Assembly: GCA_016125225.1 (NCBI GenBank)
Contig: WGME01000004.1
Coordinates: 186,001-250,000 of the forward strand
Source: a bacterium
GTDB lineage: Bacteria > Planctomycetota > Planctomycetia > Planctomycetales > Planctomycetaceae
DNA length: 64,000 nt
Direction: 5' to 3'
Of this stretch, positions 1-64,000 are shown in pieces. Positions within the stretch are counted from its first letter, which is position 1. Every line of letters starts with the position of its first letter. The notes beneath the pieces are model-generated. The model worked only from the letters and a program-made list of their open reading frames with translations, made no database searches and was not told the DNA's origin. Made by a program: the position numbers and the translations under genes.

Positions 1-2267
1 CGTATTATCCCAGCTTCGGCAAACCGCATGACGGTCTGGGTTATGGCCCGGAGTTGATGCAGCATCTGCATGGTTCGACCGGTATTGCCGGCGTGGTTTA
101 CTACGCGGCTCAACACTTCCCCGCGGAGTTTCACGATAATCTGATCATTGGCAACCCAGTCACCGGTCGGATCAATCGCGATCGGTTGGAAGTTCATGGT
201 TCGACATATCAGGCAATTGAGCAACCCGATTTTCTGACCTGTGATGATCCCTGGTTCCGGCCAGTGGACCTGCAGTTGGCACCCGATGGTTCACTCTACA
301 TCGCCGATTTTTACAACCGCATTATCGGTCACTATGAGGTGCCATTGACGCACCCCGGCCGTGATCGCGAACGGGGCCGCATCTGGCGTGTCAGTTATGT
401 TGGTACCGATGGTAACCAAACGGCACCTCGCATCGCTGATCTCACACAGGCAACCACCGAAGAGTTGCTGCAGGCAGTGGATCATCCGCATTTGCCGGTT
501 CGCGTGCAGGCCACGCATCAACTGGTGGATCGGATGGGTTCGGATTGCCAGACCGCCGTGAGCCAACTTCTGGAGACCGGGACCGCCACGCAACAGGCTC
601 ATGCCTTGTGGGTCTTGGAACGTCTGGCAGGGTTAAGCGACCAGCAATTGCAGGCGGCGGCCGCGCAACCGGATCGGCTGGTGCGGGTGCATCTGGCGAA
701 AGCCCTGGCGGAGCGAAGTGAATGGACGGCTGTGGCCCGACAGATTGCCTCCGAGCAACTCCTCTTTGACAGTGATCCCTTTGTGCGTCGCGCGGCGGTC
801 GATGCCGTCGGCCGACATCCGTTGCCCGGCTTGGAACGTCCGTTGATTGCCGTCTGGTTGCAGGCGGCTCCCAATGATGCCCTGCTGATTCACACGGCGA
901 AGATGGCCGTGCGCGATGTGCTGGTTTCTGAGCAGAGCGAGATCTCGTCCGATCTCCGGATGTGGAGCAGTGCCGAACGCCGCTGCTTGCTGGAAGCCAT
1001 TCTGGGGACGCATCAAGCGGCTGCGGCAAAGTTGGCCCTGCGGATGTTCCGCATCGAACCGTGGCCGGAACCCCTGGCCGCCGATCTCACTCAGTTCGTG
1101 ATGCGGTACTTACCCGCCGATCGACTGGCAGAGGTGGAGTGGGTGTTGAATTATTACCGTACGCAAGGTGAAGGGCTACAGTTGGCCATCGTGCGGTCCG
1201 GTCTGCGTGGCATGCAACAGCGCGGACAAGCATTGCCCGAGTCATGGATGGCTTGGGGCAACGATCTCGCCGGTCAGTTTCTTAGCCGCAACGATGAGGG
1301 AGCGTTACGGATCGGCCTCGAATTGATTCGTGATCTGCGTCTGATCAATTCCGCGACTCTCCTACCGCAGCGCCTCGCGGAGTCCTCGTTTCCACCATCA
1401 CTGCTCGTCGTCATGCTCGAAACTCTGGCAGCGCTTGATCACCCGGAACTCGTCACCACGGCGACCGCCTTGTTAAGTCGTGAAGACCTGCCGGTCGAAT
1501 TGCGGCAGCAGACTGCGCAGTTGCTCGGCGGCTGGAATCGTGATGATGCCCGTGCTGCCTTGCTGGCCCGGTTGAGCACGGCTCCTTCCAACATGGCATT
1601 GGCGATCGGCCGTGGTCTGGCCCTCACTCCCACGGGAGCCGAACTGCTGTTGCAATCGATCGAAACGGGCAAGGCCTCCGCTCGATTGTTGACCGATGCT
1701 ACCATCGACCAGCGGCTGCATGCCGCCAAGCTGACCGAATTCGATAACCGTCGGGCCAAGCTGCTCGAAGGATTACCCGAAGTCAGTGAAGAACTGACGC
1801 AGTTGATTCAGCAACGGAAACAGGCATTTCTGTCGGCGACTCCCAATCTGGAGCAGGGACGGCTGATGTTCGAAAAGACATGTGCCGCCTGCCATCGCAT
1901 CGGCAACAAGGGAGCCAAAGTCGGCCCGGAACTTGATGGCGTCGGCCTACATGGTCTGGATCGTCTGTTGGAAGATACGTTGGACCCCAATCGGAATGTG
2001 GACGGGGCGTTTCGTTCCACCGTGCTCGTTCTCCAGGATGGCAAAGTGCTGGTGGGATTAGTGGCTCGCGAAGAAGGAGCGGTCATCGTCCTCATTAACG
2101 AACAGGGACAGGAAGTGCGGGTGAATCAGGCGGACATAGAAGAACGTCAACAGACACGGCTGTCGCCCATGCCGGCCAACGTCTCGGACAAATTGAAGCC
2201 TGAGGAGTATGTCGACCTGCTTGGCTATCTGCTGGATCAGCGGGTAGCACCAACCAAGGCCCCTTAA
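1..2267 (+). CDS. PVC-type haem-binding CxxCH protein with HEAT repeats (5' truncated by window edge)
   Basis: The frame is open from the left edge (codons from base 3), so the start lies outside; about 755 residues are visible. The first part carries the motif PDGSLYIADFYNRIIGHYE, typical of the end of the sugar-dehydrogenase-like beta-propeller in planctomycete membrane-bound dehydrogenase/cytochrome proteins. A long alpha-helical HEAT-like stretch follows. The C-terminus is a small c-type cytochrome domain with a CAACH haem site at 1881-1895, followed by KVGPELDGVG. Proteins of this family are exported and thought to act in periplasmic electron transfer; the substrate is unknown. The next gene is convergent, so the operon context lies to the left, outside the window. 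Confidence 0.9.
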   Translation, partial: YYPSFGKPHDGLGYGPELMQHLHGSTGIAGVVYYAAQHFPAEFHDNLIIGNPVTGRINRDRLEVHGSTYQAIEQPDFLTCDDPWFRPVDLQLAPDGSLYIADFYNRIIGHYEVPLTHPGRDRERGRIWRVSYVGTDGNQTAPRIADLTQATTEELLQAVDHPHLPVRVQATHQLVDRMGSDCQTAVSQLLETGTATQQAHALWVLERLAGLSDQQLQAAAAQPDRLVRVHLAKALAERSEWTAVARQIASEQLLFDSDPFVRRAAVDAVGRHPLPGLERPLIAVWLQAAPNDALLIHTAKMAVRDVLVSEQSEISSDLRMWSSAERRCLLEAILGTHQAAAAKLALRMFRIEPWPEPLAADLTQFVMRYLPADRLAEVEWVLNYYRTQGEGLQLAIVRSGLRGMQQRGQALPESWMAWGNDLAGQFLSRNDEGALRIGLELIRDLRLINSATLLPQRLAESSFPPSLLVVMLETLAALDHPELVTTATALLSREDLPVELRQQTAQLLGGWNRDDARAALLARLSTAPSNMALAIGRGLALTPTGAELLLQSIETGKASARLLTDATIDQRLHAAKLTEFDNRRAKLLEGLPEVSEELTQLIQQRKQAFLSATPNLEQGRLMFEKTCAACHRIGNKGAKVGPELDGVGLHGLDRLLEDTLDPNRNVDGAFRSTVLVLQDGKVLVGLVAREEGAVIVLINEQGQEVRVNQADIEERQQTRLSPMPANVSDKLKPEEYVDLLGYLLDQRVAPTKAP

Positions 2268-2307
2268 GTCGATCGCGATCGCCGGAACTTCAGGGCATCA
2301 ATCTCCG

Positions 2308-3270
2308 CTATTTAATCAGTTCAATCGCCGGGGGAGCGAAGTAACAATCGCAGAGAGCCGCCGCGACATCATTCAGATTGAGTTGGAACGTATCGATATA
2401 CGTATGCAGGCTGTCTGCCAGCACGTCGTCGATGCTGGTGAAATCGAGCCCGGAACTCAACCGGCCCAGCAGTTGTTCCGCGCGATTGGAGAATGTGCCC
2501 GTCGTCGAGCCGGTCATCATGCGGATGGAATCTTCAGCATAACGCAGGCAGTACCGAATCGAACGGGGGAATTCACGATCGAGCAGCAGGAACTGGATCA
2601 CATCGGACGGACGAATTCGTCCATGCACTTTGCGATACATTTCCAGCGCGCTGACTGAGTTAAGTAGTGCCGTCCATTGCACCACCGTCCTTTGAACATC
2701 ACCGGGGTTGGGCTGTTGTTCCCAACCGTAGGTCTTCACATCGAGGATGCGTGAGGTTTTATCGGCACGTTCAATCAGTCGGCCAATCCGTACGAAGTGC
2801 CAACCTTCACCATGCGACAAGGTGCCGTCGGTTACTCCAATAAACAATTGGCTGCCGAGTTTGATCTGATTGTAGAAGTCGTAGGTGAGATCTTCCGGCG
2901 AAAGTTCGCGGGCGGCGCGGTTCAGCAGCAGATAGAGCTTATTGATTTCTTCCCACATCGGTGTGGAAATACTCTCCCGGACGGTCCGGGCGTTTTCGCG
3001 GGCAGCCCGTGTGCAGGAGACGATCGAGTTCGGATATTCCGTATCGAGCGTGAGAAACCGCAGCACGCTTTCACGCGTGGTCTGACCGTAGCGTTCCGCG
3101 AATAACGCCCAGTCTCCCGTGGTCAGAATCAGTGGAGCCCAGGGATCATCAATGACGTCTCCCGGTTCGAGCGCCACTGTCTGATTCACATCCACGAACC
3201 GGGCTAAGTTTTCGGCCCGTTCGATGTAACGACTCATCCAGTACAGGCAATCGGCAACGCGGCTGAGCAT
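2308..3270 (-). CDS. alpha-E domain protein (DUF403)
   Basis: A 320-residue all-helical protein opening with MLSRVADCLYWMSRYIERAE, the hallmark N-terminus of the alpha-E family. The frame is open 36 nt further upstream, but the family almost always begins at this methionine, so 3270 is preferred. Alpha-E proteins sit beside circularly permuted ATP-grasp ligases and are thought to take part in making or modifying a peptide or small-molecule amide; the product is unknown. It lies about 100 nt downstream of such an ATP-grasp gene on the same strand. The third usual partner, a transglutaminase-like protease, is not in this window. Confidence 0.92.
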   Translation of the reverse strand: MLSRVADCLYWMSRYIERAENLARFVDVNQTVALEPGDVIDDPWAPLILTTGDWALFAERYGQTTRESVLRFLTLDTEYPNSIVSCTRAARENARTVRESISTPMWEEINKLYLLLNRAARELSPEDLTYDFYNQIKLGSQLFIGVTDGTLSHGEGWHFVRIGRLIERADKTSRILDVKTYGWEQQPNPGDVQRTVVQWTALLNSVSALEMYRKVHGRIRPSDVIQFLLLDREFPRSIRYCLRYAEDSIRMMTGSTTGTFSNRAEQLLGRLSSGLDFTSIDDVLADSLHTYIDTFQLNLNDVAAALCDCYFAPPAIELIK

Positions 3271-3370
3271 CGGTGAGGTTTCATTCTGACGTAGTTGTGC
3301 CGTCAACGAAAATCAGCAGGGCCCGCCAGCTCCGAACTGAGCGGACACCTGCCGACTCGTGGTGATATGC

Positions 3371-4873
3371 TTACGTGACTCCGGCCAGTTGACTTTGCGA
3401 CTGACGTTGTGCGGCTCCATTCATTCCTGGTGCGTGCGTCCCATTGCGCTTCACCACCCAGGTATCTTTGCTGCCGCCACCCTGGGAGGAATTGACCACC
3501 GTCGAACCCTTTTTCAGTGCCACGCGGGTCAGTCCCCCGGGGAGCACGTAAATGTCTTCACCACACAGGACAAACGGGCGGAGGTCGACATGCCGAGCCT
3601 CGATGGCACCATCGATCAGGGTCGGAACTGTCGACAGGTGGAGCAATGGCTGCGCCACAAAGTTTCGCGGGTTCGCAAGAATCTTCTGGCGGGCATCGTC
3701 CAGTTCTGCACGTGAAGCCTTGGGGCCAATGACGATTCCATATCCCCCCGACTCATTGGTGGGTTTGACCACCATTTCAGCGAGATGATCCAGCACATAC
3801 TGGCGGTCTTCGCGCTTGTGACACAAATAGGTGGGAACGTTCGGGAGAATCGCGTCTTCACCCAGATAGTACTTGATGAGTGCCGGGACGAAGGCATAAA
3901 CCGCCTTGTCATCGGCGACACCATTTCCCGGTGCATTGGCCAGTGAGACGTTGCCTTTGCGATAGACGTCCATTAGTCCAGGGACACCGAGCGCCGAATC
4001 TTCTCGGAAACACAACGGATCAAGGAAGTCGTCATCAATGCGGCGATAAATGACATCGACCCGCTTGAGACCCTTGGTGGTTCGCATATAGACGCGGTCG
4101 CCAACCACGGCCAGATCGCTGCCCTGCACCAGTTCGACTCCCATCTGCTGGGCCAGGAACGAGTGTTCAAAGTAGGCAGAGTTAAAGATTCCCGGCGTTA
4201 AGACCACAATGTTCGGCTGATCGATGCCGGGAGGAGCACAGTGCTGCAATGTGCCGAGCAGTTTCTCGGGATAGTTCTCGACCGGTGCGATGGAAAGTCC
4301 GCCGAACACCTGCGGGAAAATCCGCTTCATCACTTCGCGGTTTTCCAGCACGTACGAGACGCCGGAAGGCACCCGCAAATTGTCTTCGAGAACATAGAAG
4401 GTGCCATCGCGATCACGAACCAAGTCGGTCCCTGTGATATGGCACCAGATACCCTTGTGCGGATGCACTCCCTGGCATTGCGGTCGAAGTGTGGCTGCCG
4501 TCTCCAGCAACTCACGCGGAAAGACATGATCCTTGACGACCTTCTGGTCGTTGTACAAGTCGTCGATGAACAGGTTGAGCGCCCGGATTCGCTGCTGGAG
4601 TCCACGTTCAATGTGGTTCCAGTCCTGCTGTTCGACAATGCGGGGGATGATGTCAAACGGGAAGATCTTTTCGGTACCCCCTTCATGCCCGTAGACGTTG
4701 AAGGTGATCCCCAGATTCAGCATGGTGGCATCAGCCATCCGCTGACGTCGTTGCAGTTCCTCCGAGGAGAGCGACTGCAGGCGTTGAATTAACGATTCGG
4801 CACCGGGTCGCGGGGCACCTTCGGCTTGAATGGCTTCATCAAACAGGAATCCGCATTCGTAGTTCTCGAACAT
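3371..4873 (-). CDS. circularly permuted ATP-grasp protein (DUF404/DUF407)
   Basis: This 500-residue protein contains the family signatures [19 protein letters not shown] near residue 60, [20 protein letters not shown] in the middle, and [16 protein letters not shown] toward the C-terminus (ATP-grasp core). The family is predicted to form amide bonds using ATP. The start MFENYECG matches the usual start of planctomycete and proteobacterial homologues. It is the first gene of a two-gene minus-strand operon with the alpha-E gene. Roughly 280 nt without genes lie upstream. Confidence 0.92.
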
Positions 4874-5153
4874 GGGAGACTCCGGCAGCGAGGGCGCATC
4901 AATGTTCGCTTCGAGGCAGAGAGCAACCCGGATACCATGTCAGCTTACGTTTGTACCGAATTCTGATACCAGTAGTACCGCTCGCGTAACATCTTGGCAA
5001 CACAGAGGTAACGCTTCGAGTCTTTTCCCTTTCGCCGACCAGAGTTCCTCTTCGCCAGCAGCCCGGCTTGTAAAGAGTGCTTGGTCTTGTGGCATCTGCT
5101 CAATTATCGGGCATTAGTTCGGGCAGATTCGTTGGTGAGATTCAAGTTCGGGC

Positions 5154-6485
5154 TCAGGTGTTTGTCTGACGCCGCTCGCTTGCTTTGCGAATCAGCAAAC
5201 CGCAACCCACGATGCTGAAAATGGCTGCGATTGACAAGCCTGCACCAAACCAGGTGCGGGAAATGCCGCGGATCGAGGCGTTGCTTTGTTCGGATTGTGG
5301 CGCTGAGGCAATCGCGATCGGTTTGCGTGGGGCGATCGAAGGAAAGGGTTCCGGTGCGGCCACTTCCGGAGGAGCCGGAGCCATGGCATGAGAGGTCTCA
5401 GCGTCCAAAATAGGACGTTCTGAACCTTCCCCTAAAAAGGGTGGCAAAGCGGGCAGCGGCTCCAGATCGCGCAAATTCCCGGCACCGATCGCGGCGAGAT
5501 GGACCCTCTGTTCAGGCGGGAGATGGTTGGCCGGCACTGCCTCGGGAGCCGTTGCGGGGACCATGGTAAGAGCCGATCGGTTGGCCATCACTTGCCCCGT
5601 GTGATCGCTCGATTCCGCTGATGTTGATTCGGCCGAACCGATCGGTATCGCTTCCGGGATCGATTCGATGCGGGGTTCCATGATGGCGGGTTGAGATCTG
5701 GCCTCTGGCTCGATGCTGTCGAGTGGCCAGGTTGCCAACTCTTCCGGACCGAGAACAGGCTGCGGAGCTTCTTGACGCTGATGCATCGCGGCTTCAATTC
5801 GCCGCAGCAGGTCTCGGGGGCGGTCTTCATGCGGCAGATAATCGAGGTGGGCCGTCTCGGATAATTCTTGAGCCTGTTCCGCAGCTCGCTTGGCCTCATT
5901 CAGTCGTCCCAGTTGCAAGAGGTGCTGTGCCCAACTGACTAACGCCTCAGCCCGGAGCTGTAAGGGATGCCGTTGCTGCTCAGCCAGTTGCTGGCTTTCC
6001 TGCTTCTCGGCGTCCGCTGTAAGAGCGGCTTTCAATTGTTGAATGCGCTGGTCAGGGTCGGCGATTGAGGCAGAGACTAACTGGGCCTCCCTGTCGCTCG
6101 CAGCCATTTCCTTCGACTCGAACCCACCGTACGGGAGCGGATTCAAATCACCTTGCGTGATGGCTTCGGGAGAGGCTGCAGTGGAGGCCGATTCACCGGT
6201 CGCTGCATTTGTGAGCTCGGCGGTCTCGAATGGATCATCAATGGAAGCGACACCTGCTGGTGCGGAGTCGGCGGCTTGGGCAGACCAGTCGATCTGGTTC
6301 GCCGTCACTTTCGCGACCGGTTCTTCCTGGGTCGCAGCCTCACTATTCTGATGCCAGGGAACAAAGGATGAAGTCGCCTGCCGTGTCTGACTGCGGGTAC
6401 AGCCAATCGAAGCCATCAGGCCAACAGAAATCGTGAGCAGCAGCCACCGAGTGTGCTTCGCCTGATCGATTCCGTTCCTGCGCAC
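5154..6485 (-). CDS. hypothetical anchored protein with TPR-like helical segment
   Basis: I do not recognise a family for this 443-residue protein. It starts with a signal-like segment, WLLLTISVGLMASIGC, whose cysteine could be a weak lipobox. A low-complexity Ala/Glu/Ser-rich stretch follows, then around residues 160-225 a helical region with one TPR-like motif (AEALVSWAQHLLQLGRLNEA), then a long Pro/Glu/Ala-rich linker. A clear transmembrane helix (GLSIAAIFSIVGCGLLI) and a basic tail close the protein. This suggests a cell-envelope protein exposed on one side of a membrane. It lies downstream of the diguanylate cyclase on the same strand with a 123-nt gap. Confidence 0.6.
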   Translation of the reverse strand: MRRNGIDQAKHTRWLLLTISVGLMASIGCTRSQTRQATSSFVPWHQNSEAATQEEPVAKVTANQIDWSAQAADSAPAGVASIDDPFETAELTNAATGESASTAASPEAITQGDLNPLPYGGFESKEMAASDREAQLVSASIADPDQRIQQLKAALTADAEKQESQQLAEQQRHPLQLRAEALVSWAQHLLQLGRLNEAKRAAEQAQELSETAHLDYLPHEDRPRDLLRRIEAAMHQRQEAPQPVLGPEELATWPLDSIEPEARSQPAIMEPRIESIPEAIPIGSAESTSAESSDHTGQVMANRSALTMVPATAPEAVPANHLPPEQRVHLAAIGAGNLRDLEPLPALPPFLGEGSERPILDAETSHAMAPAPPEVAAPEPFPSIAPRKPIAIASAPQSEQSNASIRGISRTWFGAGLSIAAIFSIVGCGLLIRKASERRQTNT

Positions 6486-6608
6486 GCCCCTACTCCCTCC
6501 GTCATGCTGCCGTAATTGGGAGGGATCGACACTTCTAACTGATAAATTGAATCGATTTTGCGGATTGGGGTGAATTGCATGACTTTTCGGCGATGCTGTT
6601 TGCCGGTG

Positions 6609-7559
6609 TTAAGTGCCGAGGCTCAGAGAGATGGTGCTCGGTGTGGCTACTTCGTCGAAGAGTTCAATTTCGGTCTCACCGGGACCACGACGCTTGGCGC
6701 GATACATGGCGGCATCGACCCGGGAGAGACACGTTTCAACCGTATCGGGGGGCCGACGAAAGACGACCACGCCGGCAGAAACGGAGAGCGGTGAAAACTG
6801 CCGCTCGAGAGCGAACCGGATTTCGGTTCGTAAACGCTCGAGAATCGGCTCTGCTTCACTTAAGTCGGCTTCGGCGAGCAGTACGACAAACTCATCGCCA
6901 CCCAGACGAGCCACGGTGTCGTATTGGCGGACATGAGTTCGCAAAGTCTCCGCGAACGTGACCAGAACACGATCTCCGGTGAGGTGTCCCTGCTGATCGT
7001 TCAGCATCTTAAAGCCATCGCAGTCCCACAGGACCAGGGTAAAGGGGCGGCCATATCGATGCTGTCGAGCCATTTCGGCCGTCAGAGCTTCATGAAGCGC
7101 TTTACGGTTAAAGATGCCCGTGAGGTAATCGCGACGTGCGAGAACTTCCGCCTTGTTCCAGAGGCAACGCAATTCATCGAGACCATAGACCAAAACCATA
7201 CCCGCCAGCGATTGACTGAAAAGCATGGGCCAGAGTTGGACGAAATCTGGATGATGACAGTGCAAAGCCGCCGTGAGGCCAGTGATGAGCAACAACACGA
7301 CCCAGCCCAGTTTGCGGCCGCCTCGCCAGGTCAGCACGAGAGCCAGCACCACATCCCAGGGAAGTCGCCATAGAACCTGTTGCGACCATAGGCTGACGAG
7401 CAAGGCCACAATCCAGCCTAAGACTAGTATCACACGGATGGTTCGCCCACGACCAGCGGAGTTGCTCTGCAGAGGCGGTAGCTTCGCTCGTTCCTCTGCA
7501 GAGATCGTGTTCACGGAAGACCACTCGATCTGACGAAGGCAGCGACGCGTGAAACTCAA
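6609..7559 (-). CDS. membrane-bound GGDEF diguanylate cyclase
   Basis: The N-terminal part (residues about 40-130) has three or four membrane helices. A complete GGDEF domain follows, opening with RRDYLTGIFNRKAL and carrying an intact LGGDEFVVLL active site (GGDEF at residues 220-224), so c-di-GMP synthesis from two GTP is expected. An RQYD (RxxD) inhibitory site lies five residues upstream of GGDEF, predicting product feedback inhibition. The frame starts with TTG at 7559, overlapping the stop of the upstream gene as TTGA; a GTG at 7514 is an alternative start. It is the last gene of a tightly packed group with the genes at 7556-8526. Confidence 0.9.
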   Translation of the reverse strand: MSFTRRCLRQIEWSSVNTISAEERAKLPPLQSNSAGRGRTIRVILVLGWIVALLVSLWSQQVLWRLPWDVVLALVLTWRGGRKLGWVVLLLITGLTAALHCHHPDFVQLWPMLFSQSLAGMVLVYGLDELRCLWNKAEVLARRDYLTGIFNRKALHEALTAEMARQHRYGRPFTLVLWDCDGFKMLNDQQGHLTGDRVLVTFAETLRTHVRQYDTVARLGGDEFVVLLAEADLSEAEPILERLRTEIRFALERQFSPLSVSAGVVVFRRPPDTVETCLSRVDAAMYRAKRRGPGETEIELFDEVATPSTISLSLGT

Positions 7560-8050
7560 GGACTGCTTGGCAATAAGGCCTGCAACTGCTCAATCACCTC
7601 GGCTGTTGCTGGATAAATGAAAGGCTGAACGTGCGACATGCGGCCGGCAGGTTCGCCTTCTCTTGGCGGCATTTTTCGAGGGAAATTGGGAATCGGCCCT
7701 TGAGTGACTATGTAGCTCCCAGGCTCGATGCCACGCGATAGCGGAACGATGACTTCGCCCTGTGGCAAGGCAACGGGCAGTTCTCCCGTTATTGCCAAGG
7801 TCTTGGCCGCGAGTTCCCCTTTCCAGACCCGTGTGACCGTCAATTGCGGGGGCTGACTCGACGACAGCGTTCCCTGAACCACAAACGTGGCGGCTTGCAC
7901 CTGGACCGGATTCAGCACCACCGGGTTGGAATCCAGGAAAACCAGTGTCACCAGAATGCCGCACCACAAACAGGCCAGTACGGCAATGCCCCAACTCTGC
8001 GGCTTACGAGACAGAGTGGGCGGCGGAGCGGGGAGGGTGGCCGACGTCAA
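7556..8050 (-). CDS. hypothetical single-pass membrane-anchored protein
   Basis: A 164-residue protein of no family I recognise. One membrane helix (WGIAVLACLWCGILVTLVFL) near residues 20-40 is followed by a beta-rich extracytoplasmic domain with the phrase LTVTRVWKGELAAKTLAI. That pattern resembles short planctomycete proteins describing costs of 'factor/output' beta domains, but no function can be assigned. There is no early ATG: the only plausible start is TTG at 8050, which overlaps the upstream stop as TTGA, and its own stop overlaps the TTG of the diguanylate cyclase gene in the same way. Co-translation of the three genes is likely. Confidence 0.6.
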   Translation of the reverse strand: MTSATLPAPPPTLSRKPQSWGIAVLACLWCGILVTLVFLDSNPVVLNPVQVQAATFVVQGTLSSSQPPQLTVTRVWKGELAAKTLAITGELPVALPQGEVIVPLSRGIEPGSYIVTQGPIPNFPRKMPPREGEPAGRMSHVQPFIYPATAEVIEQLQALLPSSP

Positions 8051-8445
8051 TCCTGAAAGGCCTTCGAAGTGTCGATGCGGTATTCGTCGCGGAAGACAGT
8101 CTCGAAAGAGAAGACATCGAAGAAGTCGCTGAGCTGATCGCGATCGGTCTTACGCAGCTCACCCCGATCAATCATTTCGAATACAATGTGCCCGACATCT
8201 TCCGTTGCAAGAATGCCCCACGACTTAAAGACACTGGGGGCCATCATTCCATAACGCTTGAGACCGAGAACGCGGACACCATCCAGCAATTCCTGGCCAG
8301 AGATATGTGAGCTGTCGTCTTCGACGTCGGACTTCACCTGCAGTCCCATCAGTTCCTGCGCTTCGTGCAACGCCTCAGTGACAAACACGTAAGCCTGAGG
8401 GTGGTAACGGAGGCGGAATCGGCGGGTCGAAGTCGACAATCCCAT
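8047..8445 (-). CDS. Minf_1886 family protein (Planctomycetes/Verrucomicrobia-restricted)
   Basis: Residues YHPQAYVFVTEALHEAQ, HISGQELLDGVRVLGLKRYG and SWGILATEDVGHIVFEMI match the conserved blocks of a short family known to me only from Planctomycetes and Verrucomicrobia (Minf_1886 type). The function is unknown. The frame stays open to 8526, but homologues begin close to the MGLSTSTRRFRLRY methionine, so 8445 is preferred (132 residues); the longer start at 8526 has a weak purine-rich stretch in front of it and cannot be excluded. The protein looks cytosolic and helical. It heads the coupled group with the anchored protein and the diguanylate cyclase. Confidence 0.8.
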   Translation of the reverse strand: MGLSTSTRRFRLRYHPQAYVFVTEALHEAQELMGLQVKSDVEDDSSHISGQELLDGVRVLGLKRYGMMAPSVFKSWGILATEDVGHIVFEMIDRGELRKTDRDQLSDFFDVFSFETVFRDEYRIDTSKAFQD

Positions 8446-8662
8446 AGTTTTTGTCGTTTCAGTGCTACGGTAGGAAATTCGTCCCGATGGCAGTTTTAGG
8501 AGTGCGAACGACCCACACCCGGCCATCCCAGTTGACTATACATCGTCTGACCGATTGCTCGGAAGTGAAGTCCACTCTCTTTCTACGCAAAAGTCTTGGT
8601 CGACAGTGAACACAAAGCGGCAATCTCCGCCGCTTTTCAGGCTTCTGAAAGTCATCTCCGGC

Positions 8663-9004
8663 TCAGTGAGGCCGCGGATTCAGCACAAAGACGCAGTAAA
8701 TCGCTCCGGCAATGCAGACGAAGCCCAACCAGTCGTTCCAGCGTAACCGCTCGCCCAGAAACGAGACCGAGAAGACTGCAAAGACCAGCAGGGTGATGAC
8801 TTCCTGAAGAATTTTGAGCTGCGGAGCCGTGAACTGGCCGTGCCCATAGCGGTTGGCCGGTACCTGAAAGCAGTATTCGACGAAGGCAATTCCCCAACTG
8901 GCCAGGATCGCCAGCCACAAGGGAGACGACTTGAACTTCAAGTGCCCGTACCAGGCAAACGTCATGAAGATGTTGGACATCAGCAACAGCAGGATGGTCG
9001 ACAT
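8663..9004 (-). CDS. DMT-superfamily DUF486 membrane protein
   Basis: A 113-residue protein with four membrane helices and the family signature AFVEYCFQVPANRYGHGQF followed by LKILQEVITLLVFAVFS. DUF486 proteins resemble small multidrug-resistance-type transporters; their substrate is unknown. Length and start match the family (about 110-118 residues). It is transcribed away from nrdJ, and about 220 nt separate it from the downstream Minf_1886 gene. Confidence 0.9.
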   Translation of the reverse strand: MSTILLLLMSNIFMTFAWYGHLKFKSSPLWLAILASWGIAFVEYCFQVPANRYGHGQFTAPQLKILQEVITLLVFAVFSVSFLGERLRWNDWLGFVCIAGAIYCVFVLNPRPH

Positions 9005-9504
9005 GTCGGCCCCGTTCCGTCATTCAGAAAATCTGAACATTATGTCGGCATTCCCGGTGATCAGGTCGCAATCACGGCGTCGTGCTTCTTTTGGGATGCG
9101 TCGTTAGTGTTTTCATAGTAATGGGTTATAGCGTGACATTGGTGCCGACGTGCGGCATTCAGCCGGTGATCGGATGATAAGGATTGTGTCAGCATTAAGG
9201 ACTCTTCAAAAAAACTCAAAATTTCTAACCGCTGATTTCGCCCCAAGTTGTGGGGTCTTTTGTCAACGCAAACCCTAGTCGTTGTGTTTCGGCGTCTTGA
9301 CAATCTTGAAGCGCAGATTAAAGTGCTGCGAATGGCCACGCACAACAAATTGGGGGTCGACACGTAGAATCTACCAGCTCTTGTGTCATTTTCCTTTCTT
9401 TTCCCCCAGTATGAGCAACATTAGTTCACCAGAAAATTGTGTGCGCGCCGATGTTGCTGCCGGGTGTCGGCAGTTCAGTCCCCGAGTCCAATGATGGAGT
9501 GTGC
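9005..9504. other. intergenic region between divergent DUF486 and nrdJ genes
   Basis: There is no credible gene here. It holds a candidate nrdJ promoter (9297-9324) and a short CCCCA/TGGGG hairpin followed by TCTTTT (9241-9261), which could be a weak terminator. I looked for a cobalamin riboswitch, because the product needs B12, and for a clear NrdR box pair, and found neither. The frame of nrdJ is open from 9439, but the start at 9505 is better supported. Confidence 0.5.
9297..9324 (+). promoter_or_regulatory. candidate sigma70-type promoter of nrdJ
   Basis: A perfect TTGACA at 9297-9302 is followed after 16 nt by TAAAGT (four of six consensus bases). This would give a leader of about 175 nt before nrdJ. 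Confidence 0.35.
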
Positions 9505-12500
9505 ATGATGCACGAGACCAATGGAGTGTCCGCAGCGGGATCAGTTTCGGTGACTTCGAATGGTCACGGAAATGGTCATGCCGCGCCAACAATTCCCTCA
9601 CCTGCTTCTAATGGAAAAGCCTCTTCTGTGCGTACCCTGCCCGAGCGACAACCTCTGCATATTGAACCGACTTTCTGCCCCACGAACGCGGCAGACCCGT
9701 TCGACACCGTTCAATGGGATCTGCGCACCGCCGCGATCAAAGATGAGAACGGCAAAGTCCTGTTCGAGCAGACCGACTGCGAAATCCCGGCCCCATGGAG
9801 CCCGCTGGCGACCAATGTCGTCGTCAGCAAGTATTTCTACGGTGAACACGGCACCGCCGAGCGCGAACACAGCGTCCGCCAGGTGATTCACCGCGTCGCC
9901 CGCACCATCGCCGACTGGGGCACCGAAGATGGCTACTTCGCCAGCCGCGAAGATGGCGAAATCTTCTACCGCGAACTCGCTTGGCTGTGCCTGCACCAGT
10001 ACGGATCGTTCAATTCCCCGGTGTGGTTTAATGTCGGCCTGTATCATCAGTATGGCGTGACCGGTTCTCGTGGTAACTACTACTGGGATCGTACCACCGA
10101 GCAGGTTGATCGTCCGACGACACCCTATGAATACCCGCAAGCCTCGGCCTGCTTCATTCAGTCGGTCGATGACAACATGGAAGACATCATGCGTCTCGCC
10201 ACCAGCGAGGCCATGCTCTTCAAGTTCGGCTCCGGCACCGGGACCGACCTGTCGACCATTCGCGGTTCGAAGGAAAAACTCTCCGGCGGCGGTACACCGT
10301 CTGGCCCGCTGTCGTTCATGCGGGTTTACGACCAGATCGCGGCCGTCGTGAAGTCTGGTGGCAAGACCCGCCGGGCTGCCAAGATGCAGTCGCTGAAAGA
10401 CTGGCATCCCGACATTCTCGAATTCGTGCAGTGCAAGCTGAAGGAAGAGAAGAAGGCCCGCGTGCTGATCGAGTCGGGCGAGTACGATTCTAATTTCAAC
10501 GGTGAAGCCTACAGCTCAATCATGTTCCAGAACGCGAACCTTTCGGTCCGCGTCAGCGATGAGTTCATGCGAGCCGTCGAAACCAACGGCAAGTGGAAGA
10601 CCCGCTGGGTCACCGACGCCAACCGCGAAGGTCCCACTTACGATGCCCGCTACGTCATGCGGCAGATGGCTGAAGGGGCCTGGTACTGCGGCGATCCCGG
10701 CGTGCAGTACGATACCACGATTAACCGTTGGCACTGCTGCCCGAACAGCGGCCGCATCAACGCGTCGAACCCCTGCTCGGAATACATGTTCCTCGATGAC
10801 ACCGCTTGTAACCTCTCCAGCTTGAACCTGCGGAAGTTCCAGAAGGCCGATGGCACGTTCGATGTTGATCGTTACCGCAAGGCGGCTTCGATCTTCATCA
10901 CGGCCCAGGAAATTCTGGTCGATCACGCGAGCTATCCCACGCCGGATATCGCCGCGAACAGCCATAAATACCGTCCGCTCGGCCTCGGGTTCGCGAATCT
11001 CGGCAGCCTGTTGATGTCGATGGGTATTCCCTACGACAGCGACGCCGGCCGTGGCATCGCGGGTTCACTCACCGCGCTCCTCACCGGACAGGCTTACCTC
11101 ACCAGCAGCCGCATCGCCAGCTTCATCGGTCCGTTCGCGGGCTATGAAGAGAACGCGGCACCCATGCTGCGGGTGATGCGCATGCACCGCGATGCCTGCG
11201 ACCGCATCGATTACTCCTGCCCGGAATATCTCCGCAAGGCAGCGGAAAAGGTCTGGGACGAGTGCGTCGATTCCGGCCGGGCCTACGGCTATCGCAATGC
11301 CCAGGCCACCGTGCTCGCACCAACCGGGACCATCGCCTTCATGATGGACTGCGATACCACGGGCATCGAACCCGATATCGCCCTGGTGAAGTACAAGCAA
11401 CTTGCTGGTGGCGGGATGCTGAAGATCGTGAACCGCACGGTTCCGCTGGCCCTGCAGAAGCTGGGTTACGAACAGGCGGCGATCGAACGGATCGTCCAGC
11501 ACATCGAAGCGAAGGACACCATCGAAGGTGCCGCCGACATTAAGGCCGAACACCTTCCCATCTTCGATTGTGCCTTCAAGGCCGCGAACGGCACCCGTTC
11601 GATTGCCTGGCGGGCCCACATCACCATGATGGCGGCGGCTCAACCGTTCCTCTCGGGAGCCATCTCGAAGACGGTCAACATGCCGGCCGAATCGACGGTC
11701 GAAGACATCGAAAAAGCTTACATCGAAGGGTGGAAGCTGGGCCTCAAAGCCCTTGCCATCTACCGCGACGGTTCCAAGCAGAGCCAGCCCCTCAATACCA
11801 AGAAGGATGGCGACAGGAAGAAGGGAGGTCAGGTCAGCGGCCCGCAACGCCGCCGGCTCCCGGCCACCCGCCAGTCGGTCACCCACAAATTCTCAGTGGG
11901 CGGCCATGAAGGTTACATCACGGTCGGCATGTTCGAAGACGGTTTGCCCGGCGAACTCTTCATCAGCATGGCGAAGGAAGGCAGCACCATCGGCGGGCTG
12001 ATGGACGTCATCGGCACCGAAACGTCGATGTGTCTGCAATATGGTGTCCCGTTGCAGGTGCTGGTCGACAAGTTCTCTCACATGCGGTTTGAACCGGCCG
12101 GTTGGACGGGCAACCCGGATGTGCCGAACGCCAAAAGCGTGGTCGATTACATCTTCCGCTGGATGGCGATGCAGTTCATTTCCGGTTACCGCGAGGCCAA
12201 CGCTCCCAAACGGATTGTGGACTCGGCCGGTGAAGAGGGAGAGGACGACGGCGCGGAAGCGCATCGTCCGGCTGTGGTTGCCCCCAAGGGTGAGCCAACA
12301 ACCCCAGCCGCCGCCGACCGGCTCCCCACGATGATCAAGCATCGGATGCAGACCAGCTTGAAGGTGGCGACGCCTTCAAATGGTCACGGCAGCCTGGAAG
12401 AACAAAGCAATCAACGGAGTGCCCAGTTCGCCAAGTTCCAATCCGACGCCCCCAGCTGCGACAACTGCGGAGCGATCACCGTCCGCAACGGCAACTGCTA

Positions 12501-12540
12501 CCTCTGCCACAACTGCGGCAACAGCCTCGGATGTAGTTGA
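9505..12540 (+). CDS. nrdJ: adenosylcobalamin-dependent (class II) ribonucleoside-diphosphate reductase
   Basis: Makes deoxyribonucleotides with a B12-derived radical, independent of oxygen. Class II signatures are present: YPQASACFIQSVDDNMEDIM, FGSGTGTDLSTIRGSKEKLSG, the radical-cysteine motif NPCSEYMFLDDTACNLSSLN, and APTGTIAFMMDCDTTGIEPD. A TSCPD-type C-terminal domain (GLPGELFISMAKEGSTIGG) follows, then a low-complexity linker and a four-cysteine terminal segment, CDNCGAITVRNGNCYLCHNC, likely a zinc ribbon and/or redox-active tail. ATG-ATG at 9505/9508 is preceded by GGAG at 9496-9499, giving 1011 residues. Codon use is strongly biased to C/G in third position. The gene is monocistronic and ends at a strong terminator. 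No intein or frameshift is seen. Confidence 0.96.
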   Translation: MMHETNGVSAAGSVSVTSNGHGNGHAAPTIPSPASNGKASSVRTLPERQPLHIEPTFCPTNAADPFDTVQWDLRTAAIKDENGKVLFEQTDCEIPAPWSPLATNVVVSKYFYGEHGTAEREHSVRQVIHRVARTIADWGTEDGYFASREDGEIFYRELAWLCLHQYGSFNSPVWFNVGLYHQYGVTGSRGNYYWDRTTEQVDRPTTPYEYPQASACFIQSVDDNMEDIMRLATSEAMLFKFGSGTGTDLSTIRGSKEKLSGGGTPSGPLSFMRVYDQIAAVVKSGGKTRRAAKMQSLKDWHPDILEFVQCKLKEEKKARVLIESGEYDSNFNGEAYSSIMFQNANLSVRVSDEFMRAVETNGKWKTRWVTDANREGPTYDARYVMRQMAEGAWYCGDPGVQYDTTINRWHCCPNSGRINASNPCSEYMFLDDTACNLSSLNLRKFQKADGTFDVDRYRKAASIFITAQEILVDHASYPTPDIAANSHKYRPLGLGFANLGSLLMSMGIPYDSDAGRGIAGSLTALLTGQAYLTSSRIASFIGPFAGYEENAAPMLRVMRMHRDACDRIDYSCPEYLRKAAEKVWDECVDSGRAYGYRNAQATVLAPTGTIAFMMDCDTTGIEPDIALVKYKQLAGGGMLKIVNRTVPLALQKLGYEQAAIERIVQHIEAKDTIEGAADIKAEHLPIFDCAFKAANGTRSIAWRAHITMMAAAQPFLSGAISKTVNMPAESTVEDIEKAYIEGWKLGLKALAIYRDGSKQSQPLNTKKDGDRKKGGQVSGPQRRRLPATRQSVTHKFSVGGHEGYITVGMFEDGLPGELFISMAKEGSTIGGLMDVIGTETSMCLQYGVPLQVLVDKFSHMRFEPAGWTGNPDVPNAKSVVDYIFRWMAMQFISGYREANAPKRIVDSAGEEGEDDGAEAHRPAVVAPKGEPTTPAAADRLPTMIKHRMQTSLKVATPSNGHGSLEEQSNQRSAQFAKFQSDAPSCDNCGAITVRNGNCYLCHNCGNSLGCS

Positions 12541-12547
12541 GACAAGA

Positions 12548-12618
12548 GTCGAGAGCGGAGAGACCAGAGCCAGGCATTGATTTTTCTGGCTCTGGACTCT
12601 GGACCCTCGCCTCTCGAC
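12548..12618. repeat. large imperfect inverted repeat downstream of nrdJ
   Basis: Outer arms GTCGAGAG (12548-12555) and CTCTCGAC (12611-12618) enclose a perfect 10-bp inner stem, CCAGAGCCAG (12564-12573) with CTGGCTCTGG (12586-12595), around a 12-nt loop. No T-run follows on the plus strand, so it is probably an RNA-stabilising hairpin or a REP-type element rather than the terminator itself. Confidence 0.7.
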
Positions 12619-12675
12619 AAAACAAAAAACAGCCGACGACATTGCTGATGGATTGGCGTGCCGCTTGGCGTCAGG

Positions 12676-12710
12676 ACCCCTCGGTCAACGGAATTGACCG
12701 AGGGGTTTCT
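12676..12710 (+). terminator. intrinsic terminator of nrdJ
   Basis: A perfect 13-bp stem (12676-12688 with 12694-12706), a 5-nt loop CGGAA, and TTTCT after it. This is one of the two clearest rho-independent terminators in the window. Confidence 0.85.
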
Positions 12711-12794
12711 GCGTTTGTAGGGTGTCAGAGGGTGATGATCAGTCACTCGTAAGGACCGCGGCAGGGTGGCACTGTCAAAAGCATACCATGCTTC

Positions 12795-12823
12795 TTGTGT
12801 GCCACTGGCTTTGCCAGTGCCGA
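12795..12823. repeat. REP-like palindrome, left copy flanking the transposase
   Basis: A 29-nt element containing the hairpin GCCACTGGC-TTT-GCCAGTGCC. It is the inverted copy, with one mismatch, of the element at 13455-13483 on the other side of the IS200-like gene. Confidence 0.85.
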
Positions 12824-12829
12824 TCGGCG

Positions 12830-13408
12830 TCAATCGAACACTCCGGGGGGAGGGCCGTGAATGAAGGGTAATTCTGGGAACTGCTGGCGGGGCGGTTCAC
12901 ACAGATAGTACCGGGCGGATGACCACGGCCAATCGGTCGCTTGAGTACACAAACCTCGATGGACAGGATTCTGATGGATGTAGTCGATGGCGGCCGTGAT
13001 GGCTGGGGGACTGAAGAAATTCCGATCAAAACCACCCCCTTCCTGCCAGAAACGGAAACAGGTTTTACCGGGACGTTCTTGAACGGTCAGATTTGCGATC
13101 AACGGAGAGTTTCGGTCGATCAGAATCTGTTTGATGACTTTCGAAAAGGGCTGCTTGATCCGGGCCAGATAACGACCGAACTGTGGCTCGGCCGATCGGG
13201 GATTCGTCAGCACGTGGAGGTGTTCGGGCATGAACACGAAAGCCACCAGATCAAACTGCTCAAGTCGCCCGGCCTCTTCAATCGTTCGAGAGAGCTGTTC
13301 CTGCCAAGTGTCGTTGGTGAGCAAGGCCCTTCGTTGATAGCACGAGAAGGTGAACTCGTGCAGATGTCCCGGCTCGTGGTAGTACTTGACCTGCTTCCGA
13401 TGAGGCAT
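12830..13408 (-). CDS. REP-associated tyrosine transposase (IS200-like Y1 family)
   Basis: This 192-residue protein has the Y1 transposase fold signatures: HEFTFSCYQRRALL at the N-terminus, the HUH-type metal site in FMPEHLHVL, and YIHQNPVHRGLC followed by WPWSSARYY at the C-terminus. It is a single-strand endonuclease family that acts on REP hairpins. The start at MPHRKQVKYYHEPGHLHEF fits the family; the frame continues upstream only through the flanking repeat. No frameshift is visible, so it is probably active or recently so. It sits exactly between two inverted REP-like hairpins, the layout expected of a REP/RAYT unit, and separates nrdJ from the PPC gene. Confidence 0.92.
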   Translation of the reverse strand: MPHRKQVKYYHEPGHLHEFTFSCYQRRALLTNDTWQEQLSRTIEEAGRLEQFDLVAFVFMPEHLHVLTNPRSAEPQFGRYLARIKQPFSKVIKQILIDRNSPLIANLTVQERPGKTCFRFWQEGGGFDRNFFSPPAITAAIDYIHQNPVHRGLCTQATDWPWSSARYYLCEPPRQQFPELPFIHGPPPGVFD

Positions 13409-13454
13409 CGGTTGTTCTCCCCGTGGAGGGGAAGCATACCGGCTTGATTGTTTC

Positions 13455-13483
13455 TCGGCACTGGCAGAGCCAGTGGCACACAA
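13455..13483. repeat. REP-like palindrome, right copy flanking the transposase
   Basis: A 29-nt element, GGCACTGGC-AGA-GCCAGTGGC plus flanks. Its reverse complement equals the left copy at 12795-12823 except for one loop base (TCT versus TTT). Confidence 0.85.
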
Positions 13484-13526
13484 TCAGTCCTGCTCAGTTG
13501 CTGACAGTAGCTCCTGCCGTTCGAAC

Positions 13527-15632
13527 CTACTTCGCGGCCTCCACCGACACGAACACCGGCGGGCTGCTGTAGGTGGCTTTCATCACGAAGTTGATCGCAA
13601 AGTTGGCCATCACCGAGCAGACCTGCTTCTCGACCGGCGGGGCGGTCTTGTCGGCCTTTAGGACAATCAACCCTTCGCTCGCACCATTCGAAAGCAGCGT
13701 CTTACTTTTGCTGCCATCGATCGTGACCCCTTCCGGCAGCGTGTTTGCAAAGACCGAGTTCAAATGCTGGAACAGGCAATCGAGGGTGATGTTCGCTTTC
13801 ACATCAGGAGCCCGTTCGAGTTTCACCTGAATCGCCTGCGATTCGCCCGGCTTGAGTCGCACTTCTGTCGTACTGAGCGTGATGCTGCGAATGTCTGACG
13901 GTTCACCCACGCAGACCACATGATCATCGGACATGTAATGGCCCCGTCCTCCACCTGGCATGTAAATCTCCTGCCAGGGGCTGGCTTGTGCGACAAGTTC
14001 CAGCGGCGGTTGTCCTTCGCCCTGAGGATGGGCCGCTGTTCCGCGAATGGTGATGCGGGCCATTTCGAGCGGCGCGTCAGGAGCGGCCGATAAGATGATG
14101 GCACCATCAACCGGCTTGCCGGGGAGAATCCGTCCGCAGGTTGCCGTGACACCCGCCGGGAGACCATCGACCGCGAGTTCAATCTCGCCGGTGAAGCCGT
14201 GCTTACGGATCGCACGGACGAAGATCACACCATGCGTGCCGGGGGTGAGATTGGTTTTGTCGGTATCGACCTGTAGCTCGAAATACGGCTTTGTGGGCGT
14301 GATGGCGAGGGCATAACCGAATCCGTCGCCGCCACGCAGATGGACATCACGAATTTCAACGAAGTACTTGCCATCGGCCGGAGCCGTCCAGCCTTCGATC
14401 CAACTATCGGCATAGGTGAGCTTGCCAGAACGGGAATCGTCTTCCTCTTTCAGCAGTTGCCCCTTTTCGTTGAGGATGCGTACGAGGCTGTCGAGTTGCG
14501 AATCATACCGCCGGGCCAGCACCTCGAAGGAAAGCTGATCCCCTTTCTTTGCTTCGAAGGTGTAGACGTCAACATCGCTGGTCTTTTCCATGCGGCCGTT
14601 GATGACGACCGGCGTGGTGATGGCGACGGCCTGTTCGGCGGTGTCGTTCTCGGTGGCGGGTTCCGCGAACACCGGTTGATCGGTGACATAAACTGGCACC
14701 GGGTTGGACGGACCATCGGCTAGGGGCAAAGTCAACCAGCGCTGGCCGAGTGACCCCGCCGCTGCGAGCAACTGGCCTGATTTCGTATCACCCAGATTCC
14801 AGCCGGTGAGTTGCACGTCGGTCGCCTGATCGGGGTTCACGGCGAGCGGCGTGACTTGGGCGATTACCGGCCGGGCATGAGCTTCGATGGCGTATTCCCA
14901 GTAGACATTCCCCTGATAACGGACATCGCGAATTTCGAGCGTATATTCCCCCGATTGAGCGAATGTATGAGCGAGGAACGGGTCGGCATAAAAGAAATTG
15001 TCCGACATGGCGACCACGCTGCCTGAGGCATCCCGCAGAAAGAGAATCGGGTCGATGTGGTTTTGCAGGTCGTGGATTTTGTCTTCGAGACGTTGGCCGC
15101 GCACTAGGAAGGTGAACGATTGCCCGGCTTCAACATGGAACTTCCAGAAGTCGGTGTCTTCGCTCTTTTCGATGACGCCACACATTGTGGCGGGGAGCGT
15201 GACTTCCTGGGCTTTGTCAGGTGTGTTGTTGTCGCCGGTGGGTTCCATCGTGACGGGATCGCGAACGACCACGAGTTGACCGATCGTGCTGGCACCATTC
15301 GGCGTCGCGAGGCGGAACTCACGCGGGCCGGGTAAGGCATCGGTCGCCACGGTGATTTTCAGTTTCAGTTTGGTAAGGTCCTTGGGCTTCTCCCCCGGTT
15401 TGAGTTCCGGCATTTCAGGAGCGATCACTTCGGCTGTCACCCCTTCGCCAGAGACAAAGACCTGATGCGTCCCCAGCATGGTGTACCGCGATTGGACTTC
15501 GCATTCGGCCGTGGTCCCTGCCTGCACCGCGACGGGTTTGAGACCCATGACCATAGGATATGAAGTCTGTGCGCTGGCGATGGTGCACGTGGTTAGCAGC
15601 AAACAGGCAAGTGTGATCTTGTGAGTGACCAT
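13527..15632 (-). CDS. exported PPC-domain protein
   Basis: A 701-residue secreted protein. The signal peptide (MVTHKITLACLLLTTCTIAS, cleaved near AQT) gives the start at 15632, with GAGGA about 8 nt upstream; the frame is open further up only through a dispersed palindrome. At least two pre-peptidase C-terminal (PPC) beta-domains are visible, each ending in YTLEIRDVRYQG or YFVEIRDVHLRG type motifs, after DTDFWKFHVEAGQSFTF and DVDVYTFEAKKGDQLSFEV. No catalytic domain is seen. Proteins of this kind accompany DUF1549/DUF1553 proteins in planctomycetes, as here, 62 nt downstream of one. The role in the cell envelope or in polymer degradation is unknown. Confidence 0.88.
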   Translation of the reverse strand: MVTHKITLACLLLTTCTIASAQTSYPMVMGLKPVAVQAGTTAECEVQSRYTMLGTHQVFVSGEGVTAEVIAPEMPELKPGEKPKDLTKLKLKITVATDALPGPREFRLATPNGASTIGQLVVVRDPVTMEPTGDNNTPDKAQEVTLPATMCGVIEKSEDTDFWKFHVEAGQSFTFLVRGQRLEDKIHDLQNHIDPILFLRDASGSVVAMSDNFFYADPFLAHTFAQSGEYTLEIRDVRYQGNVYWEYAIEAHARPVIAQVTPLAVNPDQATDVQLTGWNLGDTKSGQLLAAAGSLGQRWLTLPLADGPSNPVPVYVTDQPVFAEPATENDTAEQAVAITTPVVINGRMEKTSDVDVYTFEAKKGDQLSFEVLARRYDSQLDSLVRILNEKGQLLKEEDDSRSGKLTYADSWIEGWTAPADGKYFVEIRDVHLRGGDGFGYALAITPTKPYFELQVDTDKTNLTPGTHGVIFVRAIRKHGFTGEIELAVDGLPAGVTATCGRILPGKPVDGAIILSAAPDAPLEMARITIRGTAAHPQGEGQPPLELVAQASPWQEIYMPGGGRGHYMSDDHVVCVGEPSDIRSITLSTTEVRLKPGESQAIQVKLERAPDVKANITLDCLFQHLNSVFANTLPEGVTIDGSKSKTLLSNGASEGLIVLKADKTAPPVEKQVCSVMANFAINFVMKATYSSPPVFVSVEAAK

Positions 15633-15658
15633 GGGTCGATCCTCATGTGTTGCAGACA

Positions 15659-15680
15659 CCCAGGGATCGCGATCCCTGGG
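15659..15680. repeat. 22-bp perfect palindrome, copy 1 of 3
   Basis: CCCAGGGATCG joined to its own reverse complement, in the gap between the DUF1549 gene and the PPC gene. It shares a 30-nt block (one mismatch) with the copy at 25945-25966, in inverted orientation. Confidence 0.85.
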
Positions 15681-15694
15681 CTTCAAGAGTCAAT

Positions 15695-18157
15695 TCAACG
15701 CACAAACAAAAACGCTTTGCTGTTGAGCAGTGCCCACAGCAGGTCTTCGTAGCCTTCTTTCGGCGACGGGTAGTCTTTCACCAACTGCTCGGCCGAGGAG
15801 ATTTCGTTCGTGGTCGCCGGGCGGTTGAGCGTGACGAGATACAACTCGTTCACGATCTCGGCGTGCGGCTTCTTTTCTTCCAGCAACTTGGCCACGCGGC
15901 TCGATTTGTCGGCGATCTTGTTGGTGATGATGTCGCCATTCAGCGTGTGCAACGCTTGGGCGAGATTCGGGTCGGGTGCCCGTTCGCATTCACACACGCT
16001 GACACGCCGGGGTTTGGCGAAGGTGTTCAGGAAATAATCCGGGTACTCGGCGTCGGGGATTTCGATCGCCCGTGTGCCGAGCGGCAGGTCTTTGAATTTC
16101 GTCTGTGAGCCGGAGGCATAATCGATGGCGTCGAGCAGCGGTTCAGCCGGTAACCGCTTCACCAGGAAGTGGCTGTAGAACCGCGTGTCGGCGAGATTGC
16201 TCGACGTCGGTTGCGAATCGAGTTGGTACAACCGGCTCGACATGATTGCCCGGATCAGATGCTTCAGGTTGTAACCACTCTGCACGAAGTCATCCGACAA
16301 CGCTCGCAACAGGGCGGCATTGGAAGGCGGGTTGGTGGCCCGCATGTCATCGACCGGTTCGACCAGACCGCGACCGAGGAGGTAACTGATATACCGGTTG
16401 ACCACGGCATCGGCGAAGGCCCGGTTATCGGCGGAGGTCATCCAGTGGGCGAGGGCAATGCGGCGATCGAGCGGGTGGTCGGCCGGCTCGGCATCGAGTG
16501 GTTTCGGAGCCATGGTCTTGCCGGTGCGTGGTTGGCGGACTTCGCCGGAGGTCTTGGCGACCACCACGCGTTCACGTCCGAACAGACCGAACTCCTGACT
16601 ATTCTTGATCCCCACGCGAGCGAAGAAGGCGGCGAAGGCGAAGTAATCGTCCTGGCTGTACTTCTCGAACGGGTGATGATGACACTGGGCACATTGCAGT
16701 CGCACGCCGAGGAAGAGTTGCGCCGTTGATTCAGCCATGTCGTTCGGATTGGAATTCACCAGAAAATAGTTCGCCGGACCATTGGAATAGACCGACCCTT
16801 TGCCCTGCACCAGTTCTGCAACGAAGCGGTCGAAGGTGACATTATTGCGGAACTGTTCCTTGATCCAGTTGTGCAGCGACCACATGCCCTGGTCTTGCAG
16901 ATCGCGGCTGTTGGTCCGCAGCAGGTCCGACCATTTCAACGTCCAATAGGCGGCGTAGCGGTCGTTGTATTGTCCCTTGTGCGATGAGTCGGCGAAGCCG
17001 AGCAGTCGATCAATCCAGATCTGCCGTTTGTTGGGTTCGGTGGACGCGGTGAACTCGTTGATTTCTTCGAGCGTTGGTAATGTGCCGGTGGCGTCGAGGA
17101 AGATCCGTCGCAGGAAGGAGTGATCATCACACAACGGCGAGGGTTCGATGCCCAGTTCCTGGAACTTGGTGGCGGCGAGTTCATCGACGTAGTTCTGATT
17201 GGTCCAGCCGGTGAGTTGGAAGTTGGGTTGATAGGGGACCACAAAGGTGCAGACGTCGGCCTGACCTTCAAACCGCACCATCACCGCGGCCTGACCTTGC
17301 CCCTGCACATGGCAACGGCCTTCCTTATCAACCGTGACCACGCCTTCATCGAGCGTATCGAAACGGGCCCAGGCGGTGACATCGCGGACTTCACCGTCAG
17401 CGTATTCGGCGACCACGCGTAATTGCTGATCGATATTCGGCTCACAGACACGTTGCTGCGGCGAGACGGTTAACTTGGCAATCACACGTTCTTCCGTCTT
17501 GCCTTCAGGGCAACCGCCACGAATCCAGGCTTCCAAGGTGAGGTAATCACGCGAGCCAGGTTCGAGACGACGACCGCCACCGTGCGGGGTTTGCATGGTC
17601 GGTTTGCGGAGCAGCAGGCTTTGCTGCGGATCGAGCAGGTTGATGCGGCGGCCTTGCGCATCACGCACCATTGCCAACCGGTCCGCAGGGGGATCAAAGC
17701 CGAAGACCGAGAGCTTGAAGCCGCCCTGGCCATATTGTGCCGCATGGCACGCGCCGAGAGCACAGCCCGATTTGGTGAGGATCGGCCGGACTTCATCCAG
17801 AAAGCTGACCACCGGTTCCGCCACCACCCCAGAGACCGTCACGGGAACCGAAAGGGTTTTGTCATTCGCTGTGACCAGAATGGTGGTGGTCCCATCGGCT
17901 TTGGGGATCACGCGACCTGTGGCCGTGACATCGATAATCGCAGGATCTTGTGCGGAAAACTTCGCAATCACCGTCCAGTCAGATACACGGGAAATCGGTT
18001 CGTTTGATGCGGGGCGGACCAGCAGTTGCGTTTGTGCAAAGGCACTGGAGAGCGTTACCTCAGCCGGTTCTACGACGAGATCTTGAGCACGGGCCGTACT
18101 GGGGAGCATCCCAATGAAAACAGCAACGAACAGACATCCGGCCAGTGGACGGGTCAT
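15695..18157 (-). CDS. DUF1549/DUF1553 protein with Ig-like (BIG2) domains
   Basis: A typical 820-residue planctomycete exported protein. The start at 18157 is chosen for the signal peptide (MTRPLAGCLFVAVFIG, cleaved near ARAQ) and a GGAGG site 7 nt upstream. Domains in order: a BIG2-like domain (residues about 25-115); a cytochrome-like segment with the spaced CALGACH motif; a second BIG2-like domain; DUF1549 with LQCAQCHHHPFEKYSQDDYF; and DUF1553 with PSNAALLRALSDDFVQSGYN and the final 150 residues. Function unknown; family members are abundant and periplasmic or outer surface, possibly redox or polysaccharide-related. It forms a two-gene operon with the PPC gene. Confidence 0.93.
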   Translation of the reverse strand: MTRPLAGCLFVAVFIGMLPSTARAQDLVVEPAEVTLSSAFAQTQLLVRPASNEPISRVSDWTVIAKFSAQDPAIIDVTATGRVIPKADGTTTILVTANDKTLSVPVTVSGVVAEPVVSFLDEVRPILTKSGCALGACHAAQYGQGGFKLSVFGFDPPADRLAMVRDAQGRRINLLDPQQSLLLRKPTMQTPHGGGRRLEPGSRDYLTLEAWIRGGCPEGKTEERVIAKLTVSPQQRVCEPNIDQQLRVVAEYADGEVRDVTAWARFDTLDEGVVTVDKEGRCHVQGQGQAAVMVRFEGQADVCTFVVPYQPNFQLTGWTNQNYVDELAATKFQELGIEPSPLCDDHSFLRRIFLDATGTLPTLEEINEFTASTEPNKRQIWIDRLLGFADSSHKGQYNDRYAAYWTLKWSDLLRTNSRDLQDQGMWSLHNWIKEQFRNNVTFDRFVAELVQGKGSVYSNGPANYFLVNSNPNDMAESTAQLFLGVRLQCAQCHHHPFEKYSQDDYFAFAAFFARVGIKNSQEFGLFGRERVVVAKTSGEVRQPRTGKTMAPKPLDAEPADHPLDRRIALAHWMTSADNRAFADAVVNRYISYLLGRGLVEPVDDMRATNPPSNAALLRALSDDFVQSGYNLKHLIRAIMSSRLYQLDSQPTSSNLADTRFYSHFLVKRLPAEPLLDAIDYASGSQTKFKDLPLGTRAIEIPDAEYPDYFLNTFAKPRRVSVCECERAPDPNLAQALHTLNGDIITNKIADKSSRVAKLLEEKKPHAEIVNELYLVTLNRPATTNEISSAEQLVKDYPSPKEGYEDLLWALLNSKAFLFVR

Positions 18158-18356
18158 ATCAAACCTCCGCAGGTGGGATGAATCGACAGGGGGGACAAGG
18201 GGGGCGGGACAACGCATCAACCTGTATTATTGCGTCTTCCTCGGCGGAACGCTACCGGAATTTTGACTCGTTTTCCGGGGAACCGGGGAGGCTTTACGGA
18301 AAGGTTTCGCGTAAGATCGGCTCGTACCGTTTGCGTCTCATGGATGGTCCCCGCTG

Positions 18357-19097
18357 ATGCTCACCTTTCCCGCACCGTTTCCCTGGTGGTTGTGGATCCT
18401 TTCTGCCTTGTGGGTGGGCACGTTGTGTCTGCGGCGGTCATTGCCCGTGTCCTCGGAATGGAACCGCTGGTTGAACGGGCTCATCGTGGTTTACACGGCC
18501 CTGGTCCTCTACATGTCATTGAAAAGCACGTGGCCCCGGGACTGGTCGATGGGGTTGTGGACCTGGGGACTGTGTGCGGGTTTCAGCAGCGTGACGGCCC
18601 TGGGTGGAGCACTCTGGTCGATTTGTAGCGAATCCTCACGTTCTTGGCGCTGGGGCAGCGGGCTGGCCTATTTCGGGTTGTCTGGACTGTCGGCCTGTCT
18701 GGAGTCGTTCGAATTGGCAGTGATGGGGGTAGCGGCCTGTGGATTGATCCTGCTCGATTCGCAGTCAGCAGATCATGATTCTCAGTCGAGACCCGGCAGA
18801 TCATCTGCGGTCCTCGTGGCGATCGCCGCAACGCTGATGTGTGTGGCCTGGTTAGGGGTCGTGCAATACGGGTTGCGTGTGGAAGGGCAACGTCCCGGAC
18901 CGAGTCGCTGGTACACCGTAATCCCTGCTGTGGAGGCGGTGCAGCGCTGGCGGACGATGGCGGGTGATGCGCTTAGCGGCACGGCTGTGTCACCCACACA
19001 CATGATTCTAGCGGCTTCGGTTGTGATAGTCGTGTGGCTTGGTCGGCGGCATGGGATAACGAGCGAAGAGACCGCTGTCGGGGAGGTGGTCTCATGA
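18357..19097 (+). CDS. multi-pass membrane protein, possible divergent NuoJ-like subunit
   Basis: 246 residues and about seven membrane helices. I do not recognise it on its own. The middle segment SACLESFELAVMGVAACGLI aligns in position and pattern with the NuoJ block around LEIxxYxGAIMVLF. The C-terminal ALSGTAVSPTHMILAASVVI resembles the NuoJ end (LFGPYxLxxELASxLLL), followed by a basic cytoplasmic tail. An extra N-terminal unit of about 75 residues is not found in NuoJ (usually 160-200 residues). The gene is first in the five-gene operon, and its stop overlaps the next start as ATGA, as nuoJ-nuoK often do. The assignment leans heavily on gene order. Confidence 0.45.
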   Translation: MLTFPAPFPWWLWILSALWVGTLCLRRSLPVSSEWNRWLNGLIVVYTALVLYMSLKSTWPRDWSMGLWTWGLCAGFSSVTALGGALWSICSESSRSWRWGSGLAYFGLSGLSACLESFELAVMGVAACGLILLDSQSADHDSQSRPGRSSAVLVAIAATLMCVAWLGVVQYGLRVEGQRPGPSRWYTVIPAVEAVQRWRTMAGDALSGTAVSPTHMILAASVVIVVWLGRRHGITSEETAVGEVVS

Positions 19098-19426
19098 CGG
19101 AAGCTCAATGCTCCCTGATATTGATTGTTGCCGGGATGGTGGCGACTTTGGGGGGAGTCGCGTTGTGGATGACGGGATCTCGCATTGAACCCGCACGGAT
19201 GAGTGTGTTACTGGCCTTTGCATTGGCTGTGAGCTTGGTCGCTGTGGGACGCTGGCAGCAAACCGCCGCGGCCGATGTATTGAGCTGGTGGCTGATGTTG
19301 ATGGCCTTGCCCCTGCTCTGGCCGACCGCGACGTCGCCCGCAAAAACAGTGGATCACGAACGCCCACCCGAGGGGACCTTCCCGGCGGTGACCGCATTGC
19401 ACCAGGAGGCGTCAAGCGATGCCTGA
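19094..19426 (+). CDS. small three-helix membrane protein, possible NuoK-like subunit
   Basis: 110 residues with three membrane helices in the first 80, the size and topology of NuoK (about 100 residues). LILIVAGMVATLGGVALWM fits NuoK helix 1. The glutamates that NuoK uses for proton movement in helices 2 and 3 have no counterpart: helix 2 (MSVLLAFALAVSLVAVG) and helix 3 (LSWWLMLMALPLLW) contain no acidic residue. A hydrophilic tail of about 30 residues follows. ATG at 19094 overlaps the previous stop, and its own end overlaps the NuoL-like start by 8 nt, so translation is coupled. If it is not NuoK, it is an unknown small membrane protein. Confidence 0.45.
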   Translation: MTEAQCSLILIVAGMVATLGGVALWMTGSRIEPARMSVLLAFALAVSLVAVGRWQQTAAADVLSWWLMLMALPLLWPTATSPAKTVDHERPPEGTFPAVTALHQEASSDA

Positions 19427-21386
19427 GGCGTTGATCGGGGCATTGCTGGTAGTCCCACTGGTGGGGGCGTTGACAGCCGCATGGTTGCGACGCGGTTTGC
19501 AATCGTCGACCGTGCCAATTGGTCTCTGCGGCGTCGTGCTCTTGCAGTGGTGCGCAGTTCTGGGATGGCTGTCATGGGGGCAGGATGCGGATGTCCTCAC
19601 CTGGCCATTCCACAAGGCCGGTTCCACATATTCGTCGATCACAATGACGATCGATCTGACGCGGGCATTCGCACTGTTGACAACGGCGAGCGCGCTAGGG
19701 GCCGTATTGTGGTCGCCCTCCGAAAAACTGTGGTCGCTGTTTCAACACCGTTGCGGCTGGTGGGTGTTATGTCTGGCGAATTTGTTCTGGCTGAGTGATG
19801 ACCATCGGATCTCACTGCTGGCTCAGGCGGGACTTCTGGGCGTGGGGTGTCTCTGGGTGGCCTGGTCCTCGCCTCATGCCTCCGCTCCTGTGACGGCCCG
19901 TCAGATGTGGATCACGCTGACCTGTGGCGATGTGGTGTTATGGGCGATGGCGTTGTGGTGGTTTTTGCAGTTTCAAACAACCAGTTGGAGTGCAGGCTCG
20001 CGGCTGACTGACTGGCAGGGCTGGGCCGAGTCGGCTCCCGTCGTCGTCACCACGTGCGGACTTGCGTTATGGTGCGGCGTACTCGCAAGAGGCCTGCAGT
20101 TTCCGCTGGGGTCTCTGTGTGACCGCGTCAGCGAACTTGATGGCCGCGCGTGTGGATTGTTGTTCGGCATCATTCTGGCACCGATCGGCTGGCGCTACCT
20201 CAGCGCGGCGTCACCAGTCTTCTGGCTCTCACCGGAAAGTTATCATCTGGTGCAGGGGGCGGCGATGTTATCCGCCGGGTTATCGGCCTGGTTCAGTCTC
20301 TGCTCGGTCGATCCGCGGGTGAAACTGGCGTGGCTTGGCAGCTGGCAAGGGTCGTTCGTGATCGCCGCCTTATTGACCGATGCTGACACGGGACCCCGAC
20401 TCAGTTTACTGCTGTGGACATCGGGGCTGTGTGTGATCGCGGTCTGGTTCGGACTGTGGGTGACAGAATGCGATGGAGCAACAGCGTCAGCAGCCACATC
20501 GCCGGCCGAACACGAGTCGACGGTGGAGGAACCGGTGATCTTTTCTTTCACCAGTTGGCAGTCGGGTCGGCAGCAGAGTTTTTCATGGTCGGCGATGTCA
20601 CGCACGCTGCAGCAGGCGGGCAACCCGTTCGGGCGCACGGAAGCGGCCCCTGCGGTTCCTCGACACGTGACGGCGGTCGGAGGCCCCGGCATGGCCACCT
20701 GCCTGTCTCTGTTGTTGGCGCTGGGACCGCTGGCGGTGTGTGCGGCCTGGCCTGTGGGGACAGTCTTGACGAACAGGCCCGATGAATCAAAAGCCATCGC
20801 AAGCTCCCCGATGTCGGAGGTTTCTCTGGGTTCGTTGCTCGCACTGACAGCCGGGTTATGGGCATTGACGCGGTTGGTGATGACTACGCAACGGGCAACG
20901 ATTCCGGCATCAGCTCGGCTGTGGTGTCTGGTGGGAGTGTTGCCACTGGTTCCCTGGCTGGTCTTTGGAGTGATTGCGGAGGTCCATCCCGGTTGGGCCC
21001 GCGTATCTCCCAACCTGCAGACCATGGCGACAGGCATCGCGGTTCTGGTCGGCATCGTTTGCGGCTGGGCCGGGGGATCGTCAACCGGTGCCAACGTCCG
21101 CCGGACGAGTTTCGAAACACTGAAGCGTCTGGGACAACGACGATTGTATGTCTCGCAGTTGTGGTTGCTGGGACTCAATCTGCCGTTGCGGGCAGCGGCT
21201 CAACTGTTGCGATTTCTCGATTGGTTTCTGATTGATGGTGTCTTGTTGAAGGGGATGGGTTGGCTGTTGAGCCAGAGCCGCCGATCGGATGACGATTTGC
21301 ATCCTCACGAGGCAGGGTTCTATGCTCTGTCGGTCGGGATGGGAGCCTTGGCCGTGGCCTTCACGTTAATGTGGCTGTCCCAATAA
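19419..21386 (+). CDS. divergent NuoL-like (complex I/antiporter-type) membrane subunit
   Basis: 655 residues with many membrane helices. Homology to NuoL shows in the order of motifs: LLGVGCLWVAW (NuoL WEGVGLCSYLL), CGDVVLW (VGDVFLA), ARGLQFPLGSL (GKSAQLPLQTW), SPESYHLVQGAAML, and a C-terminal WFLIDGVLLKGMGWLL plus EAGFYALSVGMGALAV, matching the lateral-helix end of NuoL. By my alignment the key proton-path residues are changed: E144 to Leu140, K229 to Arg224, H254 to Phe249. A hydrophilic insert of about 75 residues (near 350-425) interrupts the membrane part. Predicted location is the inner membrane; proton pumping by the usual route looks impaired or altered. Confidence 0.7.
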   Translation: MPEALIGALLVVPLVGALTAAWLRRGLQSSTVPIGLCGVVLLQWCAVLGWLSWGQDADVLTWPFHKAGSTYSSITMTIDLTRAFALLTTASALGAVLWSPSEKLWSLFQHRCGWWVLCLANLFWLSDDHRISLLAQAGLLGVGCLWVAWSSPHASAPVTARQMWITLTCGDVVLWAMALWWFLQFQTTSWSAGSRLTDWQGWAESAPVVVTTCGLALWCGVLARGLQFPLGSLCDRVSELDGRACGLLFGIILAPIGWRYLSAASPVFWLSPESYHLVQGAAMLSAGLSAWFSLCSVDPRVKLAWLGSWQGSFVIAALLTDADTGPRLSLLLWTSGLCVIAVWFGLWVTECDGATASAATSPAEHESTVEEPVIFSFTSWQSGRQQSFSWSAMSRTLQQAGNPFGRTEAAPAVPRHVTAVGGPGMATCLSLLLALGPLAVCAAWPVGTVLTNRPDESKAIASSPMSEVSLGSLLALTAGLWALTRLVMTTQRATIPASARLWCLVGVLPLVPWLVFGVIAEVHPGWARVSPNLQTMATGIAVLVGIVCGWAGGSSTGANVRRTSFETLKRLGQRRLYVSQLWLLGLNLPLRAAAQLLRFLDWFLIDGVLLKGMGWLLSQSRRSDDDLHPHEAGFYALSVGMGALAVAFTLMWLSQ

Positions 21387-21469
21387 CCCGATTTCGTCAG
21401 ACCGCATCGGTCTCGGTTATCGATTGGTGTTGATTCATTTCCTCGAACTTAAGTGGCGGCGCTCGAAAC

Positions 21470-23095
21470 GTGTGGGAGACGATCGAAACGTCGGGACCGC
21501 TGTGGCTGGCCCTGCTGGTGATTTCGCCAGTCTTGGGCGCCCTTGCCACGCTTTGGGCGGGACGCTCTTCCAACACGGTGGCCCGACAGACGGCGATCGC
21601 GCAAGCCAGTGTCACGGCTTTGCTCGCGACCATTCTGATCAGCCTGTCGGGACAAGTGGCATCAGGCGATACCGAAGCAACGGGGCCACAAGGTCTGCAA
21701 ATTCCCTATTGGTCCTGGACGGTTGATGCCCCCGCATCGCCGCCGTGGTCGATCGAGGTAGCTCTCTCCTTGGGTATGGAATCTGTGAATCGTCCGCTCT
21801 TGCTCGCGGTCCCCTGGCTGGCGGTCGCGAGTTTGATTCTGACATCGCCGCAACGTCCGCCCTTGTTCTATGCTGGCGTGTTGTGCGTGGAAGCGTTGGC
21901 ATTGATCCACTTTGCCGCTCAGGATGCCGTCACCTGCCTGGGGTCGGCCGAATTATTGATCGGTCTGTGCTGGTGGCTAACCGGGTGGTATGGCAGCAGC
22001 GAGCGACGAGCGGCGGCCCAGCGTTATGCCGCCATAGCCTGGCTGGGCCAGCGACTCTGGTGGTTTGCCTTGCTGGCGTTGGCTATGGCTGCGGTGTGGG
22101 TGCAACTGGAACTGCGGTCGTCTCCCACCGCCATCGAATTCGGCTGGTCGCAACTAGCGGTTCTGTTGCCGCGGTTCGTCTCGCGCTACATCTCCAGTTT
22201 TGAATACTGGGCCGTGACTTCATCGCTGATCGTCATGGTCTTTGCGGCGGGTTTGTTCATCCGCAGTGCATTGGTTCCCTGCCATGGGTGGTTGCCGTTG
22301 TGGATTCAGGAAGCCCCGCCGGCTTTGGTGATTCTGCAAACAGGCGGATTGGGGTTAATGGCCGGGGCATTGTACCTGCACACGTTGGCCCCATTGTGGG
22401 CGGTGCAACCCGTCCCCTTTTCCTGGGGCCTGTATGGCGGCGCGATCACCGCGATCGTGGGGGGATTCCTCGCCCTGGCACAAACCGATTTGCGAAAGTT
22501 TGTGACCTACGCCTGGCTCAGCCGACATGGCTGGGGTTGGATGGGCATCAGTCTGGCCACGGCCGCCGATGTCCGTGCGGGTTGGCTTTCCTTGTGTGGA
22601 TCGGCTTGGGAATTTACGGCCGTGTTTTGTGCCGTCCTGCTGCTCGAAAGCCGCTACAACACTCGAGAAATTGATGCCTTTGGCGGGCTGTCGCGCAAGT
22701 GCCCACGACTCGCTGCCGTAAGTTGCCTTGTTGCCTGGTGGGCGGTCGTCAGTCCGTGGTTGCCGTGGTCGCAGGACATGTGGGCCTGGCAAGCGACATT
22801 GCTGGGGATCGCTCCGGGGTGTTGGCTGATGGGCATCGTGGGGCAACTGTTGGTGGCTTGGTCCACCGTCTGGTTGTTGCAACGAATTTACTTCGGCCGC
22901 TTGCGGGAACCACTTCCCGACCCCCGTTTTTTCACGGCGAGTTCACCGCAACCCGAGACTCCCTCATGGCACGCTCCTCCGGTATTGGATGTGGTGATTG
23001 ATGACCTAACGCCCCTGGAAATCTTCGCGGTCCTCATTCCAGCCGGTTTGAACTTTGTCATCTGCAGCGGAGTGCTGGAGGGCATCGCACGATGA
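21470..23095 (+). CDS. divergent NuoM-like (complex I/antiporter-type) membrane subunit
   Basis: 541 residues, about 14 membrane helices. SAELLIGLCWWLTGWYG keeps the glutamate equivalent to NuoM E144 (here E161). VPCHGWLPLWIQEAP matches the conserved PLHGWLPDAHSQAP loop, and the lysine before it (K234 in NuoM) is Arg265. ALAQTDLRKFVTYAWLSRHG matches AFAQTDIKRLIAYTSVSHMG. The helix that carries K265 in NuoM (here ILQTGGLGLMAGALYL) has no lysine. The start is GTG at 21470 after an 84-nt gap, the only sizeable gap in the operon; its stop overlaps the next gene as ATGA. This is the best-preserved member of the set. Confidence 0.75.
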   Translation: MWETIETSGPLWLALLVISPVLGALATLWAGRSSNTVARQTAIAQASVTALLATILISLSGQVASGDTEATGPQGLQIPYWSWTVDAPASPPWSIEVALSLGMESVNRPLLLAVPWLAVASLILTSPQRPPLFYAGVLCVEALALIHFAAQDAVTCLGSAELLIGLCWWLTGWYGSSERRAAAQRYAAIAWLGQRLWWFALLALAMAAVWVQLELRSSPTAIEFGWSQLAVLLPRFVSRYISSFEYWAVTSSLIVMVFAAGLFIRSALVPCHGWLPLWIQEAPPALVILQTGGLGLMAGALYLHTLAPLWAVQPVPFSWGLYGGAITAIVGGFLALAQTDLRKFVTYAWLSRHGWGWMGISLATAADVRAGWLSLCGSAWEFTAVFCAVLLLESRYNTREIDAFGGLSRKCPRLAAVSCLVAWWAVVSPWLPWSQDMWAWQATLLGIAPGCWLMGIVGQLLVAWSTVWLLQRIYFGRLREPLPDPRFFTASSPQPETPSWHAPPVLDVVIDDLTPLEIFAVLIPAGLNFVICSGVLEGIAR

Positions 23096-24492
23096 TGCTC
23101 CCCGTGGGAATTTGGATCACATTAGCAGCGGCCGCGTTGTGGTTTCTGCTGCCGACCCGCTGGCACACACGTGGGGTTCGATTATTCTTGAACCTCGCCG
23201 TGGTAGCAGGAGTCGTTACCCCGCTGGTGTGGCCCACCGCGACGATGGACTCTGCTTGGCTGTGGGGGGCGGCAGCCGTGTGGTGGCTTTGCCATCAATT
23301 CGCCGCGGGATCAGACCGTGCCTTATCCACTCAGGTCTGGGGACGGTACACGGCCGTGCTGGCGGGTCTGCAGGGGTTGGTGGTCGCTGAGGATCTAGTG
23401 ACCTGGGTTCTCGCTTTGGAACTCACACGTTTCGGCACCGCTATTGACAGTGATGATTCGCAGGAACTGGCCGACCACAGTTGCCGTTGGCTGCTGGTGG
23501 CTGGTGTGGTCGGTTGGCTCGGAGTGACCGGCACGATCTCGTTCTCAGAATCTCGGCAAATTCTCGATCTGACCTATGCCGTCCCCGTGGGAGGATCGGC
23601 GTTGGGACGGCCGTCGATTGTGCTGGTGGGTTCCCTCGCCCTCATGGTCTGCGGGTTGATCGCTCCAGTCTTGTTGACCGCCTGCCGTCCTGTGCCCACG
23701 ACATCGCCTTCCATCTGGTGGTCGTCGCTGGCAGGTCGCGAACTCGCGGCTGGTGCGGCCTTGATGGTATGGCTCAAGGGGGGACTGACGGGTCTGGAAA
23801 CCCCGGTGGTTGTGCTGGTGATGGTTGCCGTGTTGTGTGCCTGGGGGTTTGCCGTTCGCAATCTGGCAGACGGACAACGTCTCGATTTTAACCTCACGGC
23901 GATCAGCTTAGTCACGTGGAGCATCTGGCTCCTTACGACGATCTGCTTCCTTGGGAAGCCGACCTTTGTGGAAACGCCGGGAGCTTTGGTGACCAGCCTG
24001 ATTCCCGATCGGCTCATCGCGATGACGGTCTTCCATTGGACACTGGCCCAAGGTGGACTGTTACTCGGTACGCTCTGTTTGCTCCTCGACCGACCCGGAC
24101 CGTGGTATCGCGATCAGTTGCGTGGGTTAGGCCAACTGGCACCGCAGCGCGCCGTGCTGTTTTTGGTGACGTTGGCGAGTCTGACCGGGTTCCCCCTCAC
24201 TTGGGGATTCTGGACGCAACTTGTCTGCGGATTGTCTTTGCTTGGAATCCATGTCGCGGGCAATAACGATCTTGTCCTGTCGCACTTTGGGTTACGCAGT
24301 CTGGCCATCATCTCCGGACTCATGTTGGCTGCGACCTTGGCTTGTGGTGGGAGAATGGCCCGTCTGCTGATTCTCGAATCACCCGTCGGTCGTGACCTGC
24401 CCGCTCACCGATTCTGGCACATCACCTGGGCCGTTGCCATTTCGTTGGCACTCGTGATTGTCGGAGTTGTGCCCCGGCTGTTACACCCCTAG
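23092..24492 (+). CDS. divergent NuoN-like membrane subunit
   Basis: 466 residues, about 12-13 membrane helices. VTWVLALELTRFGT lines up with the NuoN block FLGIELISLPLFG, keeping the glutamate (E110), and RAVLFLVTLASLTGFPLTWG matches the NuoN late motif MTVMMLSLAGIPMTLGF. The NuoN PFHLWTPD loop with its preceding lysine is not recognisable. It is the last gene of the operon, in the place nuoN takes in nuo operons. No terminator is evident in the 170 nt that follow. Confidence 0.65.
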   Translation: MMLPVGIWITLAAAALWFLLPTRWHTRGVRLFLNLAVVAGVVTPLVWPTATMDSAWLWGAAAVWWLCHQFAAGSDRALSTQVWGRYTAVLAGLQGLVVAEDLVTWVLALELTRFGTAIDSDDSQELADHSCRWLLVAGVVGWLGVTGTISFSESRQILDLTYAVPVGGSALGRPSIVLVGSLALMVCGLIAPVLLTACRPVPTTSPSIWWSSLAGRELAAGAALMVWLKGGLTGLETPVVVLVMVAVLCAWGFAVRNLADGQRLDFNLTAISLVTWSIWLLTTICFLGKPTFVETPGALVTSLIPDRLIAMTVFHWTLAQGGLLLGTLCLLLDRPGPWYRDQLRGLGQLAPQRAVLFLVTLASLTGFPLTWGFWTQLVCGLSLLGIHVAGNNDLVLSHFGLRSLAIISGLMLAATLACGGRMARLLILESPVGRDLPAHRFWHITWAVAISLALVIVGVVPRLLHP

Positions 24493-24719
24493 CCAATGGA
24501 TCGTGGTGACCGACTTCACCGTGGCAGAAGTCGTGTGAAACAGCCCGCTCTACGCCAGAATGCACGAACATCGCATGTCACGCTTGCGGCAACTGGCACG
24601 GCATGCGACGATTCCCGCACATACGGGGTCATTCACAACGCCCGCCGGGTGATTTTTGCTAGGTGTTGACCCTGTTGGAACTTCCATCGCGGGAAGCGGT
24701 TGGGATATCGCACGACGTC

Positions 24720-25904
24720 ATGACTACGCCTTTGATTACCGAACAGAGCGAGTTCAACGAACTCTGCGACCATATTCGTGCCTCCGGAGCGGTGGCGTTC
24801 GATACGGAATTTGTCTCGGAATTTACCTACCGACCAGAACTTTGCCTGGTGCAGTTGGCGACCCGTGAACGCTGCGTTGCCGTCGATCCGTTCGCTGTTC
24901 CCGACTTATCGGCCTGGTGGGAGATCATGGCCGATGACCAGACCGACATCATTGTGCATGGCGGGCGCGAAGAGGTTCGTTACTGTCTGCACTATGCCGA
25001 TCGGCCACCGGGTCGGTTATGGGATGTGCAGGTTGCGGAAGGTCTGCGGGGCCGCAGTTTTCCTCTCGGCTATGATGCATTGGTCAAGCGCGTGCTGGGC
25101 CGCAATGCCCATGGTCGCGAGACTCGCACCGATTGGCGCCGCCGACCTTTGACCGACCAGCAGATTGCCTACGCCGTCGACGATGTCCGCCATGTTCTGG
25201 AAATCTGGGATCGTCAGAAGCAGTCACTCGGAAACTTAAAACGGCTGCATTGGGCGACCGCGGAATTTGACCGCATGATTTCGGAAGTCGCCGCCGAGCG
25301 TGGTCCGGAGGCCTGGACACGTCTGTCAGGGCTGCAGAAGCTGCCGCGACGGGAACTGGCTGTTATCCGGGCTATTCATCGCTGGCGTGAAAACGAAGCT
25401 TCCACGCGGAACCGGCCATTACGCAAAGTGCTGCGAGATGATCTGGTGATTGAACTGGCTCGCCGCCGTCCGACCAGTGAAGTTGATCTGCTGGCCTGTC
25501 GGGACCTCAATCGACCGGAGTATCGGAAAGCTGCCCCGGAGATTCTGGCGGCGATCGCCGAGGCTCTGCAGTCCGACCCTTCGACTTGGCCGGAACTTCC
25601 AAAGCTGCTCAGTAACGACAAGAGTCACGATGAACAGGTGATTGGCCAACTGTTGGGACTGGCATTGGCCAATCGCTGTGCCGAACTGAATGTCGCGATG
25701 GGGTTGGTGGGCAAGGTGGCCGACCTGCGGCACCTCGTGCGCTGGCACGTTTATAATGAGCGAGAAGGCGACCCGCCCCGTTTGACCCAGGCTTGGCGTG
25801 CCGAAGTCTGCGGCGATCTGCTGACCGATGTGCTCGATGGCAAAATTCTCCTGCGCGTGGCAGACCCACAGTCGGACCACCCTCTCGTTTTTGAACGCCG
25901 ATAG
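24720..25904 (+). CDS. rnd: ribonuclease D family 3'-5' exonuclease with HRDC-like C-terminus
   Basis: 394 residues from ATG 24720, a start that puts the Exo I motif FDTEF at D28/E30 as in E. coli RNase D (E. coli positions from memory). Exo III YAVDDVRHV gives Y151 and D155, also matching. In Exo II the segment VHGGREEVRYC has Glu85 where RNase D has Asp85. An HRDC-like region follows (GPEAWTRLSGLQKLPRRELA, RNRPLRKVLRDDLVIELARR). Expected role: trimming of tRNA and other stable RNA 3' ends in the cytosol. The frame is open 57 nt further upstream. It is probably monocistronic, ending near a dispersed palindrome. Confidence 0.92.
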   Translation: MTTPLITEQSEFNELCDHIRASGAVAFDTEFVSEFTYRPELCLVQLATRERCVAVDPFAVPDLSAWWEIMADDQTDIIVHGGREEVRYCLHYADRPPGRLWDVQVAEGLRGRSFPLGYDALVKRVLGRNAHGRETRTDWRRRPLTDQQIAYAVDDVRHVLEIWDRQKQSLGNLKRLHWATAEFDRMISEVAAERGPEAWTRLSGLQKLPRRELAVIRAIHRWRENEASTRNRPLRKVLRDDLVIELARRRPTSEVDLLACRDLNRPEYRKAAPEILAAIAEALQSDPSTWPELPKLLSNDKSHDEQVIGQLLGLALANRCAELNVAMGLVGKVADLRHLVRWHVYNEREGDPPRLTQAWRAEVCGDLLTDVLDGKILLRVADPQSDHPLVFERR

Positions 25905-25944
25905 GCGATCCTCACGCCCAGAGTGACAATCCTGCGAGAGAAGC

Positions 25945-25966
25945 CTAGGGATCGCGATCCCTGGGT
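25945..25966. repeat. 22-bp palindrome, copy 2 of 3 (one mismatch)
   Basis: CCTAGGGATCG with its near-perfect complement, 40 nt after the rnd stop. It belongs to the same family as 15659-15680 and 46833-46854 and is inverted relative to copy 1. Confidence 0.85.
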
Positions 25967-26140
25967 GTCGATGGGGCGAATTTGACACCCCACTCGCAGA
26001 CCGGCAGATTTTGCCGCATCGGATTGCCGGAATGTCACCGCATTCGCAAATAGTTCATACATCGCGTTTTAGCGAGATCCGTTGAGGGTTCCCGTCAAGA
26101 AAAGTTCACACGTCTGCCGACGTTAAACCTCAACGCCAAT

Positions 26141-26168
26141 TGACTTAAGGTGCATCTTCCTCCATAAT
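26141..26168 (+). promoter_or_regulatory. candidate sigma70-type promoter of speD
   Basis: TTGACT (five of six) at 26141-26146, a 16-nt spacer, and CATAAT (five of six) at 26163-26168. Transcription from here gives a leader of about 260 nt. Confidence 0.5.
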
Positions 26169-26437
26169 TCTGGGTTCCCCCGGAATGGGGTGTTCTGGAA
26201 GTACGCCGAAGGTAAGGCGTACGTGTTCGCGGCTCGAACCAGCCGCAGCTAGCTGTTTGTGTGAGTGGGACCACATCAGCGCCATCGCGTGAGTGATGGT
26301 TTTGTCCCGTGAGAATCGAATGTCGCCACCAAGGTTCGGGGTGGACGAGGAACAGGATTGTATGTCCTGCAGATCGCAGTCGTGGCTCACATGGGCCGTG
26401 TCAGCACCTGGATAGCTACTTACAAGGGAGAGCTTTG

Positions 26438-26851
26438 ATGGAGCACTTGGGTCAGCATGTCATCATCGAATTGTGGGGGTGTAACGACAGCATCAATGAT
26501 GCTGAACTGGTCAGGACGGCGATGCTGAATGCCGTCACAGCAGCGCAAGCCACGCTGCTCGACCTGAACGTCCACACGTTCAGTCCGCACGGTGTGACGG
26601 GAGTCGCCGTGCTCTCTGAGTCCCATCTCTCGGTGCATACCTGGCCCGAGTATGGTTATGTGGCCGCCGACGTATTTACCTGCGGCGACACCACAAAGCC
26701 ACGTCTGGCAGCCGATGTGCTGCGAAAGGCGTTTGGTGCCAACCGGTGTGAGGTCAAAGAACTCATTCGGGGCATCATGCCACCTTCGAGTGCTTCACAG
26801 CGTCAGGCCCGTCCGAAACTGGCCGTCGCTGGCGAAGCCGCCGCCGTCTAG
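26438..26851 (+). CDS. speD: S-adenosylmethionine decarboxylase proenzyme
   Basis: 137 residues, the normal size of the bacterial class 1B enzyme. The self-cleavage site is intact in LSESHLSVHTWPEYGY: cleavage at Glu61-Ser62 yields the pyruvoyl group, with His67 and Cys82 (FTCGD) as catalytic residues. It supplies decarboxylated AdoMet as aminopropyl donor for spermidine; the spermidine synthase gene is not in the window. ATG 26438 has AAGGGAGAG 6-14 nt upstream; the frame is open to 26309, but the extra residues are not conserved. It is monocistronic, between a strong promoter and a strong terminator. Confidence 0.95.
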   Translation: MEHLGQHVIIELWGCNDSINDAELVRTAMLNAVTAAQATLLDLNVHTFSPHGVTGVAVLSESHLSVHTWPEYGYVAADVFTCGDTTKPRLAADVLRKAFGANRCEVKELIRGIMPPSSASQRQARPKLAVAGEAAAV

Positions 26852-26890
26852 TCTGCCGGACGGATCTCCTGAAACGATAAAGAGTTATAG

Positions 26891-26922
26891 CGCCGCATGA
26901 GTTCGCTCATGCGGCGTTTTTT
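26891..26922 (+). terminator. intrinsic terminator of speD
   Basis: A perfect 11-bp stem (26891-26901 with 26906-26916), a stable TTCG tetraloop, and six T residues. This is the strongest terminator in the window. Confidence 0.92.
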
Positions 26923-27071
26923 CTTGACGAATCCTTCACATGCTTACTCGCATTTGTGAAGCCGTGGATTTCGGTGGCGAATCGACGTTGTCATAGGGTA
27001 TCTTGGGATCGTGATCGGTGCTTGCACCGCGTCGCTCCCGCCCCACCTGCCCGCGTATCGAGTCCATCCCC

Positions 27072-28601
27072 ATGGAGCCTCTCTGGTATTACCGCCTGTT
27101 TGATACAGAATTCGGGCCTATCGACACTCCCACACTGATGGATTTGCACGAGTGTGGGACGCTCAGTGACACCGATGAGGTCCGTGCTGCGGATAGCCCA
27201 CAGTGGATCGCTTACCAAAAAGCGATGTCGCCGGCGGTGGAATCATCGCGAGCGACTGCCGTGGCTGCTCCCTCGAACCATTCTCCTGATGATGAACTCA
27301 GCTGGTATTACCAGACCCTGGGTCAGGAATTGGGACCGGTCTCATTCAATGAGCTGCGGCAGTTGGCCGAACAGGGTTCGCTTTCCGCTGATGATGAAAT
27401 CAAATTCGGCATCGATGGCAAGTATCGACGAGTCGGCTCTCTAGGGAAACTCGCGGCTTGTTTGCCATATGCTTCGGTGCCCGAAAAAGTGGTGAAGAAG
27501 AGTGACCCAGTGGTCGCTCAGGTGACAGCTGAAAGTTCTGTTGCGGTCCGGGAAGAACCTGCCGCTCCTGTAACGATTCAGTATCACCCCGCCGCGACAG
27601 AAGCCTCGTGGTATGCGTTCATTCGTGGTGTCGAGTATGGGCCGTCGAGTCTGGTGCAGTTGTCTCAATTCCTGCAGGCGGGACAAATCGCCGCGACCGA
27701 CTTTGTGAAGTACGGGGCCTATGGCTCCTGGATGCCGCCTTCACCCACCATTGAACAGACCTTGTCGCAGTACATCATCCAGACACCTGCTCCGGTCGCT
27801 GTGAAAGCTCCTGCGATTCCGGCAACAGCAACGCCGCCAGCCAAGCCTGCGACCGCGGCGCCGCCGGTGGAGAACAAAACGCCTGCTCCGGCAAACAAGA
27901 CGGCAGTGGCACCCGTTACGGTCCAACCTGCGGCAGCGGTTGCCCCCAAGACCGAAGCGGCTGCGGTTATTCCCGTGGCGAAGCCGGTGGAAGAGACTCG
28001 GCCGGAACCGGTAGTATTAACTCCCGCGGCGGCGATGTCTTCATCGACTGGAGCATGGTCGCCACCCGCCAGTCCAGCAAGGGCACCAGCCAAAGCACCG
28101 GCCCGTCAAAAGAGTGGCGGTGGTGTTTCCCTCGATCTCTCCGCACTCACCAGCGATCCGAAAACTTTGGGAGCCGTTGGTTTCGTAGCAGCGGTCGGTT
28201 TGATTTTCGCCTTCCTCTTCCTATTGCCAGCCAGTACCGCGGGTGAGCGGGCCAAATTGGAACAATTACAAAAAATCTACACGACCTTTAAGTACCTTCG
28301 AGAAAATAATGCCAATTCGGGGGACTGGGAGCAGTTCACTTCGGAGACCATGGCGGCGGTAAAACCCATGGTTGACGAGCTTCAAGGTACAGCGAGTCGC
28401 CAGTATCCGGCACGGCAATCACTCTTATGGGCTGCCCGTGACCGACTCGACGACATGCTGCAAACTGCCCGCGAAAAACCCTCTCCGGCCGAAGAAGAGT
28501 TCGATTACAACCTCAAGAAAGCCGCAAACTACCTGGGGTTAGGTCCCGATCCCGATCTGGAGCGCGCGACGGCAGCCTTGGCTGTGCCCAATGACGGATG
28601 A
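27072..28601 (+). CDS. membrane protein with three GYF_2 domains
   Basis: 509 residues. Three GYF_2 (DUF4339-type) domains appear in tandem, opening with PLWYYRLFDTEFGPIDTPTL, SWYYQTLGQELGPVSFNELR and SWYAFIRGVEYGPSSLVQLS. A Pro/Ala-rich linker of about 130 residues follows, then one membrane helix (LGAVGFVAAVGLIFAFLFLL) and a C-terminal helical domain of about 110 residues. GYF domains bind proline-rich peptides, so a scaffold role at the membrane is plausible but unproven. ATG 27072 begins directly at the first domain; the upstream in-frame extension lacks support. Confidence 0.85.
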   Translation: MEPLWYYRLFDTEFGPIDTPTLMDLHECGTLSDTDEVRAADSPQWIAYQKAMSPAVESSRATAVAAPSNHSPDDELSWYYQTLGQELGPVSFNELRQLAEQGSLSADDEIKFGIDGKYRRVGSLGKLAACLPYASVPEKVVKKSDPVVAQVTAESSVAVREEPAAPVTIQYHPAATEASWYAFIRGVEYGPSSLVQLSQFLQAGQIAATDFVKYGAYGSWMPPSPTIEQTLSQYIIQTPAPVAVKAPAIPATATPPAKPATAAPPVENKTPAPANKTAVAPVTVQPAAAVAPKTEAAAVIPVAKPVEETRPEPVVLTPAAAMSSSTGAWSPPASPARAPAKAPARQKSGGGVSLDLSALTSDPKTLGAVGFVAAVGLIFAFLFLLPASTAGERAKLEQLQKIYTTFKYLRENNANSGDWEQFTSETMAAVKPMVDELQGTASRQYPARQSLLWAARDRLDDMLQTAREKPSPAEEEFDYNLKKAANYLGLGPDPDLERATAALAVPNDG

Positions 28602-28770
28602 TCACAAGGTTTCCCGAAATTCCATCGTCGTTCAGCCCTCCCCGGCGAAGATGCCTCGGCTGAGAATCCCGTGTCCCCGCCGTCAACCTTCTCGACAATA
28701 GAGTGTGCGGCACGTGGTTTGCGATTTCCGCAGCCCGTGCTCCATGTCTCTGTCTGGAAGGAACCGTATC

Positions 28771-29463
28771 ATGCGTGGAATGCGACATACGATGGCCCTG
28801 TGGGCCTTGCTGCTGTGTAGTTCAGCCTCGGTGGCATTAGGGCAAACCGCGGGTTCGGGCGAGATGCTCGATCGCTTGCGGGGAGGCGGAGTGTTATTGA
28901 ACTTCGCCATGCTGGAACAAGCCTCGGTCCAGCGGGAACTGCAACTCACATCGCAGCAGATTCAATCAGCGACCGCACTCGCGCAAGAACAACGCAGTCG
29001 CTTGCAGGGATTGTCGCAACTTCCCCGAGCCGAAGCCGCTCAGAAAATTGCCGCCGCTCGCGATGCCTCTCAGCAGGGCCTTTTGAAAATTTTGTCTCGC
29101 CCACAGTATGCACGCTTGCAGGAAATCAGCCTGCAGCAGGCCGGACCACTGGTAGGATTGACCAATCCCGATGTCGCGACCTCGGTTGGCTTGAATGCCA
29201 TGCAGCAACAGCAACTGCGTACCATTCAGGAACAGCTCATTTCCCAGTTGACGGGCTTGGCCCAGCAGCCCACCGGACTCGGTCGTGGTCGGGCCTTGCT
29301 CGATGCGGTGCGGGAAGCTCAGGCCGCGAAACAGCAGGCCGACGCCCGTACGATGGCGTTACTCACAGCCGACCAGCAGATGCGCTGGCAGCAAGTGCAG
29401 GGCGTGCCATTTCAGGGTGAGATTCAATGGGGTGGAATGCGTGGCCGCTTCCGAAACCGCTAA
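28771..29463 (+). CDS. exported Spy/CpxP-like (LTxxQ) helical protein
   Basis: 230 residues with a signal peptide (HTMALWALLLCSSASVALGQ). The mature part is all helical and Gln/Ala/Leu-rich, with LQLTSQQIQSATALAQEQ and LTADQQMRWQQVQG, the LTxxQ type repeats of periplasmic Spy-like proteins. Planctomycetes have many such paralogues; a chaperone-like or stress role is only suggested. The start at 28771 follows GGAAGGA. It precedes coaE by 24 nt and is probably co-transcribed with it. Confidence 0.7.
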   Translation: MRGMRHTMALWALLLCSSASVALGQTAGSGEMLDRLRGGGVLLNFAMLEQASVQRELQLTSQQIQSATALAQEQRSRLQGLSQLPRAEAAQKIAAARDASQQGLLKILSRPQYARLQEISLQQAGPLVGLTNPDVATSVGLNAMQQQQLRTIQEQLISQLTGLAQQPTGLGRGRALLDAVREAQAAKQQADARTMALLTADQQMRWQQVQGVPFQGEIQWGGMRGRFRNR

Positions 29464-29486
29464 TCGCGACGCTTCCCTCGGCACGC

Positions 29487-30170
29487 ATGGCTGACGACAA
29501 TTCCGATATGCATCCGAAACTGTTGTCGTCAGCCGTTGCAACCAATCGTCCCGCCGTCCCCGTGGTGGGGATCATCGGCGGCATCGGATCGGGGAAAAGC
29601 AGCGTGGCCCGTTGGGTCGCAGAGCATCATTCCGGTCGGGTCATTGATGCCGATCAATTGGGGCATCTCGTCTTAAAAGACCCCGCAATCATCGCTTCGC
29701 TGTCAGCGGCCTTTGGATCATCAATTCTCACCCCGCAGGGGGAGATTGACCGTAAATCTTTGGCAAGTCTGGTGTTTGGTGAAGAAGCCAGCCAGGAAGA
29801 TGCCCGACGGCAACTCGAACAGATTGTGCACCCCGCGATTCGCCGGGCGATGGAACAGCGACTGGCCGAGATTGATCCGCAGACCGATCAACTCGTACTG
29901 CTTGATGCTGCGGTCCTGCTCGAGGCCGGTTGGTCCGATATCTGTGATGCCATCCTGTTTATCGATACCCCGCTTGAGACTCGCAGAAAGCGTGTGGCCC
30001 GGCAGCGTGGCTGGTCACCCGAGGAGTTAGAACGACGCGAACGCAGCCAGTGGAGTCTGGAGCGGAAGCAGGCAGCCGCAACCGCTGTCCTCCCCAATAC
30101 CGGCGATATCGTTACCACTGGAACAGCTGTCTGGAACACACTGCGGCGGCTGTTCACAAAGTTGTCATAA
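29487..30170 (+). CDS. coaE: dephospho-CoA kinase
   Basis: Catalyses the last step of coenzyme A synthesis, ATP-dependent 3'-phosphorylation of dephospho-CoA. The P-loop is GGIGSGKSSVARW (residues about 31-43), followed by VIDADQLGHLVL, QIVHPAIRRAM, LDAAVLLEAGW and the lid TRRKRVARQRG, all in family order. ATG 29487 gives 227 residues; a second in-frame ATG at 29508 is possible. It lies upstream of rho on the same strand with a 441-nt gap. Confidence 0.95.
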   Translation: MADDNSDMHPKLLSSAVATNRPAVPVVGIIGGIGSGKSSVARWVAEHHSGRVIDADQLGHLVLKDPAIIASLSAAFGSSILTPQGEIDRKSLASLVFGEEASQEDARRQLEQIVHPAIRRAMEQRLAEIDPQTDQLVLLDAAVLLEAGWSDICDAILFIDTPLETRRKRVARQRGWSPEELERRERSQWSLERKQAAATAVLPNTGDIVTTGTAVWNTLRRLFTKLS

Positions 30171-30611
30171 TAACAAGCGTACATACGTCGATTTGCCTGC
30201 ATTTCTGAAGGAAGGGAGTTGTTTTTTTGGTGCCGCCCATTCCATAATGTGTGAGGGTTCCTGAACTCATCCCAAGGCTCATGCGTTTTCCCACCCAAGA
30301 CGATCAACATCCGATTCTCTGCTTACGATTCGGTTCTTAGCGCCACGAACCATCGTATTGGTCTGCCCTCATCAAGTAGAAGTTCGTTCCCAGGGAGGGG
30401 GCTGACTGCACCTTCCTGATCAGTTTCCTCAGACAATCACCAGATTCGTGACACCACAGATTCGTAACCTGACCAACAGTCTCGCTGAAAAACGGGATTT
30501 GTCCTGACGGGCAGATTTCGTCGACCCTGCCGCGATGCGGAGTTCGTCAGATCGCACGATCATCACTTCGGAACGGCATCCGACCTCCATTCAACCACTG
30601 AATTCAATCCC
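30171..30611. other. intergenic coaE-rho region (probable rho leader)
   Basis: There is no credible gene. A candidate promoter, TTGTTT at 30219-30224 with CATAAT at 30243-30248 (18-nt spacer), would give a leader of about 350 nt. Long untranslated leaders are known for rho in other bacteria, where Rho represses its own gene; the same is possible here but not shown. Confidence 0.35.
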
Positions 30612-32111
30612 ATGAGCAGCATGAAACCCCGTCCGTCAGTTCCGCGCCTGGGCACCCCCGGACCCCTCTCACCGTCCAGCCAGGCCTCATCGGACAACAA
30701 GTCATCAAGCTGGGACGCAGAAGATCTGCTGGAAGACACCAGGCCACCTGCTGCACCATTGTCTGGTCTGCCACAAGATGACGACGACGATGACGAACTG
30801 AACTTTCCCGCTGATGAGCGGTACGAGGAAATCAAGCGCGGCGAAACCGACATTCACATTGCCGAACTGCAACGCCGCACGATGAAAGAGCTGATTTCGC
30901 TCGCGCGGAAAGAAGGAATTACGGATTATACCGGACTCAAAAAGCAGGACCTGATTTTCAAGATCCTGAAAGAACGGACCAAGATCAATGGTCTGATGTT
31001 CGGCGAGGGAACGCTCGAAATCCTGCCCGATGGTTTCGGCTTCCTGCGCAGTCCCGACTATCACTATCTGCCCTGCCCGGATGACATTTACGTTTCGCCC
31101 AGCCAGATCCGCCGTTTTGGTCTCCGGACCGGGGCAACGGTTGCCGGGCAGATTCGTCCGCCGAAAGAAAATGAACGTTACTTTGCGCTGCTGCGCGTGG
31201 AAGCGATCAATGGTGACGATCCGAACCTGTTGACCGAGAAGGTATCGTTTGACGACCTGACCGCCCTGCATCCGGAACGCCGCCTGCGGTTATCGGGCGA
31301 TCCGACGATGCTGAGCACACGCGTCGTCGATATCGTGGCCCCGATCGGTATGGGCCAGCGGGCCCTCATTGTCTCGCCTCCCAAGGCGGGCAAAACGATT
31401 CTGCTGCAGCAACTCGCCAAAGCCGTGCTGGCCAATGAACCCGACATCTATGTGATCGTGCTCCTCATCGATGAACGGCCGGAAGAAGTCACCGACATGG
31501 AACGTCAGGTGAAGGGCCGCATGTGCGAAGTCATCAGCAGCACGTTCGATGAACCCCCGAGCCGCCATATCCAGGTGTCGGAAATGGTCATCGAGAAGGC
31601 AAAGCGGATGGTTGAATTCGGCCAGCACGTGGTGATCTTTCTCGATTCGATCACCCGTCTCGCTCGGGCCTGGAATACCGAAGTGCCACACTCAGGCAAG
31701 ATTCTTACTGGCGGTGTTGATGCCAATGCCTTGCAGCATCCCAAGCGGTTCTTCGGAGCTGCCCGGAATGTGGAAGAGGGCGGCAGCCTGACGATTGTCG
31801 CCACGGCCTTGGTCGACACCGGCAGCAAGATGGATGATGTGATCTACGAAGAGTTCAAGGGGACCGGCAACACCGAACTCCATCTCGACCGACGCATGGT
31901 CGAAAAACGCATCTGGCCGGCGATCGACGTCAATCGCAGCGGCACCCGCCGTGAAGAACTGTTGATGACAGAAGAAGAGCTCCGCCGCGTGTGGATTCTG
32001 CGTCGCGTGTTGAACGACATGAACCCGGTCGAAGCGATGGAGCTGCTGACCAACCGGATGCGTCGCACCAAAACCAACGACGAGTTCCTGATGAGCATGA
32101 ACCTGGGTTAG
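30612..32111 (+). CDS. rho: transcription termination factor Rho
   Basis: An RNA-dependent ATPase/translocase that ends transcription. 499 residues: an acidic, low-complexity N-terminal extension of about 80 residues ([10 protein letters not shown]), then the Rho N domain ([16 protein letters not shown]), the RNA-binding cold-shock-like domain ([20 protein letters not shown]), Walker [11 protein letters not shown] at 257-266, Walker [15 protein letters not shown], the Q-loop region, and [20 protein letters not shown]. The extension is longer than in E. coli Rho (419 residues). The stop codon TAG (32109-32111) falls inside a dispersed 53-nt repeat. Confidence 0.97.
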
Positions 32112-32160
32112 TGCGGGTCGCACTTACCTGTGGTGGCTTTTGCACGACTCTTCTTGTTAG
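32108..32160 (+). repeat. 53-nt dispersed repeat, copy at the end of rho
   Basis: 47 of 53 bases are identical to the minus-strand copy at 54843-54895. It begins with TTAGTGCG, of which TAG is the rho stop codon, and contains the small hairpin GTGCG-GGT-CGCAC, then CTTACCTGTGG and GGCTTTTG. Confidence 0.85.
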
Positions 32161-32183
32161 GAAACGGTGTCTGCGCCGGCTTC

Positions 32184-32786
32184 TCAGCGCGTGTTGATGG
32201 TGTCGATGCGTTCTCGGATGCGTCTTACGCGTGAGGCCAGGAAAATCAGCAGGCTGCCGATCAGGGTTGCTCCCAACCCGATGAGCCAGGAAATGGCGAC
32301 CACGCCGGTATCGGTCCAGAAGACAAAGATCCCACCGATCACCGCCATGACCGCGCCAATCACCATGGCCAGATTGCGCTGCGCATCATCGCGCTCCATT
32401 CGGAACGCTGCCACCAACAGGCTTACTCCCTGCAGTAACAGCCAGAGGCCCACCAGAATCAAAAAGATTTTCGCGCTGACATCGGCCCAGAGCAGCAGAA
32501 CCAACCCGATGGCCAGACTGACCAGAGCCTGCATCAGGGGTGAGGTTTTTTCGCCGCTCCGGTAAGCGCTGATGGCTCCAATCACCCCATCGATCAGGAA
32601 GTAGGCCCCGAGCAGGGTCACGAAGATCTCCAGCGTTTTCTCCGGCCATACAAACGCACAGACCGCCAACCCAAGTGTCAGCAGTCCGCGTAACAGGATC
32701 GCCCACCAGATTTCCCCGAGCCTGGCCACGACACGTCGTTTGGCCGCCATCGCAACTTCCGCTGCGCGATCTCGATTGTCGAACAT
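32184..32786 (-). CDS. HdeD/DUF308 family membrane protein
   Basis: 200 residues with six membrane helices in three pairs, the DUF308 (HdeD-like) pattern: WWAILLRGLLTLGLAVCAFV, VTLLGAYFLIDGVIGAISAY, LVSLAIGLVLLLWADVSAKI, ILVGLWLLLQGVSLLVAAFR. HdeD is linked to acid resistance in enterobacteria; the role here is unknown. It is convergent with rho; the 73-nt gap holds the dispersed repeat. Confidence 0.88.
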   Translation of the reverse strand: MFDNRDRAAEVAMAAKRRVVARLGEIWWAILLRGLLTLGLAVCAFVWPEKTLEIFVTLLGAYFLIDGVIGAISAYRSGEKTSPLMQALVSLAIGLVLLLWADVSAKIFLILVGLWLLLQGVSLLVAAFRMERDDAQRNLAMVIGAVMAVIGGIFVFWTDTGVVAISWLIGLGATLIGSLLIFLASRVRRIRERIDTINTR

Positions 32787-33094
32787 GGTGGGAGCCTTTC
32801 TGTGTACGAGGCATAACCTGTCAGTTGCTGGGCAATTCTTATCGTACGACTTGTGGTGCTCAGCGACGAGTCGGTGTCCGTTAAGAAGTCACACTGGCCG
32901 CTCAGCACGCACGATTTTGCAGAGTGACGCGTGAGAATGGCTGAAAACGCTTTTCCCGGAATGATTCATGTCTCCTGTTCCGCTTGGAATGTAACTTGCA
33001 GCCCTCATCTCTCTGGTCTATGCAAAGCAACTTGTTGCCACGCTGAGTATCAGACCTGATCGCAAGAGGGATGACGGTTTGAAAGGAGACGACC
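32787..33094. other. intergenic region between divergent genes
   Basis: About 308 nt between the HdeD-like gene and the small unknown gene. I see no gene, strong hairpin or convincing promoter; only a weak TTGCAG/TATGCA pair (32996-33024) precedes the plus-strand gene. Confidence 0.4.
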
Positions 33095-33481
33095 ATGAGC
33101 GATTCCAAAATCACCACACCACATATCGATGATGTTGGACCACGGGGGAAAGTGATGGGATTTCTCGCTGCCACCATCAATGCGGAAAGTTTGCGGGAGG
33201 CCCTCTCAGATGCCGGCATTGAAGAGAGTCGCATCGAAGTATTTCGAGGTACCGATGGCAAAGATCGATGGGATGAGATGATGGGCGAGGAAACATGGGG
33301 AGAGCAGACGGAAAAGAGTCTCAAGCAGGGGGAAATTCTCCTTGAGCGTGGGGGAGCCATTTTCACTGTGCAGGTAGCCGACCATCATGCAGCCGAGCAG
33401 GTGGCTTACATCGTCAAAGAATTTGGTGTGACCAGCGTGATGCACTTCGGCCAACTGGTTGATACGGTGTTGACCGTCTGA
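33095..33481 (+). CDS. hypothetical small soluble protein
   Basis: 128 acidic residues, no signal peptide or membrane helix. I do not recognise a family. It reads as two alternating beta-alpha units (KVMGFLAATINAESLREALS...RIEVFRG and GAIFTVQVADHHAAEQVAYI...VTSVMHFG), reminiscent of stress-protein or ACT-like ferredoxin folds, though this is only a visual impression. It has an unambiguous ribosome site (AAAGGAGACG before ATG 33095) and normal codon use, so it is a real gene. It is monocistronic, converging on the ceramidase-like gene. Confidence 0.7.
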   Translation: MSDSKITTPHIDDVGPRGKVMGFLAATINAESLREALSDAGIEESRIEVFRGTDGKDRWDEMMGEETWGEQTEKSLKQGEILLERGGAIFTVQVADHHAAEQVAYIVKEFGVTSVMHFGQLVDTVLTV

Positions 33482-33520
33482 GAGTGCCATGACTTCGCAA
33501 TCAATGCCGCCTGTTGCGGC

Positions 33521-35023
33521 TCACAGACCTTTCAACATCTCAAGGGCCTTCGCTTCAAAGAGGGCTTGCCATTCCGGGGCGAGGATGCAGTCGCTATCTT
33601 CCTGGGCATTGCCCACGTTGAGAAGCTGCTCTTTCGTCGGGGCGTAGTAGATGTAGCCGTTGGTGTAGCCTGCGATGCAGGTGCCGGAATGGGGCGACAC
33701 GGCTTTCAGGTTCAAGCCGATTTGTACGGTCAGTTCGCCGGGAAAGGTGAGCAGCACGAACTCACCGACCCGCAACCCGACGAGTTCCACATCGACGGTC
33801 CGCTTTCCTGCTGCGATGTTCTGTGCCTGATGTTTCCGGAGCAAGGCGAGATTGGTCTGCACGCGGGTCAATTCTTCCATGCTCAGCACATTGTGCAGGT
33901 AGGCTTCAACATTGCGGCGATTCTCGGCATCAAGGCGGGCCAGGTGTTCGCGGCCGAGTCCTTTTTCGTGCAGATACCGGGCAGAGGAATAAGACGGAAA
34001 CTCCTCCGCCAGACCATGCTTCACCATCAGTTGCAGGAACGTCTTCAGGTTGAGCGTGGTGCCTTTGAGAGACGTCATCAGCCGTTGCTGTTCCTGTTCC
34101 TGCAGGGCAACGCGTTCGGCAAGGTCTGACCGTGGCAAAGCGAGCATTTCATTCTGCACGATCAACCGATCATCAACTTTGGTCGCAATCTTATGTATCG
34201 CTTTGAGAGTGCTGAGGCCGAGTTTGTTGCCCAGCGGCTCGGCATCACGGGCGTGATCGATGGCTTTGTAGAAGACGGGGTTGATGTCGCCACCGCAGCC
34301 TTGCATGAAGAGAGCGACTGCGCCATTACCAAGGTTGTCTTCAATCACCTGCGAGGCAAAGCCGGTCATGTCGGCGGTGTTGGCCCCGGAGGGAACGCCC
34401 TGAATCGGATGGCAGGCAAAGTTGTAGACGACGGCAAGGGGGCGGCCATCTTGGCGATCAAGCCGTAAGACACCGATGCTCGGATCAATTGGCCCGACCG
34501 CGGCGATCTGTTCATCAGCCGGTAGCGAATAGGCATGTCGGACATCGATGGTCCGTCCATCTTTCATCAGAATGCGACGGTTCTCGGAAACGCCGTCTTC
34601 CTGCCCCACGCCATAGCCGACGGTGACCGGCATCAACTGCTTCAAGGCCTGCTCCACCGCCTGAAACGACTTCTCGCCCACATCGGGAGCGACAATGCCA
34701 TGGCAATGGCTGGCATTGACCAGGACATGAGTTGGCGTAATGCCCAGTTCCTTCTCGAGTCGGCTGCGCAGCGTGGGAAGATAATCGTTCTTGATATAAC
34801 CAATTTCACCGACCGCGACGGCATCGAGTGTGATGATGACAGCCGTGGTTTCGCCGGACCGTAGCGCTAGGGCTTTGACAAAGAGCGGGTCATTGACTGG
34901 CCCGGCGTTGTAATCGGTGAAGTCGACCTTGGCGGCTCCGGCGAGGAGTTCCGCTTGAACGGCAGCCGGCCAGCAGCAGGCACCACACACGATCGCGATA
35001 ACGAAGACGAGGCGGGCGGGCAT
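33521..35023 (-). CDS. neutral/alkaline ceramidase-like exported protein
   Basis: 500 residues from 35023, chosen for the signal peptide (MPARLVFVIAIVCGACCWPA, cleaved near VQAE) and the AAGG upstream. The family motifs are NASHCHG, FACHPIQG, and FMQGCGGDINPVFY with the zinc-binding histidines. In other organisms the family hydrolyses ceramide amides; many planctomycete members are annotated from the N-terminal domain alone and may act on other lipids or polymers. It ends in a domain with GEFVLLTFPGELTVQIGL. It lies about 90 nt downstream of the M3 peptidase gene on the same strand. Confidence 0.88.
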   Translation of the reverse strand: MPARLVFVIAIVCGACCWPAAVQAELLAGAAKVDFTDYNAGPVNDPLFVKALALRSGETTAVIITLDAVAVGEIGYIKNDYLPTLRSRLEKELGITPTHVLVNASHCHGIVAPDVGEKSFQAVEQALKQLMPVTVGYGVGQEDGVSENRRILMKDGRTIDVRHAYSLPADEQIAAVGPIDPSIGVLRLDRQDGRPLAVVYNFACHPIQGVPSGANTADMTGFASQVIEDNLGNGAVALFMQGCGGDINPVFYKAIDHARDAEPLGNKLGLSTLKAIHKIATKVDDRLIVQNEMLALPRSDLAERVALQEQEQQRLMTSLKGTTLNLKTFLQLMVKHGLAEEFPSYSSARYLHEKGLGREHLARLDAENRRNVEAYLHNVLSMEELTRVQTNLALLRKHQAQNIAAGKRTVDVELVGLRVGEFVLLTFPGELTVQIGLNLKAVSPHSGTCIAGYTNGYIYYAPTKEQLLNVGNAQEDSDCILAPEWQALFEAKALEMLKGL

Positions 35024-35115
35024 CGAGCAGCCTTTCGAAGCAGCAAGACAATCGGCAGGGCTGAGCGCTACCCATAAGAGTAACTCATAGCGACTGCGCT
35101 TAGCCACTGGTACCG

Positions 35116-36960
35116 CTATAAACTGCCGGTCTTCGACAGCACACTTTCCGAAAGGGTCACGAACTGTTGCACGCGACCGGCAATCAGGTCGAGACTCTTC
35201 TGCCAGAACTCAGGGCCGCGCAGGTCATAACCCAGAGTCGATTGCACGGCGTCTTCGGCATCCTTACAGCCGGTTGCAATGAGCAGCCGTTGATATTGCT
35301 CGGCAAACTGCGGCCCCACATCGCGGCCGATGGCGTATAGCCCCTGAGAGAGCAAGTAACCGAAGGTGTAGGGAAAGTTGTAAAACGGCAGCTCGGTAAT
35401 ATAGAAGTGCAGCTTCGATGCCCAGAAGTGCGGGTTCCAGCCGTCATCGGTGAAGGCATCCAGATAGGCAGTCTTCTGAGCAGAGTTCATCAATTCACAG
35501 AAGCGGCTGGTGCTGAGCTCGCCGTCCGCACGCTCTTTATGGAACTGATCTTCGAAGAGGAACCGGGCGTGAATGTTCATCAGGAACGCGACGGCATCGC
35601 CGAGTAACCCATCGAGCAAGGCCAGCCGCTCGTAATCGGTCTTTGCGAGTTGATACCGTTGTTCGGCCAGCACGGCTTCGGCAAAGGTTGAGGCTGTTTC
35701 GGCGAGATTCATCGGGTAATCGCCGAGGAAGATCGGCTCATCACGCAGAACCCAGCTGTGATAGGCATGCCCCAGTTCATGAGCGAGGGTCGACATGCTG
35801 TCGGCTGATTGCGTGTAGGTCATGAAGATGCGGGACTGTTTGGCACCGAAGAAGCCCGTGCAGAAGCCTCCCTGGCGTTTGCCGCTGCGGTCTTCGGCTT
35901 CAATCCAGTGCTCTTTCAGAGACATCGTGGCAAACTGGCCGAAGTCGGGACTGAAGTCGTTGAAGGATTCGATGATCCAGTTGCAGGCCTGATCGTAAGA
36001 GATCTTTTCATCGGTCGCGTTACCGGGAATGCCTGGCAGTGGAGCCATCTGGTCGTACCAGGCCAGACGTTCTAAACCGAGCAGCTTGGCCTTGGCGTTG
36101 AAGTAATCGAGCAGGCAGCGCTTACTCTGTGTGATGGTTTCCCACATCGACGTGAGCGTTTCACGGCTCATGCGGTTGTACCGCAACGGGGCCACCAGAT
36201 GATCCTGAACGCCCAGGCGGCGATAGATCGTCAGCCGCGTTCCAGCGATGTGATTCAAAGCATCGGCACAGGTGTCACCAATACTCGCCCATGCGGCATC
36301 GGCGGCATAGAAGTTGTTCTCTCGAACCGTGCGCTGCGGCGAATCGAACAGCACTTGTCCGGGAGATTTCTGAACTATTTTCCCTTTTTCAATCACCTGA
36401 ATCCGCAACGCTCCCGACATGCGGTCGTACAACCGACCCCAGGCATGAACGCCATCGACACCCAGGTCCGATGCCAGTGTTTCCTGCTCGCGCGGCAGCC
36501 GGAGTTGCGATTGCCGTCGTCGGTGTTCCAGATAATAGGCGATCTTCGAGAGATAAGCCGATTCACTCAATGTGGCAGCGAGGGTCTGCGCCGATGTGGC
36601 CTGCAACGCGAAATCGACATTCGTCAACAGCCGATCGCGCTGCGGACTCAGGGCCGACAATGCGGCTTCGTACTTTTGATAGAGCTTGTTCTCGGCGTCT
36701 CCCGCGGCCCAGCACCCCATGAAAGCCCGTAGGTCGCCGAAGATGGTTTCCACCTGTTCGTACTTTTGCAGAAAGGTTTCCCATGTCTGCACGGTTTCGA
36801 CATCGCTGGCCAGGGGCGGCAAACTGTCTGACTGATCCGCGAGCTGCGTCAGTTCCGATCGGAACTCGTCCAGCCGCTGCCGAAAACCCTCGGACTCAGG
36901 AGCCGGGAAAAACGTGGAGAGATCCCAATTGAGCGGAAAGCTGCTGCTCATGGATGTCAT
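35116..36960 (-). CDS. M3 family zinc oligopeptidase (PepF/oligoendopeptidase type)
   Basis: 614 residues, the usual length. The zinc site MSTLAHELGHAYHSWVLR places HELGH at residues 394-398, and the downstream glutamate lies in MNLAETASTFAEA. No signal peptide is present, so it is a cytosolic peptidase degrading short peptides. The start may be ATG 36960 or the second ATG at 36951. The upstream 460 nt carry no gene. Confidence 0.94.
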   Translation of the reverse strand: MTSMSSSFPLNWDLSTFFPAPESEGFRQRLDEFRSELTQLADQSDSLPPLASDVETVQTWETFLQKYEQVETIFGDLRAFMGCWAAGDAENKLYQKYEAALSALSPQRDRLLTNVDFALQATSAQTLAATLSESAYLSKIAYYLEHRRRQSQLRLPREQETLASDLGVDGVHAWGRLYDRMSGALRIQVIEKGKIVQKSPGQVLFDSPQRTVRENNFYAADAAWASIGDTCADALNHIAGTRLTIYRRLGVQDHLVAPLRYNRMSRETLTSMWETITQSKRCLLDYFNAKAKLLGLERLAWYDQMAPLPGIPGNATDEKISYDQACNWIIESFNDFSPDFGQFATMSLKEHWIEAEDRSGKRQGGFCTGFFGAKQSRIFMTYTQSADSMSTLAHELGHAYHSWVLRDEPIFLGDYPMNLAETASTFAEAVLAEQRYQLAKTDYERLALLDGLLGDAVAFLMNIHARFLFEDQFHKERADGELSTSRFCELMNSAQKTAYLDAFTDDGWNPHFWASKLHFYITELPFYNFPYTFGYLLSQGLYAIGRDVGPQFAEQYQRLLIATGCKDAEDAVQSTLGYDLRGPEFWQKSLDLIAGRVQQFVTLSESVLSKTGSL

Positions 36961-37422
36961 TTCTGCGAGAACTCGGATGCGGGGAATTCACCGCTACGAT
37001 TTTGCGGCAGATTGAGTGGTGGCACAAGTTCGCCTGTGGAACTGCTGCTCGACGGTTTCTTTCGTAGATCGACGAATCAGCCTATGGGTTCGCCGACGTT
37101 CAATTCATCGACTCTGCGAAAGAATTTTTATAGTTGCCATGTGGATGGGGTTCGGCCCCTCTATTAAGACGGTCTCGCATCGATTTTGAATGGGATCCGT
37201 ACGTTCCCGGGCATGGTGACAGGCCATTCGGCAACCTTCGCCGATCGGGACCGCGTTCGTCAGTGTTTCACTGTGTTGAACATGTCAATTCGGGCGATCT
37301 GCCGAGACATTGCGGCTCAAGCGGGTGTTAAGCCCTGCCGATAGTAACGATTAGTAGGTCTGCGCCGACGGTAGGTCGCCGCGCCGATTTGCTTCAGTTT
37401 CACACAGGCAAGCAGGGATCGC
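36961..37422. other. intergenic region between divergent M3 peptidase and secretin genes
   Basis: About 460 nt. I see no gene, no strong hairpin and no convincing sigma70 promoter pair, although promoters for both directions must lie here. Confidence 0.4.
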
Positions 37423-40400
37423 ATGGCTGCATCAGTCCCCCCGACCACGCCCCGTCGACGAGTCATGAGCGTTTCCGAATGGTTCCGTCGCCGTTGTCGC
37501 CCGCTGCCCTTGCTGCTGGGTGCGGCAATTCTGGCCGGTCCGGCTTGGCCCACGGTCATGTCGGCTGCCCCGCCGCGATTTACTTCGAAAGATGCCAATC
37601 CCAAACCGACTCCAGACGATGTCGAGCCAGAACGCCCGCCGGTCAAATTAAGCTATTTCAACTCGTCGTGGGAAAAGGTGCTGAAAGATGTCGCCGAACA
37701 AACCGAGTCGACATTAGTGGCTGATCGTGTCCCGAAAGGGAATTACAGCCGCCGCGATAAAAATGAATACACGCGTGAAGAAGCCGTCCGGATTATCAAT
37801 CAGGAGATTGAAAAGCTCGGCTTCCGGATGCTGGAAAAAGGGGACTACCTCGTTGTCATCGACCTGCCGGCTCAACGCCCCCGGTATGATCGGGCGATTG
37901 TTCCGCGTGCCGGCACAGCGAACGCCACGCCGGCTGCTTCGGGGCTGACGCAGAAGGTCGATCGGGTCACTCCCGCGACCACGGCACCACAAACGGCGGG
38001 GGCCGCCCGCATCGGTTCGCGTCAGAACAGCGGCATTCAGCAGGCGGGTTACGAAGCCACCGAAGTCTCGATGGGGCCACGTTCCCGGTCTGAAGAAGTC
38101 TTTCTGGGTGATGAAGATCGCAATGCGACCGCTGATCAAACTGAAGTCGCAACCTCGGTCGCATTCCGTGCCCGGAATCAGCGAGCCACGACATTGGCCA
38201 AGCATCTGTTCCGCACGTTCCGCGATCGGGCTGAATTGCTGGAAGAAGGCCGCAATGGTCTGCCGGCGTTCCGGGTGCAAGCCGCCGAGTCCAATGAAGT
38301 CACGCGACCGATCGAGTTCGCCGTCGCCATCGACGAACAACAGGAAGAGATTGTCGTCGATGCCCGGCCGACGGAAGCCGAGGCGATGCTGAAGTTGCTG
38401 CGGAAGCTCGATACACCGGGCTTGGAAGAGCAGCCGATTCAACTCGTGTCCACCACTCGCACCGCTTGCGAAGTGGCGATGCAGTTGGATGGCCCGCTGA
38501 TGCGTTTGCGGGCTGCCCAAGCCAAAATGCCGCAGATGTTGCCCGATCAATTCGCTCAGGCCGATGCGGCGGCCCCACCAGCCGATGCGGGAAATCCACA
38601 AGAGGAAGTGCGCGTGCCTCTAGGCACGATGCCCGGGGATATGTTCGGCAACATCAAAGGGGGGGTGAACATTGAATCGATTCCCGACCTGGGTGTGCTG
38701 ATCATCAAGGGGAACAAAGAAGACGTTGAACGCGTGATGGCCGTCATCAAGGAATTGGAACGGCTGAGCGAACAGACGGCACCGCGCCTCGAACTATTGT
38801 TCTTGCAGAACGTCAATTCCGAAGCCCTGGCCGAACTGTTGACTACCGTTTACGAGAGCCTGACGAAGTTCCCCGGAAAAGCCACGCAACCACGTCAGAG
38901 TGTGGCGATCCTGCCTGTCACAAAACCAAATGCGATTCTGATCGTCGCTCCGGATGCCGATATTGAAGGCATCAAGAGTCTGGCCGATGAACTCGATAAA
39001 CCGGTCGATCCGGAAACCGAGTTTCAGGTGTTCCACTTGCAGAACGCCGTCGCTTCACAAGTGGAAGCCCATCTCACGGAATTCTATTCCGAGCCGACCG
39101 GTTTGAGTGCCCGGGTTCGCATTCGAGCTGATCTGCGAACCAACAGCCTCATCGTATCGGCACGACCGAATGATCTCAGCGAAGTTGCATCGTTGATTCG
39201 CAAGATCGAAAACACGGAAGCCATGTCGGCCAATCAGGTGCAGATCTTTCCGTTGACGAATGCCGTCGCGACGGAGATGTCGGCCATTCTCAACCTGGCC
39301 ATCCAAAGCGTGATTGCCCCGCCGACCTCGCAGAATACCTCCTCGGTGTTTGGCAACACCGGCGGTGGTTCGGCGCAGGTGAGCGATGAATTCCGCGATG
39401 TCCGATCAACCGTGCTGCAGTTCCTGGCGATCGACAAAGATGGCGAAAAGAAGCTCCGTTCGGGGATTCTTTCCGACATCAAGATTACGCCCGATCCGCG
39501 GATGAACGCCCTGATCGTGACAGCGCCAGAGTCGAGCCTGTCGCTGATTGCTGAATTGATTAAGCAGTTGGACAAACCGACCAATCAGGTTGCGGAGATC
39601 AAGGTTTTTACGCTATCCAACGCTGATGCTTCGCTGATGGTTCAACAGCTTCAGGCATTGTTCAACGTCTCATCGACGGGGCAGGGAGGAGCACAGCGTC
39701 AGCTGACCGGTGTGCAAGTGGTGGGTGCTGAAGACGCCAGCAGCGGACTCATTCCATTGCGGTTCTCGGTGGATACCCGCACCAACAGCGTGATCGCCAT
39801 CGGTGGAGCCGATGCCTTGCGGGTGGTTGAAGCCATTATGCTACGGCTCGATGAAAGCGATATCCGCTCGCGGCAGAACACCATCTACCGGTTGAAGAAC
39901 AGCCCGTCGGACAGCATCGCCCAGGCCATTACGAACTTCTTCACCCAGCAAAGCGACATTGCCGCCGCCGATCCGAACCTTGTCAGTTCGGTTGAACAGT
40001 TAGAACGGGAAGTCATTGTCGTTTCGGAGCCGGTCAGCAACAGTCTGATGATCTCGGCCACGCCGCGGTACAACGATGAAATCATCCGCTTGATCGAAAA
40101 GCTCGATGCGGCCCCGCAACAGGTGATCATTCAAGCATTGATCGTCGAAGTCGAGCTGAATGACACCGATGAGTTCGGAATTGAACTTGGTTTCCAGGAT
40201 TCGATTCTGTTCAACCGCAGCATCGTCGATGCGGCCAACACCTATACCACTAACACGACCACCACACAGAACAACACTACGGTCACACAAACCAACATTA
40301 TCTCGCAGGCGGCGACACCCGGCTTTCTGTTCGGCAATCCCACCACGCCGCTCGGCAATAATGTCGGTGCGGCCAATACCAATCGCGTTGGTTCTCAAGG

Positions 40401-41667
40401 TTTGAGTAACTTTTCGGTGGGGCGAACCAATGGAGATTTGGGCTTTGGTGGCTTGGTGCTGTCGGCAAGTTCGGAATCGGTCAGCTTCCTGCTGCGTGCT
40501 CTGAAGGAAAACCGTCAGGTCCGTGTGTTGAGCCGTCCGCAGATCCGCACGCTGGATAACCAGCAAGCCCAGATCCAGCAGGGTCAGAACGTGCCAATTG
40601 CGAACGGTGTAATCATTACCAATAACGTCGCGAATCCGACGATTGAGCGCGATGACGCCGGGGTGATCCTGACCGTGACGCCACGCATCAGCCCCGATGG
40701 CAACATCGTGATGGCTCTCACGGCGGAAAAGAGTCAGTACAACCTCAATTCAGGGGTAACGATTTTCAGCGATGCCTCAACGGGAAATACGGTGACAGCG
40801 CCCGTGAAAGACATCGCCACGGCGGTCACCACCATCAGCGTTCCCAGCGGGCAAACGGTGGTCATGGGTGGTCTCATCACCTCACGGACCGATGAAGTTC
40901 ATCGCAAGGTTCCCTGGCTGGGCGATGTTCCCCTGCTGGGCTACGCCTTCCGTTATGACTATCTGCAAACCAAGCGGACCGAATTGCTGATCTTCCTGAC
41001 GCCACGCATCATCTGGGACGATGGCGAATCGGAACATATCAAAGACGTGGAAATGGCCCGCATGCACTTCATCGAAGCGGCGGCCGAAGAGATGCATGGA
41101 CCATTGCGTGGCATCCCCGCGGAAGATGTCTTCCATGAAGGTGCCTATGATCCCAACTGCCCGGTGCCGATGACGACGAAGCCAATGAATCAACAACTTC
41201 TGGAGGGCTTGCCGCCGGGTTCGGTGATTCAGTCGGTGACTCCGGTGGCACCTGCTCCGACCCCACTACCAGCTGTTCCGCCGACCACGCCTCCACCGCC
41301 GTCACCCGCGTTTCCGACTGAACCCACATTGTCGCCGGTCCCGTCGAACTCACCTCCGCCGCCTCCAGCCGAGGACGATGCGGCTGCCGACCGTGAGTTC
41401 CGTCCCATCCCCTTCGACGAAGAAGATAAAGTGGTCCCAGCCGGTGGTGTCTCGCGAGCGTCTTCACCGACTCGGTCGATGATTCAGCAGACCGTGGCCG
41501 AATTTGAAACGCCACCACCATCCGCCGGTCGCTGGGCCAGCAGTCCCGCCAAGCCGGTCTCAACTCCGGCTGTGCCGAATCACGCTGCTACCATGGCGAC
41601 GACCAGTACCAAACCCGGCAGCATCAAGCTGGGCCGCAAGCCATGGGATGCTGCGAAGACGGAGTAA
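37423..41667 (+). CDS. giant secretin (type II/IV secretion outer-membrane channel family)
   Basis: 1414 residues, about twice a normal GspD. An N-terminal membrane/signal helix (LPLLLGAAILAGPAWPTVMS) is followed by an STN-like N0 unit, then about seven N1-type ring-building repeats, each ending in patterns like NSLIVSARPNDLSEVASLIR or NALIVTAPESSLSLIAELIK (residues about 240-900). The secretin core follows: VRVLSRPQIRTLDNQQAQIQ, QTVVMGGLITSRTDEVHRKV and PWLGDVPLLGYAFRYD. A Pro/Ser-rich tail of about 170 residues with no known S-domain closes it. It should form a long gated outer-membrane channel. The start may be 37423 or 37465 (MSVSEWFRR). No other secretion genes adjoin it except the following lipoprotein. 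Confidence 0.93.
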   Translation: MAASVPPTTPRRRVMSVSEWFRRRCRPLPLLLGAAILAGPAWPTVMSAAPPRFTSKDANPKPTPDDVEPERPPVKLSYFNSSWEKVLKDVAEQTESTLVADRVPKGNYSRRDKNEYTREEAVRIINQEIEKLGFRMLEKGDYLVVIDLPAQRPRYDRAIVPRAGTANATPAASGLTQKVDRVTPATTAPQTAGAARIGSRQNSGIQQAGYEATEVSMGPRSRSEEVFLGDEDRNATADQTEVATSVAFRARNQRATTLAKHLFRTFRDRAELLEEGRNGLPAFRVQAAESNEVTRPIEFAVAIDEQQEEIVVDARPTEAEAMLKLLRKLDTPGLEEQPIQLVSTTRTACEVAMQLDGPLMRLRAAQAKMPQMLPDQFAQADAAAPPADAGNPQEEVRVPLGTMPGDMFGNIKGGVNIESIPDLGVLIIKGNKEDVERVMAVIKELERLSEQTAPRLELLFLQNVNSEALAELLTTVYESLTKFPGKATQPRQSVAILPVTKPNAILIVAPDADIEGIKSLADELDKPVDPETEFQVFHLQNAVASQVEAHLTEFYSEPTGLSARVRIRADLRTNSLIVSARPNDLSEVASLIRKIENTEAMSANQVQIFPLTNAVATEMSAILNLAIQSVIAPPTSQNTSSVFGNTGGGSAQVSDEFRDVRSTVLQFLAIDKDGEKKLRSGILSDIKITPDPRMNALIVTAPESSLSLIAELIKQLDKPTNQVAEIKVFTLSNADASLMVQQLQALFNVSSTGQGGAQRQLTGVQVVGAEDASSGLIPLRFSVDTRTNSVIAIGGADALRVVEAIMLRLDESDIRSRQNTIYRLKNSPSDSIAQAITNFFTQQSDIAAADPNLVSSVEQLEREVIVVSEPVSNSLMISATPRYNDEIIRLIEKLDAAPQQVIIQALIVEVELNDTDEFGIELGFQDSILFNRSIVDAANTYTTNTTTTQNNTTVTQTNIISQAATPGFLFGNPTTPLGNNVGAANTNRVGSQGLSNFSVGRTNGDLGFGGLVLSASSESVSFLLRALKENRQVRVLSRPQIRTLDNQQAQIQQGQNVPIANGVIITNNVANPTIERDDAGVILTVTPRISPDGNIVMALTAEKSQYNLNSGVTIFSDASTGNTVTAPVKDIATAVTTISVPSGQTVVMGGLITSRTDEVHRKVPWLGDVPLLGYAFRYDYLQTKRTELLIFLTPRIIWDDGESEHIKDVEMARMHFIEAAAEEMHGPLRGIPAEDVFHEGAYDPNCPVPMTTKPMNQQLLEGLPPGSVIQSVTPVAPAPTPLPAVPPTTPPPPSPAFPTEPTLSPVPSNSPPPPPAEDDAAADREFRPIPFDEEDKVVPAGGVSRASSPTRSMIQQTVAEFETPPPSAGRWASSPAKPVSTPAVPNHAATMATTSTKPGSIKLGRKPWDAAKTE

Positions 41668-41730
41668 CGGCTGGTCTTCGGATCGAGGCCCCACGTCAAA
41701 GATTGTTGGTATCGCTGTAAGGATCAAACC

Positions 41731-42603
41731 ATGTTGTCCGCACGTCGCGTTCTGCAGGCCGTCACTTTGTTCGGACTGACTTTATGCAGCGGGTGTGCCA
41801 CGGTTGATATCCCCTGGCTGGAACAGATGCCTCATGCTTCGCGGCGGAACCCCGTGATGCAGATCGTCTGCATGTGGGAACCCTCCGAGGGTCGTGATCC
41901 GCAAGGGGTGCCCTGCCGCGGCTTTGCCGGACAAATTCTGTTTCTCGGGAACAGAGGGGGCACACCCGTCTCGGTCGAGGGCGATGTCAGTGTGTTTGTG
42001 TTCGATGACATCGGCACGGAAGAAGAGCAAGCCGCTCCCGTCCACCAGTTCAATTTCGATGCCTTATCCTGGAATCGGCATCTGAAATCGGGTTCACTGG
42101 GTCCGTCCTATCACTGCTTCATTCCCTACACACGGCCGGGGAACATGGAAGCCGTCTGCACGGTCCGCCTCAAATACATGCCGAAAAATGCGCCTGAAGT
42201 CCTTTCCGATCCGTCGCATATCACGATGCGGGGGAAAAAGCGGAATGGTTCGGCAAGCGTTGAGGATGGTTCTTCTCTGGTTTCGGTACTGACCAGACCA
42301 CAGCCCAGTGTCGGGCCGCGGACCACCACGATTTCTCTGCAGGATCAACGCAGTCCCATGCGTGACCAGGCGGTAGCCCGTGGAGCAGCCGTCGACCCGG
42401 TCAAACAGATTCTGGAAGACTACAAGGCCGAGAAAGCCCTGCAACAGCCCAAGATCGTGGAACCGTTGGCATCACGCCGAATGCGGTTGGGAACCAGTGC
42501 CGTGCAAACGGTTCACTACGAAGAATCTCCCGGCGATCAGGAAACCATCGCTCCCGCGACATACAACACCGAAGGCGACGATCGCGACTGGCATGTGGAA
42601 TAA
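41731..42603 (+). CDS. conserved planctomycete lipoprotein downstream of the secretin
   Basis: 290 residues. Signal peptide with lipobox-like LTLCSGC. The central beta-rich domain (PCRGFAGQILFLGNRGGTPV, DVSVFVFDDIGTEEEQAAPV, GPSYHCFIPYTRPGNMEAVC) contains three cysteines. A basic low-complexity tail follows. I do not recognise a named family, but such proteins recur in planctomycetes. It lies 63 nt after the secretin on the same strand, so an accessory (pilotin-like or channel-associated) role is a reasonable guess, no more. Confidence 0.7.
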   Translation: MLSARRVLQAVTLFGLTLCSGCATVDIPWLEQMPHASRRNPVMQIVCMWEPSEGRDPQGVPCRGFAGQILFLGNRGGTPVSVEGDVSVFVFDDIGTEEEQAAPVHQFNFDALSWNRHLKSGSLGPSYHCFIPYTRPGNMEAVCTVRLKYMPKNAPEVLSDPSHITMRGKKRNGSASVEDGSSLVSVLTRPQPSVGPRTTTISLQDQRSPMRDQAVARGAAVDPVKQILEDYKAEKALQQPKIVEPLASRRMRLGTSAVQTVHYEESPGDQETIAPATYNTEGDDRDWHVE

Positions 42604-42619
42604 TTCGCCACGGCCCCAA

Positions 42620-44410
42620 TCATTCTGGCGTTGATTGTGAGACTTGATACGGCGGCTTCCAGATCCAAGGCAACACGTTGGCACGCTGGGCATAGGCCTC
42701 CCATAAGCCCCGCAGTTCTTTGACCAGTGCCGGATGTTCGCTGGCCACGTTGTGTTGCTCGGTGCGGTCCGCCGCCATGTTATAGAGTTCCCAGGCACCT
42801 CGTGGCCCTTTCGCCACGAGCTTCCACTCGCCCCGACGCACGGCCCGGTTGCCTTCGTGTTCCCAATACAGCACCCGGTCGAGCGGTTGATCGGCGAAGG
42901 CAGGGACCAGACTGCGGCCTTCCAACGGCGTGATCCCAATGCCCGCTTTCTCCGTCGGATACGTGGCCCCTGAGACATCCACACAGGTCGCCATGATATC
43001 GATGAGATGCCCCGGTTGATGACGTAGTTCGCCCTTCGCCGCAATACCCGCTGGCCAATGCACCACCAACGGAGTCGAGATGCCTCCTTCATGCACCCAG
43101 TGCTTGTACTCGCGGAACGGTGTGTTCGAAACATTGGCCCAGTTTTCACCATATGCGATGTAGGTATCAGCCGGGCCGGGCATGGCCTTGGGTCCCATGC
43201 GCAACGGGAACCCATCGCGTGTCTGCAGGGGTGTACTGCCCGTTTGCAGAAAATCCTTCGACAACGGCTGCAATGATGGCTGGGGCTGTCGTGGCCCGGC
43301 CGGATGATTCTGGTTGGCTTTCCGGCCGATCGATTCCGCACATCCGCCATTGTCCTGCATGAAGCACAACAGCGTGTTGTCGATTCGTCCCGTCTGTTCC
43401 AGGGCGGCGACGATCTTACCGATGCCCTGATCCATGCGGTCAATCATGGCGGCATAGACTTCCATGCACCGCAGTTCCCATTCTCGATTCTGGACCTGCG
43501 ACCAGTCGCCCACCGTCGGAGCCAGTTCCCATTGAGGATCGATCAGGCCCATCGCTTTCGCCTGGGCAAAACGAGCCTGACGAACGGCCTCGTAACCCGC
43601 GTCGTATTTCCCCCGGTACTTGGCAATGTCGGCTTCCAGGGCATGCATGGGCCAGTGCGCCGCCGTGTAGGCCACATACATGAAGAACGGTTGATCGGCA
43701 TGGTCGCGGGCATGCTCCGTCACGAACTGCACGGCATGATCGGAAATGGCGTCGGTGTAGTAGTACGTCTGAGGTTGATACACCGGATCATTGAAGGCCG
43801 TGATCATGGTGTTGTCGCGCACCAGTGACGACGGATCATAAAAACTCCCCGCGCCATGGATCGTGCCATAGTAGCGATCAAACCCTCGCTGCAACGGCCA
43901 ATTGTCCTTTGGTCCATCGGGCCGGGTCTGCTTGGTGACATGCCATTTCCCCGTGGCATAAGCCCGATAACCAGCCGGCTTGAGAACTTCAGCGAACGTA
44001 AGGCAGTGGCGGTTCAAGTCACCGCGATAACCATCGAGGCCCTTGTCATCCATCATGTGGCCGATGCCGGCCTGATGGGGATACAACCCCGTGAGCAAAC
44101 TGGCCCGCGTCGGACAGCAACGGGCCGTGTTATAGAACTGCGTGAACCGCAAGCCGTTCGCTGCCAGTCGATCAAGTGTCGGCGTCGCAATCTCGCCGCC
44201 ATAGCAGCCGATGTCGCTGAACCCCATATCATCCGACAGAATAACGATGACATTTGGCGGCGCTGCTTTCTCTGCCGCAGTGACCCCGATGGCAGTCGAA
44301 TGCATAACCAGACTGACAGCAAACAGCACCGCACACCAAACACGGAAGTCGGGGAAGCGACCGGAAGTATGCCCGATCTCCGGGCGGGTGATCATCAGAT
44401 AAGAACTCAT
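42620..44410 (-). CDS. exported arylsulfatase
   Basis: 596 residues with a signal sequence (FRVWCAVLFAVSLVMHS). Metal site NVIVILSDDMGFSDIGCYGG (Asp60/Asp61); formylglycine signature CCPTRASLLTG with Cys98 as the residue to be converted. The C-terminal SULFATASE half has PHQAGIGHMM and GGISTPLVVHWPAGI. It hydrolyses sulfate esters, probably of algal polysaccharides, in the periplasm; it needs a formylglycine-generating enzyme encoded elsewhere. It converges on the lipoprotein gene (16-nt gap) and lies 231 nt downstream of ald. Confidence 0.95.
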   Translation of the reverse strand: MSSYLMITRPEIGHTSGRFPDFRVWCAVLFAVSLVMHSTAIGVTAAEKAAPPNVIVILSDDMGFSDIGCYGGEIATPTLDRLAANGLRFTQFYNTARCCPTRASLLTGLYPHQAGIGHMMDDKGLDGYRGDLNRHCLTFAEVLKPAGYRAYATGKWHVTKQTRPDGPKDNWPLQRGFDRYYGTIHGAGSFYDPSSLVRDNTMITAFNDPVYQPQTYYYTDAISDHAVQFVTEHARDHADQPFFMYVAYTAAHWPMHALEADIAKYRGKYDAGYEAVRQARFAQAKAMGLIDPQWELAPTVGDWSQVQNREWELRCMEVYAAMIDRMDQGIGKIVAALEQTGRIDNTLLCFMQDNGGCAESIGRKANQNHPAGPRQPQPSLQPLSKDFLQTGSTPLQTRDGFPLRMGPKAMPGPADTYIAYGENWANVSNTPFREYKHWVHEGGISTPLVVHWPAGIAAKGELRHQPGHLIDIMATCVDVSGATYPTEKAGIGITPLEGRSLVPAFADQPLDRVLYWEHEGNRAVRRGEWKLVAKGPRGAWELYNMAADRTEQHNVASEHPALVKELRGLWEAYAQRANVLPWIWKPPYQVSQSTPE

Positions 44411-44641
44411 GCGAAGACTCCGAGCGCGTCACAGAAGGAGAAGTGATTCTGCAGTATCGGACCCCAGAGGGGTAGGGTCAACGCATCGGCCACACGGTCG
44501 ATGCGTTCGAGCCTTTTTTCCTGGGAGTGAAAGCCAGGATGAGCCGCAAAGAGGCACAAAAATCACAAGATTGAAGAGGACAAACAACGATTGCTTTTTG
44601 CGTCTTATGTGCCTTTTTTGCGGCCGCTGAAGCCCGGCTTG

Positions 44642-45748
44642 TCAGAAATGGAATTCGACGTACGGTAGCCCGAATGTCTTCGCGACGGCGGCGTTGGTGA
44701 CCTGGCCTGCGTGCAGATTGACGGCGTGTCTAATGCCGCTATCTTGTCCACAGGCGCCCGCCAATCCGAGTTGGGCGATTTTCATCACGTACGGCAAGGT
44801 CACATTGCACAAGGCATACGTGCTGGTTCGACCGACAGCACCCGGCATGTTGGTCACGCAGTAATGGACGATGCCATCAACGACATACGTCGGGTTGGAA
44901 TGCGTGGTTGGCTTCGTGGTTTCAATGCACCCCCCCTGATCGACGGCGACATCGATGATCACTGCCCCGGGTTTCATGTATTGCAGATCGCTGCGGGAAA
45001 CCAATCGAGGTGCCCGGGCGCCTTCGACGAGGACCGCACCGATCACCAGATCCGCTAGCCGCAACTGCTCACGGATGTTGTGCCGATCGCTGAAGAGCGT
45101 GTTCACATTCGCCGGCATCACGTCTTCGAGGTATCGCAACCGTTCGACGTTGATATCGAGAATGACGACATCGGCCTGAAAGCCAGCCGCGATTTTGGCC
45201 GCGTTCTTCCCGACGACACCGCCGCCGAGAATGGTGATGTGGGCAGGAGCGACGCCTGGCACACCTGCGAGCAGAATCCCCCGGCCGAGTTGCGGCTTTT
45301 CAAGGTACTTCGCACCTTCCTGAATGCTCATGCGGCCGGCGATTTCGCTCATCGGTGTCAGCAGCGGCAGATCACCCTTCGGTCCACGCAAGGTTTCATA
45401 GGCGATCGCCGTGCAACCTGTCGCGAGGATGTTCTTCGTCAGTTCTTCGCTCGCGGCAAAATGAAAGTAAGTGAAGACGAGTTGCCCCTGGCGAATCAGC
45501 GGCCATTCCGAGGGTTGCGGTTCTTTGACTTTGACGACGAGGTCGGCGACACTCCAGACATCGGCAGCGGTGGCTACGATGTCGGCACCGGCCGCGCGGT
45601 ATTGCTCATCGGTGATACCGCTGCCGATGCCCGCTTGAGTTTCTACAATCACGAGATGCCCGGCCGTGGTCAGTTCCTCGACTCCGGCGGGAATCATGCC
45701 GACACGGTACTCGTCCTGCTTCACTTCCTTGGGCACACCGACGATCAT
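44642..45748 (-). CDS. ald: alanine dehydrogenase
   Basis: Reversible NAD-dependent deamination of L-alanine to pyruvate and ammonia. 368 residues from the canonical start MIVGVPKEVKQDEYRVGMIP (45748); the frame continues 87 nt upstream, but these residues are not part of the family. The nucleotide-binding site is ITILGGGVVGKNAAKIAAGF; catalytic region LVFTYFHFAA; C-terminal PGAVGRTSTYALCNVTLPY. It is transcribed divergently from nadC. Confidence 0.96.
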   Translation of the reverse strand: MIVGVPKEVKQDEYRVGMIPAGVEELTTAGHLVIVETQAGIGSGITDEQYRAAGADIVATAADVWSVADLVVKVKEPQPSEWPLIRQGQLVFTYFHFAASEELTKNILATGCTAIAYETLRGPKGDLPLLTPMSEIAGRMSIQEGAKYLEKPQLGRGILLAGVPGVAPAHITILGGGVVGKNAAKIAAGFQADVVILDINVERLRYLEDVMPANVNTLFSDRHNIREQLRLADLVIGAVLVEGARAPRLVSRSDLQYMKPGAVIIDVAVDQGGCIETTKPTTHSNPTYVVDGIVHYCVTNMPGAVGRTSTYALCNVTLPYVMKIAQLGLAGACGQDSGIRHAVNLHAGQVTNAAVAKTFGLPYVEFHF

Positions 45749-45908
45749 GGGTCGATTCCGTTTGTCAGTTTTCTGGTGAGTGCTGGGCGTCAGCCCCTGC
45801 TTGGTCTCACGTATCGTAGCAGACTTTGACAGCAAAACTCGACGACGAGAATCCAGGACAACTTAAACTACATTCAGGGGGCAAACGCCCTCTGCTCGCG
45901 AGAGAGAT

Positions 45909-46826
45909 ATGACGCACCTCATCTGTGATTTCACCCGCCGGGAACAGTTGGCAGCGGCGCGACTCATCGATATGGCCCTCATGGAAGACCTGGGCGATGT
46001 CGGTGACCTCACTTGTAAGGCTCTTATTGATCCATCACAACTGGCCACCGTGAATGTGGTGGCTCGAAAGGATGGCGTGCTATCCGGCGGACCGATTGGT
46101 CACATGGTCTTTTCCAGGTTGGAACCGTCGATTGTGTGGGAGCAGAAAATCGATGAGGGGCAACCTCTGCAGCGTGGCGACATCATTGCAGCGGTGACCG
46201 GGCGGTTGGATTACCTGCTCATCGGCGAGCGAACGATGCTCAATTTTCTGACGCATCTTTCAGGGATTGCGACACTGACACGGAAGTATGTCGAAGTGGT
46301 TGCCGGCACGAAGGCTTGCATTCTCGATACCCGCAAAACGCATCCGGGCTACCGCATTCTGGAGAAGTATGCGGTGCGGTGTGGTGGCGGGACGAATCAT
46401 CGCATGGGACTCTACGATGGCGTGCTGATTAAAGACAATCATCTTGCCGCCTGGACCACATCGGACAGCATCGCCGCCGCCGTGAAGACTGCGCGTGAGA
46501 AGTCACCGCCGGGGATTTCGATTGAAGTGGAAGTCGACACGCTCGATCAATTGCGAGATGCGATCCAGGGTCGGCCGGACATTGTGCTGTTAGACAACAT
46601 GACGCCGGAGCAATTGAAGCAAGCGGTCGCGATCCGGGATGCGTTGCCTCCCAACGATTCGCCGGGGACTAAGACGATTCAACTGGAAGCGTCGGGGGGG
46701 GTGACGCTGGAGACGTTACGGGCAATTGCGGAAACCGGCGTCGAACGGATCAGCATCGGTGCGCTCACCCACTCAGCAATCGCGCTCGATATCGCTTTCG
46801 ACTGGAGCACGGCGCTATCAAAGTAA
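45909..46826 (+). CDS. nadC: nicotinate-nucleotide pyrophosphorylase (quinolinate phosphoribosyltransferase)
   Basis: Converts quinolinate and PRPP to nicotinate mononucleotide in NAD synthesis. 305 residues with TRKTHPGYRILEKYAVRCGG, then GGTNHRMGLYDGVLIKDNH, plus IEVEVDTLDQLRDA, VLLDNMTPEQLKQA and LEASGGVTLETLRAIAETGV, all in family order. ATG 45909 follows GAGAGA. NadA and NadB are not nearby. It converges on the prenyl synthase gene across a palindrome. Confidence 0.96.
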   Translation: MTHLICDFTRREQLAAARLIDMALMEDLGDVGDLTCKALIDPSQLATVNVVARKDGVLSGGPIGHMVFSRLEPSIVWEQKIDEGQPLQRGDIIAAVTGRLDYLLIGERTMLNFLTHLSGIATLTRKYVEVVAGTKACILDTRKTHPGYRILEKYAVRCGGGTNHRMGLYDGVLIKDNHLAAWTTSDSIAAAVKTAREKSPPGISIEVEVDTLDQLRDAIQGRPDIVLLDNMTPEQLKQAVAIRDALPPNDSPGTKTIQLEASGGVTLETLRAIAETGVERISIGALTHSAIALDIAFDWSTALSK

Positions 46827-46832
46827 TGGACG

Positions 46833-46854
46833 CCCAGGGATTGCCATCCCTGGG
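46833..46854. repeat. 22-bp palindrome, copy 3 of 3
   Basis: CCCAGGGATTG paired with CCATCCCTGGG; the central bases differ from copies 1 and 2, but arm pairing is kept. It lies in the 34-nt gap between the convergent nadC and prenyl synthase genes, where it could end transcripts from both sides. Confidence 0.8.
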
Positions 46855-46860
46855 TCAGTC

Positions 46861-47871
46861 TCAGAACGTCCGTTGGACGGCGAAGTCCGCGATTTCCGCG
46901 AGAATCCGGCGTGCGCGAGTGGCAGGCAGCACATCCAACTGCTGCCGGGCATCTTGGGCCAGGCGTTGGGCCCGCTGTTGCGTGTAAGCGAGGGCATCCG
47001 AATTCGCGAAATAGGGGGCCAGCTTCTCGCGAGTGTTCTCTTCCGGATGCAGCAGCAACTGGCGAATGGCATTGGCATCCGCTTCACTCGCCCGATTCAG
47101 TAACCGAATGAGGGGCAGTGTCAGTTTCTGCTTTTCGATGTCGCTGCCGAGCGTTTTGCCCGTCTTGCGTTCATTGCCCAGCAGGTCGAGCACATCATCG
47201 GCAATCTGGAAGGCGAGTCCGAGATAGCGGCCGTAGCGTTCCAAAGCTTCGACAACGGCCAGTTCCGCCCCGGCGTAATGGGCACCGAGTTGCCCACACA
47301 GGGCCGTCAGTTCGGCGGTCTTGCCATCAATGATCCGGAAGTAGGCTTCTTCCGACAGATCGAGGTTGCCCCGCTCCTTAATTTGCGAGAGTTCCCCCTC
47401 GCAGACGATGTTCGTGGCACGGCCGATCATCCGGCAACCGTAGGTCGTTTCCAGACTGCTCGCCAGATGGAAAGAGTGCGTGAACAGATAGTCGCCAAAG
47501 AGCACGCTGGTTTCGTTGTTCCAGCGGGCATTCACGGTGGCCACATGACGGCGGGTTTCGGCATCGTCGAGGACGTCATCATGCACCAACGTCGCCAGAT
47601 GGATCATCTCCACGACGGCGGCGAGCACCTTGTGTTCGTGACGAATGCCACCGGCGGCTTGAGCTGTCAACAGCAGCAGAATCGGACGTAACCGCTTGCC
47701 ACGAAAGCGGGTAATGTGCTGCAGGACATCGCTGACATAAGGGTTGCTGGATGAAAGTTCCTCGATCAGGATCTGTTCAGCGTCGAGCAGTTCCCGGCCG
47801 ATGGTTTCCTCGACGAGCGCAAGAATCGGAGCCGATTTCGAGCCTGTATCACCCGTGCTTCGTTCAGACAT
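46861..47871 (-). CDS. all-trans polyprenyl diphosphate synthase
   Basis: 336 residues. The first aspartate-rich motif is LVHDDVLDDAETRR, the second FQIADDVLDLLGNERKTGKT; FRGKRLRPILLLL and KTAELTALCGQLGAHY are also family blocks. It builds a long prenyl chain from isopentenyl diphosphate, most likely for the quinone side chain; chain length cannot be fixed by eye. Confidence 0.94.
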   Translation of the reverse strand: MSERSTGDTGSKSAPILALVEETIGRELLDAEQILIEELSSSNPYVSDVLQHITRFRGKRLRPILLLLTAQAAGGIRHEHKVLAAVVEMIHLATLVHDDVLDDAETRRHVATVNARWNNETSVLFGDYLFTHSFHLASSLETTYGCRMIGRATNIVCEGELSQIKERGNLDLSEEAYFRIIDGKTAELTALCGQLGAHYAGAELAVVEALERYGRYLGLAFQIADDVLDLLGNERKTGKTLGSDIEKQKLTLPLIRLLNRASEADANAIRQLLLHPEENTREKLAPYFANSDALAYTQQRAQRLAQDARQQLDVLPATRARRILAEIADFAVQRTF

Positions 47872-48038
47872 TATGGGGCACTTTGCTCTCGGACAGCCGG
47901 GGCAGCCACTTTCGCTGTCTCAGCGAAGGTCAGTGACCGCCACCACCCAACTGTACGGGATGGAAACCGCAACTCCGGCGGGAAGTTAACACAGAGTACC
48001 GGCAGGCGATAGAGAACACCACGCCGCCGCCCGGATGT

Positions 48039-49523
<1,485 letters not shown>

Positions 49524-49682
49524 CCAGCAATCCTCAGGCAGGGCATCTTAGGTTGGGTCAGGGGGCACCCTCCGTGGCGTCAGGCAAGAACTCCAGAGTG
49601 TACGCCCCGGACCGGACACGAAGCAAGGATGCGGAAGTCTTGATGCCTGATCGTCAAGCAAGGAACCATCCGTGATGTTGGC

Positions 49683-50624
49683 TCAGGCAAACGCCTGCCG
49701 GAGCACGCGGCCAATGTCTTCGATCGCCTCACCGGCGGCATCAAACGATTCCGTCCGCCGCAGGAATGCATGAATCATGCCGGGATATTGCTGCCAGATG
49801 GTATCGACACCGGCTTCCTGCAAGGCCAGGGCATAGGCATCGCCTTCATCGCGAAGTGGATCGTACTCGGCCGTCAAAACCAATGCCGAGGGAAGCCCCG
49901 ACAGATCACCACGAATCGGCGAGGCGTACGGTTCGAATCGCTGCGCCAAGTCGGGGCAGTAATGATTCCAGAACCATTTCATCTGGCTCGCGGTCAGAAA
50001 GTAGCCCTCCGCGTTATCAATGTACGAAGGCCGGGTGAAATCGCAGTCGGTGATCGGATATGCCAGGCATTGCTGACGGATGGGTGGCCCGTTCCGATCG
50101 CGGGACATCAGGCACAGGGCCGCTGCGATGTTGCCCCCGGCACTATCTCCTGCGACCGCGATCCGCCGATGATCGATATCGAACTCTCGTGCGTTTTCGG
50201 CAATCCATTCCAGCACGGCATAACCATCTTCCACGGCCGCCGGGTAAGGATGTTCTGGAGCGAGGCGGTAGTCGACCGAGATGAAAACACAACCCGCCGC
50301 GGCGGTTAAACGCCGCACGAGATCATCGTGGGTATCCACACTGTTGAGCACCCACCCGCCGCCATGAAAATAAAGGCAGACGCCGTATGGGCCCTCTTCT
50401 TTGGGTGTGGTGATGCGGATGCGCAGGTCGTCACCGCCGGGACCGGGAATTCTGCGGTCATCGACGCGTGCCATTTCGGGGCAGCCGGGCAGCAGACCCA
50501 CGCCGGCCATTGTTACCTGGCGGCTCCATGAAACAGGCTGGGTTTCCATTGGGGGTTGTTTGAGAGAATTCCAGGTCTTCAAAAACTTGGCAGCTTGAGG
50601 ATGCAAAGGCATGGGCACAACCAC
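49683..50624 (-). CDS. alpha/beta hydrolase, hormone-sensitive-lipase-type esterase
   Basis: 313 residues. Oxyanion motif YFHGGGWVLNS, nucleophile motif GDSAGGNIAAALC, acid in AEYDPLRDEGDAY, and histidine in PGMIHAFLRR: a complete HSL-family catalytic triad. It acts on short-chain esters in the cytosol; the natural substrate is unknown. The start may be 50624 or the next ATG at 50612. Confidence 0.92.
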   Translation of the reverse strand: MVVPMPLHPQAAKFLKTWNSLKQPPMETQPVSWSRQVTMAGVGLLPGCPEMARVDDRRIPGPGGDDLRIRITTPKEEGPYGVCLYFHGGGWVLNSVDTHDDLVRRLTAAAGCVFISVDYRLAPEHPYPAAVEDGYAVLEWIAENAREFDIDHRRIAVAGDSAGGNIAAALCLMSRDRNGPPIRQQCLAYPITDCDFTRPSYIDNAEGYFLTASQMKWFWNHYCPDLAQRFEPYASPIRGDLSGLPSALVLTAEYDPLRDEGDAYALALQEAGVDTIWQQYPGMIHAFLRRTESFDAAGEAIEDIGRVLRQAFA

Positions 50625-50749
50625 TCCGTCAGAAATCCGCGACGCACCTTCAACGTTACGCGCATTTGCCGCAGAAGTCTACCGGAATGAAAGCAGCCTG
50701 CGGACATTTGCCGCAGGCTGTGGTTGAGCAGGAAACCAAGAGCCGAAAG

Positions 50750-51937
50750 TCAGTTCGGTTTCGCCGACTTCGTGAACTGCTCTGCGAGCAAGTTCATCAA
50801 CTCTTCTCCGCGCGCGTGCAGAGACAACACCTTGCCTTCACGATCAACGAGGATGGCGGTCGGAATACCGGTGACTCCATAGTACTTGGCTGTCGGAGGT
50901 TCGACAGGTTCACCGTTGACAGGTTCTGCAAACAGATTGGTCCAGGGAATCTGCTCGCTTTCCACAAAGCTCACAAGCTTGTTCCGATCATCATCGAGGC
51001 TGATTCCCACGACCTCAAACCCCTGCCCGTGATACTTCTCGTATGCCACTTTCACATTCGGCAGTTCTTCGCGACAGGGGCCGCACCACGTGGCCCAGAA
51101 GTCGACCAGAACGACCTTGCCGCGATACTTCGACCAGTCGAAATCCGTCCCATGCAGGGAGACGCCGGTCACTTCCATTTTGTTGCCGGGCAGGTTGAAG
51201 CGGCGAGCATTGGCCTTCAGAATCTCAGCGATTTCTATCATGCCCTCGCTCTGCGGCTTCTTTTGCAGCAGGAGATTCGCCAGATCGGTATAGAACTTCG
51301 CAGGAATGCTGGAGTCTTCGAGTTCTTCAAAGGCTTCACCCAATTGCAAGGCGGCGCCAATCGACTCGCGCGAGTACATCGAATCAGTAATCGCCTGCAT
51401 GAACTGTTCGACCACTTTTTGACGTTCCGCTTCCGGTAAGCGGGGGGCGTTCAGAATCTGAAGCGTGCTGAGATACTGTTTCGCGAGGTCCGCGATCTCT
51501 TCCCGTTCGTCTTTTGACAGGGCGGCGGACGCTTTCAAGGCTTCATCCATCGCCCCCTCGATCTCGGCGGATGCGAGCAAGGTAATGGCGTCGAGTTTCA
51601 TTTCCGCCGCGGCGTAGGCGGTGTCAACATCGGTCTCTTGAGCAAGAATCTTATCGCCTGCGGCAATGAGCGCCCGTTGGACTTTGATCGCATGAGTTCG
51701 TGCTTCTTCACGAGATTCAAACTGCCGAGGCAACCGGGCCAGCTTCTGCACGAAGCCCATGATTTCCTGCGGAGTGCCATCCGGGACGGCATACAGATCG
51801 GCAGGTTTGTCCGACTTCGTGGCGGCTTTCTGGGTTGCGGCTGGAACTGCATCGTCAGCGGCGAAACTCCAGGACACCGCCAGGCACCAGCAGGCACTCA
51901 CCGAAAGCAGCCATAAACACCGTCGCAGACCTGGCAT
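50750..51937 (-). CDS. TlpA-like thioredoxin-fold protein with long helical N-terminal region
   Basis: 395 residues from 51937, a start that gives a signal peptide (RRCLWLLSVSACWCLAVSWS). The helical middle (residues about 40-240) is unrelated to thioredoxin. The C-terminal TlpA/ResA domain has FWATWCGPCREELPNVKVAY (CGPC active site) and GVTGIPTAILVDREGKVLS with the cis-proline. Periplasmic disulfide reduction is expected. Planctomycetes have many such fusions; the partner is unknown. Confidence 0.92.
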   Translation of the reverse strand: MPGLRRCLWLLSVSACWCLAVSWSFAADDAVPAATQKAATKSDKPADLYAVPDGTPQEIMGFVQKLARLPRQFESREEARTHAIKVQRALIAAGDKILAQETDVDTAYAAAEMKLDAITLLASAEIEGAMDEALKASAALSKDEREEIADLAKQYLSTLQILNAPRLPEAERQKVVEQFMQAITDSMYSRESIGAALQLGEAFEELEDSSIPAKFYTDLANLLLQKKPQSEGMIEIAEILKANARRFNLPGNKMEVTGVSLHGTDFDWSKYRGKVVLVDFWATWCGPCREELPNVKVAYEKYHGQGFEVVGISLDDDRNKLVSFVESEQIPWTNLFAEPVNGEPVEPPTAKYYGVTGIPTAILVDREGKVLSLHARGEELMNLLAEQFTKSAKPN

Positions 51938-52077
51938 AACACCACTCCGTACAGGAAAGCCAGATCTCAACCACCGCGGTCGACCAGTCTCTCCACACCT
52001 CGTCATATCTACGAGTGTAGATGAAAGCCCGATGCGGCCGCTAGTGCAGTGAAGCGAAGTGGTCGACTCAACGCCGA

Positions 52078-54675
52078 TTACTTCGCTGTTCCGAATTTCA
52101 CTGGTAACGCGGCGTCCAGCGTGTCTTTATTCGGGGTGAAGCCATTGCCATCGACATCGACGAAGATGGGGTTCGACAACGCCGCCGGTTGACTGTACTT
52201 CTCGGCGTCGCCATACACATCGCCCAGCGAACCGCCGAGATCGCCGGTCACCACAATCAGGTGGGCATCACCGGTCAACTCGATGTCCAGCGTCCCTTCA
52301 AATTTGACGGCACCGCTTTGGAAACGCTGCGGATGCTCGTTGCGGAAGTAATTATGAACCGGGTGAATCCGGCCGTTCACCAGCACAAACAAACGGTCGA
52401 TGTCGATCCAGTTCGGTGCTTCCGCCCGCACTTTCAAGCTGACCTTTTTCGACTTTGTGATGAGATCTTGTCCGGCGGTGACTTTATCCGCTCGCCCGGT
52501 TTCCACCGCCCAGACTTCGAGAAATGGTCCGTTCGACATCACCAACCGCCCTTGTTCAGAGGCATGAACCATGTCCATATACTGAATTTCCGACGGTTCA
52601 TCGGTGGTCGACTGGATCCAGTTTCTCAGCGGTCCCGAACCATGAAAGTTGTAGTGGGCATCGGTATTGACCACGCCATAAATTCGGTAGCCTTGGTTGA
52701 GCAGTTGCAACCAGCGGAAGACCGTATTGTGGAATTTCCGGCCATTGGGGAAGGTGGAATACGGGGCGAGATCGAGCGCGTGATCCACGGGATGAATTTC
52801 CATCACGTCCATATAAGGGAAGGCTCGCTCGTAACCGGCATCGGGTTCTCCGTCGCCGTTTTTGTCATAGAACATCCAGCCGATGTCCGGATGGTTCACC
52901 TGCACGAGCTTCTCGCTCCGGTTATCCCACAGAGCTAACCGTTCAATCTGCGTTTCCAGGTTGTCGGCATTTTCCGGGCCGCCGCCATTCTGGGTATGTG
53001 GATGATGGATCAGCGGGAAACTGTTCTGGTGGTTGAGCGGCAGCGGTTGCCCGGTCAGTTCAATGCCGGTGACCGAAGAGATGAACTTGCCGATACCCAA
53101 CGCTTCGATGTGCGGTTGATACGAATCGATGCGCTGGTGCTCGGTGCAGGGGGCGAACTCGACGTGTTCGCACACCAGGTTGATGACCCGACCGAGTTGG
53201 CTCGAGGTGTTGTCACCGGAGGGTGAGGAATGGCTGTGGAAGTCGCTGCTGACCCAACCCTTGGTGTTAACCGTGCGGGGTAAGGTCACGCTTTGCCGAG
53301 TGGAGTGTGACGATTGGATCTCCACCGTGGCTTTCGCGATGTCATATTCCGGGCCATGCGAAATCACAAGATCGTAGCTTCCCGGTGGCAAGGCTTGCGT
53401 GACTGCCCCCTTCGGTCCATAGCAGAGATTGCGGACGGCGTACTCTGCGGTTTCGGGGCCAAAGTCGAGCTTCAGTTCCGCATCGTGAGGACGGATTTCG
53501 ACTTTGCAGGGAATCGGGTGCTGGTCGCCATCGACGGCAGTCAGCGATAGGGTGCCAAAGTTCCAACGCGGCAACTTGAAGTCAAATTGTTGCTTCTCAG
53601 TCTCTTTCACAGACACTAAAGCGTCATCCGCCAGACTGACGCCGAACTGTGAAAAGCGGACGGTGTATTCGCCCGTCGGGAGTGATGCCGTGACCTGTCC
53701 ATGGTTGTCCGTCGCCGCTGTCCCGTAGAGTGTTTCACCCTTCAACAGCTCCACACGGATGTCGGAACCAGCGGCTTTGCCCTGGGAATCGATACATTGC
53801 AGGGTTACTGGCAAAACCTTGGCGGTCGATTGCCGGGCATGAATTCCAAGAATGTTGGCATCGGCAATCAACGTGCGGCTCAGCGTGAACTGCTCGCCGG
53901 GTTTCAAAGTGATTTCGCTTTGCCCCACCGTATCAACATACTTGATTTGCGAGGTCTTCGCATCACTGTTGAGTTGCAGTTGGCGATCTGAAGCGGTGAG
54001 TCCATAAGCCTGACCCCAGTAGCGATCTTGCAGCCAGAACGCGGAGACCGTGCCATTGGGGGTACGGATCATATCTTCTTTTTGACCATCGGCACGGAAG
54101 TCGTCTTCCAGCTTGACGGTTAAAGGCTTGTCGCTGGCATTGCGGTAAACACTTTCGACAACCAGCGGAGCCTGCCCCGCGGCGAGTTTATAAGTGGTAC
54201 GAACTTCCGGACGGTCGGCGCTGCCCTCGGCAATCATCGTCAGCCCAACAACGGCACCATGCGTGGACGATGCATCGGTCTGTGCCTTCAGCGATCCCTG
54301 CGAGTCTGCCGACAGGATTTCCACCTGTCGATACGGGAAGGCCCGGCGACCGGGCAGGAAGACCGTCAGTTGATCGTTCTGGTGATGCCGAAGCGTGAGA
54401 TCGAGGAGGCCGCCGCCGATGTCTTTCGTGGTGAGATTGGCGTTCCGCGTCGCGAGCGGTTGAGCGATCACGGCCGTCAGGTAGTCGTTCCGAAGGACAT
54501 AATCGCCGTAGATGGCGTCGATCTCTTTCCCTGCCGGACAATAGCTTTCCCAGTTTTCGGGAGTGAGCTGCACCACTTCGGCCTGCTCACTCGCGGCGAA
54601 CCGAGCCGAGGCATTCAGCAGCAGGCTCAGCGACAACAAAGCGAGAGCCGCAACAAGAAGTCCGAGTGTTCGCAT
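52078..54675 (-). CDS. exported CehA/McbA-family metallohydrolase (PHP-like domain)
   Basis: 865 residues from 54675, giving a signal peptide (LGLLVAALALLSLSLLLNAS). Beta-sandwich domains come first, with a carboxypeptidase-regulatory-like repeat around VTLQCIDSQGKAAGSDIRVE and a second around LSLTAVDGDQHPIPCKVEIR. The PHP-like metallohydrolase region follows: WVSSDFHSHSSPSGDNTSSQ, VCEHVEFAPCTEH and YGVVNTDAHYNFHGSGPLRN, with the metal-ligand histidines present. CehA and McbA hydrolyse aryl carbamate esters; the substrate here is not known. It is periplasmic or secreted. Confidence 0.9.
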   Translation of the reverse strand: MRTLGLLVAALALLSLSLLLNASARFAASEQAEVVQLTPENWESYCPAGKEIDAIYGDYVLRNDYLTAVIAQPLATRNANLTTKDIGGGLLDLTLRHHQNDQLTVFLPGRRAFPYRQVEILSADSQGSLKAQTDASSTHGAVVGLTMIAEGSADRPEVRTTYKLAAGQAPLVVESVYRNASDKPLTVKLEDDFRADGQKEDMIRTPNGTVSAFWLQDRYWGQAYGLTASDRQLQLNSDAKTSQIKYVDTVGQSEITLKPGEQFTLSRTLIADANILGIHARQSTAKVLPVTLQCIDSQGKAAGSDIRVELLKGETLYGTAATDNHGQVTASLPTGEYTVRFSQFGVSLADDALVSVKETEKQQFDFKLPRWNFGTLSLTAVDGDQHPIPCKVEIRPHDAELKLDFGPETAEYAVRNLCYGPKGAVTQALPPGSYDLVISHGPEYDIAKATVEIQSSHSTRQSVTLPRTVNTKGWVSSDFHSHSSPSGDNTSSQLGRVINLVCEHVEFAPCTEHQRIDSYQPHIEALGIGKFISSVTGIELTGQPLPLNHQNSFPLIHHPHTQNGGGPENADNLETQIERLALWDNRSEKLVQVNHPDIGWMFYDKNGDGEPDAGYERAFPYMDVMEIHPVDHALDLAPYSTFPNGRKFHNTVFRWLQLLNQGYRIYGVVNTDAHYNFHGSGPLRNWIQSTTDEPSEIQYMDMVHASEQGRLVMSNGPFLEVWAVETGRADKVTAGQDLITKSKKVSLKVRAEAPNWIDIDRLFVLVNGRIHPVHNYFRNEHPQRFQSGAVKFEGTLDIELTGDAHLIVVTGDLGGSLGDVYGDAEKYSQPAALSNPIFVDVDGNGFTPNKDTLDAALPVKFGTAK

Positions 54676-54842
54676 GGTAAGTTCCGCAGCAGGGGGATCA
54701 GTGGCAGCGACAAGCGATGACAGGCAGAGTAGCGAACCCTCTGCCATCGATCAAATGTCGCTCATGCGTTATGAGTTTTGTGTTAACGCTTAGAGCGCGT
54801 TCCCAGAGTCAGTCGCGGCTTCTGGCGGCGCAGACGCAGTGT

Positions 54843-54895
54843 CTAACGAGAATATTCGTACAAAAGCCGCCACAGGTAAGTGCGACACGCACTAA
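54843..54895 (-). repeat. 53-nt dispersed repeat, copy at the end of the rhodanese gene
   Basis: Read on the minus strand it starts TTAGTGCGTGTCGCAC, and its TAG (54894-54892) is the stop codon of the rhodanese gene. It is 47/53 identical to the copy that ends rho (32108-32160), in the same relation to the gene. Confidence 0.85.
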
Positions 54896-55227
54896 TAGCG
54901 CGGAACATTGGTATCGATGAGTTGCGACCACTCATCAATGCCTCCGGCCATGCTCATGGCATGTGGGAAGCCCTGTTGCCGCAGCCAGCGGGCCACGCGC
55001 AGACTGCGTCCGCCATGGTGACAATGCACGATCACCACATCGTTCTGGTGTGGAAGAATTTCCTGCACGCGTTCGGTGATTTCGCTCATGGGCAGCAGCG
55101 TGGTCCCCGCGATCTTCGCAGTCGCATATTCGCTGGCCTCGCGACAATCGAGAAAAAGAAACGGCTCATTCGCGGCACGCTTTTGTTGAACGTCGGCACA
55201 ACTGATCTCCAGTGGTGTTTCCGTCAT
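54892..55227 (-). CDS. single-domain rhodanese-like protein
   Basis: 111 residues. FLFLDCREASEYATAKIAG and the active-site loop VHCHHGGRS (Cys69) are typical; DEWSQLIDTNVPRY is the usual C-terminus. The expected activity is thiosulfate or persulfide sulfurtransferase; the real substrate is unknown. It lies about 100 nt downstream of the M50/HlyD-like gene. Its stop codon comes from the dispersed repeat. Confidence 0.93.
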   Translation of the reverse strand: MTETPLEISCADVQQKRAANEPFLFLDCREASEYATAKIAGTTLLPMSEITERVQEILPHQNDVVIVHCHHGGRSLRVARWLRQQGFPHAMSMAGGIDEWSQLIDTNVPRY

Positions 55228-55330
55228 GTGGTGTTCCTTGATAGGTGTGCAGGTGGTCTCTGAGTGAGATCATCCGGTTCGGTCTTCGATGATGATTCGA
55301 ACCAGATGCTGTGAGATTCGACGGTCGAAA

Positions 55331-57499
55331 TCAACGGACCAGCGCAAAGGTTTCCCGCAGCCAATTGGAGACTCTCTGGACCAGAGACGCCGGTGAGACT
55401 CGGATGGCGACCTGACTGCTGGCCAAAGAGACGGGTAAGACCTGCTCGCCTGCGAGGGCAATCCGGACCTGATACCATGAGCCCACCAGCCGTGGTCCCT
55501 GATCGGTCTGGACCAGCGGTAATCGCAATCGGGCAGAGAAGTCTGGGGCAATGGTCGCTAACCGGGCCAGAGAGAGTTCGGTGACTTCCCCGGTGCTCGG
55601 CCAGTCGGGTGCTGCATCGACAGCCACATGGGCGGGTTGCCCGGCGGCCAGATGCCGGAATTGCGACTGCGGCACATAAGCGATGGCCTCCCAGCGATCC
55701 GCCGCACCAATCCAGCCGAGATGCGTGCCTGAGGTCAAATAGGCGTTCTGGTTTTCGACATCGTTGAGGGCGTGGCTCCAATGGGGAAGTTGTCCCGAAG
55801 CCGATGTGGCGGGGCGATCCGGAGCCGGCCAGTAGATGCCCGAGTCGGGGGCACGAATGACTAACTCGTCGGCTTCACGCTCGCGTGCCGCGAGTTGCTG
55901 CTGCCAGTCCTGCAGTTGACGCTGAGCGGCGGGGAGTTGCAACTGGGCACGGGGATCAGTAACGCGACGGCGCAGCAACCCGTCCACATGTTGCTGCGTC
56001 GCGGCGATGCTGCCCCGTAAACGGGCCAGTTCCCGTTGCATGGTCAGATTTTCCAGCCGCGCGACAACGTCGCCGGCTTGAACAGCCGTCCCTGGCGCTA
56101 ACAGTTCCAGCAGTCGTCCTTCCTGCGTGATGTACAACGCTTCCGCATCAGCCGGAAGCAAAACCGCGGCAGTATGCACCCGCTGCGGCCAAGGCCAGAA
56201 GAGCAACGCGGCCAGTAACAGCCCCAACGGAATCACACGCCAGGAGGGCCACGACCATGAAGTCGTTGTGCTCTTTCTGCTATTCCAAAGGGCTTTGATC
56301 CACAGGACGGGCATCTGGAACAATGTCACGAGGGTGACCATTAATAGGGCGATGGCCACGGTGCGCAAACCCTGCGGTTCCAGCCAGTGATACAGAAACC
56401 ACATGATGGTGCAGACCATGACGATGCGGTACAGCATCGCTGTCACCGCATACAGCACCAGTGAGAAGCGGATGCGAAACGGTGCTGGTTCCGAGTTTGG
56501 CCAGACCAGTTCTCGTAATGCTTGCGAGAGATGCCGGGCCGCGGTCTGTTGCAGATTCGGTTGGCCCCACAAATCCGATAGCAGAAAGTAGCCATCGTAG
56601 CGCAACAGCGGATTGAGATTGAAGGCCAAGGTACTCACCACGCTGATTAACACCAGTTGCAGGCAGGCACTGTGAAACCAGCCGGGTTCACTGCACCACC
56701 ATAACCAGAAGGCGATCGCGGCCAACACCGACTCGACCCACATCCCCGCCGCACTGATCGCCATGCGTTGCCACCGCGAAGGAAGCAGCCACGCATCGGA
56801 AACATTGCAATACAGGCAGGGCGTGAAGACCAGGAAGAGCACACCCAGTTCGCGCACCTCGCCACCCAGTTTTTTGCACACCAGCGCATGGCCCAACTCA
56901 TGCGCAATCTTGAGGCCCGCCAGAACCAATGCCATCGAACCCAGATCGGCCACACTCCAGAACGCCGCTTCTTCTGGCAGTCGATGCCGCACTTCATCGA
57001 ATTGCGTTAACCACAGCCCAAGTGCTGAAACGATGATCAGAGCTTGAACCAACAGCATCAGCGGTGAAAAACACCAGCGGCACCACGGCAGTAATGCGGT
57101 CAACCAGCGGTCAGGATTTACGCCGCGCGAGCGGATCGCTAGCGGATTCGTCCAGTTCCCCCAGGCCGAGGAACGAAGCAAGGCTGATCGCCGTTGCGCC
57201 GAATAACTCGCTGTCCCCAGGCTATCCCCCCAGATCAACCCCTGCTGCATCAGTTGCGACAGGAACTTTTGAAGTTCGTCTACACTCAGCAATCGTGGGG
57301 CAAACCTCTCCGCGAACTCTCGACACAGCGTGACCAAAGTCTGCCGGCCATCGAGTCGCGACCACACGAAATATTCTTCATGGCCCAATTGATAATAGCG
57401 CTGAGTGATGGGGTCTTTCAGGACCCAGCCTTGGGCTTGTGATCGCGCCACCAGATCGGTGCGTCGTCGCCAGGCAATCATCGGTTCTGCGGTCGACAC
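55331..57499 (-). CDS. PqqD-like / M50-type peptidase / HlyD-like fusion membrane protein
   Basis: 722 residues. Residues 1-90 are PqqD-like (LKDPITQRYYQLGHEEYFVW). The membrane part has the zinc motif KIAHELGHALVCKKLGGEVR (HELGH 200-204) and PCLYCNVSDAWLLPSRWQRM, the site-2-protease-like block, over several helices. After a final membrane helix (LLLAALLFWPWP) the C-terminal 290 residues are HlyD-like: ALYITQEGRLLELLAPGTAV, a coiled coil, and VIRAPDSGIYWPAPDRPATS. Such proteins are thought to work with exporters, perhaps of modified peptides. No ABC transporter or precursor gene is adjacent. It lies 15 nt downstream of the YqgE gene. Confidence 0.85.
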   Translation of the reverse strand: MSTAEPMIAWRRRTDLVARSQAQGWVLKDPITQRYYQLGHEEYFVWSRLDGRQTLVTLCREFAERFAPRLLSVDELQKFLSQLMQQGLIWGDSLGTASYSAQRRSALLRSSAWGNWTNPLAIRSRGVNPDRWLTALLPWCRWCFSPLMLLVQALIIVSALGLWLTQFDEVRHRLPEEAAFWSVADLGSMALVLAGLKIAHELGHALVCKKLGGEVRELGVLFLVFTPCLYCNVSDAWLLPSRWQRMAISAAGMWVESVLAAIAFWLWWCSEPGWFHSACLQLVLISVVSTLAFNLNPLLRYDGYFLLSDLWGQPNLQQTAARHLSQALRELVWPNSEPAPFRIRFSLVLYAVTAMLYRIVMVCTIMWFLYHWLEPQGLRTVAIALLMVTLVTLFQMPVLWIKALWNSRKSTTTSWSWPSWRVIPLGLLLAALLFWPWPQRVHTAAVLLPADAEALYITQEGRLLELLAPGTAVQAGDVVARLENLTMQRELARLRGSIAATQQHVDGLLRRRVTDPRAQLQLPAAQRQLQDWQQQLAAREREADELVIRAPDSGIYWPAPDRPATSASGQLPHWSHALNDVENQNAYLTSGTHLGWIGAADRWEAIAYVPQSQFRHLAAGQPAHVAVDAAPDWPSTGEVTELSLARLATIAPDFSARLRLPLVQTDQGPRLVGSWYQVRIALAGEQVLPVSLASSQVAIRVSPASLVQRVSNWLRETFALVR

Positions 57500-57514
57500 C
57501 GTCTGAACTCCGAA

Positions 57515-58081
57515 TCAATTCCACTGCGGATCGACCGGTGCCGGCGGCAGAATTTTGCATTCTTCCAACACTCGGTGCAGCATCAATTCGTAGACCGCAT
57601 ACGGATCGTCATGAAAGACCATCTGCGAGGACGGGGTTGCAATGTGCCAGTCACCCCGCTCAAGTTCGCCTTCCAACTGACCCGGTGCCCAGCCGGCACA
57701 GCCGGAATAAATACGGAACCGCAAAGCCGGATCATTTTCGGAAACCCGCCGGACCACATCTTCAAAAGCTTCCGCACTGTTTCCAATGAAGACATCGGGA
57801 ATCACTTCGGGCTCTTCCCCCGAGAGTTCCGACACATTATGGAGCACTAGCAAAGCCGCCGGCTCAACAGGGCCGCCGACATAGACCAGTTCATCGATGT
57901 CCGGCAAATCGAAATGCTTCGCGAGAGCATTGCTGACCAGAATGGATGACGGCCGATTGATCACCAGCCCCATCGCACCGTGCGACCCATGTTCGACGAT
58001 TAGCACCACGGTCTTCTGGAAGTTCGGGTCATTGAGTTGTCGCGAGGCGATGAGACATCGACCACGGAGCAACTCCGACAT
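57515..58081 (-). CDS. YqgE/AlgH family protein
   Basis: 188 residues, the normal length. MSELLRGRCLIASRQLNDPN, the block around GAMGLVINRPS, VYVGGPVEPAALLVLHN and YSGCAGWAPGQLEGELERGD are all family signatures. Cytosolic; the molecular function is still unclear even in model bacteria. It precedes the M50/HlyD-like gene with 15 nt between them, so the two are probably co-transcribed. Confidence 0.95.
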   Translation of the reverse strand: MSELLRGRCLIASRQLNDPNFQKTVVLIVEHGSHGAMGLVINRPSSILVSNALAKHFDLPDIDELVYVGGPVEPAALLVLHNVSELSGEEPEVIPDVFIGNSAEAFEDVVRRVSENDPALRFRIYSGCAGWAPGQLEGELERGDWHIATPSSQMVFHDDPYAVYELMLHRVLEECKILPPAPVDPQWN

Positions 58082-58326
58082 CGTAACCTCCCCAGCAGAA
58101 AGCGAATTCGCACCGACTCCGGAAGGGCGGGTGCGACCGGGTCAAAGCCTGAAAACGAAACCACACGTCATGATACAGCTTTCGACCGCTGCTGAAAGGG
58201 AAATGCCGTCGTCATCGGCTCAATCGCATGTTCCCTAACGAGAAGGGCACAACAGCCCTGACCCGCAAGGCCCCGAAAAATCGCCGCAATGGACGGATTC
58301 CCGCCTTCTGATATCCACGACGTCCC

Positions 58327-58354
58327 TTGCCCCGAAGGCCACTTTTGCTATGAT
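58327..58354 (+). promoter_or_regulatory. candidate promoter of tRNA-Thr
   Basis: TTGCCC at 58327-58332, a 16-nt spacer and TATGAT at 58349-58354; the tRNA begins 12 nt further on, the distance expected for a tRNA promoter. Confidence 0.5.
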
Positions 58355-58366
58355 TTCCGACCAGCC

Positions 58367-58439
58367 GCCGCTGTAGCTCAGCTGGCAGAGCGACGCTTTC
58401 GTAAAGCGTAGGTCATCAGTTCGAATCTGATCAGCGGCT
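58367..58439 (+). tRNA. tRNA-Thr (anticodon CGT)
   Basis: A complete cloverleaf of 73 nt. Acceptor stem GCCGCTG (58367-58373) with CAGCGGC (58432-58438), discriminator T; D stem GCTC/GAGC; anticodon stem ACGCT/AGCGT around TTCGTAA with anticodon CGT at 58400-58402; T stem ATCAG/CTGAT with loop TTCGAAT. CCA is not encoded. It reads ACG codons. Confidence 0.96.
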
Positions 58440-58693
58440 TTTCTTAACCTTTTGTGATGCAGTGATTTGTGTTGATTTGCTGTCGCTGATCATCATTGAA
58501 GCCTGCGGCCATCCGTCATGGACAGGATTGACCTCAACGGTCAGTCCTGCGTCCGATCGCCTTCGCCCAACTATGCCTGTCGCGGACTCCTGTCTGCAAG
58601 GTATGGCATCTATTTTAAGAGTGAGCCGACACTTAGCGCAGAGAAAGCGGTAATCGGAACCAGGACGAAATCAGTGTCCGGCGTGCTTCGCGG

Positions 58694-59896
58694 CTAAGCA
58701 GCACGGCGAAGCGAGGATGTTGTGACTCCGAGGGCTTGGGTCAAAACATCGCGCGCAATTTCGGCGGTCAGGGTGACATCGCGGTCCGACAGGGTGGGAT
58801 GGACCTGGAACATCAGGCTGCTTTCGTGCAGTTCGTGAGCGATGGGTAACGGTTGATCCGGACCGAGACCCGCATTCGCGAAGGCGAGTTCCTTGTAGAT
58901 TTCGCCGCAGCTGCCGCAACCGCAGAACGGCCCACGAGCCATGATCTCGCTGGCAATGCGGTCACGTGTCCAACCAGGCTGTAACCGGGCACGGTCGATG
59001 AACGCATAGAACTTATAGTAGCTGTGATAGGTGTCCGCAGCCGGTTGCGGAATGCGGACACCGGGAATACCTTCGAGTCCGGCCCGCAAAATATCGGCTC
59101 GACGACGGCGGATGGCGATCCACTCGGGCAAGTGCCGGAGCTGAATCCGGCCGATGGCGGCCTGCATTTCGGTCAGTCGCCAATTGGTCCCGAACGATTC
59201 ATGCAGATACTTGAACGTGCCAGTGTGCGGGCGGTTGTAAACGGCATCCCAGCTTTTGCCGTGGTCTTTGTAACTCCAGGCCTTTTCCCACAGAGCATCA
59301 TCGTTGGTAGTAACGAGGCCGCCTTCGCCGCCGGTCGTCATGATCTTGTCCTGACAGAACGAGAAGGCATTGATATGCCCGATCGATCCGACAGGTCGGC
59401 CCTTGTAGAAAGCGCCGTGGGCCTGGGCACAGTCTTCGATCACCGCGATACCGTGTTCGTTGGCGAACTCCATCAACGGGTCCATATCACACGGCCAACC
59501 GGCGAGGTGCACCGCAATGATCGCCTTGGTCTGCGGCGTCATCACGGCACGCACGGTCTCGACGGTCAGGTTCTGGCTGTCACGATCAAGATCAGCAATG
59601 ATCGGCCGGGCACCGCGAGCGACGGCACAACTCGCCGAGGCGATGAACGTACGGCTGGGGCAGATGACATCATCGCCGGGACCGATCCCCAGGGCATACA
59701 ACGCGAGTTCCAAAGCGACCGTGCCGTTGGTCAAGGCGATGGCATGCTTCACGCCCAGTGATGCAGCGTATTCCCGCTCGAACTGGCGGCATTCGTCGCC
59801 GGTCCAATAGTTGACCTTGCCGGAACGCAGCACGCGTTCAACGGCGGCCAGTTGTTCGTCATCAAACTGCGGCCAACCGGGGAAGGTATGTTTCAT
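58694..59896 (-). CDS. DegT/DnrJ/EryC1/StrS-family PLP aminotransferase
   Basis: 400 residues. TNGTVALELALYALGIGPGD, VIEDCAQAHGAFYKGRPVGS and INAFSFCQDKIMTTGGEGG (PLP lysine K184) are the sugar-aminotransferase signatures. The family transfers an amino group to a keto-sugar nucleotide. The C-terminal part has an unusual cysteine cluster, RGPFCGCGSCGEIY. It is the last gene of a minus-strand operon with ACP, two KAS III, SDR and acyltransferase genes. A 25-bp inverted repeat separates it from the second KAS III gene. Confidence 0.93.
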   Translation of the reverse strand: MKHTFPGWPQFDDEQLAAVERVLRSGKVNYWTGDECRQFEREYAASLGVKHAIALTNGTVALELALYALGIGPGDDVICPSRTFIASASCAVARGARPIIADLDRDSQNLTVETVRAVMTPQTKAIIAVHLAGWPCDMDPLMEFANEHGIAVIEDCAQAHGAFYKGRPVGSIGHINAFSFCQDKIMTTGGEGGLVTTNDDALWEKAWSYKDHGKSWDAVYNRPHTGTFKYLHESFGTNWRLTEMQAAIGRIQLRHLPEWIAIRRRRADILRAGLEGIPGVRIPQPAADTYHSYYKFYAFIDRARLQPGWTRDRIASEIMARGPFCGCGSCGEIYKELAFANAGLGPDQPLPIAHELHESSLMFQVHPTLSDRDVTLTAEIARDVLTQALGVTTSSLRRAA

Positions 59897-59938
59897 GATG
59901 GTCGATGGTTGAGGGGGAATGGTTGAGGGTTCTTATTG

Positions 59939-60001
59939 AGCCGCGAGGCAACGCCGAGCGCTGGGCGCGTGTCACACAGCGCTCGGCGTTGCCTCGCGGC
60001 T
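59939..60001. repeat. perfect 25-bp inverted repeat (hairpin) inside the terminal operon
   Basis: Arms 59939-59963 and 59977-60001 are exact reverse complements around a 13-nt loop. It lies in the 111-nt gap between the second KAS III gene and the aminotransferase gene. No T-run follows on either strand. Confidence 0.9.
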
Positions 60002-60007
60002 AACGCG

Positions 60008-61012
60008 TCAGGTCCAGCGGACCAAGGTGGCTCCCCACGAGTAACCGACGCCGAAGCCGACCAGCATCACGAGTTTGCCGGGGGTCAGCCGACCATCCTG
60101 TAATGCGGCCTGCAAGGCGTAGGGAATCGTGCTGGAGACGGTGTTGCCTGCATGTTCCATGGCGATCACGAACTTCTCTTCGGGAATGCCAATTTTGTTC
60201 CGCAGGTGAGTCAGCATGTACTGGTTCGCCTGATGAAAGACGAACAGGTCAATCTCGTCGAGTTGTCGTTCCGCCCGTTGCAGTAACGCTTGGATCGCTT
60301 TCGGCACGGCTTTCAATGTGAAGGTGAAAATCTCCGGGCCGTTCATCGTGAGGGCCTCACTGTCCGACGAAGACTCGTCGACATGCTCGCCGACGGTCAC
60401 TGCCGCCGTACGCCAGGCGTTCCGTTTGAGCATGAGGTTCGGACCGCCGCGACCGTCGGTGCCATAGACATAGGGACCAATGAGACGATCATCGGTGGAA
60501 ACGGCTTCAATCAAAGTGGCGGAACCGGCGTCGCCGAAGAGTGTCCGTACGCTGACGTCATCGTCCCGCAGGACTTTGGAATAGGTTTCGCCCGTCAGCA
60601 GTAGCACATGGCTGGCCTGCCCGGTTTCGATCAATCCCTGGGCGAGACCGAGTCCGTAGACATAGCCCGAGCAACCGAGATTGATATCCAACGCACCGCA
60701 CGCTGTCGGCAAACCGAGTCGGTCCTGCAAGAGACACGCGGTCGTCGGCAGCGGATAGTCCGGTAGCTGCGTGCAGAAGATCACGTAATCGATCCGACCG
60801 CGATCGATGCCCGTTGCCTTCAGCAGTTGTTCGCCCGCTTGAAACGCGAGATCCGATGCACATTCGTCTGGCCCGGCAATGTGCCGTTCACGGATGCCGG
60901 TCTTCTCGAAAATCTTCTCGGGTGTCCAATGCTCCGCCAGCGGCGCCAACTCCTCGTTGGTCAGCACCGTGGCTGGCAGGTAGCAGGCAATGTGTCGAAT
61001 CGCAGCGTACAT
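60008..61012 (-). CDS. 3-oxoacyl-ACP synthase III family protein (second KAS III of the operon)
   Basis: 334 residues. Complete KAS III triad: Cys114 in DINLGCSGYVYG, His260 in FVFHQANQYM, Asn290 in EHAGNTVSSTIPYAL. It condenses an acyl-CoA or acyl thioester with malonyl-ACP. It is clearly related to the other KAS III gene (62499-63575) in motif and layout but far from identical, so it may extend a different substrate. The acyltransferase gene precedes it by 12 nt. Confidence 0.93.
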   Translation of the reverse strand: MYAAIRHIACYLPATVLTNEELAPLAEHWTPEKIFEKTGIRERHIAGPDECASDLAFQAGEQLLKATGIDRGRIDYVIFCTQLPDYPLPTTACLLQDRLGLPTACGALDINLGCSGYVYGLGLAQGLIETGQASHVLLLTGETYSKVLRDDDVSVRTLFGDAGSATLIEAVSTDDRLIGPYVYGTDGRGGPNLMLKRNAWRTAAVTVGEHVDESSSDSEALTMNGPEIFTFTLKAVPKAIQALLQRAERQLDEIDLFVFHQANQYMLTHLRNKIGIPEEKFVIAMEHAGNTVSSTIPYALQAALQDGRLTPGKLVMLVGFGVGYSWGATLVRWT

Positions 61013-61024
61013 AGGAAGTCTTTG

Positions 61025-61711
61025 TTACGCGGCTCGACGTTCAGCCGAGGGGGACGGCGTAGACATAAAGTCGAGTTTGGAAGCCGGGACGCCCATCATG
61101 GTGTTGCCCGCACGGACGTTGCGGATGACAAGGCTGTTCGCCCCGATCTTGGCGAAATCACCGACGGAGACACCGGGCAGGATCGATGCGTGGCTGCCCA
61201 TGAAGACACCGCGGCCGAGTTTCGCTTTGCCCATGACTTCGGTATGTGCGGACATCGTGCAACCGTCACCGACCTGTCCATCGTGACCGACACCGGCGTA
61301 GGCATTCATGGTGACGAATTCACCGATCGTCGTGTCGCAACTCAATCCCGCACCGGGACAGATAACGCTGCCATAACCGATTTGTGCGTTCGGCACGATG
61401 ATGGTGTTGGAATGAACGAACGTTGCGAACTCGGCTCCGCGAGCCCGCAAAGTTTCTGCCAATTTCAGCTTGGTGGTCGGATCCGCGATGGCCATCACGA
61501 GTTGATCGCCGGTTTGTGGTTGATAACCCGAGATGCTGTCGATGATGCCCGGGGCATAATCTGAAAAGCCGTCCAGAGCCTGGCGGTTGTCGTCCAGGAA
61601 CCCCGCAAAGGAATTCGCCCAGTGGCGGTCGGTATGCGACTGCATCCACCAGTAGATTTCGCGGGCAAACCCACCCGCGCCGACGATCAGTGTACGACTT
61701 CCGGAAGACAT
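61025..61711 (-). CDS. NeuD/PglD-type sugar O- or N-acyltransferase (left-handed beta-helix)
   Basis: 228 residues. The N-terminal Rossmann-like segment RTLIVGAGGFAREIYWWMQS is typical of NeuD/PglD enzymes. The C-terminal hexapeptide repeats (NAQIGYGSVICPGAGLSCDT, VGDGCTMSAHTEVMGKAKLG) form the beta-helix acyltransferase domain. The final VIRNVRAGNTMMGVPASKL is standard. It transfers an acyl group, probably from CoA or ACP, to a sugar. A GTG at 61738 overlapping the SDR stop is an alternative start. Confidence 0.9.
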   Translation of the reverse strand: MSSGSRTLIVGAGGFAREIYWWMQSHTDRHWANSFAGFLDDNRQALDGFSDYAPGIIDSISGYQPQTGDQLVMAIADPTTKLKLAETLRARGAEFATFVHSNTIIVPNAQIGYGSVICPGAGLSCDTTIGEFVTMNAYAGVGHDGQVGDGCTMSAHTEVMGKAKLGRGVFMGSHASILPGVSVGDFAKIGANSLVIRNVRAGNTMMGVPASKLDFMSTPSPSAERRAA

Positions 61712-61734
61712 GAGGCGCTGCACTCCTTGGTGAC

Positions 61735-62490
61735 TCACACACCATTGGCGAGATAGCCACCATCTACTACCAATGTCGAACCTGTGATCCAGCGTGCAGT
61801 CTCAGCCAGAAGAAATGCCACGGCGTTGGCCACGTCTTCGGGCTTACCTAAACCGAGAGGATGTCCTTGTTCCAGTTGGGCAAATTTTTCATCGGGAAGT
61901 TCGCCCTCATGCTTGCTGGCCATTTCCGTTTCCACGAGGCCTGGAGCCACACAGTTGATGCGGATCTGTTCCTCGGCCAGCTCCAGTGCCAGACTACGCG
62001 TGAGGGCCATGAGAGCCCCCTTGCTAGCACAGTAAGCGGACAATCCCCGTTGGCCGATCAGACCAGCGATGGAACTCAACATGACGATGCTGGCGGGATT
62101 CGCCACCACGCCGCGCTGACGAAAGCCTTTGGTCAACATCACCGCCGAGTTGAAATTGATGTCCATTAACTCGTTGAGTTTCGATAGTGAGAGGACACGC
62201 AACGGCAACATCGAGACAACACCGGCGCTGTGAACCAGGCCATGCAGAGGTCCTGTGGTTTCGCAGACCTGCTTCATCCACTTGGGGATGGCATCGATCT
62301 CGGTGCCGAGGTCGCGCTCAATGATGTGGTGCCCCTCGCCTGCCAATTGGGCATGGGTTTGTTCGAGTCGGTCGCGATTTCGCGCAACGAGCACCAGTTG
62401 AGCACCGAGTTGGCTCAGTTGAATTGCCGTGGCACGGCCGAGTCCGGATGAGGCTCCCGAGACCATGACGCGGCGGCCGGTCATATCCAT
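61735..62490 (-). CDS. short-chain dehydrogenase/reductase (FabG-like)
   Basis: 251 residues. Cofactor motif VSGASSGLGRATAIQLS, active-site Ser in IVMLSSIAGL, and YCASKGALMA (YxxxK). C-terminal ARWITGSTLVVDGGYLANGV is FabG-like. It probably reduces a 3-oxoacyl-ACP made by the KAS III enzymes, though an SDR acting on a sugar is also possible. The start is 62490; a GTG at 62502 overlaps the upstream KAS III stop as GTGA and would add four residues. Confidence 0.92.
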   Translation of the reverse strand: MDMTGRRVMVSGASSGLGRATAIQLSQLGAQLVLVARNRDRLEQTHAQLAGEGHHIIERDLGTEIDAIPKWMKQVCETTGPLHGLVHSAGVVSMLPLRVLSLSKLNELMDINFNSAVMLTKGFRQRGVVANPASIVMLSSIAGLIGQRGLSAYCASKGALMALTRSLALELAEEQIRINCVAPGLVETEMASKHEGELPDEKFAQLEQGHPLGLGKPEDVANAVAFLLAETARWITGSTLVVDGGYLANGV

Positions 62491-62498
62491 CGGGTTGA

Positions 62499-63575
62499 TC
62501 ACGCCGCCTGCTCCTGTGTCAAAGAGTTCGTCGAGGGTTCGACTGTGAGAATTTTCAATTCCGGCAGGGGACCACATTCCATGGCGACGCTGCCCCAAGA
62601 GTACCCCACGCCAAATCCCACCATCACGAGCTTTTGTGTCGAGGTGGTCAGAGCTGTATTCATGGCGGCGGCCATGGTCAGCGGAATCGTCGCGGAGCTG
62701 GTGTTGCCGAACTCACCGATCGAAAGTGGCATCTTCTCGGCCGGTAACTTCATCCGCTTGGCAAGATAGTTCAAAATGAAACCATTGGCCTGGTGCATGA
62801 CGACGGCGTTGACATCGTCCATCGACCAGTTGGCAAGCTTCAATGTCTGCTTGATGAGCGGCGGGACTTCCTGCAGCGTGAAAGTGAAGATTTCCGCTCC
62901 ATCCATGAACAGCAACGGCCCTTCTGCCGTATTGCCTCGGGCTGTGCCGAAGCGATCCGATTCACGGAATAAGCCATGCTTAACGATGAGGTTGTTTTTC
63001 CCTTCTCCGTCGGTCCCCATCACAAAGTATGAGGGGCCGGCCGATGGATCGGCTGTGATCGCCGTAGCAGTTCCGGCATCACCGAATAAGGGTCGTGTGC
63101 TGCGATCTTCCGGCCGACAGACGCGACTCGGTGTATCACCCACCAGGAGCAGCACGCGTTTCAGGCCGGTGCCAATCATCTGAGATGCGAGCCACATGCC
63201 GTAGACATACCCAGAGCAGCCCAGGTTGATATCGAAGGCCGCGCACTTGGTTGACAGTCCGAGGCGAGACTGAAGGCAACAGCTCGTCGCCGGGAGCAGA
63301 TAATCAGGCGTCTGCGTGATGAAAATCAACGCGTCGACCGAATCGCGCTCCCAGCCGAGTCGATCCAGCAAGTCCTCAGCCGCAGCTTGACACAGGTCAG
63401 ACGTGCAGGTTTGCGAATCAACAATCCGGCGAGACTTGATGCCCGTCGTTTCGCTGAACTTCAGGGCCTCTTCTTCGCCGTATAACCCGATATCGGTACT
63501 GGTATCTTCAATGGCGGATGGAACGGCACAGGTGATGCCAGCCAGCCGCACGCCAGAGATGGTCGCTTGAGCCAT
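62499..63575 (-). CDS. 3-oxoacyl-ACP synthase III family protein (first KAS III of the operon)
   Basis: 358 residues from 63575, after GAGGGGGG. Triad Cys120 (DINLGCSGYVYG), His261 (VVMHQANGFIL) and Asn291 (GEFGNTSSATIPLT) is complete. It lies 100 nt after the ACP gene and overlaps or abuts the SDR gene, so it probably primes or elongates an acyl chain on that ACP. Confidence 0.93.
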   Translation of the reverse strand: MAQATISGVRLAGITCAVPSAIEDTSTDIGLYGEEEALKFSETTGIKSRRIVDSQTCTSDLCQAAAEDLLDRLGWERDSVDALIFITQTPDYLLPATSCCLQSRLGLSTKCAAFDINLGCSGYVYGMWLASQMIGTGLKRVLLLVGDTPSRVCRPEDRSTRPLFGDAGTATAITADPSAGPSYFVMGTDGEGKNNLIVKHGLFRESDRFGTARGNTAEGPLLFMDGAEIFTFTLQEVPPLIKQTLKLANWSMDDVNAVVMHQANGFILNYLAKRMKLPAEKMPLSIGEFGNTSSATIPLTMAAAMNTALTTSTQKLVMVGFGVGYSWGSVAMECGPLPELKILTVEPSTNSLTQEQAA

Positions 63576-63682
63576 GATGCCCCCCTCAGATTTCCGCCGT
63601 GAGAATGTCGGCACCATGCAGTACGGCCAGACGATCTCTCTCGGCTAACTCGGCGCACGTTCGATGCGATCGCGCGAATAAC

Positions 63683-63931
63683 TCAAGCCGCCTTGGACAT
63701 GCCAGCGGAGTCGCCGCCGATCAGGCTGGCAAGATCCGCAACAGAAGCCGCCTTCAACACGGCAGCGGGTTTCAGAGTGACTTCGTACTCTTCGTCAACC
63801 ATCGCAATCAGCCCCATGAATGTCAGCGAACTCCAACCGGGAATCTGCTGGAGCGAGTCGGTGGGCTTAACGGTTCCGGCGTCGAGTTCGAAAAGATCGT
63901 CGAGCTGGCTGCAGAAGTCGGTGAGGTTCAT
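63683..63931 (-). CDS. acyl carrier protein
   Basis: 82 acidic residues with the helix II signature IPGWSSLTFMGLI. Ser35 is the expected phosphopantetheine site; the preceding residue is Ser34 instead of the usual Asp (DSL). It is the first gene of the operon visible here; 69 nt upstream to the window edge hold no start of a longer gene. It most likely carries the chain made by the adjoining KAS III and SDR enzymes. Confidence 0.88.
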   Translation of the reverse strand: MNLTDFCSQLDDLFELDAGTVKPTDSLQQIPGWSSLTFMGLIAMVDEEYEVTLKPAAVLKAASVADLASLIGGDSAGMSKAA

Positions 63932-64000
63932 AGCGAAAATCCCTTTGAATTACGAAGCGATGAGGCATCGTCCGGCGTCCGTGCCGATGCAAGTCCACTC

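Follow-up and report, generated by a model that had tools for sequence, protein, structure and literature searches.

The described systems closest to the locus reported here are the REPtrons of E. coli, Stenotrophomonas and Marinomonas (TnpA-REP groups 2 and 3), in which a single-tyrosine HUH transposase, the RAYT (REP-associated tyrosine transposase), is encoded between its own inverted REPs, each hairpin bears a tag at its foot, and REP pairs are dispersed in the genome. According to the accessible part of PMC8266576, the TnpA-REP enzymes that have been studied cut single-stranded DNA beside the REP, with the tag as the likely guide. Canonical REPs bear GT[AG]G, and non-canonical tags are known in other TnpA-REP subclasses (accessible text of PMC6006769). 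RAYTs are described as single-copy and vertically inherited in the available part of PMC8049555. A further group, the TIRtrons, contains RAYT-like (TIRYT) genes flanked by inverted repeats (TIRs) other than GTAG REPs; some TIRs are partly self-complementary and some form repeat families, and for R. baltica an abundance of tyrosine transposase genes and flanking repeats is noted (PMC3733652, in its available text).

The locus analysed here lies in a 64-kb stretch of planctomycete DNA (hereafter, the window) and shares with the REPtrons the single-tyrosine HUH RAYT between its own inverted REPs, the tag at the hairpin foot and the dispersed pairs. As in the Stenotrophomonas REP, to judge from the accessible part of PMC8266576, a short perfect stem carries a 3-nt loop. 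The tag, however, is GTGC or GTGG instead of the GTAG of those REPtrons, and the unit is duplicated within the genome, unlike the single-copy RAYTs described in the available text of PMC8049555. The locus is also like the TIRtrons of PMC3733652 (as presented in its accessible part) in that a RAYT-like gene lies between inverted repeats other than GTAG REPs. Compared by description, the TIRtrons differ in that some TIRs have a common GGGGWSAS motif, and the TIR of some species may be identical to the window-type REP. By the motifs tabulated in the accessible part of PMC6006769 (WQ and YIH[QN]NP), the protein can be likened to TnpA-REP subclass 2.6 (Bertels group 5), whose genes likewise lie between atypical hairpins that recur elsewhere in the genome; this subclass differs in its HUH motif (NH[LIV]H, versus EHLH here) and is mostly found in Bacteroidetes. 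IS200/IS605 elements (IS608 and ISDra2) have a common fold with the RAYT and hairpins near their ends, whereas the present locus has identical inverted REPs at both ends, together with dispersed inverted REP pairs (REPINs). The locus is a RAYT/REP unit of known type, in which the tag, the duplicated block and the retention of part of the transposase gene in some REP pairs are unusual. We consider it very probable that it is a planctomycete REPtron whose RAYT acts on its own REP and whose block is also copied; some REPINs look like deletion derivatives of it.

The RAYT gene and its flanking REPs

The RAYT gene (12830..13408, minus strand) is flanked by a class II ribonucleotide reductase gene (9439-12540, plus strand) on one side and a PPC-domain gene (13527-15686, minus strand) on the other. 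It encodes 192 amino acids, most likely from the ATG at 13408 (MPHRKQ...) to the stop at 12830; with the alternative TTG start at 13483 of the ORF listing, the reading frame would cross the right REP. A perfect inverted repeat of 13 bp around a 5-nt loop (12676-12706) lies downstream of the ribonucleotide reductase gene and is perhaps its terminator; it was not listed by the terminator scan.

The protein scored 86.7 bits against the NCBIfam model NF047646 (REP-associated tyrosine transposase; cut-off, 80). Its match to Pfam Y1_Tnp is barely above the cut-off, and this domain was matched by all 27 proteins in our alignment. In a phmmer search, it matched the E. coli RAYT (TnpA-REP, 4er8) with an E-value of 3.4e-8. 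An AlphaFold model built from 27 sequences (mean pLDDT, 91.5) had the same structure, 4er8, as its best match in the PDB (E 9.6e-10; TM 0.76 by target), and the IS608 and ISDra2 transposases were weaker fold matches. H63 is invariant in the alignment and H65 and Y143 are nearly so; because all three are kept in the window protein, with its HLH motif intact, the enzyme looks intact. By family model, sequence and structure matches and catalytic motifs, the gene is a RAYT, and what the preliminary description called an IS200-like transposase is one of this kind.

The left REP (12795..12823, plus strand; core 12803-12819) has the GTGC tag at the foot of a 7-bp stem with a 3-nt loop, and the right REP (13455..13483, minus strand; core 13459-13475) is its inverted copy. 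The two 29-nt arms are 97% complementary, the sole mismatch lying in the loop. Folded alone, each arm gives the 7-bp stem and 3-nt loop at -6.9 kcal/mol, a stability reached by 0 and 6 of 200 shuffles for the two arms, respectively. The right REP lies 46 nt upstream of the start at 13408 and the left REP 6 nt past the stop. With up to three mismatches, the core pattern has four matches in the window (two sites on both strands), versus 0.15 expected, and none of 100 shuffles reached four; no copy was found in the window beyond the two flanking sites. The inverted pair, the folding of each arm and the spacing are thus as the preliminary description had given them, and its reading as a RAYT gene with its own REP pair is borne out by the agreement of family, motifs, structure and inverted flanking REPs.

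The REP tag

The window REPs carry GTGC rather than the canonical GT[AG]G. Among 83 REPs at 38 loci, the bases at the stem foot are G (100%), T (95%) and G (98%), followed by C (87%) or G (13%), rounding included, and 73 of the 83 REPs are oriented head outward; the tag percentages are somewhat inflated, because the search patterns were chosen by the analyst and the choice of orientation favours such heads. Most of the planctomycete REPs found here therefore depart from the canonical tag at its last base, and since other TnpA-REP subclasses have non-canonical tags, GTGC does not exclude a RAYT. By analogy with the TnpA-REP enzymes, which cut beside the REP, probably guided by the tag, the window RAYT would act on GTGC REPs. 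A literature search that covered the text of papers open without subscription yielded no account of planctomycete REPs with a GTGC tag, and none of the papers listed contained the two 17-nt hairpin sequences. A C often directly follows the REP stem; that it is a cleavage mark is speculation.

Dispersed REPs and the interiors of REPINs

In the genome that contains the window (G000), the 21-nt REP pattern has 28 exact matches, and the reversed control has none. Contigs C5 and C37 have an exact terminal overlap of 141 nt, which falls inside a REP element. One of the 28 REPs is thus a duplicate count, leaving 27 distinct ones, and the two contigs probably adjoin, the assembly having broken at the repeat. 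With up to three mismatches, the pattern has 76 matches versus 45 for the control, and only low-mismatch counts are therefore informative. Further copies of the hairpin, on whose presence in the genome the preliminary description depended, thus exist. All 11 neighbouring pairs of exact REPs less than 150 nt apart are in +/- order with heads outward, and the 13 pairs inspected in G000 span 62 to 132 bp.

Of six G000 REPIN interiors set against the two ends of the RAYT block, two (C12:106893 and C5:142471) matched the left end for 37 to 43 nt, beginning at the first base inside the REP, and none of 1000 shuffles matched as well. The matched stretch includes the stop codon of the RAYT gene and roughly the last 8 to 10 codons. 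To judge from their sequence, these two REP pairs with a RAYT 3' end look like internally deleted copies of the REP-RAYT-REP block; because they are closely related to each other, they may represent one event. The other four interiors did not match the RAYT block, and none of the six matched its right end. The earlier proposal that the unit had seeded non-autonomous copies is partly supported by the two pairs carrying the gene end, but REPs also occur where no adjacent RAYT was found, and no precise empty site was identified (see below).

Duplicated RAYT blocks and the outer motif

A second RAYT is present in G000 (G000:C36:78050-78517). The two blocks (86% identity in 733 aligned columns) remain similar as far as 2 nt beyond the right REP and, on the other side, approximately 40 nt beyond the left REP, where an outer motif, GGCAGGGTGGCACTG (12760..12774, plus strand), is located. 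The left REP of the second unit is degenerate. The two RAYTs are sisters on the protein tree (100/96), so that G000 has two sister copies where a domesticated RAYT would be single. Aeoliella straminimaris also contains two RAYT blocks, which are 82.8% identical over 693 nt, from one REP to approximately 12 nt past the other, and the same two loci have a separate common stretch of 136 nt at 79%. In Bin_14 (L135/L145), a block of 79% identity ends at the right REP and begins approximately 100 nt inside the left REP, and other repeats are common to both loci. These blocks may have been copied by recombination. A third, more distant RAYT-like ORF of G000 (G000:C19:34550-34867, L031) scored 27.9 bits, below the cut-off.

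The outer motif has five exact copies in G000, all beside REP elements, and lies about 12-28 nt outside several REPs. Allowing two mismatches, it was found within 75 nt outside REPs in 7 of 24 G000 flanks, versus 1 of 24 further out; the corresponding numbers in the relatives G001 and G002 were 2 and 0 of 32. A possible, weak and degenerate right-hand counterpart (13500..13519, minus strand) was seen by eye only. The motif may belong to the element or represent a second, truncated REP; GTGGCAC within it and GTGCCAC in the REP are complementary.

These observations bear on an alternative that we regard as unlikely, namely that the unit is an insertion sequence of the IS200/IS605 type that moves whole, with the hairpins as its ends, and that the scattered hairpins are old IS remnants instead of REPs copied in trans. 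The whole blocks duplicated within genomes (G000 and Aeoliella straminimaris), the two REPINs resembling internally deleted blocks and the outer motif beyond the REPs would all suit such an element, although the duplicated blocks were seen without an empty site. Against it, the protein fits the RAYT equivalog model and is structurally closer to a RAYT than to IS608 or ISDra2, and both ends consist of one REP in inverted orientation. Moreover, the relative G026 contains 273 REP copies and, within the spacing searched, 64 REPINs, which among those listed have related interiors of their own, so that pairs appear to be copied as pairs.

RAYT phylogeny and hairpin type

RAYT homologues were collected from 58 named loci and genome searches (>100 bits), which gave 64 loci after de-duplication, 60 of them with usable flanks. 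At 38 of the 60, a hairpin finder working without a preset sequence detected a shared hairpin on both sides (score of at least 15). The tree set consisted of 42 loci, namely these 38 and L029, L137, L141 and L145, whose pairs were seen separately; loci without a two-sided pair had been dropped beforehand. When five REP classes were assigned by hand, the RAYT protein tree required seven class changes (minimum, four), versus a mean of 23.2 after shuffling, and none of 200 shuffles was as low. A single branch, with modest support of its own (72/28), has all 14 loci of the window's REP type on one side. Classes C and D and the mixed class E require four, three and three changes, respectively, and therefore not every class forms a single group; the clustering of class E was equalled in 49 of 500 shuffles. 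Among these 42 loci, which were selected because a REP pair flanks the gene, the hairpin type follows RAYT phylogeny.

At L097, L220, L217, L223, L218 and other loci of related genomes, RAYT-like genes have flanking inverted repeats of their own (GTAGGG..., GGGTGGCCC..., GGGTGGCAC...). Several RAYT/REP systems thus coexist in these planctomycetes.

Distribution of REPs and RAYTs among relatives

The exact REP pattern was found in 38 of 119 genomes, G000 included, and the control had no match in any of the 119. A second hairpin of the same kind (CACTGCTGG stem) was found in 20 of the 119, with no control matches. G001, which belongs to the same genus as G000, has 242 REPs. Distances between paired REPs of G001 and G002 (40 and 10 pairs, respectively, among those listed) form clusters around 44, 53 and 63 nt, roughly a helical turn apart, and the spacers inspected look largely unrelated. 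Helical phasing was suspected; however, because G026 has one dominant spacing and related interiors, descent of a few length classes is as likely.

We inspected 27 genomes closely (26 chosen relatives and G000), of which 17 have at least nine exact REPs and 10 have none. A window-type RAYT with a window-type REP on both sides is present in 4 of the 17 (G000, G026, G059 and G038), and one with such a REP on one side in three others: in G046 the locus is cut by a contig end, in G016 the gene is in fragments, and in G025 the REP pair lies about 240-290 nt upstream. No window-type RAYT beside a window-type REP was found in the other 10 REP-bearing genomes, nor in any of the 10 REP-free ones. Of the 31 RAYT family matches in G001, G031, G072 and G004, 29 were inspected, and none of these has a window-type REP within 320 nt. 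G067, a single contig with 50 REP copies, has one window-type RAYT match, beside which lies another hairpin type. Since ten REP-bearing genomes showed no RAYT beside this REP, window-type REPs can occur without a detectable cognate RAYT, and the idea that the number of REPs simply reports whether a RAYT is present was rejected.

The preliminary description had proposed that close relatives be compared for the presence or absence of the locus. Among 10 genomes in which the PPC-domain gene was sought, six strong full-length matches were found, none with a RAYT beside it (one lone REP core lies near L184); G001 has only weak matches. In G002 (L181, the one match of these whose surroundings were read), the gene on the other side of the PPC-domain gene is not nrdJ, and the site is therefore not a clean empty one. 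No precise empty site was identified among the 10 genomes, and a proof of insertion by this route was accordingly set aside.

The ten REP-bearing genomes without a window-type RAYT beside this REP fit a further alternative, in which a different RAYT, or at present no transposase at all, spreads or maintains the REPs, the window RAYT being a bystander or relic. G000, with two RAYT units but few REPs, and G001, with its many REPs and no such RAYT found, point the same way. We nevertheless consider this improbable, because the REP class tracks RAYT phylogeny, two REPINs carry the 3' end of the window RAYT, and none of the 10 REP-free genomes inspected has a window-type RAYT with this REP. That the hairpins are regulatory or terminator elements or host-protein binding sites unrelated to the RAYT is hardly credible: in a crude ORF scan 3 of 14 G000 elements lie fully inside an ORF of at least 200 aa and the rest do not, as this would allow, but homologous RAYTs have an inverted pair around them at 38 of the 60 loci with usable flanks, REP type changes together with the RAYT, no T-run was seen after the hairpin, and neither of the two terminator-like matches in 12500-13800 is a REP.

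Model and implications

In the REPtron model that we favour, the single-tyrosine HUH RAYT would recognise its own REP, that is, the GTGC tag and the 7-bp hairpin, in single-stranded DNA, and would cut and rejoin DNA next to it, so that REPINs are copied to new places. The REP-RAYT-REP block itself has also been copied within a genome in this planctomycete lineage, and some REPINs look like internally deleted copies of it. We infer that the window RAYT is capable of cutting and strand transfer and may be mobile at present, and that it, rather than a relative, would have made the REP copies. Counted against this model are the REP-bearing genomes with no adjacent RAYT, the absence of a clean empty site, the departure of the tag from GT[AG]G, the four unmatched REPIN interiors, the right end that was never matched and the degenerate left REP of the second unit.

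More tentatively, and with somewhat more doubt than confidence, we suggest that the planctomycete RAYT is not fully domesticated: the block may still copy itself, REPINs may arise from it by internal deletion, and the GTGC guide may direct cutting at a dinucleotide other than the usual CT (GC or GA by the guide-pairing rule, as given in the accessible part of PMC8266576).

REP and RAYT types change together across planctomycete loci. The tag, which differs from the GTAG of the systems covered in the available text of PMC8266576, provides a natural variant for testing the guide-sequence model. With regard to the origin of REPs and REPINs, the step from a transposase unit to a non-autonomous pair may be readable in the sequence of one genome.

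Follow-up and report, generated by a model that had tools for sequence, protein, structure and literature searches.

The locus described here raises the question of what a NuoL-like protein is for once the residues of its proton path are gone. The proton path of complex I shows strong conservation. Mrp and DAB2, relatives that lack a redox part, are known as transporters. An earlier note on this DNA proposed that the protein, here called L, has been retained for its structure rather than as a pump, or that it pumps by a different route.

The window is the whole stretch of DNA that was analysed, 64,000 nucleotides (G000:C37:186001-250000) of a planctomycete genome of 6.35 Mb. L is encoded by the third of five co-directional genes, all five hydrophobic (Table 1), and its reading frame is intact across all 655 residues. 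Genes 1 to 3 overlap each other at their stop and start codons, as do genes 4 and 5. The start of gene 2 was placed at an ATG that overlaps the stop of gene 1 (ATGA). The GC content of the operon is not unusual.

The flank upstream of the operon is on the other strand and encodes PSCyt2/PSD1 and PPC-domain proteins. The one adjoining the operon (15695-18220, − strand) is a PSCyt2/PSD1 planctomycete paralogous family protein with a Big_2 domain. An ORF of 217 aa at 12830-13483 (− strand) looks by eye like a small transposase of the REP-associated type. Downstream of the operon there is an RNase D gene.

Table 1 Features of the five-gene operon, with positions counted from the first nucleotide of the window.
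Feature	Position	Strand	Basis
Gene 1, NuoJ position, 246 aa membrane protein	18357..19097	+	Position and similarity
Gene 2, NuoK position, 110 aa, three hydrophobic stretches	19094..19426	+	Sequence; position
Shine-Dalgarno-like AGGAGG, ten bases upstream of L	19404..19409	+	Sequence
L, putatively channel-dead NuoL-like protein, 655 aa, ATG at 19419	19419..21386	+	ORF; profile; residue alignments
AGLL, residues 137-140, site of lost E144	19827..19838	+	MAFFT, hhalign
Asp171, equivalent of D178 of NuoL, kept	19929..19931	+	MAFFT, hhalign
Arg224 replacing K229, RxxxFP motif	20088..20090	+	MAFFT, hhalign
Phe249 replacing H254	20163..20165	+	MAFFT, hhalign
Hydrophilic stretch, residues 350-425, in place of the TM11-TM12 connection	20466..20693	+	Alignments
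Lateral-helix region, residues ~565-622, least decayed part of L	21111..21284	+	Alignment, conservation
NuoM-like protein, 541 aa	21470..23095	+	PF00361 57 bits; TIGR01972 101.6 bits
NuoN-like protein, 466 aa, start overlaps M stop	23092..24492	+	NCBIfam NuoN E=1.2e-5, 24.5 bits

As a single sequence, L has no match in Pfam, NCBIfam or PDB. It fails the curated NuoL and Proton_antipo_M models, while the profile of its clade does match NuoL. This profile, built from alignment A3 with relatives from eight genomes, is therefore needed to identify the protein. Its top match in PDB is E. coli NuoL (E=1.1e-31), with weaker matches to MrpA (7qru_A, E=1.2e-17), DabB2 (E=2.3e-12) and then M and N subunits. 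L has 16 hydrophobic segments, and 14-17 are predicted in full-length clade members. AlphaFold models of L came out at pLDDT 42 and 41, from shallow alignments of 4 and 5 sequences, scores too low for superposition on NuoL.

Every antiporter subunit is described as combining an ion pair with two lysines, one central and one distal (Glu can take the place of the distal one), and a bridging histidine between them in the path; D400 of NuoL is the proposed exit (PMC9271201). Two of the losses claimed earlier are reproduced both by MAFFT and by an independent hhalign profile-profile alignment (E=6.4e-70): K229 has become Arg224, and H254 Phe249. E144 had been read as Leu140, anchored on a GVG motif. 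The position is indeed non-acidic in every register, but it falls on Ala137 with MAFFT and on Gly138 with hhalign; the local sequence is LLAQAGLLGVGC.

The ion pair D178/K229 of NuoL is Asp171/Arg224 in L. According to hhalign, the central K342 is replaced by V342, the bridging H334 and H338 by T334 and C338, and K305 by R300, while D303 is kept as D298. The distal K399 corresponds to L429 and the exit D400 to S430, in a region where the alignment is weak. All key proton-path residues are gone or altered, except the equivalents of D178 and D303.

In the 22 clade members where these residues were read, K229, H254 and K342 are lost from every protein and E144 from all but one, with Arg at the K229 position in 19. 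The eight core members show identical losses (MAFFT). Canonical planctomycete NuoLs retain the channel residues (one with D400E), and because the 22 lose them together, the losses go beyond chance. When one row of the residue tables, ex_L073, proved to be an ORF antisense to a canonical nuoL, it was taken out of the tree.

The suggestion of pumping by a different route gains no support from the sequences. The predicted helix cores of L hold zero Lys in 20 of the 22 members, and the profile-profile alignment places no substitute acid or Lys at the channel positions.

In complex I, mutations of L_K229 led to loss of function, and E144 substitutions had effects (PMC3046159). When NuoL was studied outside complex I, in B. 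subtilis, E144Q and K229A left growth and sodium levels almost unchanged (PMC4938563), so the loss of E144 and K229 does not strictly rule out ion transport. Pumping by L along the usual route is very improbable.

The neighbouring genes have decayed as well. Gene 1 itself has no Pfam NuoJ match. It shares 34% identity over 194 aa with the gene upstream of L in G001, and the gene at the same position in relative G025 matches PF00499 NuoJ at 44 bits. By position and similarity, gene 1 would be a degenerate NuoJ-like gene. Gene 2 matches no family; its position and similarity suggest that it is NuoK-like. In the alignment, E36 and E72 of NuoK are missing from all eight degenerate K proteins, that of the window among them, and present in 4/4 canonical ones.

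M scores below the TIGR01972 cut-off of 263.8 bits. M and N had been said to keep the key glutamate, which is correct as far as the TM5 Glu goes: it is present as E161 in M (E144 equivalent) and as the E133 equivalent in N. Other channel residues are lost from both, however. In M, K234 is Arg, K265 is Leu/Met and E407 is absent, and N is without K217, K247 and K395. The M proteins of relatives keep K265 in 12/14 cases, E144 in 6/14 and K234 in 4/14, with K234 retained in genus g56. As read from these alignments, the proton axis of this window is broken across the operon (L, M, N and K), and not in L alone.

By profile score and genus membership, degenerate L is found in 36 of 170 family genomes, across 12 genera. 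Among class genomes outside the family, none scored >300 bits with the L profile. In a joint tree, the 22 L proteins form one clade (100/100) nested in type-1 NuoL, and the M tree gives the same picture (93/95, inside type-1 Nuo). Placed one at a time, the L proteins scatter among type-1 branches, and 11/14 M proteins join the same type-1 lineage. A single origin of degenerate L is likely, with long-branch attraction a possible cause of the grouping. L is 26% identical between two congeners, versus 68% for canonical NuoL between congeners, and its tip branches are ~10x longer.

Gene content differs between lineages. The J-K-L-M-N order of the window is found in others too. G025 has H-J-K-L-M-N, where H clears the PF00146 cut-off of 27 bits by a narrow margin (28 bits). 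An H-like gene is also in the G175 and G176 clusters. The H proteins of these three early members are without the quinone-site loop. In g56, J, K, L and M are joined by a hydrophobic gene that occupies the place of H. The g34 and G001 clusters consist of J-K-L, and in g31 and G026 L has no adjoining M or N. Clusters of relatives possibly include a small NuoA-like gene as well. A search of the cluster flanks for a conserved soluble partner gene found none.

In three carriers, the L gene has an in-frame stop: TAG in G022 (L033, 6839-8776), TGA in G093 and TAA in G097. Several genomes are MAGs. These stops are either assembly errors or pseudogenes.

Selection was measured in relatives outside the window's own genus. 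In all close pairs tested, dN/dS of L is 0.19-0.26, which means that L is under purifying selection there. The other cluster genes have values of 0.24 (J), 0.23 (K), 0.12-0.18 (M) and 0.15 (N), and flanking genes 0.05-0.11. The cluster genes in these relatives are constrained but relaxed.

This constraint is spread unevenly over L. With approximate helix borders taken from NuoL, TM5 scores 0.27, the TM7-8 loop 0.15, TM8 0.21, TM11 0.18 and TM12 0.26 in column conservation relative to canonical NuoL. Over TM5, the TM7-8 loop, TM8 and TM10-13 the range is 0.15-0.28, versus 0.79 in the lateral helix. By sequence, HL and TM16 have their counterparts in residues 565-655, which upholds the earlier observation that the lateral-helix C-terminus remains. 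P589 of L corresponds to P552 of NuoL and is invariant in the clade. When the C-terminus of NuoL was truncated in E. coli, the complex was scarce and fragile (PMC3274701), which supports a structural role for this part of NuoL.

The hydrophilic insert of about 75 residues noticed before is present as a stretch, but it replaces the TM11-TM12 connection, and only ~30 aa are extra on balance. The distance from K342 to K399 is 57 residues in E. coli NuoL and 87 in L (hhalign). The L of congener G001 has a comparable stretch.

The reading that fits best, at a probability of roughly 60 per cent, is that L has a structural task, clamping a separate membrane assembly that is free of redox subunits. 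By its gene content, the operon descends from the membrane arm of complex I, has no redox genes and apparently encodes dead channels. The set would have started as a type-1 nuo operon, its probable ancestor. All redox subunits would have been lost first, with the proton axis decaying afterwards. The K229/D178 ion pair may then have turned into a fixed Arg/Asp pair. L would conduct no protons, since it has also lost both lysines (central and distal), its bridging histidines and the exit residue. Two features would survive: the fold of many helices, and the lateral helix that NuoL uses to clamp M and N. The set would persist as a separate membrane assembly, with L acting as its clamp.

For L itself, the idea of a structural subunit that no longer pumps agrees with the collapse of conservation in the channel helices, the kept lateral helix and the low dN/dS. 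It falls short in that the oddity is a whole orphan arm, and not one subunit of a working complex I. We infer that the five gene products form one assembly, in which L would be purely structural and which would carry out neither pumping nor transport. The firmer claim is that L does not use the usual route to pump. That the assembly has no task beyond holding structure stands slightly short of even odds.

Several points weigh against the clamp. The M of relatives often has K265, and sometimes E144 or K234, and could still conduct there. E144Q and K229A NuoL are each nearly normal outside complex I, in B. subtilis (PMC4938563). L without adjacent M and N in g34, g31 and G026 fits a clamp of M and N poorly, and three relatives have the in-frame stop.

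A comparison with known systems shows what else the set could be. L is like the NuoL/ND5 of complex I (E. coli, and type-1 on contig C16 of the own genome) in fold class by profile, in the number of hydrophobic segments, and in having the lateral helix and last TM. The J-K-L-M-N gene order is also that of complex I. It differs from complex I in the proton-path residues, of which only the D178 and D303 equivalents are intact, in a cluster without hydrophilic subunits, and in evolving ~10x faster.

Like Mrp (MrpA/MrpD), the set has NuoL/M/N/K/J homologues in the membrane and no redox arm. Unlike this cluster, Mrp subunits retain Glu and Lys (PMC4938563). Mrp also has a long MrpA (~800 aa, with a C-terminal MrpB-like domain) and MrpE/F/G; L has only 655 aa, and the five ORFs include no MrpE/F/G-type genes. 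The clade profile matches MrpA less well than NuoL (1.2e-17 vs 1.1e-31).

DAB2 is similar in that DabB2 is a NuoL-class protein outside complex I, without quinone chemistry. In DAB2, DabB is paired with the soluble DabA. Nothing of the DabA kind (DUF2309) is among the neighbouring ORFs examined, and the DabB2 profile match (E=2.3e-12) is also weaker.

Given these relatives, the orphan arm could be a repurposed transporter, which moves an ion or small solute without redox drive and owes a new selectivity (for an anion, say) to Arg224 and to what is left of the M residues. Mrp and DAB complexes likewise function with no NADH oxidation. The purifying selection, the Arg that 19/22 have in place of K229, the retention of K265 in 12/14 M proteins and of K234 in g56, and the near-functional E144Q and K229A NuoL outside complex I (PMC4938563) would all suit such a role. 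No conserved polar chain has replaced the lost one, however; conservation in L is among its lowest in the channel helices, and the predicted helix cores are almost without Lys. M of the window has also lost K234 and K265, and no conserved soluble partner is found beside the clusters. Transport is therefore an unlikely explanation.

The window's genome has canonical complex I genes away from the cluster. The window cluster has no NuoB, C, D, I or quinone-site NuoH. On other contigs of the same genome there are NuoH with L/M/N (C16 and C27), NuoD (C16 and C36) and NuoB-family/PF01058 matches (C16 and C41). C16 (L027) has a type-1 operon with a typical NuoL of 708 aa; the type-2 set on C27 (L028) includes a NuoL of 836 aa and a NuoH of 444 aa.

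The orphan J-K-L(-M-N) might thus be an accessory that docks on, or replaces part of, a type-1 or type-2 membrane arm. Fitting this, the tested carriers G000, G001, G003, G026 and those of g34, g24 and g31 all have canonical complex I genes, and the lateral helix is the best-kept part of L. The idea is strained by genus g56, where none of 15 carriers has a NuoD or NuoH match; nine of these are single-contig and 99-100% complete. In that genus, the cluster is therefore independent of complex I. The cluster is also unlinked to nuo operons, and K is without both axis glutamates, which leaves an accessory role improbable.

A sole NuoB-family match in 14/15 g56 carriers was considered as a sign of a hidden complex I. 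Two such loci were read (L116 in G083 and L117 in G075). Both are far from the cluster and look like soluble [NiFe] hydrogenase operons with hyp genes, in which the NuoB-family match would be the small hydrogenase subunit. This assignment was made by sequence motifs at the loci of two genomes.

Neutral or near-neutral decay of a redundant nuo copy, with frames not yet broken, would explain a dN/dS 2-4x that of neighbouring genes, L tip branches ~10x those of canonical NuoL, the in-frame stop in 3/36 genomes and the differing shrinkage of gene content between lineages, but is very improbable with dN/dS far below 1 in every tested L pair (including pairs with dS >0.7), open frames in the other 33 carriers of 12 genera and an operon structure maintained by start-stop overlaps.

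In this lineage, selection maintains the fold and the lateral helix although the whole proton path has been abandoned, and the two roles of NuoL, structure and pumping, thus come apart. The clade would supply natural 'dead channel' controls, and it raises the question of other uses for the NuoL fold. Tentatively, the membrane arm may have been exapted for a task outside bioenergetics, for instance as a scaffold or organiser of the membrane, in a complex that has neither a redox part nor live channels. Such a complex would have been kept while it diverged to ~20% identity, and would outlive complex I.

A practical caution is that a 'nuoL' or 'nuoM' annotation in planctomycetes does not imply complex I. 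A search of open-licence papers found nothing describing such a gene set. In Stieleria strain SV_7m_r, nuoL is reported to be annotated alone and the rest of complex I is said to be absent (PMC11588811). Going by that annotation, it is possibly the same gene as degenerate L.

Some minor observations remain. Scanning genome contigs with the lateral-helix alignment gave three loci, and two runs of canonical NuoL scans over viral contigs gave zero and one locus. Contig C26 of the own genome (L029, 6220-12349) encodes a soluble protein of 1080 aa, after which come two genes of the antiporter family (463 and 502 aa), and is perhaps a DAB-like or other NuoL-derived system.
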